Source: Cyclobacteriaceae bacterium (GTDB taxonomy: Bacteria; Bacteroidota; Bacteroidia; Cytophagales; Cyclobacteriaceae). Taken from it: a stretch of DNA of 64,000 nt. The stretch spans positions 269,325-333,324 of the forward strand of contig JAHBTY010000003.1 in NCBI GenBank assembly GCA_019638355.1, given 5' to 3'. A program made the translations under genes and the position numbers. The notes under the pieces were generated by a model, which worked only from the letters and a program-made list of their open reading frames with translations, was not told the DNA's origin and did not search any database. Of the stretch, positions 1-64,000 are shown piece after piece (position 1 is the first letter of the stretch; each line of letters starts with the position of its first letter).

Positions 1-564
1 AAAGATCTGATTCCAGATGTGGACAAAAAATACAGAACCATCAATAAAAAATCAGGAAGAGCTTTGGGTGGCTTAAGTATGGGTGGATTCGGGGCGCTGG
101 CAGTTGGGTTAAAAAATCCAGATATGTTCGGTTTTATATTCAGCAGCGCAGGTGCCATTAACTTTTGTAAAAATATAAAACAAGAATTGGCCCGCGACAC
201 GGTTGATTGGAACAGTCCGCAACTTTGGAGCGATGATAAAAAGGTGGTGGACATTACGGGATTCAGCAATGCAAAAGAAAGGACACCGCAGGGTTTTGTG
301 TTCAAAACATACGCTGATGTTGATCGATATGATCCATATACATTGTTCCAAAAAATTGATACAGCAAGCCTTCCGCATATTCACTTAGACTGTGGCAATC
401 AAGACGATTTTCAGCATGATGCTTACGAATTTCTGCAACAAGTAAAGCTGCGAACATCTCGCTATAGCTTCATTTCACTTCCGGGGGGGCATGATGTGCC
501 TTACTGGAGAGAAAGTATTCAGCATACCTTTTTAGTAATGCACCACATTAAATTTTTCAGGTAA
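1..564 (+). CDS. Putative esterase (alpha/beta hydrolase, esterase D type), 5' end cut by window
   Basis: The frame is open to base 1, so the gene starts upstream and only the C-terminal part (about 187 residues) is present; the GTG at 19 is an internal codon, not a start. The nucleophile elbow GLSMGG is visible, followed by a D-containing segment (DCGNQDDF) and a late GGHDVPYW with the likely catalytic His, in the order expected for the putative-esterase family (PF00756). The stretch 'DLIPDVDKKYRTI' just before the elbow is typical of that family. Substrate is unknown; acyl or feruloyl ester hydrolysis is usual for the fold. It is followed 16 bp later by two ABC permeases on the same strand. 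Confidence 0.85.
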   Translation, partial: KDLIPDVDKKYRTINKKSGRALGGLSMGGFGALAVGLKNPDMFGFIFSSAGAINFCKNIKQELARDTVDWNSPQLWSDDKKVVDITGFSNAKERTPQGFVFKTYADVDRYDPYTLFQKIDTASLPHIHLDCGNQDDFQHDAYEFLQQVKLRTSRYSFISLPGGHDVPYWRESIQHTFLVMHHIKFFR

Positions 565-580
565 TAATAAATTAAATAGT

Positions 581-1996
581 ATGATAACCCTTATCGCCAA
601 AAAAGAATTGAAAGAGACCTTTCGGGATGGAAGGTTTCGCATCACGGCAATCATCGTATTTGCTTTATTGATCGCTTCAGTGTTCGTCAGCAAATCGTAT
701 TACGAATCGATAAACGCGCAACATGAAGCGGCACGAAATAATGCCCGAAACATCTGGGAAGGCCAGGGAAAGAAAAATCCGCACTCGGCTGCCCACTATG
801 GCACGTATGCTTTCAAGCCTAAATATCCCATGGCACTTATCGACAATGGTGTTGATAAATATGCAGGCGTAAGCATTTATCTGGAAGCACATGCCCGTAA
901 CCAGGCGCAATACATGGCCGCGCAAGATCAAACAGCATTGGCCCGCTTTGGTGATTTAACGCCCGATTTTATACTACTCTTCATCATTCCACTGTTCATC
1001 ATTTTGAATGGTTTTCATGCCTTTACACGCGAACGCGAAAGTGGCACGCTGAAACTCTTGCAAAGCCAGGGTGTACCCGGTTGGAAATTAGCACTTGGCA
1101 AGTGGCTCGGACTTTTCGTTCCAGTCATATTGATTGTATTACCGGTCTATGTCTTGGCCATACTATTCCTTTCCAACCTCAATAATTATGGTGAGTTCAG
1201 TCTGGCGGCCCTTACTGGTTTGTTCGTGATTTACTTAGTGTACTATGCGGTGTTTGCTAACCTCACACTATTAGTATCATCGCTCTTCAAAAAATCAAGT
1301 CTTGCATTTGTGGCCTTGTTGGCTTTGTGGATGGTGGCTTGTCTGGCCACTCCAAAACTCTCTACCAATCTGGCGCAGAAACTCTATTCATACCCAACAC
1401 AACTTGAGTTTGAAGAACAAATCGCTAAAGCCAAAAGCAGCGGATTAAACGGCCATGAACCGTGGAGCGATGCCGCTAAAAAATTAGAAGCTGAAACACT
1501 GAAGCAATATGGTGTGGATAGCATTTCGCAATTGCCTTTTAATTGGGATGGTTTTCTTATGCAAAAAGGCGAAGAGCATGAAGCACAAATTTATTTTGAG
1601 CACTATGATCTGTTGAAGAAAACCAATGCCAAACAATCGCAGGTATATCAATATACCTCAGTACTCTCTCCGTTTTTACCTACACGATTTTTATCCATGG
1701 CTTTGTGCCGCACCGATTACAATTCACATTGGGCTTTTGCCGATGCTGCAGAAAAATACCGTTTACTATTGGTGGGCAAAATGAATGGCGACATGGTAGA
1801 TAATTCCAAGACAGGCGATTGGGATTACCTGGCCGATGAAAAACTCTGGGAGTCTGTGCCAGGATTTGAATATCAACCTCCGGCTTATGCCGCAGTAATA
1901 GCTGCTAACCAAAGCAACTTCGCTACCCTGATGGCGTGGCTCGTTGTATCATTCGGTTTGCTCTACATCGTGGTTTCAAAAATTAAAGTCAATTAA
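581..1996 (+). CDS. ABC-2 type transporter permease, DUF3526 family (first of a pair)
   Basis: This 471-residue membrane protein has one N-terminal membrane segment (about residues 18-38), a long extracytoplasmic region, a cluster of hydrophobic segments (about 128-265) and a last segment near the C-terminus (about 445-465). The segment TRERESGTLKLLQSQG after the first cluster helix is the typical coupling region of ABC-2/NosY-like permeases. The DUF3526 family forms paired permeases in Bacteroidota. No ATPase gene is visible; it probably lies upstream of the window. The next gene, 12 bp downstream, is a paralogue, so the two likely form a heterodimer. The exported substrate is unknown. Confidence 0.85.
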   Translation: MITLIAKKELKETFRDGRFRITAIIVFALLIASVFVSKSYYESINAQHEAARNNARNIWEGQGKKNPHSAAHYGTYAFKPKYPMALIDNGVDKYAGVSIYLEAHARNQAQYMAAQDQTALARFGDLTPDFILLFIIPLFIILNGFHAFTRERESGTLKLLQSQGVPGWKLALGKWLGLFVPVILIVLPVYVLAILFLSNLNNYGEFSLAALTGLFVIYLVYYAVFANLTLLVSSLFKKSSLAFVALLALWMVACLATPKLSTNLAQKLYSYPTQLEFEEQIAKAKSSGLNGHEPWSDAAKKLEAETLKQYGVDSISQLPFNWDGFLMQKGEEHEAQIYFEHYDLLKKTNAKQSQVYQYTSVLSPFLPTRFLSMALCRTDYNSHWAFADAAEKYRLLLVGKMNGDMVDNSKTGDWDYLADEKLWESVPGFEYQPPAYAAVIAANQSNFATLMAWLVVSFGLLYIVVSKIKVN

Positions 1997-2008
1997 ACTT
2001 ACCTCACC

Positions 2009-3436
2009 ATGTTTACACCTGCTCGTTATGAATGGATTTTGCTGCTTCGCGATCGTTGGATCACCATACTTTTTATCTTGTTCTTTTGTGTTACGCTTTT
2101 TGCCGTACTCAATGGACAGGAAAAAGTGATTGAACGAAAAACTTCTATCACGAAAGTAAAAGAAGAAGCACAACTGGCAGAACTAAAGTATGCAAATGAT
2201 ATTGACTCACTCAGCCGAGGATTGAAGACAGCACCAGAGCCGTGGCTTGATCCACGCTCGTTAAGCGTATATGGGCAACGGGCTGGGCGTGTTGTAGCAA
2301 TGGATGCACAGCCGTTGGCATTGATTTCGACAGGACAAAGCGATTTATATACTCACACAGTAAAACCAAAATTGTATGGCGAAGCAAATGCATTAGGCTT
2401 TTCGGAATTATCAAATCCGGTACAGCTCATGTTTGGCTCGTTCGATCTGGCATTTGTTTGTATTTATCTATTGCCTTTGCTGGTATTGGCTTTTAGTTAC
2501 AATCTGTTATCGGCCGACAAGGAATCGGGTGTGTTGCGTTTAACAATTTCGCAACCCATCTCACTGTACAAATGGTTATTCGGCAAATTAGTAGTACGCT
2601 TTGTGGTGTTGGCAGCTATCATCGTAACTTCAATCGTAATCAGTTTACTATTTGCAGATGCAGCCATAGGGGGTGAAGTTGGTAAACTATTGCTGTTGGT
2701 ATTGGCCTATACTTTCTTTTGGTTTTCGGTGGCCTTTCTGGTTAATCTTTTTGGAGCTTCTTCGGGTACTAACGCCATTGCGTTAGTGTCTGTGTGGGTA
2801 GTACTTGTATTACTGATTCCATCTTTTATTTCGCAAAGCGCAAACACCTTGTACCCGGTTCCTTCGCGTATAAATATGATACATGAGTACCGTGTGGCTG
2901 AGGCTGAGAGCAATAAAAAAGCAAGCGAATTACTGGATGGATACCTGCGCGATCATCCTGAACTAGCCAGTAAGGATAGTACTTCAAAAAATCAATATAG
3001 TTTCTGGTTGAAGTACTTTGCCTCTGTAGAAGTTATTCAGGCTGCCGTAGAGCCCGTAGTATCAGTGTATGATGAAGCCCTCGAAGAACAGCAACAATGG
3101 GTTAGCCAATGGCGTGTGCTATCGCCAGCTGTATTACTCCAAAATAGTTTCAATGAATTGGCCGGCACCTCAACAGCTCATTATCAGGCTTTCAGAAAAC
3201 AAGTAGTAACATTTTCGGAAGCGTGGCGTAGTTTTTTTATACCCCGCATGTTTAGAAATGAAAGCATGAAACCTGAAGCACTAAAAAGTCTTCCGCAGCA
3301 CACTTATACCGTAACAGATGTAAGCACACATTTTATTACTGATTTTATCGGCATGTTGGTATTTGTTGCTATTGCTTTAAGCGGGAGTTTACTTGTGCAC
3401 AGGCGTTTTGTAGATACAGGGCTTACTACCGCGTAA
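2009..3436 (+). CDS. ABC-2 type transporter permease, DUF3526 family (second of a pair)
   Basis: This 475-residue paralogue of the preceding gene has the same architecture: N-terminal membrane segment (about 12-34), an extracytoplasmic region, a membrane cluster (about 150-275) and a final segment (about 445-465). The coupling segment SADKESGVLRLTISQP matches that of the first permease. It is expected to partner the first permease with an ATPase encoded elsewhere. Family assignment is from recognised features; the cargo cannot be read from the sequence. Thirteen bases separate it from the following outer-membrane protein gene, so co-transcription is likely. Confidence 0.85.
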   Translation: MFTPARYEWILLLRDRWITILFILFFCVTLFAVLNGQEKVIERKTSITKVKEEAQLAELKYANDIDSLSRGLKTAPEPWLDPRSLSVYGQRAGRVVAMDAQPLALISTGQSDLYTHTVKPKLYGEANALGFSELSNPVQLMFGSFDLAFVCIYLLPLLVLAFSYNLLSADKESGVLRLTISQPISLYKWLFGKLVVRFVVLAAIIVTSIVISLLFADAAIGGEVGKLLLLVLAYTFFWFSVAFLVNLFGASSGTNAIALVSVWVVLVLLIPSFISQSANTLYPVPSRINMIHEYRVAEAESNKKASELLDGYLRDHPELASKDSTSKNQYSFWLKYFASVEVIQAAVEPVVSVYDEALEEQQQWVSQWRVLSPAVLLQNSFNELAGTSTAHYQAFRKQVVTFSEAWRSFFIPRMFRNESMKPEALKSLPQHTYTVTDVSTHFITDFIGMLVFVAIALSGSLLVHRRFVDTGLTTA

Positions 3437-3449
3437 CCAGTATTAAGCT

Positions 3450-5639
3450 ATGTTCAAATGGTTTTTGTTATTCATATTATTGAATAACTGGGTAATGTTA
3501 ACAGCCCAAACAAATTTCGATCCGCCCGCTATCGCTCCATCATTTCGGGCTACACCAACTTTCGAAAGCATAACGCTGGATGGTAAACTTTCAGAATCAT
3601 CCTGGCAATTGGCCGAAGTGGTAAAAGATTTCTTTCGAATGGAACCCAGACAAGGTGGAAAGTATCTGTACGAAACCGAAGTGCGGGTGCTGTTCGACAA
3701 ACGGAATTTATACTTTGGTGTATTTTGTAAAGATAGTGTCGGTCGTAAAGGCATTCGGGTGCAGGATTATCGCAGAGATTTTATTTATGGCGATAACGAT
3801 GTATTCTATCTTCAGCTCGATCCGCAAAATCTAAAACGGTATTGTGTTTCCTTCCAAACAACTCCGCTAGGTACGCAACGCGACTTGCAAGCATTTGATG
3901 ATACCAACCGCGATAGCGACTGGGATGCGTTGTGGCGTGTGCGCACGCATGTTACCGATAGCGGGTACTATGCTGAGTTTGCCATTCCGTTTAAGTCGTT
4001 GCGCTATGATAAACAAACAGATTCGGCATCGTGGGGTGTAACCTTTGCGCGCATGGCTCGCAGAGATTATGAAGTAACAGCCTATCCGCAAATACCGCAG
4101 GCTTATTCGCCTTACCGCATGACGTATGCTGCACAAATGAAAGGACTTGTATTGCCACCGCCCTCTGCCAACATTCGTATACAACCTTATGGGTTGGTTC
4201 AATACACTAAGAACAGAAGTGCTACAGAACAAATAACCGAAAGTACCGAGTGGAAAGCAGGAGGTGAAATCAAGTGGGCCATTACACCGCATAGTGTGCT
4301 GGATGTTACGTTCAACACAGATTTTGCACAAGCCGATGTAGATAGGGCCGTGAACAATCTTACGCGGTTCAATGTGTTCTTCCCTGAACGCAGGCAATTC
4401 TTTCTGGAAAACTCTGGCGTGTATGCCGGTGCCAACATAGAAGGCATTAATCCTTTTTTTAGCAGAACCATTGGTTTAGCCAATTCACAATTTAATGCGG
4501 GTTCGGTACCAATTGATGCCGGGCTTCGCTTTACCGATCGCACCCAGAAAAGAACATGGGCTGGCATGTATGTACGACAGCGTGCCACCGATTTTCAGGG
4601 TGCTGCTAATTTTGGTGTGATGCGGTACCTAAAAAATTATGGAAAGCAAAATAACATGGGTGCCATGATTACCCATCGGTTAGATGAAACCGACCCGGAA
4701 AAAGGATTGCTGCAACAGCAGAATACCACCGTTACCGTGGATGGATTTATCCGACCAGATGATACCTGGACTATTCAATACCTGGCTTCTGCTTCGCGCG
4801 ATAACACGAACGACTCATTAGGTTTTGCCGGAAGTTTTTATGCTGGCCGGTTTTTACCGAAATGGTATTATGGATGGGTTAGCAAAGTTGTAAGCGAGAA
4901 GTATGTGCCGGGCATGGGCTTTGTGTTTGCACAGAACACTATTCATCATAACCCGGGCGGGTACTTTATCTGGCGCCCCAGGAAATGGAAATTTATACGC
5001 AGGTTCGATCCTGGATTTTTCGTGAATTACTATCACGATGCAAATGATCTTTCCTTTCAACAGGCAGATTTATACTTATTTCCAATCTATACCATTTTTC
5101 AGGATGGTAGTTTCTTCGAGTATGCCATCACACCTACCTGGCAAAACATCAATTTTAATTTCAATATTCTTGGAATTCCTATCGCGCAAGCAACTTATTA
5201 TTACACACGCCATCGCTTAAACTATCGAACGGATCAATCGAAAAAAATTGCCATGAATGGGAGTTATGAGTTTGGCGATTATTATAATGGCAAACTTGCT
5301 ACTACTAACGTTGGTGCGCGCATTGCACCCATTCCCAACATTGCAATAACTTTTAATTATGAATACAACGATTTTGCTGCAGTAGGAAGTGAATTGCGAA
5401 ACCAATATACCTCATTGCTAACAGGTGGATTACGGTTAGCATGGGATGCTAACATTCAGGCCGCGGTTTTTTACCAATACAATTCGTTTAATGATCAAGG
5501 GAGGTGGAATGTGCGCGGTAGCTGGCAGTTTGCTCCATTAAGTTTTTTGTACCTGGTATTTAATGAAACTAATTTTACCACTTCGTTGGAACGAAATCAA
5601 TCTGCTATTTGTAAAATAAGCTATCTGAAACAGTTTTAA
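3450..5639 (+). CDS. DUF5916 outer-membrane protein with CBM9-like domain
   Basis: The 729-residue protein starts with a signal peptide ending near 'VMLTAQ' (residues 1-20). Residues about 30-225 resemble the carbohydrate-binding family 9-like domain (SESSWQLAEVVKDFFRMEP, then FDKRNLYFGVFCKD), and the rest is rich in alternating aromatic beta-strands as in DUF5916 beta-barrels. The chain ends in Phe, as outer-membrane barrels often do. The motif NVFFPERRQFFLEN is characteristic of the family. Molecular function is unknown. It lies in a tight same-strand run with the two ABC permeases upstream and a flavoenzyme 3 bp downstream. Confidence 0.88.
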   Translation: MFKWFLLFILLNNWVMLTAQTNFDPPAIAPSFRATPTFESITLDGKLSESSWQLAEVVKDFFRMEPRQGGKYLYETEVRVLFDKRNLYFGVFCKDSVGRKGIRVQDYRRDFIYGDNDVFYLQLDPQNLKRYCVSFQTTPLGTQRDLQAFDDTNRDSDWDALWRVRTHVTDSGYYAEFAIPFKSLRYDKQTDSASWGVTFARMARRDYEVTAYPQIPQAYSPYRMTYAAQMKGLVLPPPSANIRIQPYGLVQYTKNRSATEQITESTEWKAGGEIKWAITPHSVLDVTFNTDFAQADVDRAVNNLTRFNVFFPERRQFFLENSGVYAGANIEGINPFFSRTIGLANSQFNAGSVPIDAGLRFTDRTQKRTWAGMYVRQRATDFQGAANFGVMRYLKNYGKQNNMGAMITHRLDETDPEKGLLQQQNTTVTVDGFIRPDDTWTIQYLASASRDNTNDSLGFAGSFYAGRFLPKWYYGWVSKVVSEKYVPGMGFVFAQNTIHHNPGGYFIWRPRKWKFIRRFDPGFFVNYYHDANDLSFQQADLYLFPIYTIFQDGSFFEYAITPTWQNINFNFNILGIPIAQATYYYTRHRLNYRTDQSKKIAMNGSYEFGDYYNGKLATTNVGARIAPIPNIAITFNYEYNDFAAVGSELRNQYTSLLTGGLRLAWDANIQAAVFYQYNSFNDQGRWNVRGSWQFAPLSFLYLVFNETNFTTSLERNQSAICKISYLKQF

Positions 5640-5642
5640 GAG

Positions 5643-6539
5643 ATGAGTAAATACGATGTAATTATAATTGGTGGCAGCTATGCCGGCCTATCCGCTGCCA
5701 TGGCCTTGGGCCGTTCGTTGCGTTCTGTATTAGTAATTGATGCCGGCAATCCTTGCAATAAACAAACACCACATTCACATAATTTTATTACACACGATGG
5801 CGAAGCTCCTGCCAACATTTTGGCACAAGCCAGAAAGCAAGTGGAAGTTTACAAAACGGTACAGTTTGTTTCGGATGAAGCCATTGAAGGAAAAGGCGAG
5901 AATGGAAACTTTGAAGTGAACACGAAAAGTGGAAAAATCTTTCAGGCAAAGAAATTGCTTTTTGCTACCGGACTAAAAGATACACACGAAGTAAAAGGGT
6001 TTGAGGCTTGTTGGGGAATTTCTGTTATTCACTGCCCATATTGTCATGGTTACGAAGTACGCGATAAGCAGATTGGTATTGTCTCTAACGGAGAACATGC
6101 CTTTCATATAACTAAGCTGGTTTATAACCTAAGCAAAAATATTACTGTTTACACAAATGGTAAGTCAACCTTAACAGATGAACAAACTGCAAAGCTGGCA
6201 AACCGAAATATTATGGTTGTGGAAGATAAACTTGCGGAAGCCATGCATGAACAAGGTCATATTAAACAATTGATATTTAAAAATGGAGAGCGTGTTAGCG
6301 TTGATGCATTGTTTGTAAAGCCAAACTCCACACAGCATTGTACCATTCCTGAAAAGTTGGGGTGCAAACTAACTGAGCATGAGTTTTTGCAAGTGGATGA
6401 AATGCAAAATACTACGGTGGCTGGCATTTATGCTGCTGGAGATAATTGTACAATGATACGCTCGGTGGCCATGGCAATTGCAGCTGGAAATAAAGCCGGG
6501 GCTATTATTAATATGGATTTGACTAATGAGTTGTTTTAA
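5643..6539 (+). CDS. NAD(P)/FAD-dependent oxidoreductase, thioredoxin-reductase-like
   Basis: The 298-residue protein shows an N-terminal FAD-binding segment (VIIIGGSYAGLSA, residues 6-18), a redox-active CPYC at 131-134 in the position used by thioredoxin reductases, and a C-terminal AGDN flavin-binding motif. The expected NADPH-site glycines are replaced by GIVSNGEHAF near 145-155, so nucleotide use may differ from true TrxB. Small proteins of this type are annotated as thioredoxin reductase-like in many bacteria; the physiological partner is unknown. It starts 3 bp after the DUF5916 gene. I prefer the generic name over trxB because of the altered second nucleotide site. Confidence 0.85.
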   Translation: MSKYDVIIIGGSYAGLSAAMALGRSLRSVLVIDAGNPCNKQTPHSHNFITHDGEAPANILAQARKQVEVYKTVQFVSDEAIEGKGENGNFEVNTKSGKIFQAKKLLFATGLKDTHEVKGFEACWGISVIHCPYCHGYEVRDKQIGIVSNGEHAFHITKLVYNLSKNITVYTNGKSTLTDEQTAKLANRNIMVVEDKLAEAMHEQGHIKQLIFKNGERVSVDALFVKPNSTQHCTIPEKLGCKLTEHEFLQVDEMQNTTVAGIYAAGDNCTMIRSVAMAIAAGNKAGAIINMDLTNELF

Positions 6540-6567
6540 TGGGCTGATTAAAACTGAAATAATCCAG

Positions 6568-6598
6568 TTGATTGGTAATTAACCCTGCATTACATTTG
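6568..6598 (+). promoter_or_regulatory. Bacteroidota-type promoter, leaderless arrangement
   Basis: TTG at 6568-6570, a 20-nt spacer and TACATTTG at 6591-6598 match the -33/-7 consensus. Only four bases (ctcc) separate the -7 box from the GTG start at 6603, so transcription would begin at or next to the start codon. Confidence 0.6.
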
Positions 6599-6602
6599 CT
6601 CC

Positions 6603-6977
6603 GTGTTGAAGCGATTGGCAATAACGATGATTCTTTTCAGCATGGTGCTACACAGCGCCAGCAGATTGGGCGTTTTGTCTTATCTCTACCAGCAACGCCA
6701 CGAAATAGGCTACACACTTGGCCTGATAGAAGAAGTACCAATTGCCATGTGTAATAGTGATTATGATTTTGGTGCAGGGTTGCATTTTGAATCTCACGAT
6801 ACGGATAGTTCTTTACCGCCCATTGCCTTTACGGCACATGAAATCCATTTATTCTATTCTCAGCCAGAGGCTCCCCTCAATACCGAACGAATAATAACGG
6901 CTGTAGCAAAACAATCGGCTGTTATTAATCGAACCTTTACATCACCTCCGCTTTCCATTTTTCATCCGCCTTGTTAA
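6603..6977 (+). CDS. Small His-rich hypothetical protein with C-terminal FHPPC
   Basis: The 124-residue protein begins with a GTG directly after a -7 box. Its N-terminus (MLKRLAITMILFSMVLHSAS) is hydrophobic and could be an uncleaved anchor or a signal sequence. It carries several His residues (H17, H33, H62, H65, H81, H84, H121), Cys50 in 'AMCNSDYDF' and a terminal Cys in FHPPC, a composition compatible with metal binding. I do not recognise a named family with certainty. It precedes a copper-type MbnP/MbnH-like operon, so a role in metal handling is an inference from position and composition only. Confidence 0.7.
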   Translation: MLKRLAITMILFSMVLHSASRLGVLSYLYQQRHEIGYTLGLIEEVPIAMCNSDYDFGAGLHFESHDTDSSLPPIAFTAHEIHLFYSQPEAPLNTERIITAVAKQSAVINRTFTSPPLSIFHPPC

Positions 6978-7006
6978 GGCAACAATAACTTTTATTTAAA
7001 GTAAAG

Positions 7007-7072
7007 AGTGAGTGCAGACACCCATGTGCATGCACCAGGGTACTGATTGCTGATTACACGTCTGTACTCACT
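7007..7072 (+). promoter_or_regulatory. Long-range RNA stem upstream of mbnP-like gene (leader or terminator)
   Basis: AGTGAGTGCAGAC (7007-7019) can pair with GTCTGTACTCACT (7060-7072): 13 pairs with one G-U. The enclosed 40 nt contain a nested hairpin, ACCC (7019-7023 region) with GGGT near 7038-7041, around the perfect palindrome GTGCATGCAC. A pyrimidine-rich tract (TTCTTTTC) follows. It could be a terminator for the small upstream gene or a structured 5' leader of the mbnP-like operon. No known riboswitch class is recognised. Confidence 0.45.
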
Positions 7073-7108
7073 TCTTTTCAATTTATTTCTTTAACCATTT
7101 ATTCTTTT

Positions 7109-7900
7109 ATGAAAAAATTAATTTCCATGTTATTCATGGTCGCTATGACCGTATTTTTTACTTCATGTTCAGAAGATGATGCTGCTCCTGAAACGGGTAG
7201 CCTTGCCATAGAGTTTGATGCCTACGCGGGTACTCAAAATCTTGTATTAGGCACAGGAGTTTACCAAAACTCGTTGGATCAGGATTTTTCCGTTGATGTG
7301 TTGCGCTACTATATCAGTAACATCCGGTTAAAGCGACAAGACGGAACGTTTTATGAAGACCCGATGAGTGAAGACGGGTCGAAAGGTTATTACCTGATTG
7401 ATGATTCAGACGCGGCATCCACCATTGTTACACTGGAAGACGTACCAGCCGATCATTACATCGGTGCAGAGTTTACTATCGGAGTAGATGCAAATCGCGT
7501 ATCGCAAGGTGCGCAAACCGGTGCGCTTGATCCGGCTAATAATTTATTCTGGAGTTGGAATGCGGGTTACATTTTTGTTCAATTGGAGGGTACATCACCT
7601 CAATCAAATGAAGAAGATGATTTAATCCTTTTTCATGTTGGTGGTTATAAAACAGATGTGGCCAACCCGAATCTTAAAAACAACATTCGGGTAAAGTCTA
7701 TCTCGTTTGGTGGTGATGAAGCGCACGTAAGTGCCAGTGCCGAACCCGAAATTCATGTGATTGTTGACATCAAAAAGTTTTTTGAAGGTGGTACCGTGGT
7801 AGATTTTTCAACCACAGCTCCTTGCCATTCCCCAACCTGTGGCGAAAGCATTGCCAATAATTACGTAGAGGCTTTTGTATTTGATCACATGCATCAATAA
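7109..7900 (+). CDS. MbnP-like lipoprotein, probable copper-binding protein
   Basis: The 263-residue protein starts with a lipoprotein signal ending in FTSC (Cys20), so it is probably anchored in a membrane facing the periplasm or cell surface. The body matches the MbnP-like domain: 'LAIEFDAYAGTQNLVLGTGVYQ', 'VDVLRYYISNIRLK' and the hallmark 'FWSWNAGYIF' are all visible. In the studied relatives MbnP and CorA/MopE, a tryptophan is oxidised to kynurenine by a di-haem partner and helps bind copper; the next gene encodes such a partner. Late cysteines (CHSPTCGE) may form a disulfide. No methanobactin genes are nearby, so the role is inferred to be general copper handling. Confidence 0.85.
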   Translation: MKKLISMLFMVAMTVFFTSCSEDDAAPETGSLAIEFDAYAGTQNLVLGTGVYQNSLDQDFSVDVLRYYISNIRLKRQDGTFYEDPMSEDGSKGYYLIDDSDAASTIVTLEDVPADHYIGAEFTIGVDANRVSQGAQTGALDPANNLFWSWNAGYIFVQLEGTSPQSNEEDDLILFHVGGYKTDVANPNLKNNIRVKSISFGGDEAHVSASAEPEIHVIVDIKKFFEGGTVVDFSTTAPCHSPTCGESIANNYVEAFVFDHMHQ

Positions 7901-7905
7901 AAAGT

Positions 7906-8931
7906 ATGAAGAACCTGTTTGCGTGGCTGGTGGTATTGAGTCTGGTAGCTTGTGCAGACGAGGACGAAAGTCCTGCGGTGCAATTTTGGCAACCCGATGA
8001 TTTTCCACCAGCTACCTACACGTTTCAGAATAACCCGGTTACGGCACCTGGCTTCGAATTGGGTCGTATGCTTTTCTATGATCCTGTTTTTTCGAGAGAT
8101 AGTACCGTATCATGTGCTAACTGCCATTTACAAGCCGTTGCTTTTGCAGATCCGGCTCATAAAATAAGTGTGGGGATAAATGATCGGATAGGAACGCGTA
8201 ACGCTCCACCCATTTTTAACCTGGCGTTCAAGAGTAATTTTTTTTGGGATGGTGGTGTAAACCATATTGATTTCATACCCATCAACGCCATTGTTAATCC
8301 CAATGAGTTGGATCAGGATATTGATGTCCTAATCAGTAAACTAAATAAGTACAATCGCTACCCGCAAAAATTTAAAGATGCATTTAATAAGGCGAATATC
8401 GACTCGCAACAAATGTTATTCGCGTTATCGCAATTTATGGTGATGATGGTATCGGCCAACAGCCGGTACGATCAGTATGTAAATGGCAATAAGTCGGTAT
8501 TAGCCGAACAGGAAATTCGTGGTCTTGCATTGGTAGAAAGCAAATGTACTTCGTGCCATACGCCACCGCTGTTTACTAATGATGGCTTTGCCAACAATGG
8601 GTTGGATACAGAATTTACTGATCGCGGTCGGGCCATCATTACCGAATCGGAAAATGATGTTGGCAAATTTCGTGTGCCTACGTTGCGTAATGTGGAACTC
8701 ACGGATCCATACATGCATGATGGGCGGTTCCGAACGCTCGAACAAGTACTCACACACTATCAACAAGGTGTAAAGGATTCGCCTACACTTGATCCGCTAC
8801 TGAAACAAAACGAAACACCGGGTATTGTTTTAAGCGATACTGAAAAAGCTGACATCATCGCTTTCTTGAAAACCCTTACCGACAGAAGTTTTACACAAGA
8901 CAAACGCTTTGCCAATCCATTTCTGCCATGA
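7906..8931 (+). CDS. Di-haem cytochrome c peroxidase family (MauG/MbnH-like) lipoprotein
   Basis: The 341-residue protein has a lipobox ending LVAC (Cys16) and two c-type haem motifs, CANCH at 70-74 and CTSCH at 214-218, in the arrangement of bacterial cytochrome c peroxidases and MauG/MbnH enzymes. The segment 'VPTLRNVELTDPYMHDGRF' is characteristic of the family and carries a conserved Met/His region. It starts 5 bp after the MbnP-like gene, the pairing known for MbnP/MbnH, where the di-haem enzyme modifies tryptophan of its partner. Simple peroxidase activity cannot be excluded. Its stop overlaps the next start (ATGA). Confidence 0.9.
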   Translation: MKNLFAWLVVLSLVACADEDESPAVQFWQPDDFPPATYTFQNNPVTAPGFELGRMLFYDPVFSRDSTVSCANCHLQAVAFADPAHKISVGINDRIGTRNAPPIFNLAFKSNFFWDGGVNHIDFIPINAIVNPNELDQDIDVLISKLNKYNRYPQKFKDAFNKANIDSQQMLFALSQFMVMMVSANSRYDQYVNGNKSVLAEQEIRGLALVESKCTSCHTPPLFTNDGFANNGLDTEFTDRGRAIITESENDVGKFRVPTLRNVELTDPYMHDGRFRTLEQVLTHYQQGVKDSPTLDPLLKQNETPGIVLSDTEKADIIAFLKTLTDRSFTQDKRFANPFLP

Positions 8932-9854
8932 AAAAGCCATTCATTACTTCATTGATTCTATTACTCTTGCTTGCAAGCACTAATACGCATGCCTGCGATG
9001 TGTGCGGCTGTTCGCTGGGCGGAAACTACTTCGGTATTCTACCGCAGTTCAATAAAAATTTTGTGGGCTTGCGCTGGAGCCAGGCGAAGTTTTATGCCCA
9101 CATGAACCACGACAGTCAATACTTAGGCGAAGAATATTCGAACGACACGTATAATAAAGTTGAGTTATGGGGGCGCTTTTATGTAAGCAAACGCATACAG
9201 GTGTTTGCCTTTGTGCCGTACAGCTTCAACAACATGAACGGCACTGAGCAAAAAATAAAAACACATGGCCTTGGCGATATAACCTTGCTTTCAAACATCA
9301 TGCTGCTCAACACAGGCGAAAGCAAAACATCAAAATTTAAACATACGCTGATGGCCGGAGGCGGAATTAAATTACCCACCGGTAAAAACAACCTGGAAGA
9401 TGGAGGCCTGTTGGTTAATCCTAACTTTCAGTTGGGCACCGGCAGTGTGGATTTTTTACTTTCTACGGTTTATACCATCCGTTATCAGAAAGTTGGTTTT
9501 AATACCGAAGCCGGTTATAAAATCAATACGCGCAACAACAACGATTATCGGTTTGGTAACCAGTTCAATCTCTCGGGTCAGTTTTTTTACTGGCAGAATG
9601 TAAAGGCCTTTAGTTTTTTACCCAATGCTGGTCTGCATTACGAAACAGCGCAAAAACACAAAGCCGGAAACATTGAGCAACCCAATACCGGAGGCTCGGC
9701 AGTACTGTTTACCACCGGTATTGAAACCTACTCCAAAAATTTTTCGCTTGGGGTAAACTATAAACATCCGCTCGTACAAAATTATAACAGCGATGCAGTT
9801 TCCTCCATTGAAAGTCGCCAGCGCTGGATTGTATCGTTAACCTATAATTTTTGA
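8928..9854 (+). CDS. Outer-membrane transporter-like protein with N-terminal CDVCGC motif
   Basis: The 308-residue protein has a signal peptide (to about 'STNTHA') followed at once by CDVCGCSLGG, a cysteine motif that could bind metal at the mature N-terminus. The rest is a run of amphipathic beta-strands ending in YNF, consistent with an outer-membrane barrel. Proteins of this kind accompany MbnP-like and MauG-like genes in Bacteroidota and are usually just called transporters. It overlaps the di-haem gene by 4 bp and ends the operon. A role in copper passage is inferred from context. Confidence 0.8.
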   Translation: MKKPFITSLILLLLLASTNTHACDVCGCSLGGNYFGILPQFNKNFVGLRWSQAKFYAHMNHDSQYLGEEYSNDTYNKVELWGRFYVSKRIQVFAFVPYSFNNMNGTEQKIKTHGLGDITLLSNIMLLNTGESKTSKFKHTLMAGGGIKLPTGKNNLEDGGLLVNPNFQLGTGSVDFLLSTVYTIRYQKVGFNTEAGYKINTRNNNDYRFGNQFNLSGQFFYWQNVKAFSFLPNAGLHYETAQKHKAGNIEQPNTGGSAVLFTTGIETYSKNFSLGVNYKHPLVQNYNSDAVSSIESRQRWIVSLTYNF

Positions 9855-9870
9855 TAGATTAGATATTTAC

Positions 9871-10857
9871 TTATTTGTAGTGCAATACCTCTGGATTTAC
9901 AATAGTTATAGGCTTGCCGGTTTGGAAGTAGGAAATAATATTTTCTGCAGCCAGCCGCGCCATGCCGGTGCGGGCTTCGATGGTGGCTGAGCCGATATGC
10001 GGAAGTACTGCCACGTTAGGCATTTCAAGCAGCGGATTGTTGGCTTGCATCGGTTCGGGATTGGTAACATCCAACCCGGCACCCCAGATAGTTCCGTTTT
10101 GCAAGGCTTCAATCAAATCGGTTTCGTTGTGAACGCCACCGCGCGCAGTATTGATAAACACAGCTGTGCGTTTCATTTTCGAAAACACGTGTTTGTTGAA
10201 TAACCCTTTGGTTTCATCCGTTAGTGCACTGTGTACCGAAAGTATATCGCTTTCGCGGAGCAGCGTATCGAAATCAACATAGCGGGCTCCGGTTTCTGTT
10301 TCGGCTTCTATGTTTCGGTTGCGATTGTGGTAGATCACATTCATACCGTACGCACCTTTGCAACGATGCGCCATAATACTACCAATTCTTCCCAACCCAA
10401 AAATGCCTACCGTTTTTCCGCTCAGCTCAAAGCCCAGATTTTTTAACGGCTCAAACTGTTTCCACTCGCCACGTAAAATCAGTTTGTGATTATAAAACAT
10501 TTTACGTGAAACGTTGATCATCAAACCAAAGGCTACATCGGCAGTTGCTTCACTCAATACATCGGGTGTATTGCAGACCGGAATTTTATAATCGGTGGCC
10601 GCAGCTACATCAATGTTATCAAACCCAACGGCAAATTGCGATACGATTTCCAAATGCTTGCAGGTTTCGAAAAATGAACGATCGAGTTTATTAGAGCCCA
10701 GCGAAAGTAATATGTTTGCCTGAAGTGCGTGTTCAATCAGTTCATCTTTTGTCATGGCACGATCGCCTTGCCATACGGTTACATCAAAACCCGCTTGCTT
10801 CAGCATGTCTTCGGCAATGCCTGGAATAATACGGGTAACGAGTACTTTCTTTGACAT
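9871..10857 (-). CDS. D-isomer-specific 2-hydroxyacid dehydrogenase (glyoxylate/hydroxypyruvate reductase type)
   Basis: The 328-residue protein has the two-domain dehydrogenase pattern: an NAD(P)-binding GLGRIG near residue 155, the substrate-binding/catalytic Arg in NTARGG, Glu in NPEPM and catalytic His in LPHIGSAT. Length and motifs fit glycerate dehydrogenase/GhrB-like enzymes that reduce glyoxylate or hydroxypyruvate. The exact substrate cannot be fixed from sequence. It lies 4 bp downstream of the M28 peptidase gene on the same strand and converges with the copper operon. Confidence 0.9.
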   Translation of the reverse strand: MSKKVLVTRIIPGIAEDMLKQAGFDVTVWQGDRAMTKDELIEHALQANILLSLGSNKLDRSFFETCKHLEIVSQFAVGFDNIDVAAATDYKIPVCNTPDVLSEATADVAFGLMINVSRKMFYNHKLILRGEWKQFEPLKNLGFELSGKTVGIFGLGRIGSIMAHRCKGAYGMNVIYHNRNRNIEAETETGARYVDFDTLLRESDILSVHSALTDETKGLFNKHVFSKMKRTAVFINTARGGVHNETDLIEALQNGTIWGAGLDVTNPEPMQANNPLLEMPNVAVLPHIGSATIEARTGMARLAAENIISYFQTGKPITIVNPEVLHYK

Positions 10858-10861
10858 GAAA

Positions 10862-12943
10862 TTATTTCGCTAATGTTGTAATGTTCTCCAGCTTATTCTT
10901 TAAACGTGTAATAGCCGCTAAATATTTTTGCTCCCACTTGGTTAAGTTGGCCGTTGACTTATTCGCCACTTCATACTGAAAGCCGGGCAAGATAGCCGAT
11001 GAATAACCACTGTACGGATCGGGCGATGCATACAACGATTTATACCAGTTGCCAAACGGCATGCCTTCCTGATCAATCCATTGCCGTTCCAATAACAATA
11101 ATTCTGCATTGATGGTTTTGAGTTGCGCTGCATTGGCAGAATTTAATGCTGCCTCGCATGCTTCACCAACTTTCTTTAATTCATCGGAAGCTTTCAATAA
11201 TGTTTCGAACGAAAATTTGGTTGGAGATTTATCGTAAGCCGCAATTGCTTTTTGAATCCCTTCGAAGTGCGTACGCAAATCGGTTCCATACCGACTTACA
11301 TTATACGGTATCACATCGGCATTAGCCAGGCGCAAAGCGGCAATGCCAAATACACGTTCCACCAATGGGCCCATGTTAAATTGTGGATCAGAAAATTTTT
11401 CATAGAAATAAAACGTATCGTGATTGGAGTGATACATGGTTGGACCGCCCGTGCCACCGCTCCACGATGGAATGCCCACGTGGGTATAGAATGCAATGTG
11501 ATCGGAACCACCACCTAAGTTACCGATTGGTGGGGCCGGACTTTGTTTGCGCCAATGATCGTAAACACTTTTTGCTGAATCGGGATAGGGAATCACTTTT
11601 GTGGATTCGATGATCAATCCTTTCAATGAAGGACTGGATGCTCCCCCAAAGTTTCTTCCACTCACGGCACCATCGGCATTAAAGTAGGCTACACCTTTTG
11701 CATTGAGTTCATCACGAAATTGTTCTACCCATTCGGTTGAACCAATTACACCTTGCTCTTCAGCATCCCAGTGTGCAATTTTTATGGTGCGCTTTGGTTT
11801 GTAACCGGCTTGCGCCAGTTTGCCAAGCGATTCGCTTAATGACAATAACATAGCGGTGCCACTGTTCGGATCGGTAGCTCCGTGGCCCCACGCATCGTAA
11901 TGCGAACCGGCAATAATCCATTCGTTGGGCGATTCAGAACCAACTAACGTTCCCACCACATTATATACGCGTTGAATTTTTCTTTCTTGCTGCACACTCA
12001 CGCGCACCTTTAATTCTGAACCACCTTCCAATCGGTAAGTGTAGGGTAAGCCACCTTGCCAGCCAGCCGGAACAACTTTGCCTTTCATGCGGGCAAAAAT
12101 TTCTTTAGCTGAACCATATGGCAAAGGCAAAACAGGAATGGAATGCATGCCGCTTACTTCTTCTGGTTTTTTGCGAACAATTTTTTTCTTTCCATCAATG
12201 GGTAGTGCGGGTTCGAATGGTGTGAGCGGATCGCCCGTCCAATCGGCTGTGAGTAATGAGCCGCGTTGAATACTGCTTTCATTGAAGTATGGGCCTTCCG
12301 GATAAACCAGGCCTTTGGTGTAACCGCTATCGCCCGGATCGGTAAAAATGATTAAGCCTGCGGCTCCGGCCGCTTGTGCATACTTGGCCTTGTAGCCACG
12401 AAAGTTTCCGCCATAGCGGGCTATTACGATTTTACCTTTTACAGAGATGCCCATCTCGGCAAGCTTTTCAAAATCTTCCCTGCGACCGTAATTAGCATAT
12501 ACCACTTCAGCGGTTACATCGCCTGAGCCGGTATAGGCATTAAAGCCTACCGGTAAATTCGGATTAGCCGTAAACGGGTCTTCGTGGTGGATGTACTCTT
12601 TGTTGTTAAGTGGAATGCGAACAGGCTCCACCACTTCTACATAAGCGGTGCCGGGCATTACCGGTAAATAAATATCGTATGGAAAAATTTCTACCTGCAA
12701 ACCTGCTTTACGCATGACTTCGGCCATGTAATCGCGCACACGTTCGTTGGCTTTGCTGCCGGCTATGTGCGGTTCTTTGGTAAGTTCTTTTAAATGATTT
12801 TTGTAGCGCTCGTTCTGCTGCTGTTGCAGAAAAACTTCTTCGGCTTTGGTTTGCGTAGCAGAACTGGTGGGTGAAAAGCCATAGTAGGTTTGGCTGAAGG
12901 CGGGGAAAGATAATACTAAAAACAGGCCGAAAAGAGTTTTCAT
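10862..12943 (-). CDS. M28-family zinc metallopeptidase (glutamate carboxypeptidase II-like)
   Basis: The 693-residue secreted protein has a signal peptide (to about 'FPAFSQ'), then a protease-associated domain (about 110-270), an M28 catalytic core and a C-terminal transferrin-receptor-like dimerisation domain. Zinc ligands are seen in order: His in GSHYDAWGHG, Asp in DPNSGT, Glu-Glu in DAEEQG, Asp in FNADGA and a late His in YHSNHDTF. This layout is that of glutamate carboxypeptidase II and its bacterial homologues, which remove C-terminal residues or short peptides. Probably periplasmic or secreted. The following dehydrogenase is 4 bp away. Confidence 0.92.
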   Translation of the reverse strand: MKTLFGLFLVLSFPAFSQTYYGFSPTSSATQTKAEEVFLQQQQNERYKNHLKELTKEPHIAGSKANERVRDYMAEVMRKAGLQVEIFPYDIYLPVMPGTAYVEVVEPVRIPLNNKEYIHHEDPFTANPNLPVGFNAYTGSGDVTAEVVYANYGRREDFEKLAEMGISVKGKIVIARYGGNFRGYKAKYAQAAGAAGLIIFTDPGDSGYTKGLVYPEGPYFNESSIQRGSLLTADWTGDPLTPFEPALPIDGKKKIVRKKPEEVSGMHSIPVLPLPYGSAKEIFARMKGKVVPAGWQGGLPYTYRLEGGSELKVRVSVQQERKIQRVYNVVGTLVGSESPNEWIIAGSHYDAWGHGATDPNSGTAMLLSLSESLGKLAQAGYKPKRTIKIAHWDAEEQGVIGSTEWVEQFRDELNAKGVAYFNADGAVSGRNFGGASSPSLKGLIIESTKVIPYPDSAKSVYDHWRKQSPAPPIGNLGGGSDHIAFYTHVGIPSWSGGTGGPTMYHSNHDTFYFYEKFSDPQFNMGPLVERVFGIAALRLANADVIPYNVSRYGTDLRTHFEGIQKAIAAYDKSPTKFSFETLLKASDELKKVGEACEAALNSANAAQLKTINAELLLLERQWIDQEGMPFGNWYKSLYASPDPYSGYSSAILPGFQYEVANKSTANLTKWEQKYLAAITRLKNKLENITTLAK

Positions 12944-13034
12944 GTAGTTATGATTTAGTCTCTAAAGGAAATAAAATCTTTTGATTGAAGCTTATTACTT
13001 TCTCTTAGTGGTTGAAAGAATTCTATTTTATAGA

Positions 13035-14222
13035 TTAAACCTTATTTTTCCTCACCAAAATATAATGCTGCTTGGCCGAGCCCCAATGGTAACCCAACGA
13101 GAACGGCAGTTTTTGTCGTGTGGTGGAGGCTTTGAATGCTGAGTCTAAATCGGGTTGGTAACGCGCATCACCAAAATCTTTAACGGGCTTTACATACTCG
13201 CCATAAAACTGCACTTCAAAACCAAGATTCTTTTTAAAGTCTTTATACGGAATGCCGGTATCGTCCTGAAAAAGGTTTTCGGTGTGTGCCAGAATCAAAC
13301 CCTTTATACTTGTAAAATGTGTGTTGTGCATTAAGTAGCTGGCCGATTTTACAAACGTATTGAACGGTGCATGATTGGTTACAAACGTTACAAAGCCTGG
13401 TCGCTCCGTTAAGCCACCATTTGAAATGCTGACGGAAAAATAGTAGATGGTTTTAATTTCTTGTGTGGCAAGATTTCGCACCACCAGTTTTACTCCGGGT
13501 GTCTTTTCCCAATGCAATTTCTTAATGTCTACTTCGGTTTCGTTTCCAGTGCTGTCAATTCCAATAAAGGTTTGCGAAACAAATTCATGGCCCGAACGCT
13601 GAATAAAGAAGTACAAAGGTGGTAACACGCCCTTCACCTGCTTCAGATCGGTTTTCATATGCTTAGTTATGAAATAGCTTTTCTGAAAGATGTCGCGCAA
13701 CGAAACACCAAGCGTATCTAAAAATTTATCACGATCCGATAAGGGTAATGTATCCAATTGCGGCACGGCAGCAATGGGTTCGAGCGCAGCTAAAATATAC
13801 GTGGAGGCATGCGGGTACAGGTAGTTGGCGTGTAAAAAGTCGGGCCCGGAGAAAGGATAGAAAAGCGTGAGTGAATCGTTGTGTTGTGCCAGGGTGCTAT
13901 CGCGCCAGCCACTCATTTTGCTTAACCGGGTTTCAAACATCTTGTCCCAGTTTTTATCCATGGCAGTTTTGTATTCCTGCCAGTAGTGATCACTTTCTAG
14001 AGTAGAAAAAGAATTGGAATCAAGTTGAGGCAAGCCGGCTACAAAACGTGCAAGATTATCCAAAGCAGAGTCTTTGTAAATAACGGGTTGGGGTGGAGCA
14101 ATATCCACAATGGTCACAGTATCAACTGCAAGCGTATCGGTTTCAATAGTTTCGGTTTTTTCAGTAGTAGGTGAGCACGCAAAGAGTGTTGCTGCCAGCA
14201 GGCAGGTAAAAAATAATTTCAT
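13035..14222 (-). CDS. Hypothetical lipoprotein coupled to an amino-acid permease
   Basis: The 395-residue protein carries a lipoprotein signal (LLAATLFACS, Cys16) followed by a Thr-rich linker. I do not recognise a named domain. Visible features include 'FYPFSGPDFLHANYLYPHA' and several aromatic, strand-like segments, as in secreted Bacteroidota proteins of unknown function. Its start codon overlaps the stop of the upstream permease (ATGA), so the two are translationally coupled. A periplasmic role connected with the permease is an inference from this coupling only. Confidence 0.8.
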   Translation of the reverse strand: MKLFFTCLLAATLFACSPTTEKTETIETDTLAVDTVTIVDIAPPQPVIYKDSALDNLARFVAGLPQLDSNSFSTLESDHYWQEYKTAMDKNWDKMFETRLSKMSGWRDSTLAQHNDSLTLFYPFSGPDFLHANYLYPHASTYILAALEPIAAVPQLDTLPLSDRDKFLDTLGVSLRDIFQKSYFITKHMKTDLKQVKGVLPPLYFFIQRSGHEFVSQTFIGIDSTGNETEVDIKKLHWEKTPGVKLVVRNLATQEIKTIYYFSVSISNGGLTERPGFVTFVTNHAPFNTFVKSASYLMHNTHFTSIKGLILAHTENLFQDDTGIPYKDFKKNLGFEVQFYGEYVKPVKDFGDARYQPDLDSAFKASTTRQKLPFSLGYHWGSAKQHYILVRKNKV

Positions 14223-15529
14223 ATATCGGAGTCCTGTTTTTGATTAAAGCGGTTTGCTAAAATATAAAGTATGTAACCGGGAATTAATGTTGCCAATGAA
14301 TAAATCAAAATCATCGGATCATCGGCCGCTACATAATAAATCATCCAAATCGTACACCCCACAAAGATAAGTGGCGTAATCGGATAGAGTGGCACTTTGT
14401 AGGCATCAGCATGGGGATGCTGTTTGCGTAACCAAAAAATCCCGATTACGGTAATCATCGAAAAGATGGAAAGACTAACCGAGATGTATTGAATAATCTC
14501 TTTGAATGAACTAACCAACACCAAAAAGATAGCCCATGCACCTTGGGCAAGAATGGCTAAGTATGGCATTTCATATTTATTTTTTCGGGTGAAGATTTTC
14601 AATAAACCATAATCTTCGCCCATGGCTTCGGTAACACGCGGCCCTGCAATGGTCATGGCACTAAGCGTGGATAGCAAGGCCACACTAAAGATACCCGCGA
14701 AAACAAATCCAACTTTCTCGCCAAATAATTTGTAGGCCACCACATTGCCAATGTCGTTCTGGCCATCCAGCTCTGTAAAAGGAGCGGAGTACATAAACAT
14801 CGCATTAAGCAAAAGATAGATTACAACTACGATGCCGGTACCAGCCACGAGTGAAAGAGGTAAATTACGTTTAGGATTTTCCAGGTTGCCGGCAATGTAA
14901 GCCGAGGCATTCCAACCCGTATAGGCATACACCACAAATACCAACGAGGTTGCAAACCCTGAGCTTAAGATAAGATTAAGATCGCCCGGCTGTGGAAGAA
15001 AGTTTACGGTTGCACTGGAGTCGGCAACAAAAAAGGGCGTAACACAAAAGAAAGCAATGAGGCTAAGTTTTAATGTCGTAAGAATGGTTTGTGCAATGCC
15101 TCCGGTTTTTACACCAAACCAATGAATGGTTGATACCAATATAATTGCCGCAACTGCAATCAGCTCGGTAGAAATTCCCAAAGCTTCGGTAGCATAGGCT
15201 CCAATGGCAATGGCTACGGCCGATATGGCTCCGGCAAAACCAACAATGGCACTCATCCACCCACTTAAAAAACCAAGAGCCGGATGAAAAATTTTGGCCA
15301 GGTATAAATACTCGCCACCCGATCTTTTTAAAGTTGTGGCAATCTCTGCGTATGTAAACGCACCTGATAGAGCCACTACACCGCCCACCAACCACAAAAC
15401 CAAAATCACAAACCCGGAAGGCAAAGGCCCCACCTGATAACCCAACGATGTGAATACTCCCGTACCAATCATGTTGGCAATTACCAGCATAATGGCTACC
15501 GGCAGGGTGTATTTTCGTAGCGAATCCAT
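14219..15529 (-). CDS. APC-superfamily amino-acid permease
   Basis: The 436-residue protein consists almost entirely of about twelve hydrophobic segments. The N-terminal 'MIGTGVFTSLGYQ' is the conserved first-helix unwound GxG segment of the amino acid-polyamine-organocation family, and 'FAYTGWNASAYIAGNLENPKRNLP' fits helix 6 of LAT-like members. It is probably an inner-membrane amino-acid transporter or exchanger; the substrate cannot be read. It is divergently oriented from the CocE-like gene and coupled to the downstream lipoprotein. Confidence 0.9.
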   Translation of the reverse strand: MDSLRKYTLPVAIMLVIANMIGTGVFTSLGYQVGPLPSGFVILVLWLVGGVVALSGAFTYAEIATTLKRSGGEYLYLAKIFHPALGFLSGWMSAIVGFAGAISAVAIAIGAYATEALGISTELIAVAAIILVSTIHWFGVKTGGIAQTILTTLKLSLIAFFCVTPFFVADSSATVNFLPQPGDLNLILSSGFATSLVFVVYAYTGWNASAYIAGNLENPKRNLPLSLVAGTGIVVVIYLLLNAMFMYSAPFTELDGQNDIGNVVAYKLFGEKVGFVFAGIFSVALLSTLSAMTIAGPRVTEAMGEDYGLLKIFTRKNKYEMPYLAILAQGAWAIFLVLVSSFKEIIQYISVSLSIFSMITVIGIFWLRKQHPHADAYKVPLYPITPLIFVGCTIWMIYYVAADDPMILIYSLATLIPGYILYILANRFNQKQDSDI

Positions 15530-15599
15530 GAATAAAACCGAGAAGATGCACAGAGTATCTCAAAAAGCAAAATGTCATCGCTTGGATTCAAAAAAACCA

Positions 15600-15630
15600 T
15601 TGTACATGCATTGCCTTATCACTACTTTTC
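15600..15630 (+). promoter_or_regulatory. Probable promoter of the secreted hydrolase operon
   Basis: TTG (15600-15602), a 20-nt spacer and TACTTTTC (15623-15630) give seven of eight matches to TAnnTTTG. The ATG at 15654 lies 23 nt further on. Confidence 0.4.
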
Positions 15631-15653
15631 AGGCTACTGAAATTCAAAATTGT

Positions 15654-17549
15654 ATGAAACAACTTTTTGCCTTTTTGCTTGTGGCTCTTGCTGGTTCGGC
15701 CAGTGCCCAGATTGATTCGGTTTACATGCGCACCCACTACGACCTTACGGAGGTGCAAATTCCCATGCGCGATGGGATAAAACTTTTTGCCATTGTCTAT
15801 ACACCCAAAGATCAATCGCAGAAGCACCCGATTTTATTGAATCGAACTTGTTACAATGCCTCCAACTATAGCAATTATAAAACCGGGGGCTATCCATCGC
15901 CCTACCTGATTAAAGACAAGTACATTTTGGTTTATCAGGATGTGCGCGGCCGCTACATGAGCGAGGGAGCGTTCGATAACATGCGGCCTAATATTCCCGG
16001 TAACGACCGCAAGAATAAAAAAGACATTGACGAAAGTTCCGATACCTGGGATACCATTGATTGGTTGGTGAAAAATCTGAAAAACAATAATGGTCGCGTG
16101 GGCATGTACGGAATTTCCTATCCGGGTTTTTATACTGCAGCGGCTATTCCCGATGCGCATCCGGCACTAAAAGCCTCATCGCCACAAGCACCCATTTCCG
16201 ATTTCTGGTTCGATGACTTTCACCATAACGGTGCCTATCTGCAAAGCTATACCGCAGCTTTCGGTGTGTTTGGCTATCAGAAAGAAGGACAGACCAAACA
16301 AGATTGGTTTATGGACGAGATTATGCGATTCTATAAAGATGCACCAAAAGATGGTTATCAATTTAACCTCGACCTCGGCCCATTGAAGAACGTAACCGAA
16401 AAATATCATCACGATAATTTTTTCTGGCATCAGATTGTGGATCATCCCAACTATGACGACTTCTGGCAAAAACGAAACCTGTTACCGCATCTTACCAATG
16501 TAAAACATGCCGTTATGACGGTAGGTGGCTGGTACGATGCCGAAGATTTATATGGCCCACTTAGTATTTATAAAAAAATTGAAGCGAGTAGTCCCACAGC
16601 ACAAAACACTATAGTAATGGGTCCGTGGAGTCATGGCGATTGGGCTCGTGAATCGGGTTTTCAGGCTGTGAATCATATTTATTTTGGTGATAGTATCTCA
16701 ACTTTTTACCAGCGTGAAATTGAGCGGAAGTTTTTTAATTCATTGCTGAAAGAAAATACGAGTTCTGGTTTACCGGAGGCGTTCATGTTTGATTGCGGAC
16801 TAAAGACGTGGAACAAGTTTGATCAATGGCCACCGAAAGGAATTCCACCCATTAAACTTTACTTTGGTGAGAACGGAAAACTATCGGTTAACCAACCATT
16901 AAAACCCGATGCTGCTTTTGAGTATGTGAGCGATCCGGCCAAACCGGTGCCGTATGTTTCGCAAACCGAAGGCTTAACCTTTACACCCCGCAGATTTATG
17001 ACGGACGATCAGCGTCATGCATCCACCCGCCCTGATGTAATTACGTTTGAAACCGAAGCACTTGCAGATAATATAACCCTTGCCGGTGAGATTATGGCAA
17101 AACTGAAAGTGGCCATTAGCAGCACCGATGCCGATTTTATTGTGAAGTTGATTGATGTGTATCCGAACGATCATCCTAACTATAAACACAATCCCAATAA
17201 TATTATCATGGGTGGTTATCAGCAATTGGTTCGCCACGAAGTATTTCGCGGAAGGTGGCGCAATAGTTTTGAAAAGCCCGAACCATTTAAGCCGGGTGAG
17301 ATTACGGATGTAAACATTACCCTGCAGGATATTCTACACACGTTTAAGAAAGGCCATAAAATTATGGTACAGATTCACAGCACTTGGTTTCCGTATATCG
17401 ATCGCAACCCACAGAAGTATGTGGACAATATTTATAAAGCTAATGCCGAAGATTTTATAAAAGCAACTATTAAAGTTTATGGTTCATCGGTAGTAGAGAT
17501 TGGCGGTGGCGAAAAGTTGAACACAAAAATTGATACCTTTAAAAAATGA
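15654..17549 (+). CDS. CocE/NonD-family hydrolase (X-Pro dipeptidyl-peptidase S15-like), secreted
   Basis: I chose the ATG at 15654 because it begins a good signal peptide (MKQLFAFLLVALAGSASAQ); upstream in-frame codons add an implausible 68-residue extension. The mature enzyme shows the nucleophile motif GMYGISYPG, a typical 'YQDVRGRYMSEG' oxyanion region, and the C-terminal jelly-roll domain of CocE/NonD proteins. Members cleave acyl or amide bonds (cocaine esterase, glutaryl acylase, X-Pro peptidase). The 631-residue length is normal. The stop overlaps the next start (ATGA), so it heads a three-gene secreted hydrolase operon. Confidence 0.9.
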   Translation: MKQLFAFLLVALAGSASAQIDSVYMRTHYDLTEVQIPMRDGIKLFAIVYTPKDQSQKHPILLNRTCYNASNYSNYKTGGYPSPYLIKDKYILVYQDVRGRYMSEGAFDNMRPNIPGNDRKNKKDIDESSDTWDTIDWLVKNLKNNNGRVGMYGISYPGFYTAAAIPDAHPALKASSPQAPISDFWFDDFHHNGAYLQSYTAAFGVFGYQKEGQTKQDWFMDEIMRFYKDAPKDGYQFNLDLGPLKNVTEKYHHDNFFWHQIVDHPNYDDFWQKRNLLPHLTNVKHAVMTVGGWYDAEDLYGPLSIYKKIEASSPTAQNTIVMGPWSHGDWARESGFQAVNHIYFGDSISTFYQREIERKFFNSLLKENTSSGLPEAFMFDCGLKTWNKFDQWPPKGIPPIKLYFGENGKLSVNQPLKPDAAFEYVSDPAKPVPYVSQTEGLTFTPRRFMTDDQRHASTRPDVITFETEALADNITLAGEIMAKLKVAISSTDADFIVKLIDVYPNDHPNYKHNPNNIIMGGYQQLVRHEVFRGRWRNSFEKPEPFKPGEITDVNITLQDILHTFKKGHKIMVQIHSTWFPYIDRNPQKYVDNIYKANAEDFIKATIKVYGSSVVEIGGGEKLNTKIDTFKK

Positions 17550-18220
17550 AAGTGATTGCAATCTTACTTCTGGCAATTGGTTCCATACATTCGTTCGCGC
17601 AAAAGCGTACGTATGATACAGTACCTAACATGCCCGAGCATTATTGGGTAAGGCTGGAGAAATTCAAAAAAGAACCGGTAGTGCCCGGCAAAATTGTTTT
17701 CCTCGGCAATAGTATTACCGAAGGTGGTAAGTGGAAACAACTGCTCAAAGATTCAACCGTAATTAACCGCGGTATCTCTGGTGATAATACGTTTGGTGTG
17801 CTCGCACGCCTGAATGAAATTATAAAACTGAAGCCATCGTCATTGTTTGTGTTGATTGGCACCAATGATTTGTCGAAAAAAATTCCGGATGAAGTAATTC
17901 TGGAAAATATGTTTACAATTATTTCAAGAATAAAGTCAGGGTCGCCCAAAACCAAAATATATATTCAGAGTATTCTTCCGGTTAACGAAACGATAGAACG
18001 TTTTCCGCCACAGTTTAATAACAGTACGCATATTAATACGATAAACGATCAGCTGGCGCGATATGCAGCGCGGTTGCGCTATACCTACGTAGATTTGTAC
18101 GGAAAATTTATCGATAACCAGGGTAGGTTAGATGCAAAATATACCTATGATGGTTTGCATTTAAATGCTGCCGGTTATCAGCGCTGGGTAGAAATATTAA
18201 AGGAGTTAAAACACTTATAA
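17546..18220 (+). CDS. SGNH/GDSL-family hydrolase, secreted
   Basis: The 224-residue protein has a short signal peptide (to about 'IHSFAQ') and the SGNH blocks: GNSIT (block I Ser), GISGDN (block II Gly), IGTND (block III Asn) and DGLHLN (block V Asp/His). This is the layout of GDSL esterases such as platelet-activating-factor acetylhydrolase-like and acetyl-xylan or sialate O-acetylesterases. Substrate unknown. It overlaps the upstream CocE-like gene by 4 bp and precedes a BNR-repeat protein, which suggests a joint role in degrading an extracellular polymer or glycan. Confidence 0.9.
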   Translation: MKVIAILLLAIGSIHSFAQKRTYDTVPNMPEHYWVRLEKFKKEPVVPGKIVFLGNSITEGGKWKQLLKDSTVINRGISGDNTFGVLARLNEIIKLKPSSLFVLIGTNDLSKKIPDEVILENMFTIISRIKSGSPKTKIYIQSILPVNETIERFPPQFNNSTHINTINDQLARYAARLRYTYVDLYGKFIDNQGRLDAKYTYDGLHLNAAGYQRWVEILKELKHL

Positions 18221-18223
18221 GAA

Positions 18224-19522
18224 ATGAGCAGATTGATATTGGGAGTGGCAGCGCTATTGGTAACGATTCAGGTAGAGGCACAATTTAAAAATCTGGTACT
18301 TGCCACACAGGTTGATGGTGTTTATCCGCCCCTGGAACCGAGCATTGCAATAAGCAGAAAGAATCGTAAAAATATTGTTGCCGGAATAGTATTAAACAAA
18401 GCCATCTATACGCATGATGGGGGCTTGAGTTGGAAAGCCACTGAACTTAAATCGCCCTTTGGTGTGTATGGCGATCCGGCCGTAATCAGTGATGTGAAAG
18501 GAGACTTCTATTATTTTCACCTGGCCGATCCCAGTGGGGAAGGCCGCACCAACGATGCCTGGCTCGATCGTATCGTAATGCAAAAATCTACCGATGGTGG
18601 CGAAACGTGGACCAGAGGCCAATCCATTGGGCATAATCCACCGGCCGATCAGGATAAAGAATGGCCAGCTGTACATCCGCGCAAGCAAATAATTTCTACC
18701 ACCTGGACGCAGTTTGATAAATATGGATCAACCGATGTGAATTGTCATTCCAATATTATGTTCAGTATGTCAACCAATGGCGGAAAGAAGTGGAGTAAAG
18801 CTATACAGATTAATCAGACACCAGGCGATTGTATTGATGACGATAACACAGCAGAAGGTGCCGTGCCTGCGATAGATGCCAAAGGTCGGATATTTGTAGC
18901 ATGGTCTAATCAAGGCACTATATTTTTTGATCGTTCATTTGATGGTGGCTCAACGTGGCTCACCAACGATCTGGCCATTGCAAAACAAGAAGGTGGTTGG
19001 GCTATGAAAATACCCGGCTTAAGCCGCAGCAATGGAATGCCGGTTTTAAAGGTTGATAACAGCAAGGGGCGTTTGAATGGAAGTTTGTATTTAGTATGGG
19101 CCGATCAACGCAATGGCGAAGATGATACTGACATCTGGTTTATTCGTTCTACTAATCAAGGTGATTTCTGGACACAACCATTGCGTATTAACCAGGATGG
19201 CGCAGGCAAACATCAATTTTTACCCTGGCTGGCTGTGGATGATGAAACCGGCTACATCTATATTTTATATTACGATCGAAGAGCTTACGATGATTTGCAA
19301 ACCGATGTGTACCTGGCATATTCAATGGATGGTGGTGCTTCATTTAAAGAATTGAAGATCAGTGAAAAACCTTTTATTCCTACCGAAGAAAAATTCTTTG
19401 GTGATTATACCAACATCGATGCATTTAAGGGAATTATAGCCCCCATCTGGACACGCATGGATGATGGCCGCACGAGTGTGCTTACAGCTATCATTAAGGA
19501 TTCGGAATTGATTAAGAAGTAA
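18224..19522 (+). CDS. BNR/Asp-box repeat protein (sialidase-like fold), secreted
   Basis: The 432-residue protein starts with a signal peptide (to about 'VEAQF') and contains at least five Asp-box-like repeats of the S-x-D-x-G-x-x-W type, e.g. STDGGETW, STNGGKKW, SFDGGSTW, STNQGDFW and SMDGGASF, indicating a six-bladed beta-propeller. The sialidase FRIP arginine motif is not obvious, so enzymatic sialidase activity is uncertain; many such propellers bind or hydrolyse other glycans. It is the last gene of the operon, 3 bp after the GDSL hydrolase and 13 bp before a strong terminator. Confidence 0.85.
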   Translation: MSRLILGVAALLVTIQVEAQFKNLVLATQVDGVYPPLEPSIAISRKNRKNIVAGIVLNKAIYTHDGGLSWKATELKSPFGVYGDPAVISDVKGDFYYFHLADPSGEGRTNDAWLDRIVMQKSTDGGETWTRGQSIGHNPPADQDKEWPAVHPRKQIISTTWTQFDKYGSTDVNCHSNIMFSMSTNGGKKWSKAIQINQTPGDCIDDDNTAEGAVPAIDAKGRIFVAWSNQGTIFFDRSFDGGSTWLTNDLAIAKQEGGWAMKIPGLSRSNGMPVLKVDNSKGRLNGSLYLVWADQRNGEDDTDIWFIRSTNQGDFWTQPLRINQDGAGKHQFLPWLAVDDETGYIYILYYDRRAYDDLQTDVYLAYSMDGGASFKELKISEKPFIPTEEKFFGDYTNIDAFKGIIAPIWTRMDDGRTSVLTAIIKDSELIKK

Positions 19523-19535
19523 CCTTCGGTTTCTT

Positions 19536-19580
19536 AGCCACAGATTCACTGATTATCTGTGAATCTGTGGCTTTGTTTTT
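19536..19580 (+). terminator. Strong rho-independent terminator after the hydrolase operon
   Basis: A perfect 14-bp stem (AGCCACAGATTCAC, 19536-19549, with its complement at 19559-19572), a 9-nt loop and the run TTGTTTTT lie directly behind the stop codon at 19522. Confidence 0.92.
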
Positions 19581-19655
19581 AGACAATGAATGCAGTAAAG
19601 TCAAGATTAAGTACAACTCCAGACTCAAATACCTAAGCTTAATACATTCTCTGAA

Positions 19656-19690
19656 CCACCCCTCTCCTGTGGAGAAGGGCAGGGGTGAGG
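19656..19690. repeat. GGGTGAGG-type imperfect palindrome between convergent genes
   Basis: CCACCCCT pairs with AGGGGTGAGG around an inner CTCC-TGT-GGAG hairpin. It abuts the stop codon of the minus-strand DsbA-like gene at 19693. A similar element lies at 62957-63008 and a looser one at 26439-26464. It may serve as a terminator or be a dispersed MITE-like repeat. Confidence 0.6.
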
Positions 19691-19692
19691 TC

Positions 19693-20373
19693 TCAACACT
19701 CCTTCGTCTCCACATCGCACGCATTGGCAGCTTCTACTTCACTGCCAATCTGCGTAAGCGCTTGTACAAAAGTTTCAGTTGGCTGAGCGCCAGAAATTCC
19801 ATACTGATTGTTGATGATGTAAAACGGCACGCCACTCACGCCACGTTTTTGATTTAGTTGTTCGGCTTCGATTATTTCTTGAAGTCCGGTTTCAGAATTT
19901 AGCAGGCTTGTCACCTCTTCTTTCTGTAAACCGGCCTTAACGGCAACTTCAATTAAATTTTCAGGTTTAGATAAATCCACGCCCTCTTCAAAATAAGCTT
20001 TCATGTAAGCTTCTTTTACGGCTAATTGTTTTCCTTCTTGTTTGGCGAACCAGATAATGCGATGCGCATCGCGCGTGTTAGGCATCACCTTTTGTTTGTT
20101 AAAGTCAAATTGCAAACCTTCAATGGCAGCGATAGAAGTTACATGCTGAGTAAGTTGCTCAAACCGATCATCCCCTCCGAATTTGTTGGTTAGATATTGC
20201 TTTTGATCCAGCCCGGCCTTTGGCACTTGCGAATTCAGTTCAAATGGTAGATAGGAAACCTCAAACTCATACTTATCCTTCAGCTGATCAATGGCCTTTT
20301 CAATTCTGCGTTTGCCGATGTAACACCACGGGCAAACTACATCCGAAACAATATCAATTTTAATTTTTTGCAT
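19693..20373 (-). CDS. DsbA-family thioredoxin-fold oxidoreductase (FrnE-like)
   Basis: The ATG at 20373 gives a 226-residue protein starting MQKIKIDIVSDVVCPWCYIG; an in-frame start eight codons earlier is possible but less family-like. CPWC close to the N-terminus, followed by a helical insertion, and the cis-Pro segment GVSGVPFYII define the DsbA/FrnE/2-hydroxychromene-2-carboxylate isomerase group. No signal peptide is present, so it is cytoplasmic, as for FrnE, a thiol oxidoreductase/chaperone linked to oxidative stress in other bacteria. The C-terminal CDVETKEC adds a second cysteine pair. Confidence 0.9.
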   Translation of the reverse strand: MQKIKIDIVSDVVCPWCYIGKRRIEKAIDQLKDKYEFEVSYLPFELNSQVPKAGLDQKQYLTNKFGGDDRFEQLTQHVTSIAAIEGLQFDFNKQKVMPNTRDAHRIIWFAKQEGKQLAVKEAYMKAYFEEGVDLSKPENLIEVAVKAGLQKEEVTSLLNSETGLQEIIEAEQLNQKRGVSGVPFYIINNQYGISGAQPTETFVQALTQIGSEVEAANACDVETKEC

Positions 20374-20462
20374 ATAATTATTTTCGACCTTCAACATTGG
20401 GCCGGATATAATAAGTTCCGTAACGATAAATTGTTTTTACAAAATTTTTATACCGGGTTGGC

Positions 20463-20470
20463 TACCTTTG
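20463..20470 (+). promoter_or_regulatory. -7 box directly before the KdpD-type kinase gene
   Basis: TACCTTTG is a perfect TAnnTTTG match ending three bases before the ATG at 20474, implying a leaderless or nearly leaderless message. A TTG at a standard distance upstream is not clear. Confidence 0.5.
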
Positions 20471-20473
20471 TGA

Positions 20474-21535
20474 ATGCGGCTTCTTAAGGTAAATCAATAT
20501 TTGCTCAGCTTTGGATTGGTAATAGCAACCTCCATTGGTTGCTATTTCCTTTCGCACGTAATTGGTTACCAGGTGGTAGCGTTAATCTTAATGGTGCTGG
20601 TATCGGTATTGGCTATGCTGCTGGATATTTACCCGGTTTTGGCAGCCGCTATGTTGAGTGCAGTTATCTGGAATTTCTTTTTTATTCCACCTACCTATAC
20701 ACTGCACATTGGTACCCCGGAAGATGCATTGATGTTTTTGATGTATTTTTTAATTGCATCCATCAACGCTGTTCTTACTTATAAAATTAGAGAGTTTGAA
20801 AAGCGGGCTCGTGATCGTGAAGAGAAAGAAAAAACCATTAAACTCTATAACACTATTTTAAACTCACTGTCGCACGAGTTACGAACCCCGCTCGCAACTG
20901 TAATAGGGGCAGTGGATACAATCAAAAGTAGTAAAGAGCTTTCAGAAGAAATAAAAGATGAATTAATTGAAGAAATTGATGTGGCAGCCATACGATTAAA
21001 TCAACAGGTTGAAAATTTATTAAACATGGGTCGTATTGAGGCTGGAGTTTTAAAACCAAAACCTGATTGGTGCGATCTGAACGAAATAATAAATGCATTA
21101 GTTATTAAATTAAAATCGGAGCAAGGCAACCGCAACCTAAACTTTAGCCAGACAGAAAGCGTCCCCTTATTCTGGATAGACCGTTTCATGTTAGAGCAAA
21201 TATTGACCAATATTATTCGTAATGGTTTACAGCATACCCCTGAAAGTACAACTATATTAATTAATATTATTCCACAACGTGAGGGGTTTCGGGTACAAAT
21301 AGAAGATGATGGACCAGGCTTTCAGCAACATGATCTAAAACGCGTGTTTGATAAATTTTTTCGCGCTGATAATGCGAAGACAGGCGGAACAGGCCTCGGC
21401 CTTTCCATTGTGAAAGGTTTTGTTGATGCCCTTCAAGGTACAGTTGAAGTAATGAACAGGCCGGGTGGTGGGGCACGTTTTCAACTTTATTTCCCCTCAA
21501 AAAGTAATTCATTCGTTTACGATGAAAATGAATAG
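20474..21535 (+). CDS. Sensor histidine kinase, KdpD C-terminal type (DUF4118-HisKA-HATPase)
   Basis: The 353-residue protein has four closely spaced membrane helices (about residues 10-105) matching the KdpD transmembrane domain DUF4118, including 'WNFFFIPPTYTLHIG', then HisKA with SHELRTPL (phospho-acceptor His134) and a HATPase domain with NIIRNGLQH, EDDGPGF and GTGLGLSIVKG. The large N-terminal KdpD/Usp sensory region of E. coli KdpD is absent, a split known in other bacteria. The stop lies inside the start of the response-regulator gene, so the pair is co-translated. Context suggests sensing of K+ or turgor to control the TrkH channel downstream. Confidence 0.9.
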   Translation: MRLLKVNQYLLSFGLVIATSIGCYFLSHVIGYQVVALILMVLVSVLAMLLDIYPVLAAAMLSAVIWNFFFIPPTYTLHIGTPEDALMFLMYFLIASINAVLTYKIREFEKRARDREEKEKTIKLYNTILNSLSHELRTPLATVIGAVDTIKSSKELSEEIKDELIEEIDVAAIRLNQQVENLLNMGRIEAGVLKPKPDWCDLNEIINALVIKLKSEQGNRNLNFSQTESVPLFWIDRFMLEQILTNIIRNGLQHTPESTTILINIIPQREGFRVQIEDDGPGFQQHDLKRVFDKFFRADNAKTGGTGLGLSIVKGFVDALQGTVEVMNRPGGGARFQLYFPSKSNSFVYDENE

Positions 21536-22205
21536 CACCATTTTGGTAATTGAGGATGAAGGGCAGATCAGAAAACTGCTCCAGATAAACCTGGAGAGTA
21601 ACCAGTATGCAGTTGTTTTGGCAACTACGGGCCGTGAGGGTTTGATGTTGGCAGCAAGCCACCAGCCCGATTTAATTTTATTGGACCTTGGTTTGCCCGA
21701 TCAGCATGGACAAAATGTTTTGGTTGAATTGCGTCAGTGGTTTACTAAGCCAATCATTATTCTTTCGGTATTAAATGCGGAAGATGACATTGTAAAAGCA
21801 TTGGATGCCGGGGCAACAGATTATTTAACCAAACCTTTTCGCACGGGCGAATTATTAGCCCGTATGCGTTCTGCGTTACGCAATAGTAAAAAAGAGGCAC
21901 AGATTACGCGTTATTCGTTTGGCGAACTTTTGATTGACGCTGTGGCACATGTTGTAAAGCGTAAAAACGAGGTAATTAAACTTACCGCTACAGAATATAA
22001 TTTATTATTGATATTGGTAAAAAACGAAGGACGAGTACTTACGCATCAGTTTTTGCTAAAAGAAATCTGGGGGGTTGGTTTTCAAACTGAAACGCAATAT
22101 TTAAGAGTCTATGTAGCCCAACTTCGAAAAAAAATTGAGATCAACCCCAATAACCCGATTCATATAATAACTGAAAGTGGCATTGGTTATCGGTTCCAGT
22201 CCTGA
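21522..22205 (+). CDS. kdpE: OmpR/KdpE-type response regulator
   Basis: The ATG at 21522 (a second at 21528) overlaps the kinase stop and gives 227 residues starting MKMNSTILVIEDEG; an upstream GTG frame extension is rejected. The receiver domain has the acidic pair ED (11-12), phospho-acceptor Asp55 in LLLDLGLPD and a conserved Lys in LTKPF. The C-terminal half is a winged helix of the OmpR family (LTATEYNLL, LLKEIWG, YLRVYVAQLRKKIE). The resemblance is closest to KdpE, but no kdpFABC pump is present; the likely target is the trkH/porin operon downstream. Confidence 0.88.
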   Translation: MKMNSTILVIEDEGQIRKLLQINLESNQYAVVLATTGREGLMLAASHQPDLILLDLGLPDQHGQNVLVELRQWFTKPIIILSVLNAEDDIVKALDAGATDYLTKPFRTGELLARMRSALRNSKKEAQITRYSFGELLIDAVAHVVKRKNEVIKLTATEYNLLLILVKNEGRVLTHQFLLKEIWGVGFQTETQYLRVYVAQLRKKIEINPNNPIHIITESGIGYRFQS

Positions 22206-22293
22206 TTTTTTATATTTTCTTTATACAAGTAGCATTAGCTTTTATAAAACACTGATGAGGTAACTGCCAATTTTGGGTATCAGTTATCTGTTT

Positions 22294-23658
22294 ATGAATA
22301 CGAACAAAAGGGCAGGTTGGCATCAGGTTGTAATGACCTACCGCAAATTTCAGGTTTCACTTTCGCCTCAGCAAAATTTATTGTTTGGCTTTGCTACTTA
22401 CACAGTTTTAGGTTGCCTGTTATTGTGCATTCCATTCTTTCAAAATCAATCGGTGGCCTGGGTTGATAACTTGTTTATCGCAACTTCTGCTATTTCCACC
22501 ACCGGGTTAGTAACCATTAGCGTGGCTGATAGTTACAATGGCTGGGGGCAGGTTATCGTATTAGGGTTAATTCAAATTGGAGGTGTCGGGTATATGACGT
22601 TTACATCGTTTGTAATGCTATCATTTAAAAGTAACCTCACACACTGGCATCAACGCGTACTCAATTCAGAATTTTCAATGCCCAAGGGGTTTTTCATTCA
22701 TGATTTTTTAAAAGCGGTTATTGTTTTCACAGTGTTAATTGAAGCGTTAGGTGCAGTTGCCTTATTTATTGCCTTTCGGGATGCTGGGGTGGAACATAAT
22801 GCGGCTATCTGGAGTAGTATATTTCATAGCATATCGGCATTCTGCACGGCAGGCTTCAGCTTGTATAATAATAGCTTCGAATCTTTTGTGGATAATGTAC
22901 CGGTGGTTAGCATAATCAGTGTACTTTCTATATTTGGTTCACTTGGTTTTATTGTAGTTACTGATTTTTGGAACCGGCTTTCCGGCAAAACAAAAATAAT
23001 CTCTTATACTTCGAGAATTATATTGCTTGCGTTGTTCACGCTTATAAGCGTTGGTACGCTCATAATCTTTTTCTTTGAACCATCTATGCAGGTGCTTAGG
23101 CCGGGTACGCGCTGGTTGGCTGCATTTTTCCAGTCTATGACAGCGCTTACCACCGTTGGTTTTAATACGATACCCTTACAGGGAATTGTTCTACCGGTTT
23201 TACTGGTTATTGTATTGCTGATGTACGTGGGGGCATCGCCTTCTGGTACCGGTGGCGGAATGAAGTCCACCACGTTTGTTGCGTTGATTGCCATTATGGT
23301 AAGTCGCATTCGCGGAAAAAGTAATGTAACCTTTCTGGGAAAGGCCATCCCACTTGAACGAATGTATGTAGCCACTTCAACGTTTATGTTATATGCATCA
23401 GTAATTTTTGTGGCAACTTTCCTCTTGTCGGTAACCGAAAGTTTTTCGTTGGAGCAGATATTATTTGAAACTACCTCAGCAATCGGAACCGTTGGTCTAA
23501 GTGTGGGTATTACGGCATCACTTAGCACGGCCGGAAAATTAATTTTGGTGGCTGTTATGTTTGTGGGGCGCCTGGGTGTAATCACCTTTGGTCTTGCTAT
23601 ACTGGCAAAACGAAAAAAGATAGCTACGAAAGAAGATGAAGCTGATCTGGCTGTTTAA
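22294..23658 (+). CDS. trkH: TrkH/KtrB-family potassium uptake channel subunit
   Basis: The ATG at 22294 gives 454 residues; an upstream TTG is less likely. The protein has the M1-P-M2 fourfold repeat of this superfamily, with four filter segments: STTGLVT, CTAGFSL, TTVGFNT and GTVGLSV. Each carries the filter glycine required for K+ selectivity. It is an inner-membrane protein working with a cytoplasmic TrkA/KtrA RCK partner, which is not encoded here. The kinase/regulator pair lies immediately upstream and a porin follows, so this is a potassium-uptake locus under two-component control. Confidence 0.92.
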   Translation: MNTNKRAGWHQVVMTYRKFQVSLSPQQNLLFGFATYTVLGCLLLCIPFFQNQSVAWVDNLFIATSAISTTGLVTISVADSYNGWGQVIVLGLIQIGGVGYMTFTSFVMLSFKSNLTHWHQRVLNSEFSMPKGFFIHDFLKAVIVFTVLIEALGAVALFIAFRDAGVEHNAAIWSSIFHSISAFCTAGFSLYNNSFESFVDNVPVVSIISVLSIFGSLGFIVVTDFWNRLSGKTKIISYTSRIILLALFTLISVGTLIIFFFEPSMQVLRPGTRWLAAFFQSMTALTTVGFNTIPLQGIVLPVLLVIVLLMYVGASPSGTGGGMKSTTFVALIAIMVSRIRGKSNVTFLGKAIPLERMYVATSTFMLYASVIFVATFLLSVTESFSLEQILFETTSAIGTVGLSVGITASLSTAGKLILVAVMFVGRLGVITFGLAILAKRKKIATKEDEADLAV

Positions 23659-23669
23659 AATACGATGCC

Positions 23670-23963
23670 ATGATAACTTCGTGTAACTCTAAATTGCTAC
23701 TGCATAAGTTGCTTACGCTGATGGATAACGAGGTGGAGGTTACATTGGTAAACAACGTTGTATTGAAAGGTTTCTTAATAGGATTTTTTTTCGGCCGGCA
23801 GGAGTTCGGTGATCCTTTTATTCTGAAGTGGCATTTGGTGGAAAAGAAAGATTTGTACTCGTTTGGCAGCGGGATTTTGAATACTTGTATTGGTACAATC
23901 TTTTTACATACCGAATTGAAAAGCGTTCGATTTCTTTGCGATAATTCAGAACTGGTATTTTAA
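23670..23963 (+). CDS. Small hypothetical protein between trkH and a porin gene
   Basis: This 97-residue protein is not one I can name. The segment 'NEVEVTLVNNVVLKGFLIGFF', followed by further hydrophobic strands, resembles a small beta-barrel of Sm/SH3 type, where a 'V-x-L-x-N-x-x-x-x-G' strand pair is common; this is only a fold guess. No signal peptide or membrane helix is evident. It sits 11 bp after trkH and abuts the porin gene (stop and ATG adjacent), so it is part of the potassium operon and may be a regulator or accessory factor. Confidence 0.65.
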   Translation: MITSCNSKLLLHKLLTLMDNEVEVTLVNNVVLKGFLIGFFFGRQEFGDPFILKWHLVEKKDLYSFGSGILNTCIGTIFLHTELKSVRFLCDNSELVF

Positions 23964-25028
23964 ATGAAAGTGCTGCTGTATTTTTTTTGTTTGTTGATGC
24001 CATTAACTGCTTACGCGCAGCGTGACAGCAGCCAGGTAGCTGTAACTGTGGATGCATTTGCGGATGGATATTTTGTTTATTCTCCTAAAAGAACAGAAAA
24101 GGAAATACTTTACCCATTCTTGTATAACTATAACCGAAACAGGAGCCTTAAAATAAATCATACATGGATTAAGTTAACTGTACAGTCGGCCAGGGTAAGA
24201 GCTAACCTGGCATTACAAGCCGGTACTTATGTACAGGATAATTATGCGAGCGAGCCGGATTGGGCAAAACCACTATTGGAGGCAAACTTAGGATTAGCAA
24301 TAAATAAGTATAAAACACTTTGGCTGGATGTAGGTATAATTCCATCACATATCGGTTTTGAAGGTGCCGGCACTTTAACTAACTATACCCTTACCCGATC
24401 GCTGATTGCAGAAAACTCGCCCTACTATTTAAATGGTGCAAAACTAACGTGGGCACCTTCACCTAAGTGGGAATTGGCACTTCTCGGCTTCAATGGCTGG
24501 CAACGGATTTATGAGTCAGGTCGCATTTTACCGGCTGGTGGTTGGCAAATAAAACATCAACAAAGAAGGTCATCCATTAACTGGAGTACTTTTGTGGGCG
24601 CTGTTCAGGTTGAATCCTCAACCATGATTAGATTCTTTAACAACGTGTATTACCAGGTTAAGCTCACTTCCGATTTTTCTTTAATAGCAGATGTAGATTT
24701 TGGTGTTCAAAAGGTAAGTAACATAAAAAACTGGTGGGGAGCCGCCCTTTTAGCCCGCTATGCGATAAACGAAAAATTTTCGGCAGCATGCAGGGCGGAG
24801 TATTATACTGACAAACATGGATTGGTCATTGGTTCGCCCGACTTTACTACCTATTCATTTTCAGTTAATGCAGATTATAACCCAATTCACAGTATGAAAA
24901 TCAGAGCGGAATTCAGAAGATTTGTTGGTCAACAATCTTTGACTATCAGTAAACCAGATGCCTCGACTGCTTCTTATTTTTCATTGTCAGTATTAGCGCA
25001 GGTTAACGTCTATAAGTCGGATAAATGA
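23964..25028 (+). CDS. Putative outer-membrane porin linked to potassium uptake
   Basis: The 354-residue protein has a signal peptide (to 'LTAYAQ') and a succession of beta-strands with aromatic ends. 'LNGAKLTWAPSPKWELALLGFNGWQRI' and 'DVGIIPSHIGFEG' fit the putative beta-barrel porin-2 (OmpL-like) group. In Bacteroidota such porins often accompany kdp potassium genes; here the partner is TrkH instead. It is expected to let K+ or other ions cross the outer membrane. It begins directly after the stop of the small upstream gene. Confidence 0.8.
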   Translation: MKVLLYFFCLLMPLTAYAQRDSSQVAVTVDAFADGYFVYSPKRTEKEILYPFLYNYNRNRSLKINHTWIKLTVQSARVRANLALQAGTYVQDNYASEPDWAKPLLEANLGLAINKYKTLWLDVGIIPSHIGFEGAGTLTNYTLTRSLIAENSPYYLNGAKLTWAPSPKWELALLGFNGWQRIYESGRILPAGGWQIKHQQRRSSINWSTFVGAVQVESSTMIRFFNNVYYQVKLTSDFSLIADVDFGVQKVSNIKNWWGAALLARYAINEKFSAACRAEYYTDKHGLVIGSPDFTTYSFSVNADYNPIHSMKIRAEFRRFVGQQSLTISKPDASTASYFSLSVLAQVNVYKSDK

Positions 25029-25065
25029 CTTCTGATTTCGTATAGCTATTATAATCCCTTTCTTT

Positions 25066-25073
25066 TACCTTTG
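25066..25073 (+). promoter_or_regulatory. -7 box of the S-adenosylhomocysteinase promoter
   Basis: TACCTTTG is a perfect TAnnTTTG match 42 nt before the ATG at 25116. The leader is too short for a typical SAH riboswitch. A clear TTG about 20 nt upstream is lacking. Confidence 0.5.
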
Positions 25074-25115
25074 CGGCTTCGTGTTCAATAAACAAGTAAA
25101 AAACATCGAATAATT

Positions 25116-26429
25116 ATGTCAGCAACCACAGCCGAAAAGGCAAAATTTAAAGTAAAAGACCTTAGTTTGGCCGAATGGGGCCGCAAAGAAATTAAACTGG
25201 CTGAAGCCGAAATGCCGGGCTTAATGGCCCTGCGCGAAGAATTTGGCAAGCAAAAACCGTTGAAAGGAGCCCGGATTGCAGGCTGTTTGCACATGACCAT
25301 TCAAACTGCTGTGTTGATTGAAACCCTTGTGGAACTGGGTGCAGAAGTTACCTGGTCATCGTGTAATATATTTTCTACGCAAGATCATGCCGCAGCGGCT
25401 ATTGCCAAAGCTGGTATCCCGGTGTATGCCTGGAAAGGGATGAATGAACAGGAATTCGATTGGTGTATTGAACAAACACTGTTTGCATTTGAAGGTGGCC
25501 AGCCATTGAATATGATTTTGGATGATGGTGGCGACTTAACCAACATGGTGTTGGATCGCTACCCGGAACTGGTAAAAGGTATTAAAGGTATTTCAGAAGA
25601 AACAACTACCGGAGTACACCGCTTGATTGAACGTGAACAAAACGGAAAACTGCCGCTTCCCGCAATCAACATAAACGACTCTGTTACCAAATCAAAATTT
25701 GATAACAAATATGGTTGTAAGGAATCGTTGGTGGATTCAATCCGAAGAGCTACTGATGTGATGATGGCTGGAAAGGTGGCGGTAGTAGCTGGTTATGGCG
25801 ATGTGGGCAAAGGTTCTGCGGCTTCGTTGCGCGGTGCCGGTGCGCGGGTAATCGTTACTGAGATTGATCCGATTTGTGCCTTGCAAGCCGCCATGGATGG
25901 CTTTGCTGTGAAGAAGATGGACAATGCCATTAAAGATGCCGACATTGTAGTAACTACTACCGGTAACTTTGGTATAGTGTTGGGCCGTCATTTTGAAATG
26001 ATGAAAGACAAAACCATTGTGTGTAACATTGGCCACTTCGATAACGAAATTGATGTGGCGTGGTTAAAGAAAAACGGAGTACGCGATGAAGTAAAACCTC
26101 AGGTGGACCTTTATACATTAAAAAATGGCAACCAGATTATTTTGTTGGCCGAAGGTCGTTTGGTAAACTTAGGTTGTGCTACGGGCCACCCTTCGTTTGT
26201 AATGTCCAATTCATTCACCAACCAGACACTGGCCCAAATTGAATTGTGGACCAACACCAGCAAGTACGAAAACAAAGTGTATATGCTGCCAAAACATCTG
26301 GATGAAAAAGTAGCCAGCCTGCACCTGAAGAAAATTGGTGTTGAGTTGGATGAACTTACACCAGAACAAGCCAAGTATATTGGTGTACCGGTTAAAGGGC
26401 CCTTTAAACCGGAGTATTACAGGTATTAA
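25116..26429 (+). CDS. ahcY: S-adenosyl-L-homocysteine hydrolase
   Basis: The 437-residue enzyme splits S-adenosylhomocysteine into homocysteine and adenosine, removing the product inhibitor of methyltransferases. The family signatures are clear: '[15 protein letters not shown]', '[17 protein letters not shown]', '[11 protein letters not shown]' and the NAD-binding '[12 protein letters not shown]', plus the C-terminal '[10 protein letters not shown]' whose Lys/Tyr residues reach the partner subunit NAD site. Length is typical and no key segment is missing. It stands alone with its own promoter and terminator. Cytoplasmic and NAD-dependent. Confidence 0.98.
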
Positions 26430-26438
26430 ATATACCAA

Positions 26439-26464
26439 GCCCCTTTCTGAGCATTGGGGTGAGG
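26439..26464. repeat. CCCC/GGGG hairpin ending in GGGTGAGG
   Basis: CCCC (26440-26443) can pair with GGGG (26456-26459) and is followed by TGAGG, resembling a degenerate member of the palindrome family at 19656 and 62957. It lies immediately behind ahcY. The resemblance is weak and may be chance. Confidence 0.3.
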
Positions 26465-26489
26465 TTCTCTCTGCTTGCAAATAGAGAGG

Positions 26490-26520
26490 AATCCCGTGGC
26501 ATGGTGCTGCGGGATTTTTT
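26490..26520 (+). terminator. Rho-independent terminator after ahcY
   Basis: AATCCCG (26490-26496) pairs with CGGGATT (26510-26516) and is followed by a T run. A CTCTCT/AGAGAG stem lies just upstream. Confidence 0.8.
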
Positions 26521-26676
26521 GTTCCTATTGTATCAAAAAAATCAATCCATACTGTTATATCTTCCGAATTGACAGTAATCAAAGTAACTGTAACAAATTC
26601 CACCATTTCCCGTCTCTTCCAATTGAAGCGATAAAGTAGGGTATGCCTGATATTGACCAGCTCCAATTGAAAAGCT

Positions 26677-27357
26677 ATGACATACAAACAACTTATAACA
26701 ACAGCCCGTATTACCGGTATCTGGTATTTACTGTTGGCAATTACCGGCATAATGGGATTTCTGGTTTTTCATCCTAAAGTTTATATGGAATATCCTGCTG
26801 CCACACTGGAGAATCTGACATCAAAAGAATTGGTAGCGCGCACCCGCCTGGTGTTTGAGTTGCTGATTGTTGTTTCGCAGGCCTTGGCTGCTGCGTGGTT
26901 CTATAAGTTGTTTAAAGAAATTAATAGTTGGGCTGCCTCAATATTGGGTGTATGGGGCTTAACTAATTCCATCATAATAATGGTGAGCGCAATTTCAATG
27001 GGCGTTGCGCTTGACATTGCAAGTTCAACGCAATCGGTAGATGTAAAAGTAGCTTTGATTCAATTGTTAAGTTCAATCAGTACCAATGCCTGGGGTGTGG
27101 GCAGTTTGTTCTTTGGGCTTTGGCTAATACCGATGGGTTACATTATACTCACATCCAACCGCATGCCACGCGGATTAGGCTTTACATTAATTGCAGGCGG
27201 TGTAGGCTATCTGCTAAGTGCATTTCTGAAGTATGGTGGTATTACAGGTACGTTTGTAGATGTTTTAACCATCCCCGCCTCAATTGGTGAATTTTGGATA
27301 GTGGGTTACCTCCTAATTTTCGGAATCAGGGATACGGAAAACAAAAAGTCCGCCTAA
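26677..27357 (+). CDS. DUF4386 family membrane protein
   Basis: The 226-residue protein has six or so hydrophobic segments. The N-terminus 'ARITGIWYLLLAITGIMGFLVF' is typical of DUF4386, an integral membrane family of unknown function found in many bacteria. No catalytic motif is visible. It stands alone; the last codons and stop form part of a hairpin that works as a terminator for the converging gene. About 150 bp of upstream sequence after the ahcY terminator show no recognisable promoter box. Confidence 0.85.
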   Translation: MTYKQLITTARITGIWYLLLAITGIMGFLVFHPKVYMEYPAATLENLTSKELVARTRLVFELLIVVSQALAAAWFYKLFKEINSWAASILGVWGLTNSIIIMVSAISMGVALDIASSTQSVDVKVALIQLLSSISTNAWGVGSLFFGLWLIPMGYIILTSNRMPRGLGFTLIAGGVGYLLSAFLKYGGITGTFVDVLTIPASIGEFWIVGYLLIFGIRDTENKKSA

Positions 27358-27371
27358 ACCCAAGGCGGACT
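27347..27371 (-). terminator. Terminator of the minus-strand lipoprotein gene, overlapping the DUF4386 stop
   Basis: AGTCCGCC (27347-27354) pairs with GGCGGACT (27364-27371). On the minus strand the stem is followed by TTTTTGTTTT. The stem includes the final codons and stop of the plus-strand gene. Confidence 0.85.
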
Positions 27372-27392
27372 CTCTACTCACCAACACTAATC

Positions 27393-28250
27393 TTACTTCT
27401 TCACTTCGTATCTAACCGAACGGCCATTCTTATTGGTTAACGTCACCGTATTATCGCAGGTGCCATCGCCATAATCAATTGTAAGTTCGCGTAAGCCATG
27501 TGTTATAAATTTTATTCCGCTTACGGGGATAAAGACACCTTCTGCAGCGCAGGTGCGTGTATAAACAAGAGGTTCCAGAATTTCGATTGAGTACCCGCGA
27601 CCATTTCTAAATGTACCTTGCGCTGATCCATAAATGATCAAACGATCCAATAAGTTGTTTTCATTTCGTTCATGTTCACGTCTGCGGTTTACTTCACGGG
27701 TTGCCACGCGACCATCAGGCCACGTTACACGGCCACCAGTTAGTACAACATCAAACACAGAAAGTTCTTCGGTATAGCTTACCACCGTTACCGTGCGGTT
27801 GCCTTCAATCTGAAATTGGTTGATTGTATAATCTTCGAAGGTGATTGACCATGATGAACCTGCAAGATTCCAGGCACCACTGTGTGTAACTACGATTGCT
27901 CCCGTACGAACATTACCGCGCGGATCGGTGCAACCATCACCAAAGTCGATTCGAAGAGTACCAGAATTACCATCACCTTCATAAGTAATGATAGCGCAGG
28001 TTAGCCTTTCGTCAGTAGCTTTTTTTCCATTCGATGCACCTTCAGTTCCGGCAAATGCTTCGCCCACTAAATCATCGGCATCATCAAAATAGGAATCTTC
28101 AACAGCATCAAGCGAGGCATCTTCCGTATCTTCTGATGCGAAGTCCGGGGCTTCGTCCTGGTTACAGGCACTTAGCGTAAACAGAAACGCGGCAATGAAT
28201 ACATAGAACAACTGCCTGGTGTTCGTATGTAAGAACTGAAATGTTTTCAT
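27393..28250 (-). CDS. Hypothetical lipoprotein with acidic linker and duplicated GDG strands
   Basis: The 285-residue protein has a lipoprotein signal ending LSAC, then a strongly acidic linker (about residues 30-65) as often found after Bacteroidota lipoboxes. Two related segments, 'LRIDFGDGCTDPRGNVRTGAIVV' and 'LTIDYGDGTCDNTVTLTNKNGRS', each pair a D-x-GDG strand with a cysteine and a following strand, suggesting an internal duplication. No named family is recognised. It is probably surface- or periplasm-exposed. It is monocistronic with a good terminator. Confidence 0.8.
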   Translation of the reverse strand: MKTFQFLHTNTRQLFYVFIAAFLFTLSACNQDEAPDFASEDTEDASLDAVEDSYFDDADDLVGEAFAGTEGASNGKKATDERLTCAIITYEGDGNSGTLRIDFGDGCTDPRGNVRTGAIVVTHSGAWNLAGSSWSITFEDYTINQFQIEGNRTVTVVSYTEELSVFDVVLTGGRVTWPDGRVATREVNRRREHERNENNLLDRLIIYGSAQGTFRNGRGYSIEILEPLVYTRTCAAEGVFIPVSGIKFITHGLRELTIDYGDGTCDNTVTLTNKNGRSVRYEVKK

Positions 28251-28652
28251 AGTTGTGTTAAGTTTATTTTGGTGCTTAGAGAAGCAGGTTGAATCAAAGT
28301 TTAATCCTACGGCTATAAAAATTTCTATTACTCAGATCAGTTAAAAAAAGAAAAAGCCGGTTAGACTGGCATGAATACCGTGGGTTTAATCATTCAATTA
28401 ATTTCTTTGCACAATCAGGTTTTTACTTGTTTTTGACATACTCTCTTCTACTGGTCGTTTAACAATCAATCTTTCTCTGATTCCTCTACCAATTCATAGT
28501 ATCAGAAATACTAATCGTAAAATTTTTTCGCAGCATAAATAAGCTTTAATTAAAATCAGTTAATAAAAAAGGATAATGAATGCCAGTAACTCACCTTCTG
28601 TTGGCATTTTTTAAAGTTGGTAACCGGACTTAACTTAATGTAGCAGTGGTTA
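28251..28652. other. 402-bp AT-rich intergenic region with two hairpins, no gene seen
   Basis: No ORF with coding character was found. It should hold the promoter of the minus-strand lipoprotein gene, but no clean CAAAnnTA box is visible. Two hairpins are present: one at 28356-28370 with a T tract on the minus strand, and AATGCCA/TGGCATT at 28579-28608 followed by Ts on the plus strand. Two similar A-rich strings beginning ATCAGTTAA occur at 28336 and 28555. Confidence 0.5.
28341..28370 (-). terminator. Possible terminator downstream of the DinB-like gene
   Basis: On the minus strand GCCAGT-CTA-ACCGGC (one mismatch pair) is followed by TTTTTCTTTTTTT. It lies 280 bp downstream of the DinB-like stop, so it may act on another transcript. 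Confidence 0.4.
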
Positions 28653-29213
28653 CTAAGTGTTTAAAAACTTAGTTGCTCGCAGGTTATTTAATTCCTGTGC
28701 TTGCTTAAAATGCCTTTTTTCATGTGCCACCATTATGTCGAAGGCTGTTTCGAGTTTGTAAACGATTACTCGATTGGCAGGTGAAGAGATTACCGTATTT
28801 TTTGCAAGCAAGTCTTTACTGCTACTGATAACAGATTTCAGCTCATCCTGATGTTTTACGAATTGAGCCAGAATATCGTGGCGTATAGTACTAAGTTCTG
28901 GTTCCCAGATAGGAAAGGTTTTTATCTTCTTTTTCTGAGTGGGTTGTACGGAGTTTAAAATCATCTTACCAAAGAACCGATTGATAAATCCAATTTGTCC
29001 AAAGCGAGGACTATAATACGTGTTGTTGCGGATTTGTTCCAGAATAGGGTAGTATGTTTCGTTCACTACAATCAGGTGGTGTATGATCTGGGCAATGCTC
29101 CAGGTAGCTGCATTAGGTTTCCAGTTTAGCTCGTCAATTGTTAATTTATCAAATGCCTGCGTAAAAGAATTGGTGGTTGCATCCAGATCAGGGCTCCAGC
29201 GATCGGCTTTCAT
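28653..29213 (-). CDS. DinB-family protein
   Basis: The 186-residue protein has the four-helix DinB/YfiT layout: 'LNWKPNAATWSIAQIIHHLIVVNETYYPIL' (helix 2 with a candidate metal-ligand His) and 'VAHEKRHFKQAQEL' near the C-terminus, with two His in the conserved HxxxH-like spacing. Members bind divalent metal and many act as thiol-dependent S-transferases (bacillithiol or mycothiol), but most are uncharacterised. The gene is monocistronic and divergent from the LytS-like kinase gene. No membrane segment. Confidence 0.88.
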   Translation of the reverse strand: MKADRWSPDLDATTNSFTQAFDKLTIDELNWKPNAATWSIAQIIHHLIVVNETYYPILEQIRNNTYYSPRFGQIGFINRFFGKMILNSVQPTQKKKIKTFPIWEPELSTIRHDILAQFVKHQDELKSVISSSKDLLAKNTVISSPANRVIVYKLETAFDIMVAHEKRHFKQAQELNNLRATKFLNT

Positions 29214-29242
29214 TTTAGATTCTTTTTATAAAAATACTTGAA

Positions 29243-29272
29243 TTGCGATTATCTTGCCTGCTCGTAACTTTT
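29243..29272 (+). promoter_or_regulatory. Promoter of the LytS/LytTR operon, leaderless arrangement
   Basis: TTG at 29243-29245, a 19-nt spacer and TAACTTTT at 29265-29272 (seven of eight to TAnnTTTG). The TTG start codon at 29278 is five bases further on and directly follows an in-frame stop. Confidence 0.5.
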
Positions 29273-29277
29273 TTTAA

Positions 29278-30309
29278 TTGACTATTTCTAAAACATTACC
29301 CATTTCGCGGCTGCCGCTGGCAGGTGTAGTATTGCTATGGACGGTAGGGTATGCCGCTGGGTTGCATTACTTCTTTAAACTGAATTGGGGCACGGCCGTT
29401 ACAGATTCAGCAATATTTAATTTACTTACTGTAAGTGCTGTGGTTTTGATGAATACCGTAATCGGGTACTTACCCCGCACGGGTATTTTTCAAATGACGT
29501 TGGGCGTAGCAATTTTGTTTGCTTTCTTATCGCAGTGGTTAGCTCAGCAAGCAACTATTCAACTAATAATTGAACCAGATTATCTTGCTTTTTTGAATCA
29601 ATCCATGCCTGTGCGCTGGGCGATCGGCTTTATTGCTTTAATATCCATAGGCATTGCGTTGATATTTTATTCGCGTTGGCGCGAGTTAGCCGAAAGCAAA
29701 GCCCGCGAAACAGAAACACAATTAATAGCCCGTGATGCCGAACTGCATAAACTTCAATTGCAATTGCAACCACACTTTTTATTTAACAGCCTCAACTCTA
29801 TCAATGCGTTGATTTTGGTAAAGCCAGATGATGCCCGGACAATGGTGCAGCAACTTTCAGATTTCTTACGTTTAACCATTTCGCGAGCCGATGAACCGTG
29901 GATTACACTGGCGCAGGAACTTGCGTACCTCGAAACGTACCTCTCCATAGAAAAAGTACGATTTGGGCACCGGTTGGAGATTCAAGTGCATGTGAGTGAA
30001 GAAATAAAATCAGTTGTTATTCCAACATTGATTCTACAACCATTGTTAGAAAATGCTATTAAGTTTGGTTTGTACGGAACTACCGGAAAAATAACCATCC
30101 AGCTTTTGGCGAAACAACATGGCTCTGATATGCTGATTGAAATTTCCAATCCGTACGATGCGGATATGCAACCGGCTTCGGGCAGTGGGTTTGGTTTAAG
30201 TGGATTGCAACGCAGGTTATATTTACTATATGCCCGAAACGATTTGCTTACAACTAATCGAACAGCGCAAACATTTACGGTTAACCTGATAATTCCACCA
30301 CGTACATGA
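29278..30309 (+). CDS. LytS-type sensor histidine kinase
   Basis: The 343-residue protein starts at a TTG because the codon before it is an in-frame stop (TAA 29275-29277) and the next ATG lies inside the membrane domain. Four membrane helices (about 12-30, 44-62, 70-90, 111-131) precede a His_kinase domain with LQPHFLFNSLNSIN (phospho-acceptor His166) and an HATPase region with 'LLENAIKFGLYG' and 'GSGFGLSGLQRRL'. This is the short Bacteroidota form of LytS/YehU kinases with no obvious ligand domain. The stop overlaps the start of its LytTR regulator (ATGA). Confidence 0.9.
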   Translation: MTISKTLPISRLPLAGVVLLWTVGYAAGLHYFFKLNWGTAVTDSAIFNLLTVSAVVLMNTVIGYLPRTGIFQMTLGVAILFAFLSQWLAQQATIQLIIEPDYLAFLNQSMPVRWAIGFIALISIGIALIFYSRWRELAESKARETETQLIARDAELHKLQLQLQPHFLFNSLNSINALILVKPDDARTMVQQLSDFLRLTISRADEPWITLAQELAYLETYLSIEKVRFGHRLEIQVHVSEEIKSVVIPTLILQPLLENAIKFGLYGTTGKITIQLLAKQHGSDMLIEISNPYDADMQPASGSGFGLSGLQRRLYLLYARNDLLTTNRTAQTFTVNLIIPPRT

Positions 30310-31040
30310 TAAAAGCAGTATTGATTGATGACGAGCCTTTGAGTCGTGAGATTTTAAAAAGTTACCTCGCACGCTTTCCGCAAATTAGTATTGTAGAAGA
30401 ATGCAACGATGGTTTTGAAGGCGTAAAAGCGATTCAACAACACCAACCCGATTTGATTTTTCTGGATATTCAAATGCCAAAGATTAATGGTTTTGAAATG
30501 CTGGAGTTGGTAAGTCCGATGCCTGCGGTAATTTTTATTACTGCGTTCGATGAATTTGCCCTAAAAGCTTTTGAGGCCAATGCAATTGATTATTTACTGA
30601 AGCCCGTATCAGAAGATCGTTTTACGAAAGCTGTGCAAAAGTTTTTAGATAAAACTAACCAACCTGCGGCAACACTTGGTTTACTCGAAACAATGGCACA
30701 ATCCACTTCGCAGAACAACCGGATTGTTGTTAAAACTGGTAGCAAGGTTAAAATTATTCCAGTGCATGATATTCATTATTTAGAGGCTGATGATGATTTT
30801 GTGAAGATAGTAACAGCGGAAGGGAGCTTTCTTAAAAACAAAACCATGTCGTTTTATGAGCAAACATTGGATCCACAACAGTTTGTTCGCGTACATCGGT
30901 CATACATATTGCACATTAGCCAGATTACCAAAATAGAACCTTATCAAAAAGAAACGCACCTGGCTGTGTTACGCAATGGTCAACAAATTCCAATCAGTAA
31001 AACCGGTTACGTCAAGTTGAAAGCTATATTGGGTATTTGA
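30306..31040 (+). CDS. LytTR-family response regulator
   Basis: The 244-residue protein has a receiver domain (acidic DDE at 8-10, phospho-acceptor Asp54 in LIFLDIQMP, Lys in YLLKPVS) and a C-terminal LytTR DNA-binding domain (from about 145: 'VHDIHYLEADDDFVKIVTAEG', 'FVRVHRSYILH'). It is the cognate partner of the overlapping kinase gene. Its regulon cannot be read. Its stop shares a base with the start of the next gene (TGATG), coupling the small GreA-like protein to the system. Confidence 0.92.
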   Translation: MIKAVLIDDEPLSREILKSYLARFPQISIVEECNDGFEGVKAIQQHQPDLIFLDIQMPKINGFEMLELVSPMPAVIFITAFDEFALKAFEANAIDYLLKPVSEDRFTKAVQKFLDKTNQPAATLGLLETMAQSTSQNNRIVVKTGSKVKIIPVHDIHYLEADDDFVKIVTAEGSFLKNKTMSFYEQTLDPQQFVRVHRSYILHISQITKIEPYQKETHLAVLRNGQQIPISKTGYVKLKAILGI

Positions 31041-31489
31041 TGAAAGTACGTAAGCAGTTATTCGATCTATGCAATGCCTTTGCCGATGCACGGATTGCTT
31101 CAGCCCATGAAGCGATGCAACAAGCCCAGGAAGCGGCCAATGCCGAAGAGAAAAGCAGTGCCGGGGATAAATATGAAACAGGCCGAGCCATGGCTCACCT
31201 CGAAAAAGAGAAAGCTTCAGCACAATTGGCTGCCGGTAATAAGCTAAAAGAGGTTCTGATTAAGATTAACCCAAATCATACAACGATCCGGGCTGCTTTG
31301 GGCAGTGTGGTTATCACCAGTAATGGTAATTATTACCTGGCCATTAGTGCCGGTAAACTTAGTGTTGAAGGCAAAGAATACCTGGCTGTATCACCGGCTT
31401 CGCCTGTTGGTGTGCAGCTAATGGGTTGTGTGGCTGGCTCTACCATAATTTTTCAAGGTAAGTCGATTTTGATTGTGGCAGTTGAGTGA
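31040..31489 (+). CDS. GreA/GreB-like small protein coupled to the LytTR regulator
   Basis: The ATG at 31040 gives 149 residues (an upstream TTG by one codon is ignored). The N-terminal half is a long helix or coiled coil with 'AANAEEKSSAGDKYETGRAMAHLEKEK', and the C-terminal half, with 'LGSVVITSNGNYYLAISAGKL', looks like the FKBP-like domain of GreA/GreB. Flavobacterial homologues are often mis-annotated as 3-oxoacyl-ACP synthase, with no support in this sequence. Transcript cleavage activity is unproven, although the acidic coiled-coil segment is compatible. It overlaps the LytTR gene stop by one base. Confidence 0.75.
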   Translation: MKVRKQLFDLCNAFADARIASAHEAMQQAQEAANAEEKSSAGDKYETGRAMAHLEKEKASAQLAAGNKLKEVLIKINPNHTTIRAALGSVVITSNGNYYLAISAGKLSVEGKEYLAVSPASPVGVQLMGCVAGSTIIFQGKSILIVAVE

Positions 31490-31511
31490 GTAAAGTTTCG
31501 TGGGTACCGCT

Positions 31512-31519
31512 TACCTTTG
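31512..31519 (+). promoter_or_regulatory. -7 box directly before menA
   Basis: TACCTTTG is a perfect TAnnTTTG match. Only four bases separate it from the ATG at 31524, supporting both that start and a leaderless mRNA. Confidence 0.5.
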
Positions 31520-31523
31520 TAGT

Positions 31524-32417
31524 ATGACAAAAGCGTGGATTCAGGCTTTCAGATTACGGACGCTGCCGCTTTCATTAGCATGTATTGGCATGGCTGGATT
31601 TCTGGCGGCAGCTGCAGGTAAATTCAACGGCTTGTTGTTTGCCTTGTGTTGTCTTACAACAGTGCTACTTCAAATCTTATCAAACCTTGCCAACGATTAT
31701 GGCGACTCAGTGAACGGTGCCGACCATTCCGGACGCAAAGGTCCGCAGCGTGCTGTACAATCGGGTGTTATTACTGCCAACCAGATGCGCATTGCAATTG
31801 TATTATTTTCCTTCCTAAGCCTTGTTTGTGGTTTGTTTTTATTGTGGGCTGCTTTTGGTACTGATTGGAAAGCACTGTTCTTATTTTTTGGCTTGGGTTT
31901 ACTAAGCATAGCAGCGGCAATCGGCTACACAGTTGGTAAAAAACCTTATGGCTACATGGGCCTGGGCGATATTTCCGTGTTGCTTTTTTTTGGAATTGTA
32001 GGCGTGATGGGTTCTTACTACCTGTTTACCCAGCGTATTACATGGAATGAAATGTTACCCGCGCTTAGTTGTGGCTTCTTCTCCATTGCAGTGCTAAACG
32101 TAAACAACATCCGCGATATTGAATCCGATAAGGCGGCCGGCAAGTATTCAATTCCGGTTCGTATCGGCAAAGAAAAAGCTGTTACCTACCATTGGTTTTT
32201 ATTGGTTGCAGGATTATTCTGTGCAATACTTTATACCGTGCTCAACTTTACCTCGCCCTGGCAGTTTTTGTTTCTGGCAGTGGTACCGTTGCTCGCGCGC
32301 AACGGAATGGCTGTTAGTAAAAAACCTGTGCATCAACTCGATCCTTTTTTGAAACAAATGGCACTTTCGGCCTTGATTTTTGTTCTCTTATTTGGATTAG
32401 GATTGCTGATAACTTGA
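31524..32417 (+). CDS. menA: 1,4-dihydroxy-2-naphthoate polyprenyltransferase
   Basis: The 297-residue UbiA-superfamily membrane enzyme attaches the polyprenyl tail to dihydroxynaphthoate in menaquinone synthesis. The two Asp-rich motifs are visible: NDYGDSVNGADHSGRKGPQR (about residues 55-75, with the MenA-type 'GPQRAVQSG') and NNIRDIESDKAAGK (about 193-206). About eight to nine membrane helices follow. I chose the ATG at 31524 rather than the GTG at 31500, because 31500 would place the -7 box inside the gene. It stands between the LytTR cluster and the Crp/Fnr gene. Confidence 0.92.
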   Translation: MTKAWIQAFRLRTLPLSLACIGMAGFLAAAAGKFNGLLFALCCLTTVLLQILSNLANDYGDSVNGADHSGRKGPQRAVQSGVITANQMRIAIVLFSFLSLVCGLFLLWAAFGTDWKALFLFFGLGLLSIAAAIGYTVGKKPYGYMGLGDISVLLFFGIVGVMGSYYLFTQRITWNEMLPALSCGFFSIAVLNVNNIRDIESDKAAGKYSIPVRIGKEKAVTYHWFLLVAGLFCAILYTVLNFTSPWQFLFLAVVPLLARNGMAVSKKPVHQLDPFLKQMALSALIFVLLFGLGLLIT

Positions 32418-32447
32418 TTAAGCTGCATAATTTAACCAACTTTAAAC

Positions 32448-33164
32448 GTGGCCAAAGTTGAATTTAACATCGCGTGTTCCCTTTGCGAACATTTAAAAGA
32501 CTCGCTCTTTAACGGACTTAGTCCGGAAGACCTCAGTCGTATTAATAATCACAAAACCTGTGTTCAGTACAAAAAGGGGCAGAATATTTTTTACGAAGGC
32601 ACGCGCCCCACGGGTTTGTATTGTATGAATGCAGGGAAGGTAAAGGTGTTCAAGAATAATGTGCAAGGCAAAGAGTTTATCATTTACATTGCCAAGCCAG
32701 GCGACTTTCTGGGTTATCGTGCGTTGTTAAGTGAAGAATTTTATCAGGCAACAGCCACTGTGCTGGAAGATGCCAAGATATGCTTCATCCCGAAAGAAAA
32801 CTTTTTTGAAGTTCTGCAGAAGAACCCAACGTTTATGAAGCGTGTGGTAAAGGCTGTTTGCCACGAAATGGGAGTAATGGAAGAAAAACTGGCTGAGCTT
32901 GCACACAAATCTGTGCGCGAGCGTTTGGCTGCCAACCTGTTAATGTTAAAAGAAACCTATGGCATGGAAGGTGAAGGCAGTTCGCTCATCGATCTGGCGC
33001 TTTCGCGCGAAGATCTGGCAAGTATTGTAGGTACTGCTACCGAAACCGTTATCCGCTTGTTATCCGATTTCAAGTCTGACGGATTGATTGCATTTGAAGG
33101 CAAGAAGATTCGGGTTCTGGATGCCAGGAAACTTGCAAAACAGGCCGACCTGATTGTGGCCTGA
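32448..33164 (+). CDS. Crp/Fnr-family transcriptional regulator
   Basis: The 238-residue protein starts at GTG. It has an N-terminal cyclic-nucleotide-binding-type barrel (about 20-140), a dimerisation helix and a C-terminal helix-turn-helix (ALSREDLASIVGTATETVIRLLSDFKSDGLI). Cys10, Cys13 (CSLC) and Cys38 lie near the N-terminus; this resembles but does not copy the E. coli FNR [4Fe-4S] cysteine set, so oxygen sensing by a cluster is possible but unproven. The adjacent universal-stress/CcoI operon carries an FNR-like site, which makes a redox or oxygen role likely. A weak -7-like CAACTTTA lies just before the start. Confidence 0.9.
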   Translation: MAKVEFNIACSLCEHLKDSLFNGLSPEDLSRINNHKTCVQYKKGQNIFYEGTRPTGLYCMNAGKVKVFKNNVQGKEFIIYIAKPGDFLGYRALLSEEFYQATATVLEDAKICFIPKENFFEVLQKNPTFMKRVVKAVCHEMGVMEEKLAELAHKSVRERLAANLLMLKETYGMEGEGSSLIDLALSREDLASIVGTATETVIRLLSDFKSDGLIAFEGKKIRVLDARKLAKQADLIVA

Positions 33165-33195
33165 TAAAACCAGCCCATAGATTCCAAATCAAAAC

Positions 33196-33207
33196 TGACA
33201 AAAGTCA
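33196..33207. promoter_or_regulatory. TGAC-N4-GTCA palindrome, possible second Crp/Fnr-type site
   Basis: TGACAAAAGTCA has the half-site spacing used by Crp/Fnr proteins. It is 20 bp upstream of the better FNR-like site and could be an additional operator. Alternatively it is part of a weak terminator, since TTTTT follows at about 33210-33214. Confidence 0.3.
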
Positions 33208-33216
33208 TCTTTTTGT

Positions 33217-33230
33217 TTGATTCCCATCAT
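33217..33230 (+). promoter_or_regulatory. FNR-box-like operator
   Basis: TTGAT-TCCC-ATCAT matches nine of ten fixed positions of the FNR consensus TTGAT-N4-ATCAA. Its centre is about 42 bp before the start site predicted from the -7 box at 33253-33260, the place of class II activator sites. Confidence 0.6.
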
Positions 33231-33252
33231 TAACCAACGATAGGGGCCAATC

Positions 33253-33260
33253 TACCTTTG
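33253..33260 (+). promoter_or_regulatory. -7 box of the universal-stress/ccoIS operon
   Basis: TACCTTTG is a perfect TAnnTTTG match 22 nt before the ATG at 33283. No good TTG at standard spacing is present, as expected for an activator-dependent promoter. Confidence 0.55.
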
Positions 33261-33282
33261 GTATATTAAAACCAATGTCATT

Positions 33283-34113
33283 ATGAAACGCATTTTGGTT
33301 CCTTGCGATTTTTCAGACCCGGCAGTACAGGCTTTTAAGTTTGCCGTTGAAGTAGCCCGCAAAAGCGGAGGTGAAGTGATTTTACTAAATGTAATTGAAC
33401 TTCCCGTAATGAGTGATAGTGTTTTGATGCCTACACTTTCATTTGAAGAAGCTTTCATAAAAGATATGAAAGCACATGCCGAAAAGAATTTTATTAAAAT
33501 GAAAAGCAAGTGGGCAGGCGATGTAAAAATCACCACCCTAATTGAGTACGGCAGCACAACTTCATCTATCCGCGATTTTGTTCAAGACAATAAAATAGAG
33601 TTGGTGGTAATGGGCACACACGGAGCAACCGGAATGAAAGAATTTTTCATTGGATCCAATACGGAAAAAATTGTGCGTACCAGTCCCGTGCCGGTAATTG
33701 CCCTAAAGGGTAACACCAAAGTGTCGTCTATCAAAAACATGGTTTTCCCCAACACGCTTGACCTGGATCAGGAAGAGTTAATGCAAAAAGTAAAGGCACT
33801 ACAAAATTTCTTTGGTGCATCGTTGCATGTGTTGTATGTGAATACACCTTCACGTTTCAGGCGCGATGTAGAAGTAAAGAAGGAGATGAAGGCATTTGCC
33901 AAACGCTTTATGCTGAAGGATTACACCCTAACCATTTTTAATGATTATACAGAAGAAGAAGGATTACGAAACTTCATAGCGGAAACAAAGGCCGATATGG
34001 TAGCCATGGCCACACACGGAAGAAGAGGATTAAACCACTTGATGAGCGGCAGTATTGCTGAGGATGCGGTTAACCATTTACAGTGCCCCATCTGGACGTA
34101 CAAAATAAGCTAA
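33283..34113 (+). CDS. Tandem-domain universal stress protein
   Basis: The 276-residue protein consists of two Usp domains (about 1-145 and 150-276). The first ends with the ATP-binding pattern G-x2-G-x9-G-S (GTHGATGMKEFFIGS); the second keeps most of it (THGRRGLNHLMSGS, with Ala replacing the first Gly). Tandem Usp proteins are cytoplasmic and often induced under low oxygen or growth arrest. The gene leads the operon behind an FNR-like site and is followed 11 bp later by a degenerate Usp-like gene and then ccoI, consistent with microaerobic expression. Confidence 0.92.
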   Translation: MKRILVPCDFSDPAVQAFKFAVEVARKSGGEVILLNVIELPVMSDSVLMPTLSFEEAFIKDMKAHAEKNFIKMKSKWAGDVKITTLIEYGSTTSSIRDFVQDNKIELVVMGTHGATGMKEFFIGSNTEKIVRTSPVPVIALKGNTKVSSIKNMVFPNTLDLDQEELMQKVKALQNFFGASLHVLYVNTPSRFRRDVEVKKEMKAFAKRFMLKDYTLTIFNDYTEEEGLRNFIAETKADMVAMATHGRRGLNHLMSGSIAEDAVNHLQCPIWTYKIS

Positions 34114-34124
34114 CGGTTACAGGT

Positions 34125-34883
34125 GTGAAAAAGCAGATTCTTGTTCCGGTAGATTTTAAAGTCGGCATGCACTTGGCGGATTATGCCCAACTGCTTTCGC
34201 ACGTTGATAAAAAATGTTTTGTTGGTTTTTTTCTTCGCGATTTCGTGCGCCAACTAAAATCAAAAAGTGGTGATCAGGAAAAAAGTCTGGTGCAATCCAG
34301 TTTGCAGGAAGAAGCCCGCCAGCTAAACCTCGACTTTGATTTTATCAAGAATCATTCAAATACCAATTTATTGATTAACCAAAGCCGGTTTGCCGACCTC
34401 ATCATTATTAACCCGGTAACGCATACTAACATTCTGCAATTGAACCAGGTTTTTCCTGATCACTTTTTCGATTCTATTGCTTGCCCGGTTTTCCTGTCAG
34501 AAGATTTGCTAAAACCTTACCAGGAAATTTTAGTTTTGTTTGATTACCACCAATCAGGCTTAGTAGCCCTCAAAGCATTTTTATCATTCTTTGGAAAAAT
34601 TAGCAGCAATAAAAAAGTTACGTTGTTAACCGTAAGCCCTGACGACTCTCCTGAAATTTATTTTGAAAAATATTTGGTTGGTTACCTGCAAAAGTTTTTT
34701 TGCGATGTTGGCATTGCACCGCTTAATAATAAGAACCTGGCTCACCAGGTAATAACACACGCCACCAAACTCACACAACCGGTTCTGGTAATGGGCCGAA
34801 CGGCATTGGATTTACTAAATAATCAAAAGCTGGCTACTCAGGTAGCGGATCATCATATGTCAATCTTTTATTCAAACGCCTGA
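34125..34883 (+). CDS. Degenerate universal-stress-like protein
   Basis: A GTG start at 34125 gives 252 residues beginning MKKQILVPVDFKVGMHLADYA, which matches the first Usp strand; an earlier GTG at 34083 would overlap the upstream gene. The chain has two Usp-like halves ('ILVPVDF' and 'EILVLFDYHQSGLVALKAF') but the glycine-rich ATP-binding motif is missing in both. It is probably a non-nucleotide-binding Usp paralogue. The stop overlaps the ccoI start (TGATG), so it is tightly coupled to the cbb3 oxidase assembly gene. Confidence 0.8.
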   Translation: MKKQILVPVDFKVGMHLADYAQLLSHVDKKCFVGFFLRDFVRQLKSKSGDQEKSLVQSSLQEEARQLNLDFDFIKNHSNTNLLINQSRFADLIIINPVTHTNILQLNQVFPDHFFDSIACPVFLSEDLLKPYQEILVLFDYHQSGLVALKAFLSFFGKISSNKKVTLLTVSPDDSPEIYFEKYLVGYLQKFFCDVGIAPLNNKNLAHQVITHATKLTQPVLVMGRTALDLLNNQKLATQVADHHMSIFYSNA

Positions 34884-37267
34884 TGGAAGTTGCTGTTAAA
34901 GAAAAAATAACCTGTTACCATTGCGGGCAGCCTTGCGATGAAGAAGTATTTTTGTTGGAGGATAAATCGTTTTGTTGTTATGGTTGCAAAACAGTTTACG
35001 AGATATTGAACGAAAATAATTTATGTGAGTATTACGCACTTGATAATACCCCAGGGGTAAACCTGCGGCACGTTAGCGATGAAACATATGCTTACCTTGA
35101 TGAAAGCGAAATCCGGAAACAACTGCTGGAGTTTGATTCCGACAATTTTGCACGCATCCGGTTTTATGTTCCAAACGTTCACTGTATTTCCTGCATCTGG
35201 TTGTTGGAGAATCTTCAAAAATTACAATCTGGAATTTTAAAATCAGAAGTAAATTTTTCTGATAAAAGAGTTCGTATTGATTTTAATCCTCAACAAGTTG
35301 CCCTTTCAAAATTAGCGCAATTACTTACTTCGTTGGGGTATGCACCTCGTATCAATCTAAGGAGAGAAAATCAAGCTGCAAGCACTTCTTCCAGGCAGTT
35401 AATAATTAAGTTGGCCATTGCTGGCTTTGCGTTTGGAAATGTAATGTTGTTGAGTTTTCCGGAATACCTCGGTTTGAACAAAAGCGACATTACCCTGCAA
35501 CGGCTGTTTTCCTTGTTGAATATTGCATTGTCTTTGCCCGTAACATTCTACAGCGGCCAGGAATATTTTACCAACGCCTGGAAAAGCTTTAAGCAAAAAC
35601 AAATTAATATAGATGTGCCGATAGCGGTAGGGTTGCTGGCTTTACTGGTACGCAGCATCTTCGATATTATCACGAATAACGGCCCGGGCTACCTCGATTC
35701 ATTAACCGGACTTGTTTTCTTTTTATTGATTGGTCGCTGGTTTCAAAGTAAAACCTATGATAGCCTTGCATTCGATCGGGATTATAAATCTTATTTTCCG
35801 TTAGCGGTTCAACGATGGAAAGAAAACGAATGGCGCCCGGTTGTGGTGTATGAATTAGCACCGCAGGATGTAATTCGTGTTCGCAATATGGAGATAGTTC
35901 CGGCTGACTCCATACTGAAGAGTGATGTAGCTTACTTCGACTATAGTTTTGTAACGGGTGAATCGAAACCGGTTAAGGCAACAAAGGGTGCCCTGGTTTA
36001 CGCAGGCGGAAAATTGGTGGGGCATCCCGTGGAGTTGGTTGTGCAAAAGAAAACAGTACAAAGTCAATTAACGAGTTTGTGGAATGAAGCAGCGTTTCAA
36101 AAACCGAATGAAAGTGTTTATAAAAAAGTAATTGATAGGGCTGCACGAAGATTTACATGGATTGTGTTGGTATTAGCTGTTGGTACGGGTGTGTTCTGGT
36201 ATTATTATGATGCTTCTCAAATGTGGTTGGTGCTTACTTCTGTGTTGATGGTGGCTTGCCCGTGTGCCCTTGCATTAGCTACACCCTTTACGTATGGCAA
36301 TATGTTGCGCGTGTTTGGTAGATATGGGTTGTATCTGAAAAATGCCGATGTGATAGAACGGATGGCAGTAATAAATGCATTGGTGTTTGATAAAACCGGA
36401 ACGGTAACACACGGTGCATCGGCTGTTACGTTTAAAGGTTTGTTGTCTGAACAGGAGCAAGGTTGGATAAAGCTATTGGCATCTACATCCACCCATCCAT
36501 TAAGCAATCTGGTTGCTCAGCACATCAAACAAAAGTCCGATGCTGAGCTTAAGGAGTTAAAGGAATTTCCAGGTAGCGGAATTCAAGCGGTTGTGGCGGG
36601 TAAAAATATCCGTATTGGGTCTGCAACATTTACTGGCAACCCGGTTGGAGGCGAAGTAACCTCACGCGTATTTGTGGCCGTTGATGGTCTGGCTCGTGGT
36701 TATTATGAAATTGAAACTTCCATCAGACCCGAGGCAAAAGGTTTGGTGGCCCGATTAGGTTCAAGTGTAAAAGCATTGGTATCGGGCGATCAACCAATGG
36801 AGGCAATACGAATGCGAGCGGTTTTTCCTGAATCGGTGCAACTGTTATTCAATCAATCGCCACACGATAAACTGAATTTTATCTCTGACTTGCAAAAGCG
36901 AAATTACAAAGTGATGATGATTGGCGATGGGTTGAATGATTCAGGTGCGCTGCAACAAAGCGATGTAGGAGTAGCTGTTACAGACGATACCGGAGTGTTT
37001 ACACCTGCCAGCGATGGAATTCTGGCAGGCCACATGCTGGGGCGGCTCGACTCGTTTCTTCGATTAGCAAAAAAATCAACCGTGATTTTAAAAACAGGAT
37101 TCGTGATTTCATTTTGTTACAATGCCATTGCGCTAAGCGTGGCCATGAGTGGTTTTCTCACTCCACTCATTGCGGCCATACTGATGCCCATCAGCAGCGT
37201 AAGTGTAGTTGGGTTTACCTCGCTTGCCGTTAATTGGGTAGCTCGAAAAGAATTTAAAAATCTGTAA
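34883..37267 (+). CDS. ccoI: Copper-translocating P-type ATPase, CcoI/FixI type
   Basis: This 794-residue P1B-type ATPase delivers copper for cbb3 oxidase assembly. The N-terminus holds a cysteine-rich metal-binding region (CYHCGQPC, CCYGC; residues 11-35) typical of CcoI, then an HMA domain with CISC at 101-104. Eight membrane helices follow; the ion-site motif CPC is at 459-461, the phosphorylation motif DKTGT starts at Asp503 and GDGLNDSGAL near 680 is the hinge. Actuator TGES is seen near 358. The next gene is ccoS, but ccoN/O/P do not follow here. ATPase polarity is export from the cytoplasm in studied homologues. Confidence 0.95.
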   Translation: MEVAVKEKITCYHCGQPCDEEVFLLEDKSFCCYGCKTVYEILNENNLCEYYALDNTPGVNLRHVSDETYAYLDESEIRKQLLEFDSDNFARIRFYVPNVHCISCIWLLENLQKLQSGILKSEVNFSDKRVRIDFNPQQVALSKLAQLLTSLGYAPRINLRRENQAASTSSRQLIIKLAIAGFAFGNVMLLSFPEYLGLNKSDITLQRLFSLLNIALSLPVTFYSGQEYFTNAWKSFKQKQINIDVPIAVGLLALLVRSIFDIITNNGPGYLDSLTGLVFFLLIGRWFQSKTYDSLAFDRDYKSYFPLAVQRWKENEWRPVVVYELAPQDVIRVRNMEIVPADSILKSDVAYFDYSFVTGESKPVKATKGALVYAGGKLVGHPVELVVQKKTVQSQLTSLWNEAAFQKPNESVYKKVIDRAARRFTWIVLVLAVGTGVFWYYYDASQMWLVLTSVLMVACPCALALATPFTYGNMLRVFGRYGLYLKNADVIERMAVINALVFDKTGTVTHGASAVTFKGLLSEQEQGWIKLLASTSTHPLSNLVAQHIKQKSDAELKELKEFPGSGIQAVVAGKNIRIGSATFTGNPVGGEVTSRVFVAVDGLARGYYEIETSIRPEAKGLVARLGSSVKALVSGDQPMEAIRMRAVFPESVQLLFNQSPHDKLNFISDLQKRNYKVMMIGDGLNDSGALQQSDVGVAVTDDTGVFTPASDGILAGHMLGRLDSFLRLAKKSTVILKTGFVISFCYNAIALSVAMSGFLTPLIAAILMPISSVSVVGFTSLAVNWVARKEFKNL

Positions 37268-37270
37268 GCC

Positions 37271-37426
37271 ATGCTGATCATTGTTTTACTTATTTCAATC
37301 TCGCTCACTATAGCCATTGTATTTCTGGCGGCCTTTGTGTGGAGTATGCACAGCGGCCAGTTTGATGATACCGATGGCCCATCGGTGCGGATGCTTTTTG
37401 AAGACAAAAAGAAAAAAGATTTGTAA
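37271..37426 (+). CDS. ccoS: cbb3-type cytochrome oxidase assembly protein CcoS
   Basis: The ATG at 37271 opens a 51-residue ORF: a single membrane helix (about residues 3-23) ending in 'FVWSMHSGQFDDTDGPSVRM' and a Lys-rich tail. This 'W-x-x-x-x-G-Q-F-D-D-x-x-x-P' pattern is the CcoS signature; the protein is needed for cofactor insertion into cbb3 oxidase. It lies 3 bp after ccoI, its usual partner. The terminal oxidase subunits are not in this window, so they must be elsewhere. Confidence 0.93.
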   Translation: MLIIVLLISISLTIAIVFLAAFVWSMHSGQFDDTDGPSVRMLFEDKKKKDL

Positions 37427-37447
37427 AAGAGTGCCTACCTTTTAGGC

Positions 37448-37918
37448 ATGGAAATACTTTGGTTTGTATTGGGTGGCTTGTTGATGGTAATCGGAATTGC
37501 CGGTTGTTTTTTACCGGTCCTTCCTGGGCCACCACTTGCATTTCTCGGACTTTGGATTCAACAATTGAAAGATCCCAATCCTTTTACTGTTAAATTTCTT
37601 TGGATCTGGTTTGGGATAACACTTGTAGTTACAGTTATCGATTATTGGGCACCGGTATATGCCACAAAAAAGTTTGGAGGCAGCAAAGCTGGTATCTGGG
37701 GTTGTATGATTGGCCTGTTGCTTGGTTTTTGGATGGGCCCTTTTGGGATAATAATTGGACCGTTAGCGGGTGCATTTATTGGTGAAATAATGAATAACCA
37801 GGATTCATCAAAAGCACTGCGGGCCGCACTTGGTTCCTTTGCGGGATTTTTGTTGAGTACGCTGCTCAAGTTGATTGTGTGCGTAATAATGTTTTGGTAT
37901 TGGGTAGGTAGCTGGTGA
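37448..37918 (+). CDS. DUF456 family membrane protein
   Basis: The 156-residue protein has four to five hydrophobic segments and the conserved start 'GIAGCFLPVLPGPPLAFLGL', plus Gly-rich 'GCMIGLLLGFWMGPFGIIIGPLAGAFIGE', both hallmarks of DUF456. Function is unknown. It starts 21 bp after ccoS; a -7-like TACCTTTT (37436-37443) ends four bases before its ATG, so it may have its own leaderless transcript. A long bidirectional hairpin follows at its stop codon. Confidence 0.88.
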   Translation: MEILWFVLGGLLMVIGIAGCFLPVLPGPPLAFLGLWIQQLKDPNPFTVKFLWIWFGITLVVTVIDYWAPVYATKKFGGSKAGIWGCMIGLLLGFWMGPFGIIIGPLAGAFIGEIMNNQDSSKALRAALGSFAGFLLSTLLKLIVCVIMFWYWVGSW

Positions 37919-37953
37919 ACCTGTTTCCGGTTAGCAGTAACCAGAAACAGGTT
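37918..37953. terminator. Bidirectional terminator between converging genes
   Basis: AACCTGTTTC/GAAACAGGTT (10 bp) is extended by an inner GGTTA-gcag-TAACC stem, giving a nearly continuous 15-bp hairpin. T-rich sequence follows on the plus strand. It starts at the DUF456 stop codon and ends 10 bp before the CHAT gene stop. Confidence 0.88.
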
Positions 37954-37962
37954 TAATTAATT

Positions 37963-40900
37963 TTATTGCTGCCCAATCATCATAAACGGTGCCCAATAGT
38001 ATGGTTCCGGATATTCAACGCGAAGTTCTTTTTTGGCATCGATAAAGCTTTGGCGCATGTTATTTGTTGTTAACCACTTGCGATAGAAATTTACGATCAG
38101 TTTTTGCGTAGCATCATCATCTACTTTAAACATACTCATGATCAGTACTTTGGCACCAGCAACCAAAAATGCGCGCTGCAACCCGTAAACTCCTTCACCG
38201 TTGGCAACTTCACCCAACCCGGTTTCGCAAGCGCTCAAAACAACCAGATCGGTATGGTCCAGGTTAAGACTCATGGCTTCATAAGCGGTTAAAATTCCGC
38301 TCGAAATGTTGTAGTTATATTTGGTTTCGTTGAATATATCACCGGCACCTGTTAGTAATAGTCCAGTTTTAAGTAACGGGTTATCGGCCATGGCTGCTTC
38401 GCTTTCGGTTAGCTCATCTAACTCAGATTGTTCAATAACCGGGGTGTAAAATCCGTGCGTAGCTACGTGCAGAATTTTGGGGCTTGCCAGCAGTTTCAAC
38501 TTATCTTCGGTGGCCAGGCTTTCCACATATTCTTCGGTGTTGTAGCTACCTTGTTTTAATAACCGTTGTAGCTCTGCTACTTCTCTTTCGGTGCCGGGCA
38601 ACGCGGGTATGTTGCCACGCGAAGCTGTCAGATAAAATTTGGGGTTACCAAACATGGTGGCTGTATTAGATGCAACGGCCCGCGATTTTATTTTGTTTAG
38701 AAATAAATCTTTGGTGTTACTTACCAAAACAATGTTTGCATTATCGATAATGTACTTGCCATCCGGAGTTGGAATAGCTTCTAAGTTGAGCTGGTTGTAA
38801 ACACCATCGGCCGAAAGGTAAATAGTGGTGGCGGTTCCAATTTCTTTCTGAATAGGTTCCCAGAATACTTTATATGAAAACTGGTCTTTTATTTTTCCAA
38901 TTATTGAATTGCGGTAGTACCTAAAAAATCGCGTCTCCATACGCGAGCCTTCAGGCATAATGATAGCTTTTGGGCGAGCGTTGTCGTTTTTAATGTAGAG
39001 GGCAACATATACAACCGAATCGGTAAAGGTATGATCGAAGTGGCGGTAACGCACCATCTCAATAGCTACTTCGTTTTTATTGATTGCTTTTTGAACATCG
39101 GTATATTTTATTTTTTTATTGTCGAAGCTCTGCCCAAATAATTCCGACTTCTGGCTGATCTCTCGCTCTAGTTTTTCAGCTTCGGCTGTCATCAGGTTAA
39201 TATCGTACCCGTTGTCGGCCAATTGTTGGGTGCTCATGGAAAGCGCATTGGTTAACTGCTCTTTCTTTTCAACCCAAAGATTGTAGGATGTTTTGAGCGA
39301 TTCGTCAGTACTATTTAAAATTCGTTCGCGAATTTTAATACTGGAGCTCAACAATAAGGCTTTGGTTAGTAATTGATAATCATAAACTTTACTGCTCAGG
39401 TCTTTAAAGTCATCCAGTTGGCTAAAGGCAAGTGTGTTATAAAATTCAAAATCGCCTTTAATGGTGTTCCAGTATTTTGCTTTTTCGCGTTCGCTCAAAG
39501 CCGGGAAAATTTGCTTGATATAGGCCTCATAATTGTTAAGTGCCTCTTCAATGTTAGTCTTCGCCCGCTTGTAGTTTTTTTCCATGTAATACACCTTCGC
39601 TTGCTTGGAAAGTATCTTTACATATTCGGGGTGAGTTTTACTGAAGTAATCTTCGTAGATTTTCTTAGCCTGTACGTAAAACTCTTCTGCACGCTTGTAA
39701 TTTTTGGTAGCGTAATAAACATCGCCCGTTAGCGCATAAATGTTGGCGGCATTGATATTGGTTTTAGTACCGGTTTTGGCGCGCCAGATAGCTTCGGCCT
39801 GGGTTAGCACACTAAATGCTTCTGCATATTTTTTCTGCGAAATGTAAAGCGAAGCAACGTTTTTCAGGATGTCGGCATATTGTGGGTTTTGATTTCCCAG
39901 TTTGGCAAGCATAATTTCACGGGCTTCAAAAAGCAACTTCTCAATTTCGGCAGGCTTTTCGCCACCTTTATGAAATTTAGTCATACCCAATAGCGAAAGT
40001 GATTTGGCAACTTCTATGTGGTTACGACCAAATTGTTTTTGCAAGCTGGCAATAGCTTTTTGTAACATCAACTCAGCATTATCAAAATCGCCAATGGCGT
40101 AATCAATATCGGCTAAAAGTTTTTGGGTGGGCGCTGTTTTGGTAGATAGTTCGCCATAAACAGCAGTGGCAATTTTGTTTACACGTTGGGCTACTTTCTC
40201 GGCTTCGGTATAATCGCCTTTGGCCAGCAGTAATCGTCCTTTGTCAACCAACGGATCGATTAAACGAACGGAGTTGGTACCGTAAAGCTTTTCAGACTCG
40301 GCAATCAAATCATTTAAAATGCCCTCGGTTTGTGAGTACCGTCCCAATTGAATTAGCAAGGACGATAATTCGCGCGCGGTACTCAGCTCATCAAGCCCCG
40401 AAAGTTTATCGGCCTTCTTAATAATTTTTCTGGATCGATCCAGGTTAGCCTCAGCTTCATCAAAAAGACCTTTAACTCCGTAAAGGGTAGCCTGGGTTTC
40501 AATGGCATTTACCATCTGCACTTTTTTGTCATCGTTTTTCTTGAGTTTTAAAACAGCAATACTGTTATCCAGATTTTCTTCGGCTTGTTCGTATTGCCCT
40601 AGTTTAATTTGCAGGCGGGCAATCTGGGTAAGTTCATTGGCAAATTCAAAATCGGTATTATCAAATTTTTTCTGGGCCACATATCGGGCTTTTTGTAAAA
40701 TCTGGTCTGCATCGGAATACCGATCGGTTAGTTCATAAAGAACTGCCATGTGATTAAGGATTTCCAAATGATCTTTGTGTGAAGGGCCAATTTCTTTGGA
40801 AACTATTTTAAGATAACTTTCATCGTAGATTTTAGTGGCTTCACTTACCTTATTGGTATTATCAAGGTAAAAGTTTGCAAGTTGTAATCGTGCCAGGTGT

Positions 40901-42180
40901 GTCTCCGGGGCGTCTACACCAAACAGGTTGGTTTTTATTTCGATGATATCGTTCAGATATTTTTCGGCATTAATATAGTTTTTTTTGTAGAGTGCCAGGC
41001 CAAACAGAAACTCGGTTACATTGGCTGTTACAATGTTGTTGCGCGGAAGCGAGGCTGTGTTGTTAATTAAGTTATTAGCTTGTGTTTCCAGGTTTCGTGT
41101 ACGGTCTTTGTCAAGTTTGGCATCAAACTCCAATGCTTTTAACCGCACGTTATAGATACTTTTTGATTCATAACTTTTAGCAATCATTTTTTCATACTCC
41201 AGCTTAGTATTGAGGTATTTGGCTGAACTTCCGCTTTTTTGAAGTTCGCGTAAGTAGTTCTCGTAAATAGAAACAGCAAGGTAATGGCTGGGGCTATGCT
41301 TTATTTTCAAGTTGTTTAATGAAGTGCTAAAGTCAACATCCTTGCGAAGGCTTTTGCCAAGGCCGTGCATGAGGTAGTGGTTAGCAATTATAAATTGATT
41401 GCGAACGTATTCAATATTGGATTGCCCCAGGTTTTTTTTAAGGTAAACTGTATTCAAATCAAGCACGGAATCGGCCGTGTTATTTTTGCCCATCGAACTG
41501 AGCGCCCAACCCAGTAATGATCGCAGGTATCCATATTTTTCGTAACGCTCGTTCAACTCTTCGTCTGATAATTTTCTGCTTTTCAGATTCCCCTTTTCAT
41601 CTACAAATGTTTCTTGCTTAACTGCGCGCCCGGCATAAAAACGTTCTTGCTCATTCAATAACTCAATAGCTTGTGTATAAAAACCTTGGCCCGATAAGGT
41701 TTCGGCTAATGCCAGTTCGTAGCGACCCTTCGTAATATCTTTCATGAAATCGCCACCTTCCAGTACTTGTTTAGCTTGATCCAGATATTCACGTGCCACG
41801 CGATACGAACCATTCATGTTGTGCAGTTCAGCGGCTTCAACCAATATCAATCCATATGTTTGGCTGTTTTCAAGATTGATGGCTTTGCTACTGGTAACAG
41901 CTTGCTGCAGGTTGCTTTCAAATTCAGCGATATAACCAGAAGCCAGGTTGTACTTTGCCAACCGCATATAATAGGTTGGGGTGTACACATTTTGCTGCCC
42001 CAATTTTTTGAAGGCTTTCTTTTTAAATTTATTTAAACCCGAAATGGCTTTACTATAGTTTCCGGTTGTATAAGAGGCCTCTGCTTTGTTTAATAGCTTA
42101 TCGTACTTAGCCTGCGCTACAACCAGTGCAGGACTAATCCACAAAAGCAGAACCAACACTTTTTCCATTGACTGTTTCAT
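37963..42180 (-). CDS. Secreted TPR-CHAT protein (caspase-like peptidase domain)
   Basis: The ATG at 42180 gives about 1405 residues with a signal peptide (MKQSMEKVLVLLLWISP...VVAQ); a 42-codon upstream extension is unlikely. Residues about 30-950 are many tetratricopeptide repeats (e.g. 'GDYTEAEKVAQRVNKIA', 'KNYKRAEEFYVQAKKIYEDYF'). The C-terminal CHAT domain retains the catalytic His (about 1242, HVATHGFY) and Cys (about 1318, LSACETG). CHAT proteins are caspase/separase-related peptidases; secreted TPR-CHAT forms are common in Cytophagales and their targets are unknown. The signal peptide argues against a cytoplasmic phage-defence role. It is monocistronic. Confidence 0.9.
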   Translation of the reverse strand: MKQSMEKVLVLLLWISPALVVAQAKYDKLLNKAEASYTTGNYSKAISGLNKFKKKAFKKLGQQNVYTPTYYMRLAKYNLASGYIAEFESNLQQAVTSSKAINLENSQTYGLILVEAAELHNMNGSYRVAREYLDQAKQVLEGGDFMKDITKGRYELALAETLSGQGFYTQAIELLNEQERFYAGRAVKQETFVDEKGNLKSRKLSDEELNERYEKYGYLRSLLGWALSSMGKNNTADSVLDLNTVYLKKNLGQSNIEYVRNQFIIANHYLMHGLGKSLRKDVDFSTSLNNLKIKHSPSHYLAVSIYENYLRELQKSGSSAKYLNTKLEYEKMIAKSYESKSIYNVRLKALEFDAKLDKDRTRNLETQANNLINNTASLPRNNIVTANVTEFLFGLALYKKNYINAEKYLNDIIEIKTNLFGVDAPETHLARLQLANFYLDNTNKVSEATKIYDESYLKIVSKEIGPSHKDHLEILNHMAVLYELTDRYSDADQILQKARYVAQKKFDNTDFEFANELTQIARLQIKLGQYEQAEENLDNSIAVLKLKKNDDKKVQMVNAIETQATLYGVKGLFDEAEANLDRSRKIIKKADKLSGLDELSTARELSSLLIQLGRYSQTEGILNDLIAESEKLYGTNSVRLIDPLVDKGRLLLAKGDYTEAEKVAQRVNKIATAVYGELSTKTAPTQKLLADIDYAIGDFDNAELMLQKAIASLQKQFGRNHIEVAKSLSLLGMTKFHKGGEKPAEIEKLLFEAREIMLAKLGNQNPQYADILKNVASLYISQKKYAEAFSVLTQAEAIWRAKTGTKTNINAANIYALTGDVYYATKNYKRAEEFYVQAKKIYEDYFSKTHPEYVKILSKQAKVYYMEKNYKRAKTNIEEALNNYEAYIKQIFPALSEREKAKYWNTIKGDFEFYNTLAFSQLDDFKDLSSKVYDYQLLTKALLLSSSIKIRERILNSTDESLKTSYNLWVEKKEQLTNALSMSTQQLADNGYDINLMTAEAEKLEREISQKSELFGQSFDNKKIKYTDVQKAINKNEVAIEMVRYRHFDHTFTDSVVYVALYIKNDNARPKAIIMPEGSRMETRFFRYYRNSIIGKIKDQFSYKVFWEPIQKEIGTATTIYLSADGVYNQLNLEAIPTPDGKYIIDNANIVLVSNTKDLFLNKIKSRAVASNTATMFGNPKFYLTASRGNIPALPGTEREVAELQRLLKQGSYNTEEYVESLATEDKLKLLASPKILHVATHGFYTPVIEQSELDELTESEAAMADNPLLKTGLLLTGAGDIFNETKYNYNISSGILTAYEAMSLNLDHTDLVVLSACETGLGEVANGEGVYGLQRAFLVAGAKVLIMSMFKVDDDATQKLIVNFYRKWLTTNNMRQSFIDAKKELRVEYPEPYYWAPFMMIGQQ

Positions 42181-42299
42181 TTGGCCATTCTGTTTAAAAT
42201 TAAAGTTCCGGAGCAACATTCCCCACCGGGCTATGCGCCAGAAAAGATTTTTTTGGGAATTAAAATTACAAATTCTTTTGGCCGATGCCAGATAAATAA

Positions 42300-42318
42300 A
42301 ACCCATTATCGCGGGGTT
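42300..42318 (-). terminator. Possible terminator of the mut operon
   Basis: AACCC (42300-42304) pairs with GGGTT (42314-42318), overlapping the mutB stop; on the minus strand TTATTTATC follows, on the plus strand ATTTTTTT. The stem is short. Confidence 0.35.
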
Positions 42319-44446
42319 ATTTTTTTAATTGCATCAGCAAGGTATTGAGTATTTGCCGTGCGGATTCAGCAACGGGAGTACCAGGGCCAAAAATTCCGGC
42401 TACCCCAGCCTTTTGCAAAAATTGATAGTCGCCCGGAGGTATTACGCCACCAGCCACTACTTTTATATCGGGCCGTCCTGCTTTTTTAAGCGCCTCAATT
42501 AACTGTGGTATTAATGTTTTGTGACCAGCCGCCAGGCTGCTGGCACCAATTACATGCACATCGTTTTCGGTTGCTTGCTTCGCAACTTCTTCCGGAGTTT
42601 GAAACAACGGCCCTATGTCCACATCAAAACCTAAATCGGCAAAACCGGTTGCAATTACTTTCGCACCGCGGTCGTGGCCATCTTGTCCCATCTTGGCGAT
42701 AAGAATGCGTGGCCTGCGTCCATCCAGTTCAGCGAACTGATCGGATAGTTTACGCACTTCAGTAATTATCTTTTGATCTTTCATCGCACCTGAATAAACG
42801 CCTGATACTGTTTGTGCACTGGCTGTATAACGTCCGAATGATTTTTCCATCGCCATCGAGATTTCACCCAAGGTGGCTCGTTGTCGTGCGGCAACAATCG
42901 CAAGTTCCAATAAATTACCGTTACCGGATGCAGCTGATTTTTCTAATGCTTGCAAGGCAGTTTGTACCGCTTCTGCATTGCGTTCGGCTTTGAGCGTATT
43001 TAGTCTTTCAATTTGTTCTTGCCGCACGGCCGTATTATCCACTTCCAGAATTTCAAAATCGGGTTGTGCAGTTGTTTGAAATCGATTTACGCCTACAATA
43101 ACTTCTTCACCGGAATCAATACGTGCCTGCCTGGCTGCTGCTGCTTCTTCAATGCGTAATTTTGGAATACCACTTTCAATAGCCCGTGTCATGCCGCCTA
43201 GTGTCTCAACTTCGTCAATCAAAACAGATGCAGCTTGTATGAGTTGATCTGTAAGATATTCCACATAGTACGATCCACCCAAAGGATCAACTACTTGCGT
43301 AATTCCCGTTTCATTTTGCAGATATAATTGGGTATTGCGTGCGATGCGCGCTGAGAAATCGGTTGGTAATGCGATGGCTTCATCCAACGAATTGGTGTGT
43401 AGTGATTGTGTTCCGCCAAGCGCTGCAGCCAATGCCTCTAGGGTTGTGCGTGTAACGTTATTATATGGATCTTGTGCCGTTAAACTCCAGCCCGATGTTT
43501 GGCAATGTGTACGCAAAGCCATTGACTTGGGATTTTGTGGATTAAATTGCTTTACAATGTTTGACCACAACACGCGCGCGGCCCGCATCTTGGCAATCTC
43601 CATAAAGAAGTTCATACCAATACCCCAGAAAAAGGAGAGGCGTGGAGCAAAATCATCAATGGCAATACCTGCTTTTAACCCCGCCCGTATGTATTCCAAT
43701 CCATCGGCCAGGGTATAGGCTAATTCAAGATGAGCAGGCGCACCTGCTTCGTGCATGTGGTAGCCGCTGATGCTGATGCTGTTAAACTTTGGCATGTGGC
43801 GCGAGCAATACGAAAAAATATCGGCCACAATGCGCATGGAAGCTGCCGGTGGATAAATGTACGTATTACGCACCATAAATTCTTTCAGAATATCATTCTG
43901 AATGGTGCCTGTTAATTGCTGTGGCTTTATTCCTTGTTCTTCTGCTGCTACGATATAAAAAGCCATGATGGGAATAACAGCACCGTTCATGGTCATACTC
44001 ACCGACATTTTATCAAGCGGTATTTGATCGAATAACGTTTTCATATCCAATACCGAATCGATTGCAACTCCGGCTTTGCCTACATCGCCCGCTACGCGGG
44101 GATGATCTGAATCATAACCACGGTGCGTGGCCAGATCGAATGCCACGGATAATCCTTTTTGTCCGGCAGCGAGATTGCGTCTGTAAAATGCGTTTGATTC
44201 TTGCGCAGTAGAAAACCCTGCATATTGCCTGATCGTCCACGGTCTAACGGTGTACATGGTGGCATACGGACCGCGTAGAAAGGGTGGCACACCTGCATCG
44301 AATGATAGCCAGGAATTAGCTTCAAGGTCGGATTGATTATATGCAGCTTTGATTTGAATTTTTTCAGGTGAAGTCCACGAAGCCTGATTGATTATACGAT
44401 CAACCTGATTGACACTCAGCTTTATTTTAGAGAAATCGGGCTTCAT
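42317..44446 (-). CDS. mutB: Methylmalonyl-CoA mutase, large (catalytic) subunit
   Basis: The ATG at 44446, overlapping the upstream gene stop (ATGA), gives 709 residues, the usual large-subunit length; an ORF start ten codons earlier is not needed. The enzyme interconverts succinyl-CoA and methylmalonyl-CoA with adenosylcobalamin. The barrel signatures '[22 protein letters not shown]' and '[10 protein letters not shown]' are present, and the C-terminal cobalamin domain has the lower-ligand His in GQDGHDRG (about residue 590). The small subunit is encoded immediately upstream. It links propionate, odd-chain and branched-chain catabolism to the TCA cycle. Confidence 0.96.
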
Positions 44447-45516
44447 ACGTTGGTACTGGTTAAAAACTGTTGCCACGATTTTTCAACGAGCTGAGTAATG
44501 AGTGAATCGAGGTAATACGAACCTGCAGTAGGGTCGGCCACTTTGGCGAGGTGCGATTCATCCCGCAATACATTTGAAACAAGACGTGCAGCTCGGTTGC
44601 CAGGTTCAGATTCTGATTCGGGTTGTATGGTTAAGTAATTGCAGCCACCCATAATGGCAGCTAATGCAGCCGTGGTGGATTTAATCAGGTTTCCATGCGG
44701 TTGAAATGAATCCTTTATCCACGCTGTAGAAACAGTATGTATCTGAGTTGCCCCCGTTACGTTATAAGCAGCTAAAATGTTATTCCACAGTATTCGCAAT
44801 GCTTTTAGTTTGGCGATTGAAAGAAAAAAGTCAGCATCAACCGAACAGTAAAAACCAATTTGAGTTGCGACAACCTGTGCAGGGAGTCCGCGATCGGTGA
44901 ATTTATCCAGCAGTGCAACTCCAGCATGCAATGAACTCATTAACTCATCAATCGGGTTTTCATTTGGTTTGCAGTAAATTCCACAAGTAATAAAGCTTGT
45001 TGTGCTTTCGCTGAAAGATGCCTGCGCAGGTGATTTGTAAAAAATGCAACCACTAATAGCTTTATTTCCAATATGCTGAAGAAATGGCTCAGCTTCACCT
45101 TCGCAACCGGATTCTAACAATAAGGAAACGGCACAATGCTCTACTTCAATATCGGCTAATAGTAGTGAAAAACTTATATCACTTCGGGTAACTGCAAATA
45201 AAATTCCATCGGCACCGGTGTTGAGGTAATGCAAGGCTTCGGCATTTGCTTTTTTCTCATCGGCAATTGTTACCATCGCCATATTTTGCCAGGCGCGGGC
45301 ACCCATAAGTTTCGAATCGGATACAGGCAGTGTAAAACTCACCTGATTTTTAGATTTTTTATAATAAGGCTCAATGGTTAACCCGTGTTTACGAATCACC
45401 AGTTTTTCAAATGGATGGGCGCCATTTAACTCCTGTGTGGCTGTTTCTTCCCAGGCGTTTTCACCGGGTGTACGAAAATGATTTTTTGAATTATCGTTTT
45501 GTGTTTGCTTAACCAT
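44443..45516 (-). CDS. mutA: Methylmalonyl-CoA mutase, small subunit, without cobalamin-like domain
   Basis: The 357-residue protein resembles the catalytic barrel of the small subunit: '[23 protein letters not shown]' and '[14 protein letters not shown]' near the start, '[20 protein letters not shown]' in the middle and '[23 protein letters not shown]' at the end. It stops there, whereas well-studied small subunits continue with a degenerate cobalamin-binding domain to about 600 residues or more. The subunit is non-catalytic and stabilises MutB. The stop overlaps the mutB start. The short form may be normal in this lineage. Confidence 0.88.
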
Positions 45517-45721
45517 TGAATCTGATTAAAATTCAAGGTTTCAAGTTGAGTTATAGTTGTGATTAAAACAAAATTTTTATCAATTTCAAGAGATGAACTG
45601 CAAAAAAATTATCTAAAAAAAGCCAGGCCGGAATTAATTTTTTGTTCCTTAATTTTTTTACACCTTTGTCTCCCTTCTTTAAAAAAAATTAGGGAAAATT
45701 CATCAAACCGCTTGCTAATAA
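45517..45721 (+). promoter_or_regulatory. AT-rich region upstream of dnaA with a candidate promoter
   Basis: TTG (45642-45644), a 16-nt spacer and CACCTTTG (45661-45668) form a moderate promoter for dnaA, about 53 bp before its ATG. No TTATNCACA DnaA boxes are visible in this gap, so there is no support for an origin here. Confidence 0.4.
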
Positions 45722-47149
45722 ATGGTAGTTGATTCAATAACCGTATGGGGCGACTGTCTCGAAATAATTCGTCAGGAAGTGGACGAACAAAATTTCAACA
45801 CCTGGTTTAAACCAATCAATCCTGTAAGAACAACCGATGATGTGTTAACGATACAGGTGCCCTCACAATTTTTTTACGAGTGGCTGGAAGAGCATTATGT
45901 GCCGGTATTAAAAAAAGCCATTCACCAGGTGTTGGGCCCCAATGGGCGATTGGAGTACTCGGTTGTAGTTGATAGCGGTAATCAGCAAAACCCGCCTGTA
46001 TTTGTTAACTATCCAAATGGGAGCGGTGTAAAACGCAATGGTATGCAAACCGCAAATGGTATGCATGAGGATTATTCTCCGTTTTCATTTAAAGCACTTA
46101 ATCCGCAAACCGTTAATTCAAGATTAAATCCATCGTACTCGTTTTTGAATTTCGTAGAAGGTGATTGTAACCGTTTGGCGCGATCAGCCGGAGTGGCCGT
46201 TGCAAAAAAACCGGGTACCACATCGTTCAATCCATTGATGTTGTACGGTGGAGTAGGGGTTGGGAAAACACACCTGGTGCAGGCAATCGGAAATGAAATC
46301 AAGAAGAACCTGCCCGATAAAATTGTGTTGTATGTAGATCAGAATGATTTCACCAATCAATTTTTGAATGCACTTCAGAATCATAAAGTTCAAGAGTTTC
46401 AAAACTATTACCTGCAGGTTGATTTGCTGATTCTGGACGATGTTCAGTTTTTAGCAGGTCGCGAAAAAACACAGGAAATGTTTTTCCACATCTTCAATCA
46501 ATTACATCAATCGGGCAAGCAGATTATTATGACCAGCGATTGCCCACCGCGCGATCTGAAGGGATTTCAGGAACGTTTGCTGTCGCGATTCAAGTGGGGC
46601 CTTACTGCCGATTTGCAAGAGCCCGATTTTGAAACCAAGCTGGCCATCATTCACAACAAAATGCAATCGGACGGAATTGAAATACCAACCGAAGTAGCCG
46701 AGTACCTGGCCTACAGTGTAGATACCAACCTGCGCGATATGGAAGGTGTGCTAAACTCATTGTTGTTTCATGCTACCCTACTTAAAAAAGATATTGATCT
46801 TGAACTGGCCAAAGAAGTTCTCAAGAACATTGTAAAGGAAATTCAATCCGATGTGAGTGTGGATTACATTCAGAAAACAGTTGCCGATTATTTTAAAGTA
46901 GGTCTGGATCAGATGAAGAGCAAGGTAAAGAAACGCGAAATTGTAATTCCGCGACAGGTAGCCATGTACTTCTGCAAACGCTATACGCAATTAACGCTTG
47001 CACTGATTGGTGAAAACTTTGGTGGTCGCGATCACAGCACGGTTATTCATGCACTCGAATCGGTTGAAGACATGATGAAGACCGATGTGAATTTTAAAAA
47101 CAGCGTGGAAGATCTTACCAAAAAGTTCAAGCAACGCATGACGGCTTAA
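45722..47149 (+). CDS. dnaA: Chromosomal replication initiator protein DnaA
   Basis: The 475-residue protein has all four DnaA domains: the N-terminal interaction domain (about 1-85, 'FNTWFKPINPV'), a linker, the AAA+ domain with Walker A 'GGVGVGKTHLVQAIG' and Walker B 'LLILDDVQFL', and the C-terminal DNA-binding domain with the signature 'GRDHSTVIHALESVE'. It opens oriC and loads the helicase. No dnaN or recF gene follows; instead an htrA-type gene converges on it, and no DnaA boxes are seen nearby. Single-gene dnaA placement is common in Bacteroidota. Confidence 0.98.
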   Translation: MVVDSITVWGDCLEIIRQEVDEQNFNTWFKPINPVRTTDDVLTIQVPSQFFYEWLEEHYVPVLKKAIHQVLGPNGRLEYSVVVDSGNQQNPPVFVNYPNGSGVKRNGMQTANGMHEDYSPFSFKALNPQTVNSRLNPSYSFLNFVEGDCNRLARSAGVAVAKKPGTTSFNPLMLYGGVGVGKTHLVQAIGNEIKKNLPDKIVLYVDQNDFTNQFLNALQNHKVQEFQNYYLQVDLLILDDVQFLAGREKTQEMFFHIFNQLHQSGKQIIMTSDCPPRDLKGFQERLLSRFKWGLTADLQEPDFETKLAIIHNKMQSDGIEIPTEVAEYLAYSVDTNLRDMEGVLNSLLFHATLLKKDIDLELAKEVLKNIVKEIQSDVSVDYIQKTVADYFKVGLDQMKSKVKKREIVIPRQVAMYFCKRYTQLTLALIGENFGGRDHSTVIHALESVEDMMKTDVNFKNSVEDLTKKFKQRMTA

Positions 47150-47166
47150 AACTAAAAGTTATAAGC

Positions 47167-48600
47167 TTATGGCAGATAAAGCTGTAGCTGAAGTTCCTGT
47201 TTAGAACCGCTAATTCCATATATATATACTTGTCCACGATAGGAGTTAAAAAACTCGATTACATCACTCGGATTCTTAACTTTTCTTCGATTAATCTGAA
47301 TAATAGTGAAGTTTTCAGGGAATTGAACTCGCTTTAATAAACCACCATCTTTTATATTAAAAACTTTTACTCCGTAGTCAACGGCTTCCATACTTGCACC
47401 TAACGTAGCATCAGAATAAATAAGTCGTTTGGTTACACTGGTATCACCTTTTTTGTTCAACAGCGTTAGCGAAGCAATGCCTGGTTTATTATTTCGCAAA
47501 TACGTAACGGAAATTTTGTCGCCCGGGTATCGGTAAGCTAATTCTTCCTCAAAAGCGCTTTCGCTGTTAATTTCAACATTGTTGATTTTAGTAATGATGT
47601 CGCCTTCTTGTAAGCCGGCAATAGCAGCAGCTCCGTTGCGTTCCACTTTGCCTACAATTACACCTTTAAACTCTTTTATGTTTTCATCCAATCCATACTT
47701 GCGGGCATTCATAAAATCGTGCTCTACTACGGTGCCGCCAAAAATTGCTTTTTGTGGCGTGCCATATTTAATCAAATCCTCCACCGACTTTCTTACAATA
47801 TCAATCGGTACTGCAAATGCATAACCGGTATAAGAACCTGTACGCGATAGTATAGCCGTATTGATACCTACCAACTCGCCATTTTTATTTACCAGCGCAC
47901 CACCACTATTGCCGGGATTAATAGCGGCATCTGTTTGAATGAATGATTCAATCGGGAAGCGATCATCCACAATGTTAATCTTGCGGCCTTTTGCACTTAC
48001 TACACCAACCGTAACAGTAGAAGAAAGTGAAAACGGATTGCCCACGGCTATTACCCATTCGCCCACCGAAAGATTTTTCGAACTCCCCAACGTAATGGCC
48101 GGCAAGTTGGTTTCTTTTATCTTCAACACAGCCAAATCGGTTGAAGGGTCGGTACCAATCAATTCAGCATCGTATTGTTTTTTGTTATACAACACCTGAA
48201 TTTTTTCAGCCGCTTCAATTACATGATTGTTAGTTACAATATAGCCATCCGCAGAAAAGATAACACCTGACCCACTGCTTACCTGCGTTTGCGGGCCTGT
48301 GTTGCCAAAAAACCAATCCCATTGGCTATAAGAACGGCCTTGCGAAATGCTATTGATATACACCACGCTGGGTGTTGCTTTAGTTGCGGCATAACTAAAA
48401 TCAACCGATTCTATTGACCGTGGTGTTTCTGTTGGCTGAATGATGTTGGGACGATAGGCTTCAATGGGTGTATAATTGGTTACCTGAAACTGCGCTTGTT
48501 GTTGTTCACGCGCTGTTTTTTCCTGTTGATAGGAATAGAATGCATAAGCTCCGGCTAACCCGGATAAAAAACCAATTATAACAATCTTAAGAGTATTCAT
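47167..48600 (-). CDS. HtrA/Deg-family periplasmic serine protease
   Basis: The 477-residue protein has an N-terminal membrane anchor or signal (about residues 5-25), an S1C trypsin-like domain with His in VTNNHVIE, Asp in DPSTDLAVLKI and Ser in GNSGGALVN, and PDZ domain(s) (first about residues 270-370; a degenerate C-terminal region follows). It degrades or refolds damaged envelope proteins in studied homologues. Length fits the DegP/DegQ group; I give no specific symbol. It is convergent with dnaA and divergent from the GH3 gene. Confidence 0.93.
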   Translation of the reverse strand: MNTLKIVIIGFLSGLAGAYAFYSYQQEKTAREQQQAQFQVTNYTPIEAYRPNIIQPTETPRSIESVDFSYAATKATPSVVYINSISQGRSYSQWDWFFGNTGPQTQVSSGSGVIFSADGYIVTNNHVIEAAEKIQVLYNKKQYDAELIGTDPSTDLAVLKIKETNLPAITLGSSKNLSVGEWVIAVGNPFSLSSTVTVGVVSAKGRKINIVDDRFPIESFIQTDAAINPGNSGGALVNKNGELVGINTAILSRTGSYTGYAFAVPIDIVRKSVEDLIKYGTPQKAIFGGTVVEHDFMNARKYGLDENIKEFKGVIVGKVERNGAAAIAGLQEGDIITKINNVEINSESAFEEELAYRYPGDKISVTYLRNNKPGIASLTLLNKKGDTSVTKRLIYSDATLGASMEAVDYGVKVFNIKDGGLLKRVQFPENFTIIQINRRKVKNPSDVIEFFNSYRGQVYIYGISGSKQELQLQLYLP

Positions 48601-48724
48601 AACCTTTCATTATTTCAGTTAAAAACGAATCAGGTACCTGAGATGTTTTCCGATTCGGTAAAGTTGACCAATCCACAGACAAAAATTATCCCAAACCCTA
48701 TAAACCGGAAGGTTTGTCAGTTGT

Positions 48725-48754
48725 TTGAAGCTGCACCGGATAACCTTATTTTTG
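48725..48754 (+). promoter_or_regulatory. Promoter of the GH3-family gene, leaderless arrangement
   Basis: TTG (48725-48727), 19 nt, then TATTTTTG (48747-48754) match the Bacteroidota consensus exactly. The ATG at 48761 is only six bases further. Confidence 0.65.
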
Positions 48755-48760
48755 TAACCT

Positions 48761-50263
48761 ATGGGTATTCGCTCTTTGCTCGCCAGGCCTTTTGCAAATT
48801 ACATTGCCGGCCAAACCAAAAAATGGTCGTTACGGCCAGGTTATTATCAGACACAAACACTTGAACAACTTGTTTTTGCAGCCCGGCCTACCCAATTTGG
48901 GCGCGATCATGGGTTTGATGGAATCAACTCATACAATGATTTTAAAAAGCAAGTACCCATTCGCGATTATGAAGACCTGAAGCCCTACATTGAAAAAGTA
49001 TTGAAGGGCCAACCCGATGTGTTGTGGCCAGGCAAGCCTGCTTACTTTGCTAAGACTTCGGGCACTACATCAGGCACCAAATATATTCCTATCTCCAAAG
49101 AGTCGGCACCCGGTCATTTTATCAGCGCGCGTAATGCAACTTTAAGTTATGTGCATGAAACCGGCAATGCTTCCTTTCTGGATGGCAACCTGATTTTTCT
49201 TTCCGGTAGCCCTGAGTTAGATGAAATAGCGGGTATTAAAACGGGAAGACTTTCAGGCATCAGCAATCACATGGTACCTGGTTTTTTGCGAACTAATCAG
49301 AAGCCAAGCTATGCTACCAATTGTATTGAAGATTGGGAAGAAAAATTGGAAAAGATTATTGATGAAACACTTCGCGCGAACATGACGCTGATTTCGGGCA
49401 TACCCCCGTGGGCGCAAATGTATTTCGATCGGATTGTGGCGCGCACCGGTAAGAAGGTAAAAGATGTGTTTCCCAACTTTTCGGTGTTTGTATATGGCGG
49501 TGTAAACTTTGAGCCCTATCGCGCCAAGCTGTTTGATACCATAGGGAAGCAAATTGATTCGATTGAAACCTACCCGGCATCAGAAGGTTTTATTGCATAC
49601 CAGGATTCGCAACATGCAGAAGGCCTGCTCATGCTACTCAACAATGGAATTTTTTATGAGTTTATTCCGGCTGATGAATATTTTACTGAGAATCCGCGCA
49701 GGCTATCTATTGAAGAAGTTGAGTTGGAAAAAAATTATGCATTGATTATTAATAGCAATGCAGGCTTGTGGGGTTATTCTATTGGGGATATGGTAAAGTT
49801 TGTTTCAAAAAATCCATATCGGTTGGTAGTGTCGGGCAGGATAAAACATTTTATTTCGGCTTTTGGCGAGCACGTAATTGGTGAAGAAGTAGAAAAAGCA
49901 ATGAAGTTTACCATGCAGAAATTTCCGGAAGCAGAGTTGGTAGAATTTACTGTTGCTCCGAATGTAACTCCTGCCGAAGGGTTGCCTCATCACGAGTGGT
50001 TAATCGAGTTTGCCAATCCGCCAAAAGAGCTCGATGCATTTGCCTTGGAATTGGATAACCAATTGCGCGGTTTGAATGTTTATTACGATGACTTGATTAC
50101 CGGTAATATTTTGCGAACGCTTAAAATTACTTTGCTTAAGCGAAATGCATTTATTGAATACATGAAATCGCAAGGAAAGCTGGGTGGGCAAAATAAAGTG
50201 CCCCGACTAAGTAATGATAGAAAGATTGCGGATGAGATTGGTATTTTGAAGTTTGATTTATGA
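48761..50263 (+). CDS. GH3-family adenylate-forming enzyme
   Basis: The 500-residue cytoplasmic protein belongs to the GH3 (auxin-responsive promoter) family of the acyl-adenylate superfamily. The ATP-binding motif 'AKTSGTTSGTKYIPIS' (about residue 100) is intact, and 'FVYGGVNFEPYR', 'ETYPASEGF' and 'GYSIGDMVKF' fit the further adenylation motifs. Plant members conjugate amino acids to hormones; bacterial members are widespread in Bacteroidota and their substrates are unknown. Its stop codon is the first base triplet of an inverted-repeat element carrying a four-helix-bundle gene. Confidence 0.92.
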   Translation: MGIRSLLARPFANYIAGQTKKWSLRPGYYQTQTLEQLVFAARPTQFGRDHGFDGINSYNDFKKQVPIRDYEDLKPYIEKVLKGQPDVLWPGKPAYFAKTSGTTSGTKYIPISKESAPGHFISARNATLSYVHETGNASFLDGNLIFLSGSPELDEIAGIKTGRLSGISNHMVPGFLRTNQKPSYATNCIEDWEEKLEKIIDETLRANMTLISGIPPWAQMYFDRIVARTGKKVKDVFPNFSVFVYGGVNFEPYRAKLFDTIGKQIDSIETYPASEGFIAYQDSQHAEGLLMLLNNGIFYEFIPADEYFTENPRRLSIEEVELEKNYALIINSNAGLWGYSIGDMVKFVSKNPYRLVVSGRIKHFISAFGEHVIGEEVEKAMKFTMQKFPEAELVEFTVAPNVTPAEGLPHHEWLIEFANPPKELDAFALELDNQLRGLNVYYDDLITGNILRTLKITLLKRNAFIEYMKSQGKLGGQNKVPRLSNDRKIADEIGILKFDL

Positions 50264-50685
50264 TTAGTGATTTTAGATTTTAAACGGAGTTACTATGACA
50301 AACAAAGAACTTGAAAGCAGATTGATTGATTTTTCAGTTTTGATAATTAGACTGATAAATGAACTTCCCGAAGATCGTGTTGTAAATCATCTTACGGGAC
50401 AGCTCTTGAGATATACAACTTCACCTGCCTTGAATTATGGTGAAGCTTTGGGTGCAGAATCAAAAAAAGACTTTGTTCACAAACTTGGGATAGTGTTGAA
50501 AGAACTTCGGGAGTCGTATAATTGCCTGAGAATACTTTCTGGAGCAGGTTACCTGCAGGCCGAACATTCCACATTAAAAGAATGTAATGAGTTGAGTTCA
50601 ATCTTTGTGAAGTCAATTGAAACAACCAAACGTAATATGGAGTAGTTCCTCAAATCAACAATCCTAAATCTAAACTCACTAATCA
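50261..50685 (+). mobile_element. IVS-like element 1: inverted repeats flanking a four-helix-bundle gene
   Basis: The left arm at 50261-50280 and right arm at 50666-50685 are 20-bp inverted repeats with 19 matches (left arm reads TGATTAGTGA then TTTTAGATTT; the odd pair is 50271 with 50675). They enclose the gene at 50295-50645. The left arm begins with the GH3 stop codon TGA and the right arm ends 8 bp before the dxr start, so the element fills the whole intergenic gap. In RNA the arms would form a long stem, as in 23S rRNA intervening sequences processed by RNase III, which encode related proteins. Mobility is an inference. Confidence 0.6.
50295..50645 (+). CDS. Four-helix-bundle protein (23S rRNA IVS-protein-like), copy 1
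   Basis: The 116-residue protein has the helix pattern and motifs of the IVS-encoded four-helix-bundle family: 'LIDFSVLIIRLINELP' (helix 1), 'TGQLLRYTTSPALNYGEALGA' (helix 2, with R-x-x-x-S-x-x-x-N-x-x-E) and 'FVHKLGIVLKELRESYNCLRIL' (helix 3). Family members form pentameric barrels; their function is unknown, and the Avd protein of diversity-generating retroelements is a distant relative. No reverse transcriptase or variable repeat is nearby. The gene is enclosed by inverted repeats and inserted between GH3 and dxr. Confidence 0.88.
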   Translation: MTNKELESRLIDFSVLIIRLINELPEDRVVNHLTGQLLRYTTSPALNYGEALGAESKKDFVHKLGIVLKELRESYNCLRILSGAGYLQAEHSTLKECNELSSIFVKSIETTKRNME

Positions 50686-50693
50686 CAAGTCAA

Positions 50694-51854
50694 TTGCAGT
50701 CTGATAAAAAGAAAATAGCCATCCTCGGCTCTACCGGTTCCATCGGCACGCAAGCGCTCGAAGTTGTTGCAGCACATCCCGATGTGTTTGAAGTGGAGGT
50801 TTTAACTGCGCAGCGTAATGCTGATTTACTTATTGAACAATCTGTTAAGTTTAAACCCAATGCCGTTGTTATTGGAGATGATGCACACTACGAAAAAGTT
50901 AAAGCAGCTTTAATTCCGTTGGACATTAAAGTTTATGCTGGCGAAAATGCATTGGCTTCGGTGGTGCAGATGGAATCTATTGATCTGGTGCTTACAGCCC
51001 TGGTGGGTTATTCAGGTTTAAAGCCAACCATCAAAGCCATTGAGGCTGGCAAAAATATTGCCTTGGCAAACAAAGAAACGTTGGTGGTGGCAGGCGAATT
51101 AATTACGCGTCTTGCCCGCGAAAAAGGTGTTAATATTTATCCGGTTGATTCAGAGCACTCAGCCATTTTTCAATGTTTGGTGGGTGAGTTTCATAATCCG
51201 ATTGAAAAAATTATTCTAACTGCATCGGGTGGCCCTTTTAGAGGCAAAAAGAAAAATGAATTAGGGAACATAACCAAAGCGCAGGCACTTAAGCATCCCA
51301 ACTGGACGATGGGGGCCAAAGTAACCATCGATTCGGCTTCGCTTATGAACAAAGGCCTGGAAGTAATTGAAGCAAAGTGGCTTTTTGGGCTAAAACCTGA
51401 ACAAGTGGAGGTTGTGGTACATCCGCAATCCATCATTCACTCACTCATTCAATTTGAAGATGGTTCCATTAAAGCGCAACTGGGCCTGCCCGATATGCGT
51501 TTACCCATTCAATTTGCGATGAGTTATCCCAATAGAATTAAGAGCAATTTCCCAAGATTCGACTTCACCCAGTATCCCGCTCTTACTTTTGAAAAGCCCG
51601 ATACCGAAACTTTTCGTAATCTTGCACTCGCATTTGAGGCGTTGGGGCGAGGTGGTAACATGCCGTGCGTATTGAATGCAGCCAACGAAATTGCCGTACA
51701 GGAATTTTTACAGGATCGGATTGGATTCTTACAAATGTCGGACGTAGTGGAACAATGTCTGAGCAAAATAAAGTATGTAGCCAATCCTGTCTTTGAGGAT
51801 TACGTGAATACGGATAAAGAAACGAGAATTAAAGCCAAAGAACTGATTAACTGA
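50694..51854 (+). CDS. dxr: 1-deoxy-D-xylulose 5-phosphate reductoisomerase
   Basis: The 386-residue enzyme converts DXP to 2-C-methyl-D-erythritol 4-phosphate with NADPH, the committed step of the MEP isoprenoid pathway. A TTG is the only start that gives the canonical N-terminus (KKKIAILGSTGSIGTQALEVV). The NADPH site GSTGSIG, the metal/substrate segment 'PVDSEHSAIFQCL' and 'TASGGPFRG' are intact. The TTG lies 8 bp after the inverted-repeat element. The stop overlaps the start of rseP (TGATG), so the two are coupled. Confidence 0.97.
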   Translation: MQSDKKKIAILGSTGSIGTQALEVVAAHPDVFEVEVLTAQRNADLLIEQSVKFKPNAVVIGDDAHYEKVKAALIPLDIKVYAGENALASVVQMESIDLVLTALVGYSGLKPTIKAIEAGKNIALANKETLVVAGELITRLAREKGVNIYPVDSEHSAIFQCLVGEFHNPIEKIILTASGGPFRGKKKNELGNITKAQALKHPNWTMGAKVTIDSASLMNKGLEVIEAKWLFGLKPEQVEVVVHPQSIIHSLIQFEDGSIKAQLGLPDMRLPIQFAMSYPNRIKSNFPRFDFTQYPALTFEKPDTETFRNLALAFEALGRGGNMPCVLNAANEIAVQEFLQDRIGFLQMSDVVEQCLSKIKYVANPVFEDYVNTDKETRIKAKELIN

Positions 51855-53221
51855 TGGAAGGAGCAATTATGACGGCCCAGCTATTGCTGAGTCTTTCAAT
51901 TTTAATAGCAGTACACGAGTGGGGTCATTACATCGCTGCGCGTATGTTCAATATTCGGGTAGAAAAGTTTTATCTCTTTTTCGATTTTCTTTTCCCCATG
52001 GCTAACGTGCTCAACTTTTCATTGGTTAAGTATAAAAAAGGCGATACCGAATTTGGTATTGGTTGGTTTCCATTAGGCGGTTATGTAAAAATTGCCGGTA
52101 TGGTGGACGAAAGCATGGACAAGGAACAACTAAAAGCTGAGCCTCAACCATGGGAGTTTAGAGCTAAACCAGCCTGGCAACGCCTGATTGTAATGATGGG
52201 TGGCATTATTGTTAACGTGATTGTAGGCATACTGATTTTTATTGGGCTTACTTATGCGTATGGCGATCGGTATATTTTAAACGATTACGTAAACGCACAC
52301 GGAGGTGTGCAGGCCTTGGAATTAGCCGAACAAATTGGTATTAAAACCGGAGACAAGATTATTAAGATTAATGGCAAGTTGTTCGAGTATTTTGATGATA
52401 CATCCAAACCCAGTGTTCTCCTTTCCGAAAATTCATCTTATACAGTTTTGCGTGGTGATCAGGAAATAGAAATTCCGATCCCCGAAAATTTTATTGAACA
52501 ATTTGATAAAAAGGATGCGCTGGCCATGTTTATTCTGCCCAGAAGGGCGCCACTGGTGGATGAAGTTGCCCCCGGAACTATGGCCCATCGAATTGGACTA
52601 AAACAAGGTGACTTGATTATTGAAATGCAAGGGCAACCCATAAACTACCACGATGAACTGAAAGCAATAACCCAAAATTTTAGTGGCGATTCATTACAAT
52701 TTTCAGTTAAACGCGGAAGTGAGGTTATTTCTTTTAAAGAATATTTTAAAGGCGAAAACAGTATTGGTTTTTATGTGCCCAATCAGATCGTTCCACCCGA
52801 AGGTGAAAAACAAGTAAACTATTCACTTGGTGAATCAATTGCACAAGGACCTGGCAAAGCATTTGGAGTTATTGCGGTTCAGTTAAAAGCTTTCAAGAAA
52901 ATTTTTACCGGACAGATTTCTTTTCGGAAATCATTGTCAGGGCCTGTGGGAATGGCTAAAGCTTATGGCGGCAAGTGGGATTGGTATAACTTCTGGCGGA
53001 TGACGGGTTTGCTTTCGATGGTACTTGCGTTTATGAACTTCTTACCCATACCCGCATTGGATGGTGGTTATGTGATGTTCTTACTATACGAGATGGTAAG
53101 TGGCCGTGAACCTTCTGAGAAATTTTTTGAGAATGCAATCAAAGTAGGAATGGCCATTCTGCTAGTGCTGATGGTGTTTGTATTCTATAATGATATTGCG
53201 AAGTTGATTTCAGGGAATTGA
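51854..53221 (+). CDS. rseP: RIP zinc metalloprotease RseP (site-2 protease)
   Basis: The 455-residue inner-membrane protein has the zinc motif HEWGH in the first membrane segment ('LSILIAVHEWGHYIAAR'), a second conserved motif 'FNFLPIPALDGGYVMF' (LDG) near the C-terminus and two PDZ-like domains in between (about residues 135-215 and 220-300). It cleaves anti-sigma factors or signal-peptide remnants within the membrane in studied bacteria. The dxr-rseP order is common in bacteria. It ends with a strong terminator. Confidence 0.95.
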   Translation: MEGAIMTAQLLLSLSILIAVHEWGHYIAARMFNIRVEKFYLFFDFLFPMANVLNFSLVKYKKGDTEFGIGWFPLGGYVKIAGMVDESMDKEQLKAEPQPWEFRAKPAWQRLIVMMGGIIVNVIVGILIFIGLTYAYGDRYILNDYVNAHGGVQALELAEQIGIKTGDKIIKINGKLFEYFDDTSKPSVLLSENSSYTVLRGDQEIEIPIPENFIEQFDKKDALAMFILPRRAPLVDEVAPGTMAHRIGLKQGDLIIEMQGQPINYHDELKAITQNFSGDSLQFSVKRGSEVISFKEYFKGENSIGFYVPNQIVPPEGEKQVNYSLGESIAQGPGKAFGVIAVQLKAFKKIFTGQISFRKSLSGPVGMAKAYGGKWDWYNFWRMTGLLSMVLAFMNFLPIPALDGGYVMFLLYEMVSGREPSEKFFENAIKVGMAILLVLMVFVFYNDIAKLISGN

Positions 53222-53244
53222 TAAAATATTTCAGATAAAGATCA

Positions 53245-53270
53245 GGGCATCCAAATGATGCCCTTTTTTT
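53245..53270 (+). terminator. Rho-independent terminator after rseP
   Basis: GGGCATC (53245-53251), a 5-nt loop, GATGCCC (53257-53263) and a T7 run. Confidence 0.93.
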
Positions 53271-53342
53271 ATTTCATGTTTTCAACCTGAATGCCTGATA
53301 AGAGCTTTTTATCTATCTTTAAATTCATTCAATATTTAGCTA

Positions 53343-54157
53343 ATGGCTAAGAGTTCAAAAATTAAAGTGAAAGGAATTGAAATTACCATCTTAAAAGAAG
53401 GTGAAAGTGATTTTATTTCTCTTACGGATATGCTAAAAGCGAAAGACGGTGACTTTTTTATTTCAGATTGGCTTAGGAATAGAAATACAGTTGAGTTTCT
53501 GGGTATTTGGGAGAGCGTTAATAATCCTGACTTTAATTATGGCGAATTCGCCATAATTAAAAGCCAAGCTGGCTTAAATAGCTACAAAATGAGTGTGAAA
53601 GAGTGGGTTGAAAAAACCAATGCCATTGGATTAAAGGCTACTGCGGGGCGTTATGGCGGCACCTATGCCCATGCCGATATTGCTTTGAATTTGGGATGTG
53701 GATTAGTGCAGAATTCAAAGTTTATTTCATTAAAGAGTTTCAACGATTAAAAGCTGACGAAAACAGTCGATTAAAATTAGATTGGAACCTACAACGCACG
53801 CTGGCGAAAGTGAATTATCATATTCATACAGATGCAATTAAAGAAAACCTGATCCCTAAAGTGTTAAGTAAAAGACAGATAAGTATTTTGTATGCCAATG
53901 AAGCTGATTGCCTTAATGTGGCATTGTTTGGGTGTACTGCAAAACAATGGCGTGAAGCTAATCCGCAAGCTGAAGGAAATATCCGTGATGCCGCTACACT
54001 TGAGCAATTAGTGGTACTTAGTAATCTCGAAAGTATTAATGCTGTATTGATTCATCAGGGTTTAGAACAGCCAGAAAGACTAATGCGGCTTAACAAAATA
54101 GCAATTGATCAAATCAAGTCGTTGCTTAACAGCAAACCGCTACGAAAGCTCAAATGA
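53343..54157 (+). pseudogene. KilA-N-domain protein gene with a frameshift
   Basis: Two overlapping frames make one protein: 53343-53750 (135 residues, KilA-N domain with 'FISLTDMLKAKDGDFFISDWLRNRNTVEFLG' and 'AGRYGGTYAHADIALN') and 53696-54157 (153 residues, starting within 'MWISAEFKVYFIKEFQRLKADE'). The expected junction reads HADIALN-FGMWIS; the genomic AATTTGGGATG near 53688-53698 is one T short of AAT-TTT-GGG-ATG. So there is a single-base deletion, or a sequencing error in a short homopolymer. KilA-N proteins are DNA-binding and often of phage origin. The downstream part is uninterrupted, suggesting a recent event. Confidence 0.85.
53532..53561. repeat. 30-bp perfect palindrome inside the KilA-N gene
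   Basis: TTTAATTATGGCGAA is followed directly by its exact reverse complement. It encodes FNYGEFAIIK, a segment typical of the family, so coding constraint may explain part of it. Confidence 0.8.
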
Positions 54158-54183
54158 CATCATGAAAGATTTTTTAAGTATTG

Positions 54184-56163
54184 CTACTCCTGCTTCGAAA
54201 TCTCGAACTCAACCCTCCGGTTTAATTGCTTGTGCTCATCGGTAATTTCCTGAACAATTGGTTTTGAACTACCATAGCCAATGGCTTCAATACGAATAGC
54301 ATCAATCTTAAACTGGGTTACTAAGTAATGCTTAATGGCATCGGCCCGTGCCTGCGAAAGTTTCAGGTTGGCTTCTTCTTTACCGGCCGAATCGGTATGG
54401 CCGGAGATTTTCAAATGCAGATTGGGATGATCAATCAGGAAATTCGCAATCTTATCCAAATCGGTATGCATGTTGGGTAAAATGTTGGCTTTACCATTTT
54501 CAAACTCCAATGATTGAAACGCGATCTTGCTTTCAATGGGCTCGGCAATTTTATTAATCTCTGTTTCGCCATCCATAAAGAAGATTTCTTCAATCCGGAA
54601 AAAATCATCGCCTTGAATAATCAACAGGTAGTTGCGTTTGTTGATCAGACTAAAATCAAACGAACCATCATCGCGAATGTATTTAGGAGCCACTTCCACG
54701 CCCTCATCTAAGTCAATTACTGAAACAATTCCTTTCACTGGATTCCCATTCGGATCTTTCAGGGTTCCTTTCAGTTTAGTTACGGCTTCGGGCTGGGCTT
54801 CCATAGGCACCGGAAAGGAGTGCAGATCCAGATTTTTTAAATCTTCTTCAACGGATCGTGCGTAATACAGATTCTCCGATTTCGAATCCATCGTAAAATA
54901 ATATTCACTGCCGCCACCATTTACCAATGGCCCTGTGTTTATCGGTTCGCTCCAGGTACTTTTCGTGCGATACGATTTATAAATATCAAACTCGCCAAAG
55001 TTTAATGGATGCCCATTAGAACTAAAGTATAGTACATTGAACTTATGATGGAAGAACGGACTTACCTCACTTTGAATCGTGTTGATGATAGGGCCTGCAT
55101 TCAGGGCTTTACCCCACACACCTTTTTTATCTTTCACGGCAAAGTAAATATCGGATAGACCAAAACTACCAGCCCGGTTGGATGCAAAATACAACGTATC
55201 GCCTCCGTGTGTTAGCGATGGGTGCGAATCCCAACCGGCACTGTTAATGTTTGGGCCCAGATTTTTAACATCGCCCCAGGTGCTATCGGATTTTAACGTG
55301 GCTACATACAAATCGCAATTGCCCAACCCATCGGGTGCTTCGCACCGCGAAAAGAAAAGTGACTTGCCATCGCGACTTAAGCAAGCAGAGCCTTCGTTGT
55401 ATTTGGAGTTAATGCTTTTAAATGGTTGAGCATCGTCCCAATAGTCTTCCACTTTACGACTGAAGAATAAATCTTCATTGTAACTGCGATCCATGTTTTC
55501 ATTTCGCTTCGAAGTAAAAAGAATTAAATCATCGGTGTTGCCGGCAGTAGGGCCGTAATCTTCTTTATCAGAATTTATAAAGCCACCCATGTTTACCAAT
55601 ACCGATTGTGGTGGGCGCAGTGTATCAATGTCCTTGCGATATTCAACTAACTTGTAATAAAAATCCAACGGTACATAATTTTCTTTCTTGTCAGGATCAA
55701 TCATCTGGTGGCGCTTATAAATCTCGTTAATGTCCAACCCTTGTTGATGATGTTTTAATACAAGTTTATACAACAACAATGCTTCACCGGCAGGCCCTTG
55801 TGTTTCGCTCAGCTTTGCCAACCGCCACAGCATGGCTACGTTCTTGCTAAAGTTTTCAATTCCAAAATTTTTAACGTAGGCTTTCAGTTCGGCATACATT
55901 TGCGCTTCCTGGCCGGGCTTATCCAACGCTCTTATTTTCTGAATTTTTGCATTGTCGTAATAGAAGGCAAGTTTGTTTACATTCGGAAACAGAAATATGT
56001 CAGACTGGCTGTAAGTGGCAACAGTATCGTCCAGTTTCACTACCCCACCTTTTTTAAAACCTTTTTTCTCCTTTTGAGCGTAAGCAGGAGGTGCCAACGC
56101 AATTAATATCCATAAAAGCGCTAATAAGCAGTACGTTGAATGGGCTCTTTCCGGTTTTAACAT
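54184..56163 (-). CDS. PD40-repeat OmpA-family outer-membrane lipid/peptidoglycan-binding protein
   Basis: The 659-residue protein starts with a signal peptide (to about 'PPAYAQ'), then a helical segment (about 60-150), WD40-like PD40 beta-propeller repeats (about 190-430, e.g. 'SCLSRDGKSLFFSRCE', 'HPSLTHGGDTLYFASNRAG'), a carboxypeptidase-regulatory-like strand domain (about 455-515) and a C-terminal OmpA domain with 'LKISGHTDSAGKEEANLKLSQARADAIK' for peptidoglycan binding. This architecture is frequent in Bacteroidota, including proteins of type IX secretion and gliding. The exact role is unknown. It is divergent from lon. Confidence 0.92.
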   Translation of the reverse strand: MLKPERAHSTYCLLALLWILIALAPPAYAQKEKKGFKKGGVVKLDDTVATYSQSDIFLFPNVNKLAFYYDNAKIQKIRALDKPGQEAQMYAELKAYVKNFGIENFSKNVAMLWRLAKLSETQGPAGEALLLYKLVLKHHQQGLDINEIYKRHQMIDPDKKENYVPLDFYYKLVEYRKDIDTLRPPQSVLVNMGGFINSDKEDYGPTAGNTDDLILFTSKRNENMDRSYNEDLFFSRKVEDYWDDAQPFKSINSKYNEGSACLSRDGKSLFFSRCEAPDGLGNCDLYVATLKSDSTWGDVKNLGPNINSAGWDSHPSLTHGGDTLYFASNRAGSFGLSDIYFAVKDKKGVWGKALNAGPIINTIQSEVSPFFHHKFNVLYFSSNGHPLNFGEFDIYKSYRTKSTWSEPINTGPLVNGGGSEYYFTMDSKSENLYYARSVEEDLKNLDLHSFPVPMEAQPEAVTKLKGTLKDPNGNPVKGIVSVIDLDEGVEVAPKYIRDDGSFDFSLINKRNYLLIIQGDDFFRIEEIFFMDGETEINKIAEPIESKIAFQSLEFENGKANILPNMHTDLDKIANFLIDHPNLHLKISGHTDSAGKEEANLKLSQARADAIKHYLVTQFKIDAIRIEAIGYGSSKPIVQEITDEHKQLNRRVEFEISKQE

Positions 56164-56296
56164 GGCTAATCTGATTAAAAATCGAATAATTTTAACTCAT
56201 AACCAAAAACGCTGGCATAACGATTGTCTCCTTAGCGGTCGATCAAATAATAATTGGAGACACCCTTTTTTTGTGTCAAATTGGCACTGCATTACT

Positions 56297-58753
56297 ATGT
56301 TCAAATCGCTAGCAATAACCCCTATGGTTCAGGAAGATTCTGATGAAATGATTCAGCTCATAAACCCCGAACAGGAATCTGATATCAAGCCCGAAGATCT
56401 TCCGGAAGAACTTTCGATCCTACCAATCAAGAATACGGTTTTGTTTCCGGGTGTGGTTATTCCCATAACGGTAACACGTCAAAAATCAATTCGCTTAATT
56501 AAGAAGGCGTATCAAGGCAATCGTATTATTGGTGTAATCGCACAAAAAAATAAACAGGCCGAAGAACCCGGCATGGAAGATTTGTATCGATTTGGCACCG
56601 TAGCCCGCATTATTAAAATGTTGGTATTGCCCGATGGTAATACCACCATTATCATTCAAGGTAAAAACCGGTTTCAAATTCGCGAGTTTGTTCAAGATGA
56701 GCCGTTTATGACAGCTCGCATCGAATTGCAAGCGGAGCCTGCACTTGATCTGGAAAGTAAAGAGGTAAAGGCTTTGGTGCAATCGTTAAAAGATGCAGCC
56801 ACAAAAATTTTAAGGCTTAATCCTGAAATTCCGCAAGAGGCACAAGTAGCATTGGATAACATTCAAAGCACGGGGTTTCTGATTCACTTTCTTTCATCTA
56901 ACCTGAATGTAGATGTAGCCGAGAAACAAAAAATTCTGGAAACCAATAATATTATTGATCGCGGCACGCTGCTATTGCAATACATGCTGAAGGAAATTCA
57001 GATGTTGGAGATCAAGCATGAAATCCAGAAAAAAGTACATACTGATATTGATCAGCAACAGCGCGATTATTTTCTGCGTCAGCAAATTAGGGTGTTACAG
57101 GATGAATTGGGCTTTGATGGACCCGACAAAGAAATTGAAAAACTGCGCAAGCGCGGAGCAGAAAAAAAATGGCCAAAAGCTGCGGCCGATCATTTCAATA
57201 AAGAGTTGGATAAACTTCAACGTGTAAATCCGCAAGCACCGGAGTTTCCGATTACCATGAACTATGTAGAGTTCATGCTCGATTTACCCTGGCAAGAATA
57301 TACCACCGATGACTTTGATTTGAAACGGGCGCGAAAAATTTTAGACAAAGATCATTTTGGTTTAGAGAAAGTAAAGAACCGAATTTTAGAATACTTAGCG
57401 GTGCTCAAGTTGAAACAAGACATGAAAGGACCGATCCTTTGTTTATACGGGCCACCTGGTGTGGGTAAAACTTCGTTGGGAAAATCGATAGCTAAATCGT
57501 TGCAACGTTATTACATCCGCATGTCGTTGGGTGGTGTGCATGATGAAGCTGAGATTCGCGGGCATCGTAAAACGTATATTGGTGCCATGCCTGGAAAAAT
57601 TTTGCAGAACATCAAGAAAGCAAAATCATCGAACCCGGTTTTTATTTTAGATGAAATTGATAAGGTACGTTCTGATTTTCGGGGTGATCCTTCATCGGCC
57701 TTGCTTGAAGTATTAGACCCGGAACAGAACAATGCTTTTGGCGATAATTACCTTGAAGTAGAATACGATTTATCGAAAGTACTTTTTATTGCAACCGCCA
57801 ACTCGTTAGATACCATTCATCCCGCGTTGCGCGATCGCATGGAGATCATTGAACTAACCGGCTACACCGTTGAAGAAAAACTGCAGATTGCTATAAAGCA
57901 CCTTGTACCCAAGCAATTAGCCGAACATGGTTTGAAAGCGAAGGATGTTAAGTTTAGTAAAGAAGCACTATTGAAAGTAATAGAAGCCTACACCCGCGAA
58001 TCGGGTGTGCGAAACTTAGAACGAAAAATTGGTTCGGTAGTGCGCAGCATTGCCAAATCGGTAGCAATGGAAGAAGAATTTGATAAAGACATAACACCTG
58101 CTTACGTAATAAAAGTATTAGGCGCTGAAATTTTTGATGAAGAACTTTATCAAGGTAACGAAATAGCCGGAGTGGTAACGGGTTTGGCGTGGACGCAAGT
58201 GGGTGGAGATATTCTGTTTGTAGAATCAAGTTTAAGTCGCGGTAAAGGTCAGCTAACAATTTCCGGCCAGTTAGGCGATGTAATGAAAGAATCGGCTGTG
58301 GCTGCACTTTCCTATCTCAAATCAAATGCAGAAGCATTGGGCATCGACCATCGGTTGTTTCAGCAATACGATTTACACATTCACGTTCCTGCCGGTGCAG
58401 TACCCAAAGACGGACCATCTGCTGGTATTACCATGCTTACCTCGCTGGCTTCCATTTTTACACAACGCAAAGTAAAAGATAAATTAGCGATGACGGGTGA
58501 AATAACGTTACGTGGAAAAGTGTTGCCGGTGGGTGGTATCAAAGAAAAAATACTCGCAGCCAAACGCAGTGGAATAAAAGAGATTATTCTGAGCGAAAAG
58601 AACAAACGCGATATTCTTGAAATTGAGAAGACCTACATTAAAGGCCTTACGTTTCATTATGTAACTTCCGTAGAAGAAGTTTTAAAAATCGCTTTGCTGA
58701 AAGATAAAGTAGCCAAGCCGGTGGAGTTTGTATTGCAGGAGGCGAAACAGTAG
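56297..58753 (+). CDS. lon: ATP-dependent protease Lon
   Basis: The start at 56297 ([18 protein letters not shown]) or the ATG at 56324 gives about 818 or 809 residues, the usual Lon length; the longer frame from 56162 would overlap the divergent OmpA gene start and adds an unlikely basic N-terminus. The LonN substrate domain (from '[18 protein letters not shown]'), the AAA+ module (Walker A '[13 protein letters not shown]', Walker B 'FILDEIDK') and the Ser-Lys protease domain (Ser in '[11 protein letters not shown]', Lys in '[13 protein letters not shown]') are all intact. It degrades damaged and regulatory proteins. Its TAG stop marks the left edge of a second IVS-like element. Confidence 0.97.
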
Positions 58754-59262
58754 CCAGTTACCAGTTACCGGTGTTGAAGGATTAAAAATTTGGGTATGAA
58801 AAGTTATAGAGAACTTGATATTTATAATGATTCAAAACGACTTGCTATAGAGATTCACAAAATGTCTTTGTCACTTCCAAAATTTGAATTGTATGAAGAA
58901 GGCAGTCAGGTGAGACGTTCAGCTAAAGCCGTTACATCCGCTATCGTTGAAGGTTATGGAAGAAAAAGATATAAAGCAGACCTTATTAAACATTTGGTTT
59001 ATTCGCAGGCTGAATGCGATGAAACTATTTTGCATTTAGATTTTTTACACGAAACTCAATCACTTCAGGATTCCTCAGTCTATAAGAAGTTACATGGCGA
59101 ATACGATGTTTTGAGTAAAAGAATAAATAAATTCATACAATGGGTTGAGTCAAACTGGAACGATTTTGACAACTCTAAATAATTAAGACCTTAATCTACT
59201 GGCAACCGGAAACAGGCAACTGGTAACCAATAAAATCATTAAATTTTAACTACCGGCAACTG
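58754..59262 (+). mobile_element. IVS-like element 2: degenerate inverted repeats flanking a four-helix-bundle gene
   Basis: The left arm (58754-58772) is a tandem of CCAGTTACC units; GTTACCAGTT (58757-58766) has a perfect inverted copy at 59218-59227, and CAGTTACCGGTG (58762-58773) has an inverted copy at 59250-59262 with two differences. Further related units occupy 59199-59228. The left arm begins at the base after the lon stop codon and the last right copy ends 2 bp before the hslU ATG, so the element fills the gap, as element 1 does between GH3 and dxr. The arm sequence is unlike element 1. Confidence 0.55.
58796..59182 (+). CDS. Four-helix-bundle protein (23S rRNA IVS-protein-like), copy 2
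   Basis: The ATG at 58796 gives 128 residues (a TTG two codons earlier is ignored). The protein carries the family motifs more clearly than copy 1: 'YRELDIYNDSKRLAIEIHKMS' (helix 1), 'EGSQVRRSAKAVTSAIVEGYGRK' (helix 2, with the conserved R-R-S...S-I-x-E-G) and 'LIKHLVYSQAECDETILHLDFL' (helix 3). It belongs to the same family as copy 1 but is only distantly similar, so the two are not a recent duplication. It is enclosed by inverted repeats between lon and hslU. Function unknown. Confidence 0.92.
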   Translation: MKSYRELDIYNDSKRLAIEIHKMSLSLPKFELYEEGSQVRRSAKAVTSAIVEGYGRKRYKADLIKHLVYSQAECDETILHLDFLHETQSLQDSSVYKKLHGEYDVLSKRINKFIQWVESNWNDFDNSK

Positions 59263-59264
59263 AA

Positions 59265-60653
59265 ATGGATTCAACCTATCTCACTCCCCAACAAATCGTA
59301 AAAGAACTCGATAAATATATTGTTGGTCAATACGAGGCAAAGCGTAATGTAGCTATTGCCTTGCGTAATCGCTGGCGCAGAATGCATGTTAAGTCAGAGA
59401 TGCGCAGCGAGATTGTTCCCAATAATATTTTAATGATTGGTGCAACGGGTGTGGGTAAAACTGAAATCGCCCGCAGACTGGCAAAAATTGCCGATGCTCC
59501 CTTTGTAAAAGTAGAGGCATCGAAGTTTACAGAGGTTGGGTATGTGGGCCGCGATGTTGAAAGCATGGTTCGCGATTTAGTAGAGCAATCCGTAAACATG
59601 GTAAAGGCGCGTAAAAAGGAAGAGGTAAAAGAAAAGGCCGCGCAAGCTGTGGAAGAAATTATTCTGGATGCGCTCATTCCGCCCATGCGCAGTAAACCTA
59701 CAGGCTTTGCGGTAACAACCGAAGAAAACGGAAGTGAACCAACTACTGATGTAGAATTAAATGAACGCACCCGTAATCTCTTTCGCGATAAGATTAAAAA
59801 TGGCGAGTTGGAAGATCGCAAAATAGAAATCAACATCAAACAAAGTGGAAACCCGGGTGTAGGTATGATTGGTGCCGGTGTGATGGACGAAGTTTCGATG
59901 ATGAACCTGCAAGACATGCTAAGTGGTATGATGCCCAAGAAACCACGCAAACGTAAAGTGAGTGTGGCAGAGGCGCGCAGAATTTTGTTGGAAGAAGAGG
60001 CGGCCAAACTCATCGACATGGAAGAAGTAAAGGAAGAAGCCATTCGCAGAGCTGAAGATGCGGGAATAATTTTTATTGACGAGATTGATAAGATTGCAAC
60101 CGGAGCTTCTAAAAAAGGTGGCCCCGATGTAAGTCGTGAAGGAGTACAGCGCGATTTGTTACCCATTGTAGAAGGAAGCACCGTAAATACCAAGTACGGG
60201 GTTATTAAAACCGATCATGTTTTGTTTGTAGCAGCTGGTGCGTTTCATATTTCAAAACCTTCTGATCTTATTCCTGAGTTACAGGGTAGATTCCCAATTC
60301 GCGTAGAACTTACCAATCTTTCAAAAGAAGACTTTGTACGCATTTTAAAAGAACCTAAAAATGCGCTCACCAAACAATACCAGGCGCTGTTTCAGGCAGA
60401 AGGTGTAAGCGTTTCGTTTGATGATGAAGCTGTGGATGAAATTGCCAAAACCGCATTTGATATTAATGCCGAAGTTGAAAACATTGGTGCCCGCAGATTG
60501 CATACGGTAATGAGCCGGCTCTTGAATGAATTTCTGTTTGATGTACCCGATAAAATCGCAGCCAATACCCAAGTACAGATTACCCGCAAGTTGGTGCAGG
60601 AAAAACTCAGTGGGCTCGTTAAGAATAAGGATTTAAGCGAGTACATTTTATAA
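59265..60653 (+). CDS. hslU: ATP-dependent protease ATPase subunit HslU
   Basis: The 462-residue AAA+ unfoldase shows the N-terminal 'LTPQQIVKELDKYIVGQYEAKRNVAIALRNRWRR', Walker A 'GATGVGKTEIARR', the I-domain (about 110-235), Walker B 'IIFIDEIDKIA' and the C-terminal 'ENIGARRLHTVMSRLL' and terminal 'DLSEYIL' that docks on HslV. It unfolds substrates for the HslV peptidase. hslV is not adjacent, unlike in many proteobacteria. Its start lies 2 bp after the IVS-like element, which separates it from lon. Confidence 0.97.
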   Translation: MDSTYLTPQQIVKELDKYIVGQYEAKRNVAIALRNRWRRMHVKSEMRSEIVPNNILMIGATGVGKTEIARRLAKIADAPFVKVEASKFTEVGYVGRDVESMVRDLVEQSVNMVKARKKEEVKEKAAQAVEEIILDALIPPMRSKPTGFAVTTEENGSEPTTDVELNERTRNLFRDKIKNGELEDRKIEINIKQSGNPGVGMIGAGVMDEVSMMNLQDMLSGMMPKKPRKRKVSVAEARRILLEEEAAKLIDMEEVKEEAIRRAEDAGIIFIDEIDKIATGASKKGGPDVSREGVQRDLLPIVEGSTVNTKYGVIKTDHVLFVAAGAFHISKPSDLIPELQGRFPIRVELTNLSKEDFVRILKEPKNALTKQYQALFQAEGVSVSFDDEAVDEIAKTAFDINAEVENIGARRLHTVMSRLLNEFLFDVPDKIAANTQVQITRKLVQEKLSGLVKNKDLSEYIL

Positions 60654-60657
60654 GCAC

Positions 60658-61683
60658 ATGCGCCTGGTTGCTTTGTTGTGCTTGGTTTCTGTAAACCTAA
60701 TGGCCCAGGATCGGACGGATTCTTTGCGGAGTAAGTACGTGCAACGTTTTCCGGATAAATTTTTTTTGTGGCCTGTTATTAAACAGCGCAGTTTGTTTTT
60801 TGACGTCAGCTCACGCACCGATCGATCGAAAGTATTAAACTATCGCCCCAACAATTCATTTACTGTGGGTATGGGTGTTTATATGTTTGAAGTTGCTGTT
60901 GAGCTAACCACAGCTATTCCGTTAAATGAAAAAAGCCGTGCCACGTATGGCGAATCGGACGTGCGCGATTTGCATGCTAATTTTTTAGGTAAAAATTGGG
61001 GTGGCGATGCTTACAGCCAAAAGTACACGGGTTTTTACATAGCCGATCCTAACCGGTTGGTTACAACCGATACCGATTTTACCAAGCGACCTGATATTGA
61101 AATGACCAATACCGGTGTAAACGGAATTTATATTTTAAATCATGAAAAGTTTTCGTTGCGCTCGGCCTATAATTTTTCAGAACGCCAACTAAAGAGTGGC
61201 GGCTCTTTTATAGTTACCGGTACACTGAATAACGTAAGGCTTCGTTCCGACTCTACTATTTTGGGTACCCGATACCGCGATTTTTTTCCTGTTGATGGTG
61301 CATTTAATGAAATGCGCTATACCACGCTTGGCCTGGCGCCTGGTTATTCGTTTAGTTTGGTGTATCGATCCTTTTTCTTAAATACTTCCCTGGCGTTAGG
61401 GCCGGCCCATCATTGGATTTATTATCAACCGGCCGGCCGCCCCCAACGATATGATATTTCCATCAATACCTATGCCGATATCCGGTTAGCAATTGGATAT
61501 AACAGCGATCGGCTTTTTGCAGGTATGAGTTACATTACTCAATCGCGCGACATTCGGTTTGATGACATTCGGTTTACCAGCAATAGCTCGGTCTTTAAAA
61601 TTCTGGCCGGCTACCGTTTCCGCGAAGTAGGGATTTTGAAAAAGCGAGCGGTTGATCTGGTTCCATTGGATCTTGGGCATTAA
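60658..61683 (+). CDS. DUF4421-like outer-membrane protein
   Basis: The 341-residue protein has a short signal peptide (to 'VNLMAQ') and many beta-strands. 'RSLFFDVSS', 'NYRPNNSFTVGMGVYMFEVAVELT' and 'QKYTGFYI' resemble DUF4421 proteins of Bacteroidota, presumably outer-membrane beta-barrels of unknown function. It starts 4 bp after hslU and is followed by an unusual repeat array. No catalytic motif is visible. Confidence 0.8.
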   Translation: MRLVALLCLVSVNLMAQDRTDSLRSKYVQRFPDKFFLWPVIKQRSLFFDVSSRTDRSKVLNYRPNNSFTVGMGVYMFEVAVELTTAIPLNEKSRATYGESDVRDLHANFLGKNWGGDAYSQKYTGFYIADPNRLVTTDTDFTKRPDIEMTNTGVNGIYILNHEKFSLRSAYNFSERQLKSGGSFIVTGTLNNVRLRSDSTILGTRYRDFFPVDGAFNEMRYTTLGLAPGYSFSLVYRSFFLNTSLALGPAHHWIYYQPAGRPQRYDISINTYADIRLAIGYNSDRLFAGMSYITQSRDIRFDDIRFTSNSSVFKILAGYRFREVGILKKRAVDLVPLDLGH

Positions 61684-61705
61684 ATTCGATCCAAACCCAA
61701 TCTTC

Positions 61706-62016
61706 GGTCTGTGTTCCACAGACCAACTCTTCGGTCTGTGTCTTCACAGACCGAAACTATTAAGCCTTCACTTATACACCGGCCTGTGACTTCACAGACT
61801 GGTATCACTTTCACTTTGCTCCATTCTGTTCTCTCACCTACAGACTATTAACAAACTACTCATCATTACACATAATTGTTTTGCGATGATTGATTTCCCC
61901 TAATCCTAATCCTCGGTCTGTGTCTTCACAGACCTCTTACTCATCGGTCTGTGTCCCACAGACCGAAAAAAAATACGCTCATTCTTCCATCCTCGGTCTG
62001 TGTCTTTACAGACCGA
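61706..62016. repeat. Array of six GGTCTGTG/CACAGACC hairpins
   Basis: Six palindromic units: 61706-61724, 61730-61755 (11-bp stem), 61779-61802 (degenerate), 61915-61934, 61944-61966 and 61993-62016. Each is GGTCTGTG, a 3-6-nt loop (often TCTT), and CACAGACC, most extended by CG or TCG. Spacing is irregular (5 to over 110 bp) with AT-rich filler. The array occupies most of the 380-bp space between converging genes, with no ORF of coding character. It resembles REP/BIME-type intergenic repeats; a terminator-like role is possible. Confidence 0.9.
61853..61900 (-). pseudogene. Degenerate extra copy of the HxlR gene's 3' end
   Basis: These 48 bp match 62061-62107 with five substitutions and one indel. 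On the minus strand they still encode EINHRKTIMCNDE followed by TAG, against GINHRKTIMRDDE-TAG in the real gene. Hairpins 4-6 lie between the two copies. Confidence 0.75.
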
Positions 62017-62063
62017 AAAGATACCCGTCTGTTGCCTACGGAAAAGACTTCAAATCCTATAAA

Positions 62064-62465
62064 CTACTCGTCATCGCGCATAATAGTTTTGCGATGATTG
62101 ATTCCCCATTTTACAATAGTGTTGATAACGCTCCGCAAAGTCTTGCCATAGGGTGTAATCGCATAATCAACCGTAATGGGTTTGGTGGGGAGTACCGTGC
62201 GTTTCACTAATCGGTTTGCTTCCAGGTCGTGCAGCTCTTTCGAAAGCATTTTAGCGCCAATGCCGTTTACCATTCGCATCAAATCCATAAAACGCATGTT
62301 ACCTTTAAACATAAGGGCGGCCAAAATCTGAATCTTCCACTTGCCACTTAAAATCTCCATCACATCACGAGCAGCTATAATCTTTTGATTTTGTTCGCTG
62401 CAGCTTATTTCAGTAGGGTTGTGAACAGATGCAACTTCCTCTGCCGGTATTAGGGTATCATTCAT
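62064..62465 (-). CDS. HxlR-family winged-helix transcriptional regulator
   Basis: The ATG at 62465 gives 133 residues; a TTG three codons earlier is ignored. The HxlR pattern is clear: 'DVMEILSGKWKIQILAALMFKGNMRFMDLMRMVNGIGAKMLSKELHDLEANRLVKRTV' (winged helix) with a Cys-containing N-terminus (ISCSEQ) that in some homologues senses electrophiles or redox stress. Tandem GTTTC-N6-GAAAC palindromes in the divergent promoter region (62508-62541) are likely its operators. The 3' end is the parent of the duplicated fragment at 61853-61900. Confidence 0.92.
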   Translation of the reverse strand: MNDTLIPAEEVASVHNPTEISCSEQNQKIIAARDVMEILSGKWKIQILAALMFKGNMRFMDLMRMVNGIGAKMLSKELHDLEANRLVKRTVLPTKPITVDYAITPYGKTLRSVINTIVKWGINHRKTIMRDDE

Positions 62466-62507
62466 ACACTTCAAATTTCATACATAAACCAAACTTAGTG
62501 ACTATTA

Positions 62508-62541
62508 GTTTCCTCAAGGAAACTGGTTTCTAAAAGGAAAC
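62508..62541. promoter_or_regulatory. Tandem GTTTC-N6-GAAAC operators between hxlR and the DoxX-like gene
   Basis: Two palindromes, 62508-62523 and 62526-62541, share GTTTC-N6-GAAAC and are 18 bp apart centre to centre; the first extends to AGTTTCCT-CA-AGGAAACT (62507-62524). They lie 43 bp from the hxlR start and 50 bp from the DoxX-like start. Confidence 0.7.
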
Positions 62542-62550
62542 CTATAGCGA

Positions 62551-62577
62551 TTGTAAAGCAGCAGGACTCCAGTTTTG
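62551..62577 (+). promoter_or_regulatory. Possible promoter of the DoxX-like gene
   Basis: TTG (62551-62553), 16 nt, then CAGTTTTG (62570-62577; seven of eight to TAnnTTTG). It lies just downstream of the tandem operators. Confidence 0.35.
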
Positions 62578-62591
62578 TGCCTCAAACAAAA

Positions 62592-62951
62592 ATGAACATG
62601 AAACGAAACAAAATTATGTATTGGGTTGCCACCGGGTTGGTGGCAGCAGGCATGGCCATGAGTGGGATTATGTACCTGACCAACGAGGAAATGAAACTCA
62701 ACTTTACACAAATCGGGTTTCCGATTTATTTTATGATGCTACTGGGTATTGCCAAGTTATTGGGTGCTATTGCACTGGTGGCACCCGTACCCCTAAATGT
62801 AAAAGAGTGGGCGTATGCCGGTTTTGGGTTTACGTTTGTGGGTGCCGTGTGGACGCACATTGCTACTCAAACACCGTGGGTTGCGCCAGCAGTTTTTCTG
62901 GTGTTGCTTATAACATCTTACTTTTTTTATAAAAAAGTTAGAGTGGTTTAA
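62592..62951 (+). CDS. DoxX-like small membrane protein
   Basis: The ATG at 62592 (or 62598) gives 119 or 117 residues with four membrane helices. 'YFMMLLGIAKLLGAIALVAPVPLNVKEWAYAGFGFTFVGA' is typical of the DoxX-like group. Members are linked to respiration or thiol/redox stress, but this subgroup is uncharacterised. It is divergent from the HxlR regulator, which most likely controls it; HxlR/DoxX-like pairs are common in bacteria. A repeat palindrome lies 8 bp behind the stop. Confidence 0.85.
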   Translation: MNMKRNKIMYWVATGLVAAGMAMSGIMYLTNEEMKLNFTQIGFPIYFMMLLGIAKLLGAIALVAPVPLNVKEWAYAGFGFTFVGAVWTHIATQTPWVAPAVFLVLLITSYFFYKKVRVV

Positions 62952-62956
62952 AACTT

Positions 62957-63008
62957 TTCCCTCACCCTGTACTCGTTCCTCAGAGGGGGAAGGGGGTGAG
63001 GGCTTAAA
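62957..63008. repeat. GGGTGAGGG palindrome between convergent genes
   Basis: CCCTCACCC (62959-62967) pairs perfectly with GGGTGAGGG (62994-63002), flanked by AAAACTTTT-like ends and with an inner TTCC/GGAA. It fills the space between the DoxX-like stop and the truA stop and resembles the element at 19656-19690. Confidence 0.65.
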
Positions 63009-63831
63009 CTTTTTTCCAACTCGCATCAAAAGAAATTGCACCAAACTGTGTACGTACTGGTTGTTGCAAGTACGGATAATCTACTTTGCTTAAAAATAAA
63101 CCTTGCGGATAGGCCGGATCCCAAACTGTGGGCGTTACTTTCTCAATGAAGTAACTTTCAAACTCATCCACACTTAAGGTACCGGCACCAATTTTTATAA
63201 GCTTACCCATCAGCAAGCGCACCATTCGCCCAAGAAACCGATCTGCCGAAATCTGAAATCGCAACCGATCACCCTTTTCGTTTACCAATAATTGTGCAAT
63301 TGATACTTTGCACCGCGTATGCTCATACCCATCCGGTGTTTTGCAAAAGGCACGGTAGTCATCGTATCGCGTAAGCAAGGCAACGGCTTGTTTCATTTTA
63401 TCTAACTGCAAGGTTGTTTTGTCAACCTGCGTACTCACCAGATTTAAAAACGGATCTTTATAGGTGTGAATAAAAAAATCGTACTGCCGTTGTATGGCGT
63501 CAAACCGCGCATGTTGATTACTTTCTACGGGGATGATTTCATAAATGGCAAGATCGGGTGGTAATACTTTGTTCAACCGAAACAACAAATCAAAATCCCA
63601 ACGTGTATCAAGATCGGTATGAAAGTAAAACTGGCTGGCATGCACTCCGGTATCGGTGCGACCACAGCCCATGATGCTCACAGGTTCTTTCAGAATCTCG
63701 CTTAATGCGGTTTCAATTACCTGCTGAATATTGTTGGCATTCGATTGCCGTTGCCACCCATGATAGTTGGTGCCTAAGAAGGCCATGTGGAAGAAGTATC
63801 GGGTGGAAGCATGCGTTGGATTAAAAATCAT
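63004..63831 (-). CDS. truA: tRNA pseudouridine(38-40) synthase
   Basis: The 275-residue enzyme modifies positions 38-40 of the tRNA anticodon arm. The catalytic Asp lies in 'GCGRTDTGVHASQ', and 'YHGWQRQ' and 'RFLGRMVRLLMG' are further TruA signatures. Length is normal. The ATG overlaps by one base the stop of an upstream gene (TAATG), so it is translationally coupled to the partial gene at the window end. The 3' end meets a GGGTGAGGG palindrome. Confidence 0.96.
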   Translation of the reverse strand: MIFNPTHASTRYFFHMAFLGTNYHGWQRQSNANNIQQVIETALSEILKEPVSIMGCGRTDTGVHASQFYFHTDLDTRWDFDLLFRLNKVLPPDLAIYEIIPVESNQHARFDAIQRQYDFFIHTYKDPFLNLVSTQVDKTTLQLDKMKQAVALLTRYDDYRAFCKTPDGYEHTRCKVSIAQLLVNEKGDRLRFQISADRFLGRMVRLLMGKLIKIGAGTLSVDEFESYFIEKVTPTVWDPAYPQGLFLSKVDYPYLQQPVRTQFGAISFDASWKKV

Positions 63832-64000
63832 TATTCGTTTTGAACTACGATTGTGGATTCTGAACGAATGGGTTTGCCCGAGTGCATTATACCTTCAATA
63901 ATTACTTTATATCTTCCCGGTAAATCAGCAGCGAAGAATGAAATGGAACAAGCTCCTGAGATATCATCGGTTCGCAACTGGGGATTCCAGTAAATGGTTG
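63831..64000 (-). CDS. C-terminal end of a secreted macroglobulin/TonB-carboxypeptidase-like protein (partial)
   Basis: Only the last 56 codons are in the window. The minus-strand frame reads 'YWNPQLRTDDISGACSISF', 'AADLPGRYKVIIEGIMHSG' and ends 'STIVVQNE'. The pattern 'YWNP-L-TD...F-AADLPG-Y-V-IEG' is typical of the C-terminal domain of large Bacteroidota surface proteins with alpha-2-macroglobulin or carboxypeptidase-regulatory folds. The rest lies beyond the window edge, so identification is tentative. Its stop overlaps the truA start. Confidence 0.6.
   Translation of the reverse strand, partial: TIYWNPQLRTDDISGACSISFFAADLPGRYKVIIEGIMHSGKPIRSESTIVVQNE

Follow-up and report, generated by a model that had tools for sequence, protein, structure and literature searches.

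Inverted heptad arrays around a PF05635 four-helix-bundle gene at a GH3-dxr operon junction, and their recurrence around genes of this family in many phyla

In the analysed window, a 64,000-nt stretch of a Cyclobacteriaceae genome, a GH3-family gene is followed by dxr, and the whole gap between the two is occupied by a PF05635/TIGR02436 gene and its flanking arms (Table 1). The arms form an inverted repeat, in which TGATTAGTGATTTTAGATTT at 50261-50280 agrees with the reverse complement of 50666-50685 at 19/20 positions, and which lengthens outward to 28 nt (arm cores of Table 1, 25/28, 89%), giving an arm-to-arm length of 441 nt. The GH3 stop TGA supplies the first bases of the 20-nt left arm, the TTG start of dxr lies 8 bp past the end of the 20-nt right arm, and 14 nt separate the left arm from the start codon of the enclosed gene. 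Each arm is built from about five degenerate 7-nt repeats in tandem. The enclosed ORF (116 aa, hereafter the IVP gene) was matched by the PF05635 profile at 46.6 bits (cut-off 33.8) and by TIGR02436 (four helix bundle protein) at 71.2 bits, also above cut-off. On recomputation, the 19/20 repeat, its placement on the GH3 stop codon and 8 bp before dxr, and the intervening sequence (IVS)-type four-helix-bundle gene between the arms were all found as the initial annotation had described them.

Table 1. Features of the two PF05635 elements in the window and the neighbours of the first (window positions).
Feature	Position	Strand	Basis or remark
GH3-family gene, upstream neighbour	48761..50263	+	last codons and stop inside left array
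Left array, 7-nt repeats, TGATTAG theme	50238..50282		arm core 50253-50280 pairs with right arm; includes GH3 stop 50261-50263
PF05635/TIGR02436 four-helix-bundle (IVP) gene, 116 aa	50295..50645	+	profile matches, fold, dN/dS ~0.08
Right array, 7-nt repeats, inverted relative to left array	50653..50692 (start about)		arm core 50666-50693
dxr (DXP reductoisomerase), TTG start, downstream neighbour	50694..51854	+	ORF and profile
Left heptad array, CCAGTTA theme, second window element	58748..58772		array scan
Second PF05635 gene of the window	58796..59182	+	profile search
Right heptad array of second window element	59198..59227		array scan

The IVP structure predicted by AlphaFold has four helices (mean pLDDT 96), and the nearest solved folds retrieved by Foldseek were 2rld (S23 family, B. 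thetaiotaomicron, E 6e-5) and then 2gsc (Xcc0516, E 3e-3), each with five chains; Xcc0516 is described as a homopentamer, and PF05635 as a widespread family with solved structures and no known function, in the available part of PMC4990558. Avd of diversity-generating retroelements (DGRs) is the same kind of four-helix bundle, with 13-18% identity to the chains listed, and Avd and the DGR reverse-transcriptase complex (4dwl, 8ub7) were retrieved at TM ~0.7 and E ~0.2, values that some unrelated bundles also reached; the portion of PMC10053308 at hand regards Avd and PF05635 as likely homologues. Inspection by eye of the ORFs of 46.0-54.5 kb recognised no DGR reverse transcriptase and no template and variable repeats.

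The inverted-repeat score of the GH3-dxr gene was 20.5 (one scoring scheme), the highest of the 51 window genes, the runner-up being the window's other PF05635 gene at 11.5. Against a genome background of 464 kb (the window plus 20 stretches of 20 kb, out of 4.49 Mb), the gene ranked first of 372, and a score of at least 13 was reached by 5/372, the four besides the GH3-dxr gene having arms without a heptad array by eye. Period-7 arrays scoring at least 10 (mismatch penalty 1) numbered three in the 64-kb window, all beside its two PF05635 genes; stricter array scoring of the window listed no period-7 array, and Tandem Repeats Finder at its lowest score reported one other short period-7 row in the window, at 37401-37419. 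The host genome holds five PF05635 genes, each with inverted heptad arms of its own unit (GTAGGCA, GTCGATG, GGTTTCT, CCAGTTA and TGATTAG) and, on one side or both, a period-7 array scoring 10 or more; the second window element stands between two co-directional genes.

The arms were then sought at 180 PF05635 loci from the host genome, its genus and its phylum, taken as the best-scoring profile matches with no random draw (184 loci, of which 181 were kept after loss of L024, L107 and L196, and 180 used). Inverted arms scoring at least 13 were present at 86 of the 180 (own genome 4/5, genus 40/86, phylum 42/89), compared with 4/360 mispaired flanks, 1/180 Markov flanks and 1/51 window genes, the last being the GH3-dxr gene itself; the family-wide flanking inverted repeats in Bacteroidota, for which the initial annotation had proposed a search, thus recur, and strong arms are absent at about half of the genus and phylum loci. 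Within the subfamily of the GH3-dxr IVP, 34/51 loci passed, including the GH3-dxr element (L243) and three same-place orthologs (51/59 loci used, no ORF having been found in eight). The unit core in this subfamily is GAAT or GATT rather than AG by eye, and an inner motif, AACAAGGAA, out of heptad phase, is common to the arms of L248, L253, L255 and L276 from different genomes.

A GTDB scan extended the search beyond the phylum, and among the best 80 of at least 551 named loci arms were found at 21/37 in Bacteroidota and 32/43 in other phyla (mispaired controls 3/111 and 4/129, respectively), with a period-7 or period-8 array of at least 10 in 66/80 and period 9 in two. The non-Bacteroidota loci among these best 80 include Proteobacteria, Planctomycetes, Nitrospirae, Elusimicrobia, Clostridia, candidate phyla and a Methanophagales MAG, the phylum labels being those of the records and many loci being MAGs. 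In contigs of a viral collection, arms passed at 31/39 distinct loci (39 of 48 kept; those with a short ORF, an identical gene start or a short flank were dropped). The contigs of L422-L469, which carry PF05635 genes with heptad arms, are classed as viral and may be phage or host DNA. Paired PF05635 genes ~1.6 kb apart were seen in G018:C36, G004:C448, G005:C6, G079:C6 and G107:C14. The GH3-dxr element is one copy of a larger, recurrent architecture that occurs, by the labels of the records, in many phyla, in sense orientation at stop-start operon junctions.

Orientation was counted for the 92 of 94 elements (inverted-repeat score at least 12.5) that had both neighbours, and was 84 ++, 3 -- and 5 mixed (84 vs 3, p ~1e-21). 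Among the best 80 of at least 551 named loci, of which 77 were entered and 69 counted, the figures were 31 ++, 1 -- and 3 mixed for Bacteroidota and 22 ++, 1 -- and 11 mixed for other phyla; in the host genome, both neighbours were co-directional for 189/359 genes and 40/82 small genes. The sense orientation speaks for an mRNA context and fits an element living in mRNA. Since most PF05635 genes whose arms are weak or absent are sense as well (33/38 at score below 10, and 32/38), the orientation belongs to the gene family and may arise because these genes depend on read-through from the operon for expression. In 74/92 elements the start of the left arm lies at most 10 nt from where the upstream ORF ends, so that the stop-codon position claimed for the GH3-dxr copy is the usual one, and in 52/92 no more than 10 nt separate the end of the right arm from the following ORF. 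Stops in all three frames were found in 54/188 arms read inward (mean 21.7 in 200 shuffles, highest 35) and in 22 read outward.

These counts bear on a DNA transposon or MITE with terminal inverted repeats and a transposase acting in trans, a reading that would account for the inverted ends, the gene-less derivatives and the presence or absence at given sites described below, and that is nevertheless judged improbable. A ratio of 84 ++ to 3 -- is unexpected for DNA insertion without strong selection; the ORFs of at least 60 aa between the GH3-dxr arms are the IVP gene and one 77-aa antisense frame, with none of transposase size in the ORF list of the element; and the arms of different elements have period and polarity in common, mostly not sequence. 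Repeats common to the copies, as expected of an insertion sequence or MITE, are not seen in the host genome, where five copies have five themes; the arms are locus-specific heptad arrays, not a conserved terminal repeat.

The repeats were characterised by period, sequence and unit number. Of periods 3-15, period 7 was the strongest at the 180 loci (42-43% of flanks at or above 10, compared with 6% of control flanks), with further peaks at period 14, the harmonic of 7, and, more weakly, at period 8. The C content of the arms was 9% on the inward strand. Median unit numbers were 5.3 upstream and 4.7 downstream, values influenced by the detection threshold. Similarity between the left and right arm of an element is far higher than between arms taken from different elements. 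A unit-order comparison (real 18.2, permuted 15.8, 57/66) was set aside as evidence, being biased because the real arms had been chosen as the best match.

Repeat theme was compared with protein identity for 94 of the 180 loci (inverted-repeat score at least 12.5), and in non-syntenic pairs the mean repeat cosine rose from 0.11-0.12 at 20-50% identity to 0.24 at 50-60% and 0.35 at 60-80% (17 pairs), with a Mantel r of 0.18 that none of 2000 permutations equalled. Among the 132 of 180 elements with period 7 (111) or period 8 (21), the period label changed 7 times on the protein tree, compared with 19.8 times when shuffled (0/500 as low), and one clade of ten proteins (SH-aLRT 99%) was entirely of period 8; the tree was built from few columns, and the GH3-dxr protein (L005) lies on a very long branch at an unsure position. 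Repeat sequence and length associate with protein phylogeny, and protein and arms therefore go together in evolution. Because repeat type follows protein type, the comparison suggests that the protein reads the repeats, although co-inheritance of gene and arms could yield part of the correlation.

An IVS proper, the view taken in the initial annotation, in which the arms would pair in the operon mRNA, RNase III would cut and a 0.4-kb IVP RNA would leave or separate, was weighed on the arm mismatches. The + strand folds with the arms as its terminal stem (-116.4 kcal/mol, z -3.29, 1/100 shuffles as good), which, with the sense orientation in operons and the 28-bp stem, S23p ORF and heptamers of the Coxiella IVS (PMC4990558, available part), counts in its favour. 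Against it, no excess of G:U over A:C was found in the arm mismatches of 86 elements (69 vs 79), none in a larger set of 169 arm pairs (122 vs 154, p=0.06 in the other direction), and in those 169 pairs transversions outnumbered transitions (395 vs 276). RNA-stem selection on the arms was rejected on these two rounds of the G:U test; an excised RNA stem is therefore not claimed, and an IVS proper is regarded as unlikely. The equal keeping of both arms without wobble speaks for recognition of the repeats themselves.

The comparison with known IVSs rests largely on the available part of PMC4990558, where the 428-nt C. burnetii 23S rRNA IVS is closed by a 28-bp terminal stem, is cleaved by RNase III and carries an S23p ORF preceded by the heptamer GACAGAT in two to three tandem copies, which differ from strain to strain. 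The GH3-dxr element resembles it in its stem-capable inverted arms, same-family ORF, size (441 nt) and tandem heptamers before the ORF, so that the IVS-like design of terminal inverted arms plus IVP gene given in the initial annotation holds for this copy; it differs in lying in an operon gap and in having both arms as heptad arrays of locus-specific sequence. The ORFs also differ, with purifying selection at GH3-dxr and, in the same part of PMC4990558, reductive evolution inferred for Coxiella. Of the features of a 23S IVS, stem-capable terminal inverted repeats and an IVP/S23p ORF were found and a 23S location was not; since the element lies outside rRNA, it is built like an IVS and is no member of the 23S IVSs. 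None of six short conserved 23S motifs occurred in the 80 named loci (best 80 of at least 551).

The available part of PMC11270868 also reports IVP ORFs from insertions in the 16S and 23S rRNA genes of CPR bacteria, with no mention there of inverted, tandem or heptamer repeats. Heptamers beside an IVP gene were mentioned, among the papers compared and in the parts at hand, for the Coxiella IVS only, without generalisation (PMC4990558), and the literature searched (titles and abstract starts, with few subscription journals or preprints) yielded no report linking PF05635 genes to tandem-repeat arms. TAACTGA heptamer direct repeats are known from Beggiatoaceae, Cyanobacteria and Bacteroidetes (MacGregor 2015, PMC4679880, available part), where they are intergenic, many just upstream of start codons, with one inverted case; they are like the present arrays as intergenic 7-nt tandem repeats, and unlike them in being one fixed heptamer in direct orientation. 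The words 'intervening' and 'four helix' have no occurrences in the available text of PMC4679880, which makes no link to IVP genes.

The history of the GH3-dxr junction was followed in relatives. The element is present at the same place in four species (G000, G009, G039 and G018), with one in-frame stop in G023 and as a decayed match adjoining dxr in G002, and its arm units have changed in number and sequence between species. In G019 and two order-level relatives, dxr comes immediately or shortly after GH3 (by eye). The occupation of one place in four species goes against recent mobility of this copy. For three of the six pairs among the four species (those of G000, G009 and G039), dN/dS of the IVP gene was 0.08-0.09, synonymous sites being saturated in comparison with G018; this copy is old and, on these substitution ratios, under purifying selection. 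At the junction of G013, G024 and G008 (L046, L047 and L048), a small two-gene module of a nucleotidyltransferase and a HEPN-like gene (MNT-HEPN-like, by eye) stands in place of the IVP element, as if the gap were a docking place.

Across the 94 sampled elements, all 22 protein pairs above 80% identity had similar flanks (any flank-ORF blastp match at 1e-8), and the highest identity of a pair with unlike flanks was 70%, on which recent transposition was rejected. No near-identical copies lie at different places, recent movement is therefore not seen, and the mobility inferred at first for the GH3-dxr copy is not borne out on a recent time scale.

Turnover is visible at two other junctions, the hairpins there having been identified by eye. 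At the L003 site, the frame of the element is open in G024 and cut to 84 codons in the element-length match of G008; G039 retains both arms around a gutted gene, G013 has a gene-less hairpin with a different heptad theme, the hairpin of G009 is built of 8-nt units, and G018 (L475) has other small genes with a right heptad arm of the CCAGTAAC theme left over. At the site of the second window element (58748-59227), G039 and G018 have the gene with an open frame, G009 and G008 lack it and have gene-less hairpins with a different theme instead, G024 has a decayed stretch, and no match was found in G013. Gene-less or gutted versions of two other copies thus exist in relatives, in keeping with the IVS-like reading, and elements appear to be slowly gained, gutted or replaced at operon junctions between species.

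Outside the window, the 400 kb sampled contained gene-less arrays at 13 sites, and several looked by eye like inverted pairs; the flanking ORFs were co-directional at 11/13 and divergent at 2, with 273/380 pairs co-directional overall, and these 13 sites give no clear co-directional excess. Their frequency, together with the heptamer arrays known elsewhere (MacGregor 2015, PMC4679880, available part), is what could be said for heptads as neutral slippage products of intergenic DNA with the IVP gene incidental, an explanation held to be very improbable, given that arms associate with PF05635 genes across many phyla, that repeat length follows protein clade and that arm similarity is much higher within than between elements. 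Since the G-rich strand of either arm points inward, telomerase-like heptad addition to both ends of a break was considered, as an idea only.

One of the 13 sites, a gene-less inverted heptad hairpin (L234:18177-18292, TTAGTCC theme), fills a stop-to-start operon gap and is found at the same junction in four species (also G009, G039 and G008), with units turned over and inward polarity conserved; it is missing in G018. Genomes with a TTAGT-clade IVP (7/40) have a median of 17 TTAGT arrays compared with 3 (p=0.006; net of control, p=0.026), and theme arrays without a matching IVP occur in several genomes, the host genome included (G000 62, G009 49), so the trans link of an IVP clade to the copy number of its theme is present and weak, with large exceptions. 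G039 has the most matches of the 40 genomes to TTAGTNNTTAGTNNTTAGT at one mismatch (180; reversed control 27), an expansion of one repeat theme alongside an IVP gene of that theme (L017).

A non-mobile host regulator, an IVP that would bind its own and gene-less heptad hairpins as operators or mRNA sites and control operons, draws on this conserved hairpin, on the richness of TTAGT-clade genomes in TTAGT arrays and on the dN/dS of ~0.08. It is likewise thought unlikely, since the IVP gene is present or absent between species at the same junctions, unrelated hairpin themes occupy one site, G018 lacks a hairpin kept by four species, and many arrays have no matching IVP.

The preferred reading, which is given a little better than an even chance, is a slowly turning-over, operon-dwelling, IVS-like element with a predicted IVP ring that binds the repeats. 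An IVP gene is closely enclosed by two inverted arrays, each of about five repeats of 7 nt (8 or 9 nt in some clades), and is probably expressed from the host operon, because its start codon lies only 14 nt from the arm. The protein, which is pentameric in family members of solved structure, would bind the repeats, probably one per subunit; the unit numbers per array (5.3/4.7) are close to five, as medians shaped by the detection threshold. The bound arms may mark the element for whatever keeps or spreads it, and gene-less hairpins would be remnants or non-autonomous forms. Several observations weigh against this reading: the GH3-dxr copy behaves as a host gene would, being stable in four species and subject to purifying selection; near-identical copies at different places were not seen among the 94 sampled elements; strong arms are missing from about half of the genus and phylum loci; and gene-less theme arrays occur in genomes without a matching IVP.

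TRAP of Bacillus is a ring protein of 11 subunits that reads regularly spaced AG-containing triplet repeats, one per subunit. A repeat-reading ring is proposed for IVP by analogy only, the TRAP fold being unrelated and its subunit number and triplets differing.

More tentatively, and with a chance well short of even, IVP pentamers in general may be nucleic-acid repeat readers of clade-specific sequence and length (7, 8 or 9 nt), with about one repeat per subunit; the inverted arrays would then be the ends of an operon-dwelling element family of many bacterial phyla and an archaeal MAG, the 23S IVSs its ribosomal branch and the gene-less hairpins its non-autonomous form. The repeats give PF05635, a family without known function, a testable ligand and stoichiometry (five subunits, about five repeats), the old puzzle of the 23S rRNA intervening sequences is tied to a much larger set of operon elements, and many small tandem-repeat hairpins in Bacteroidota operon gaps may be explained.
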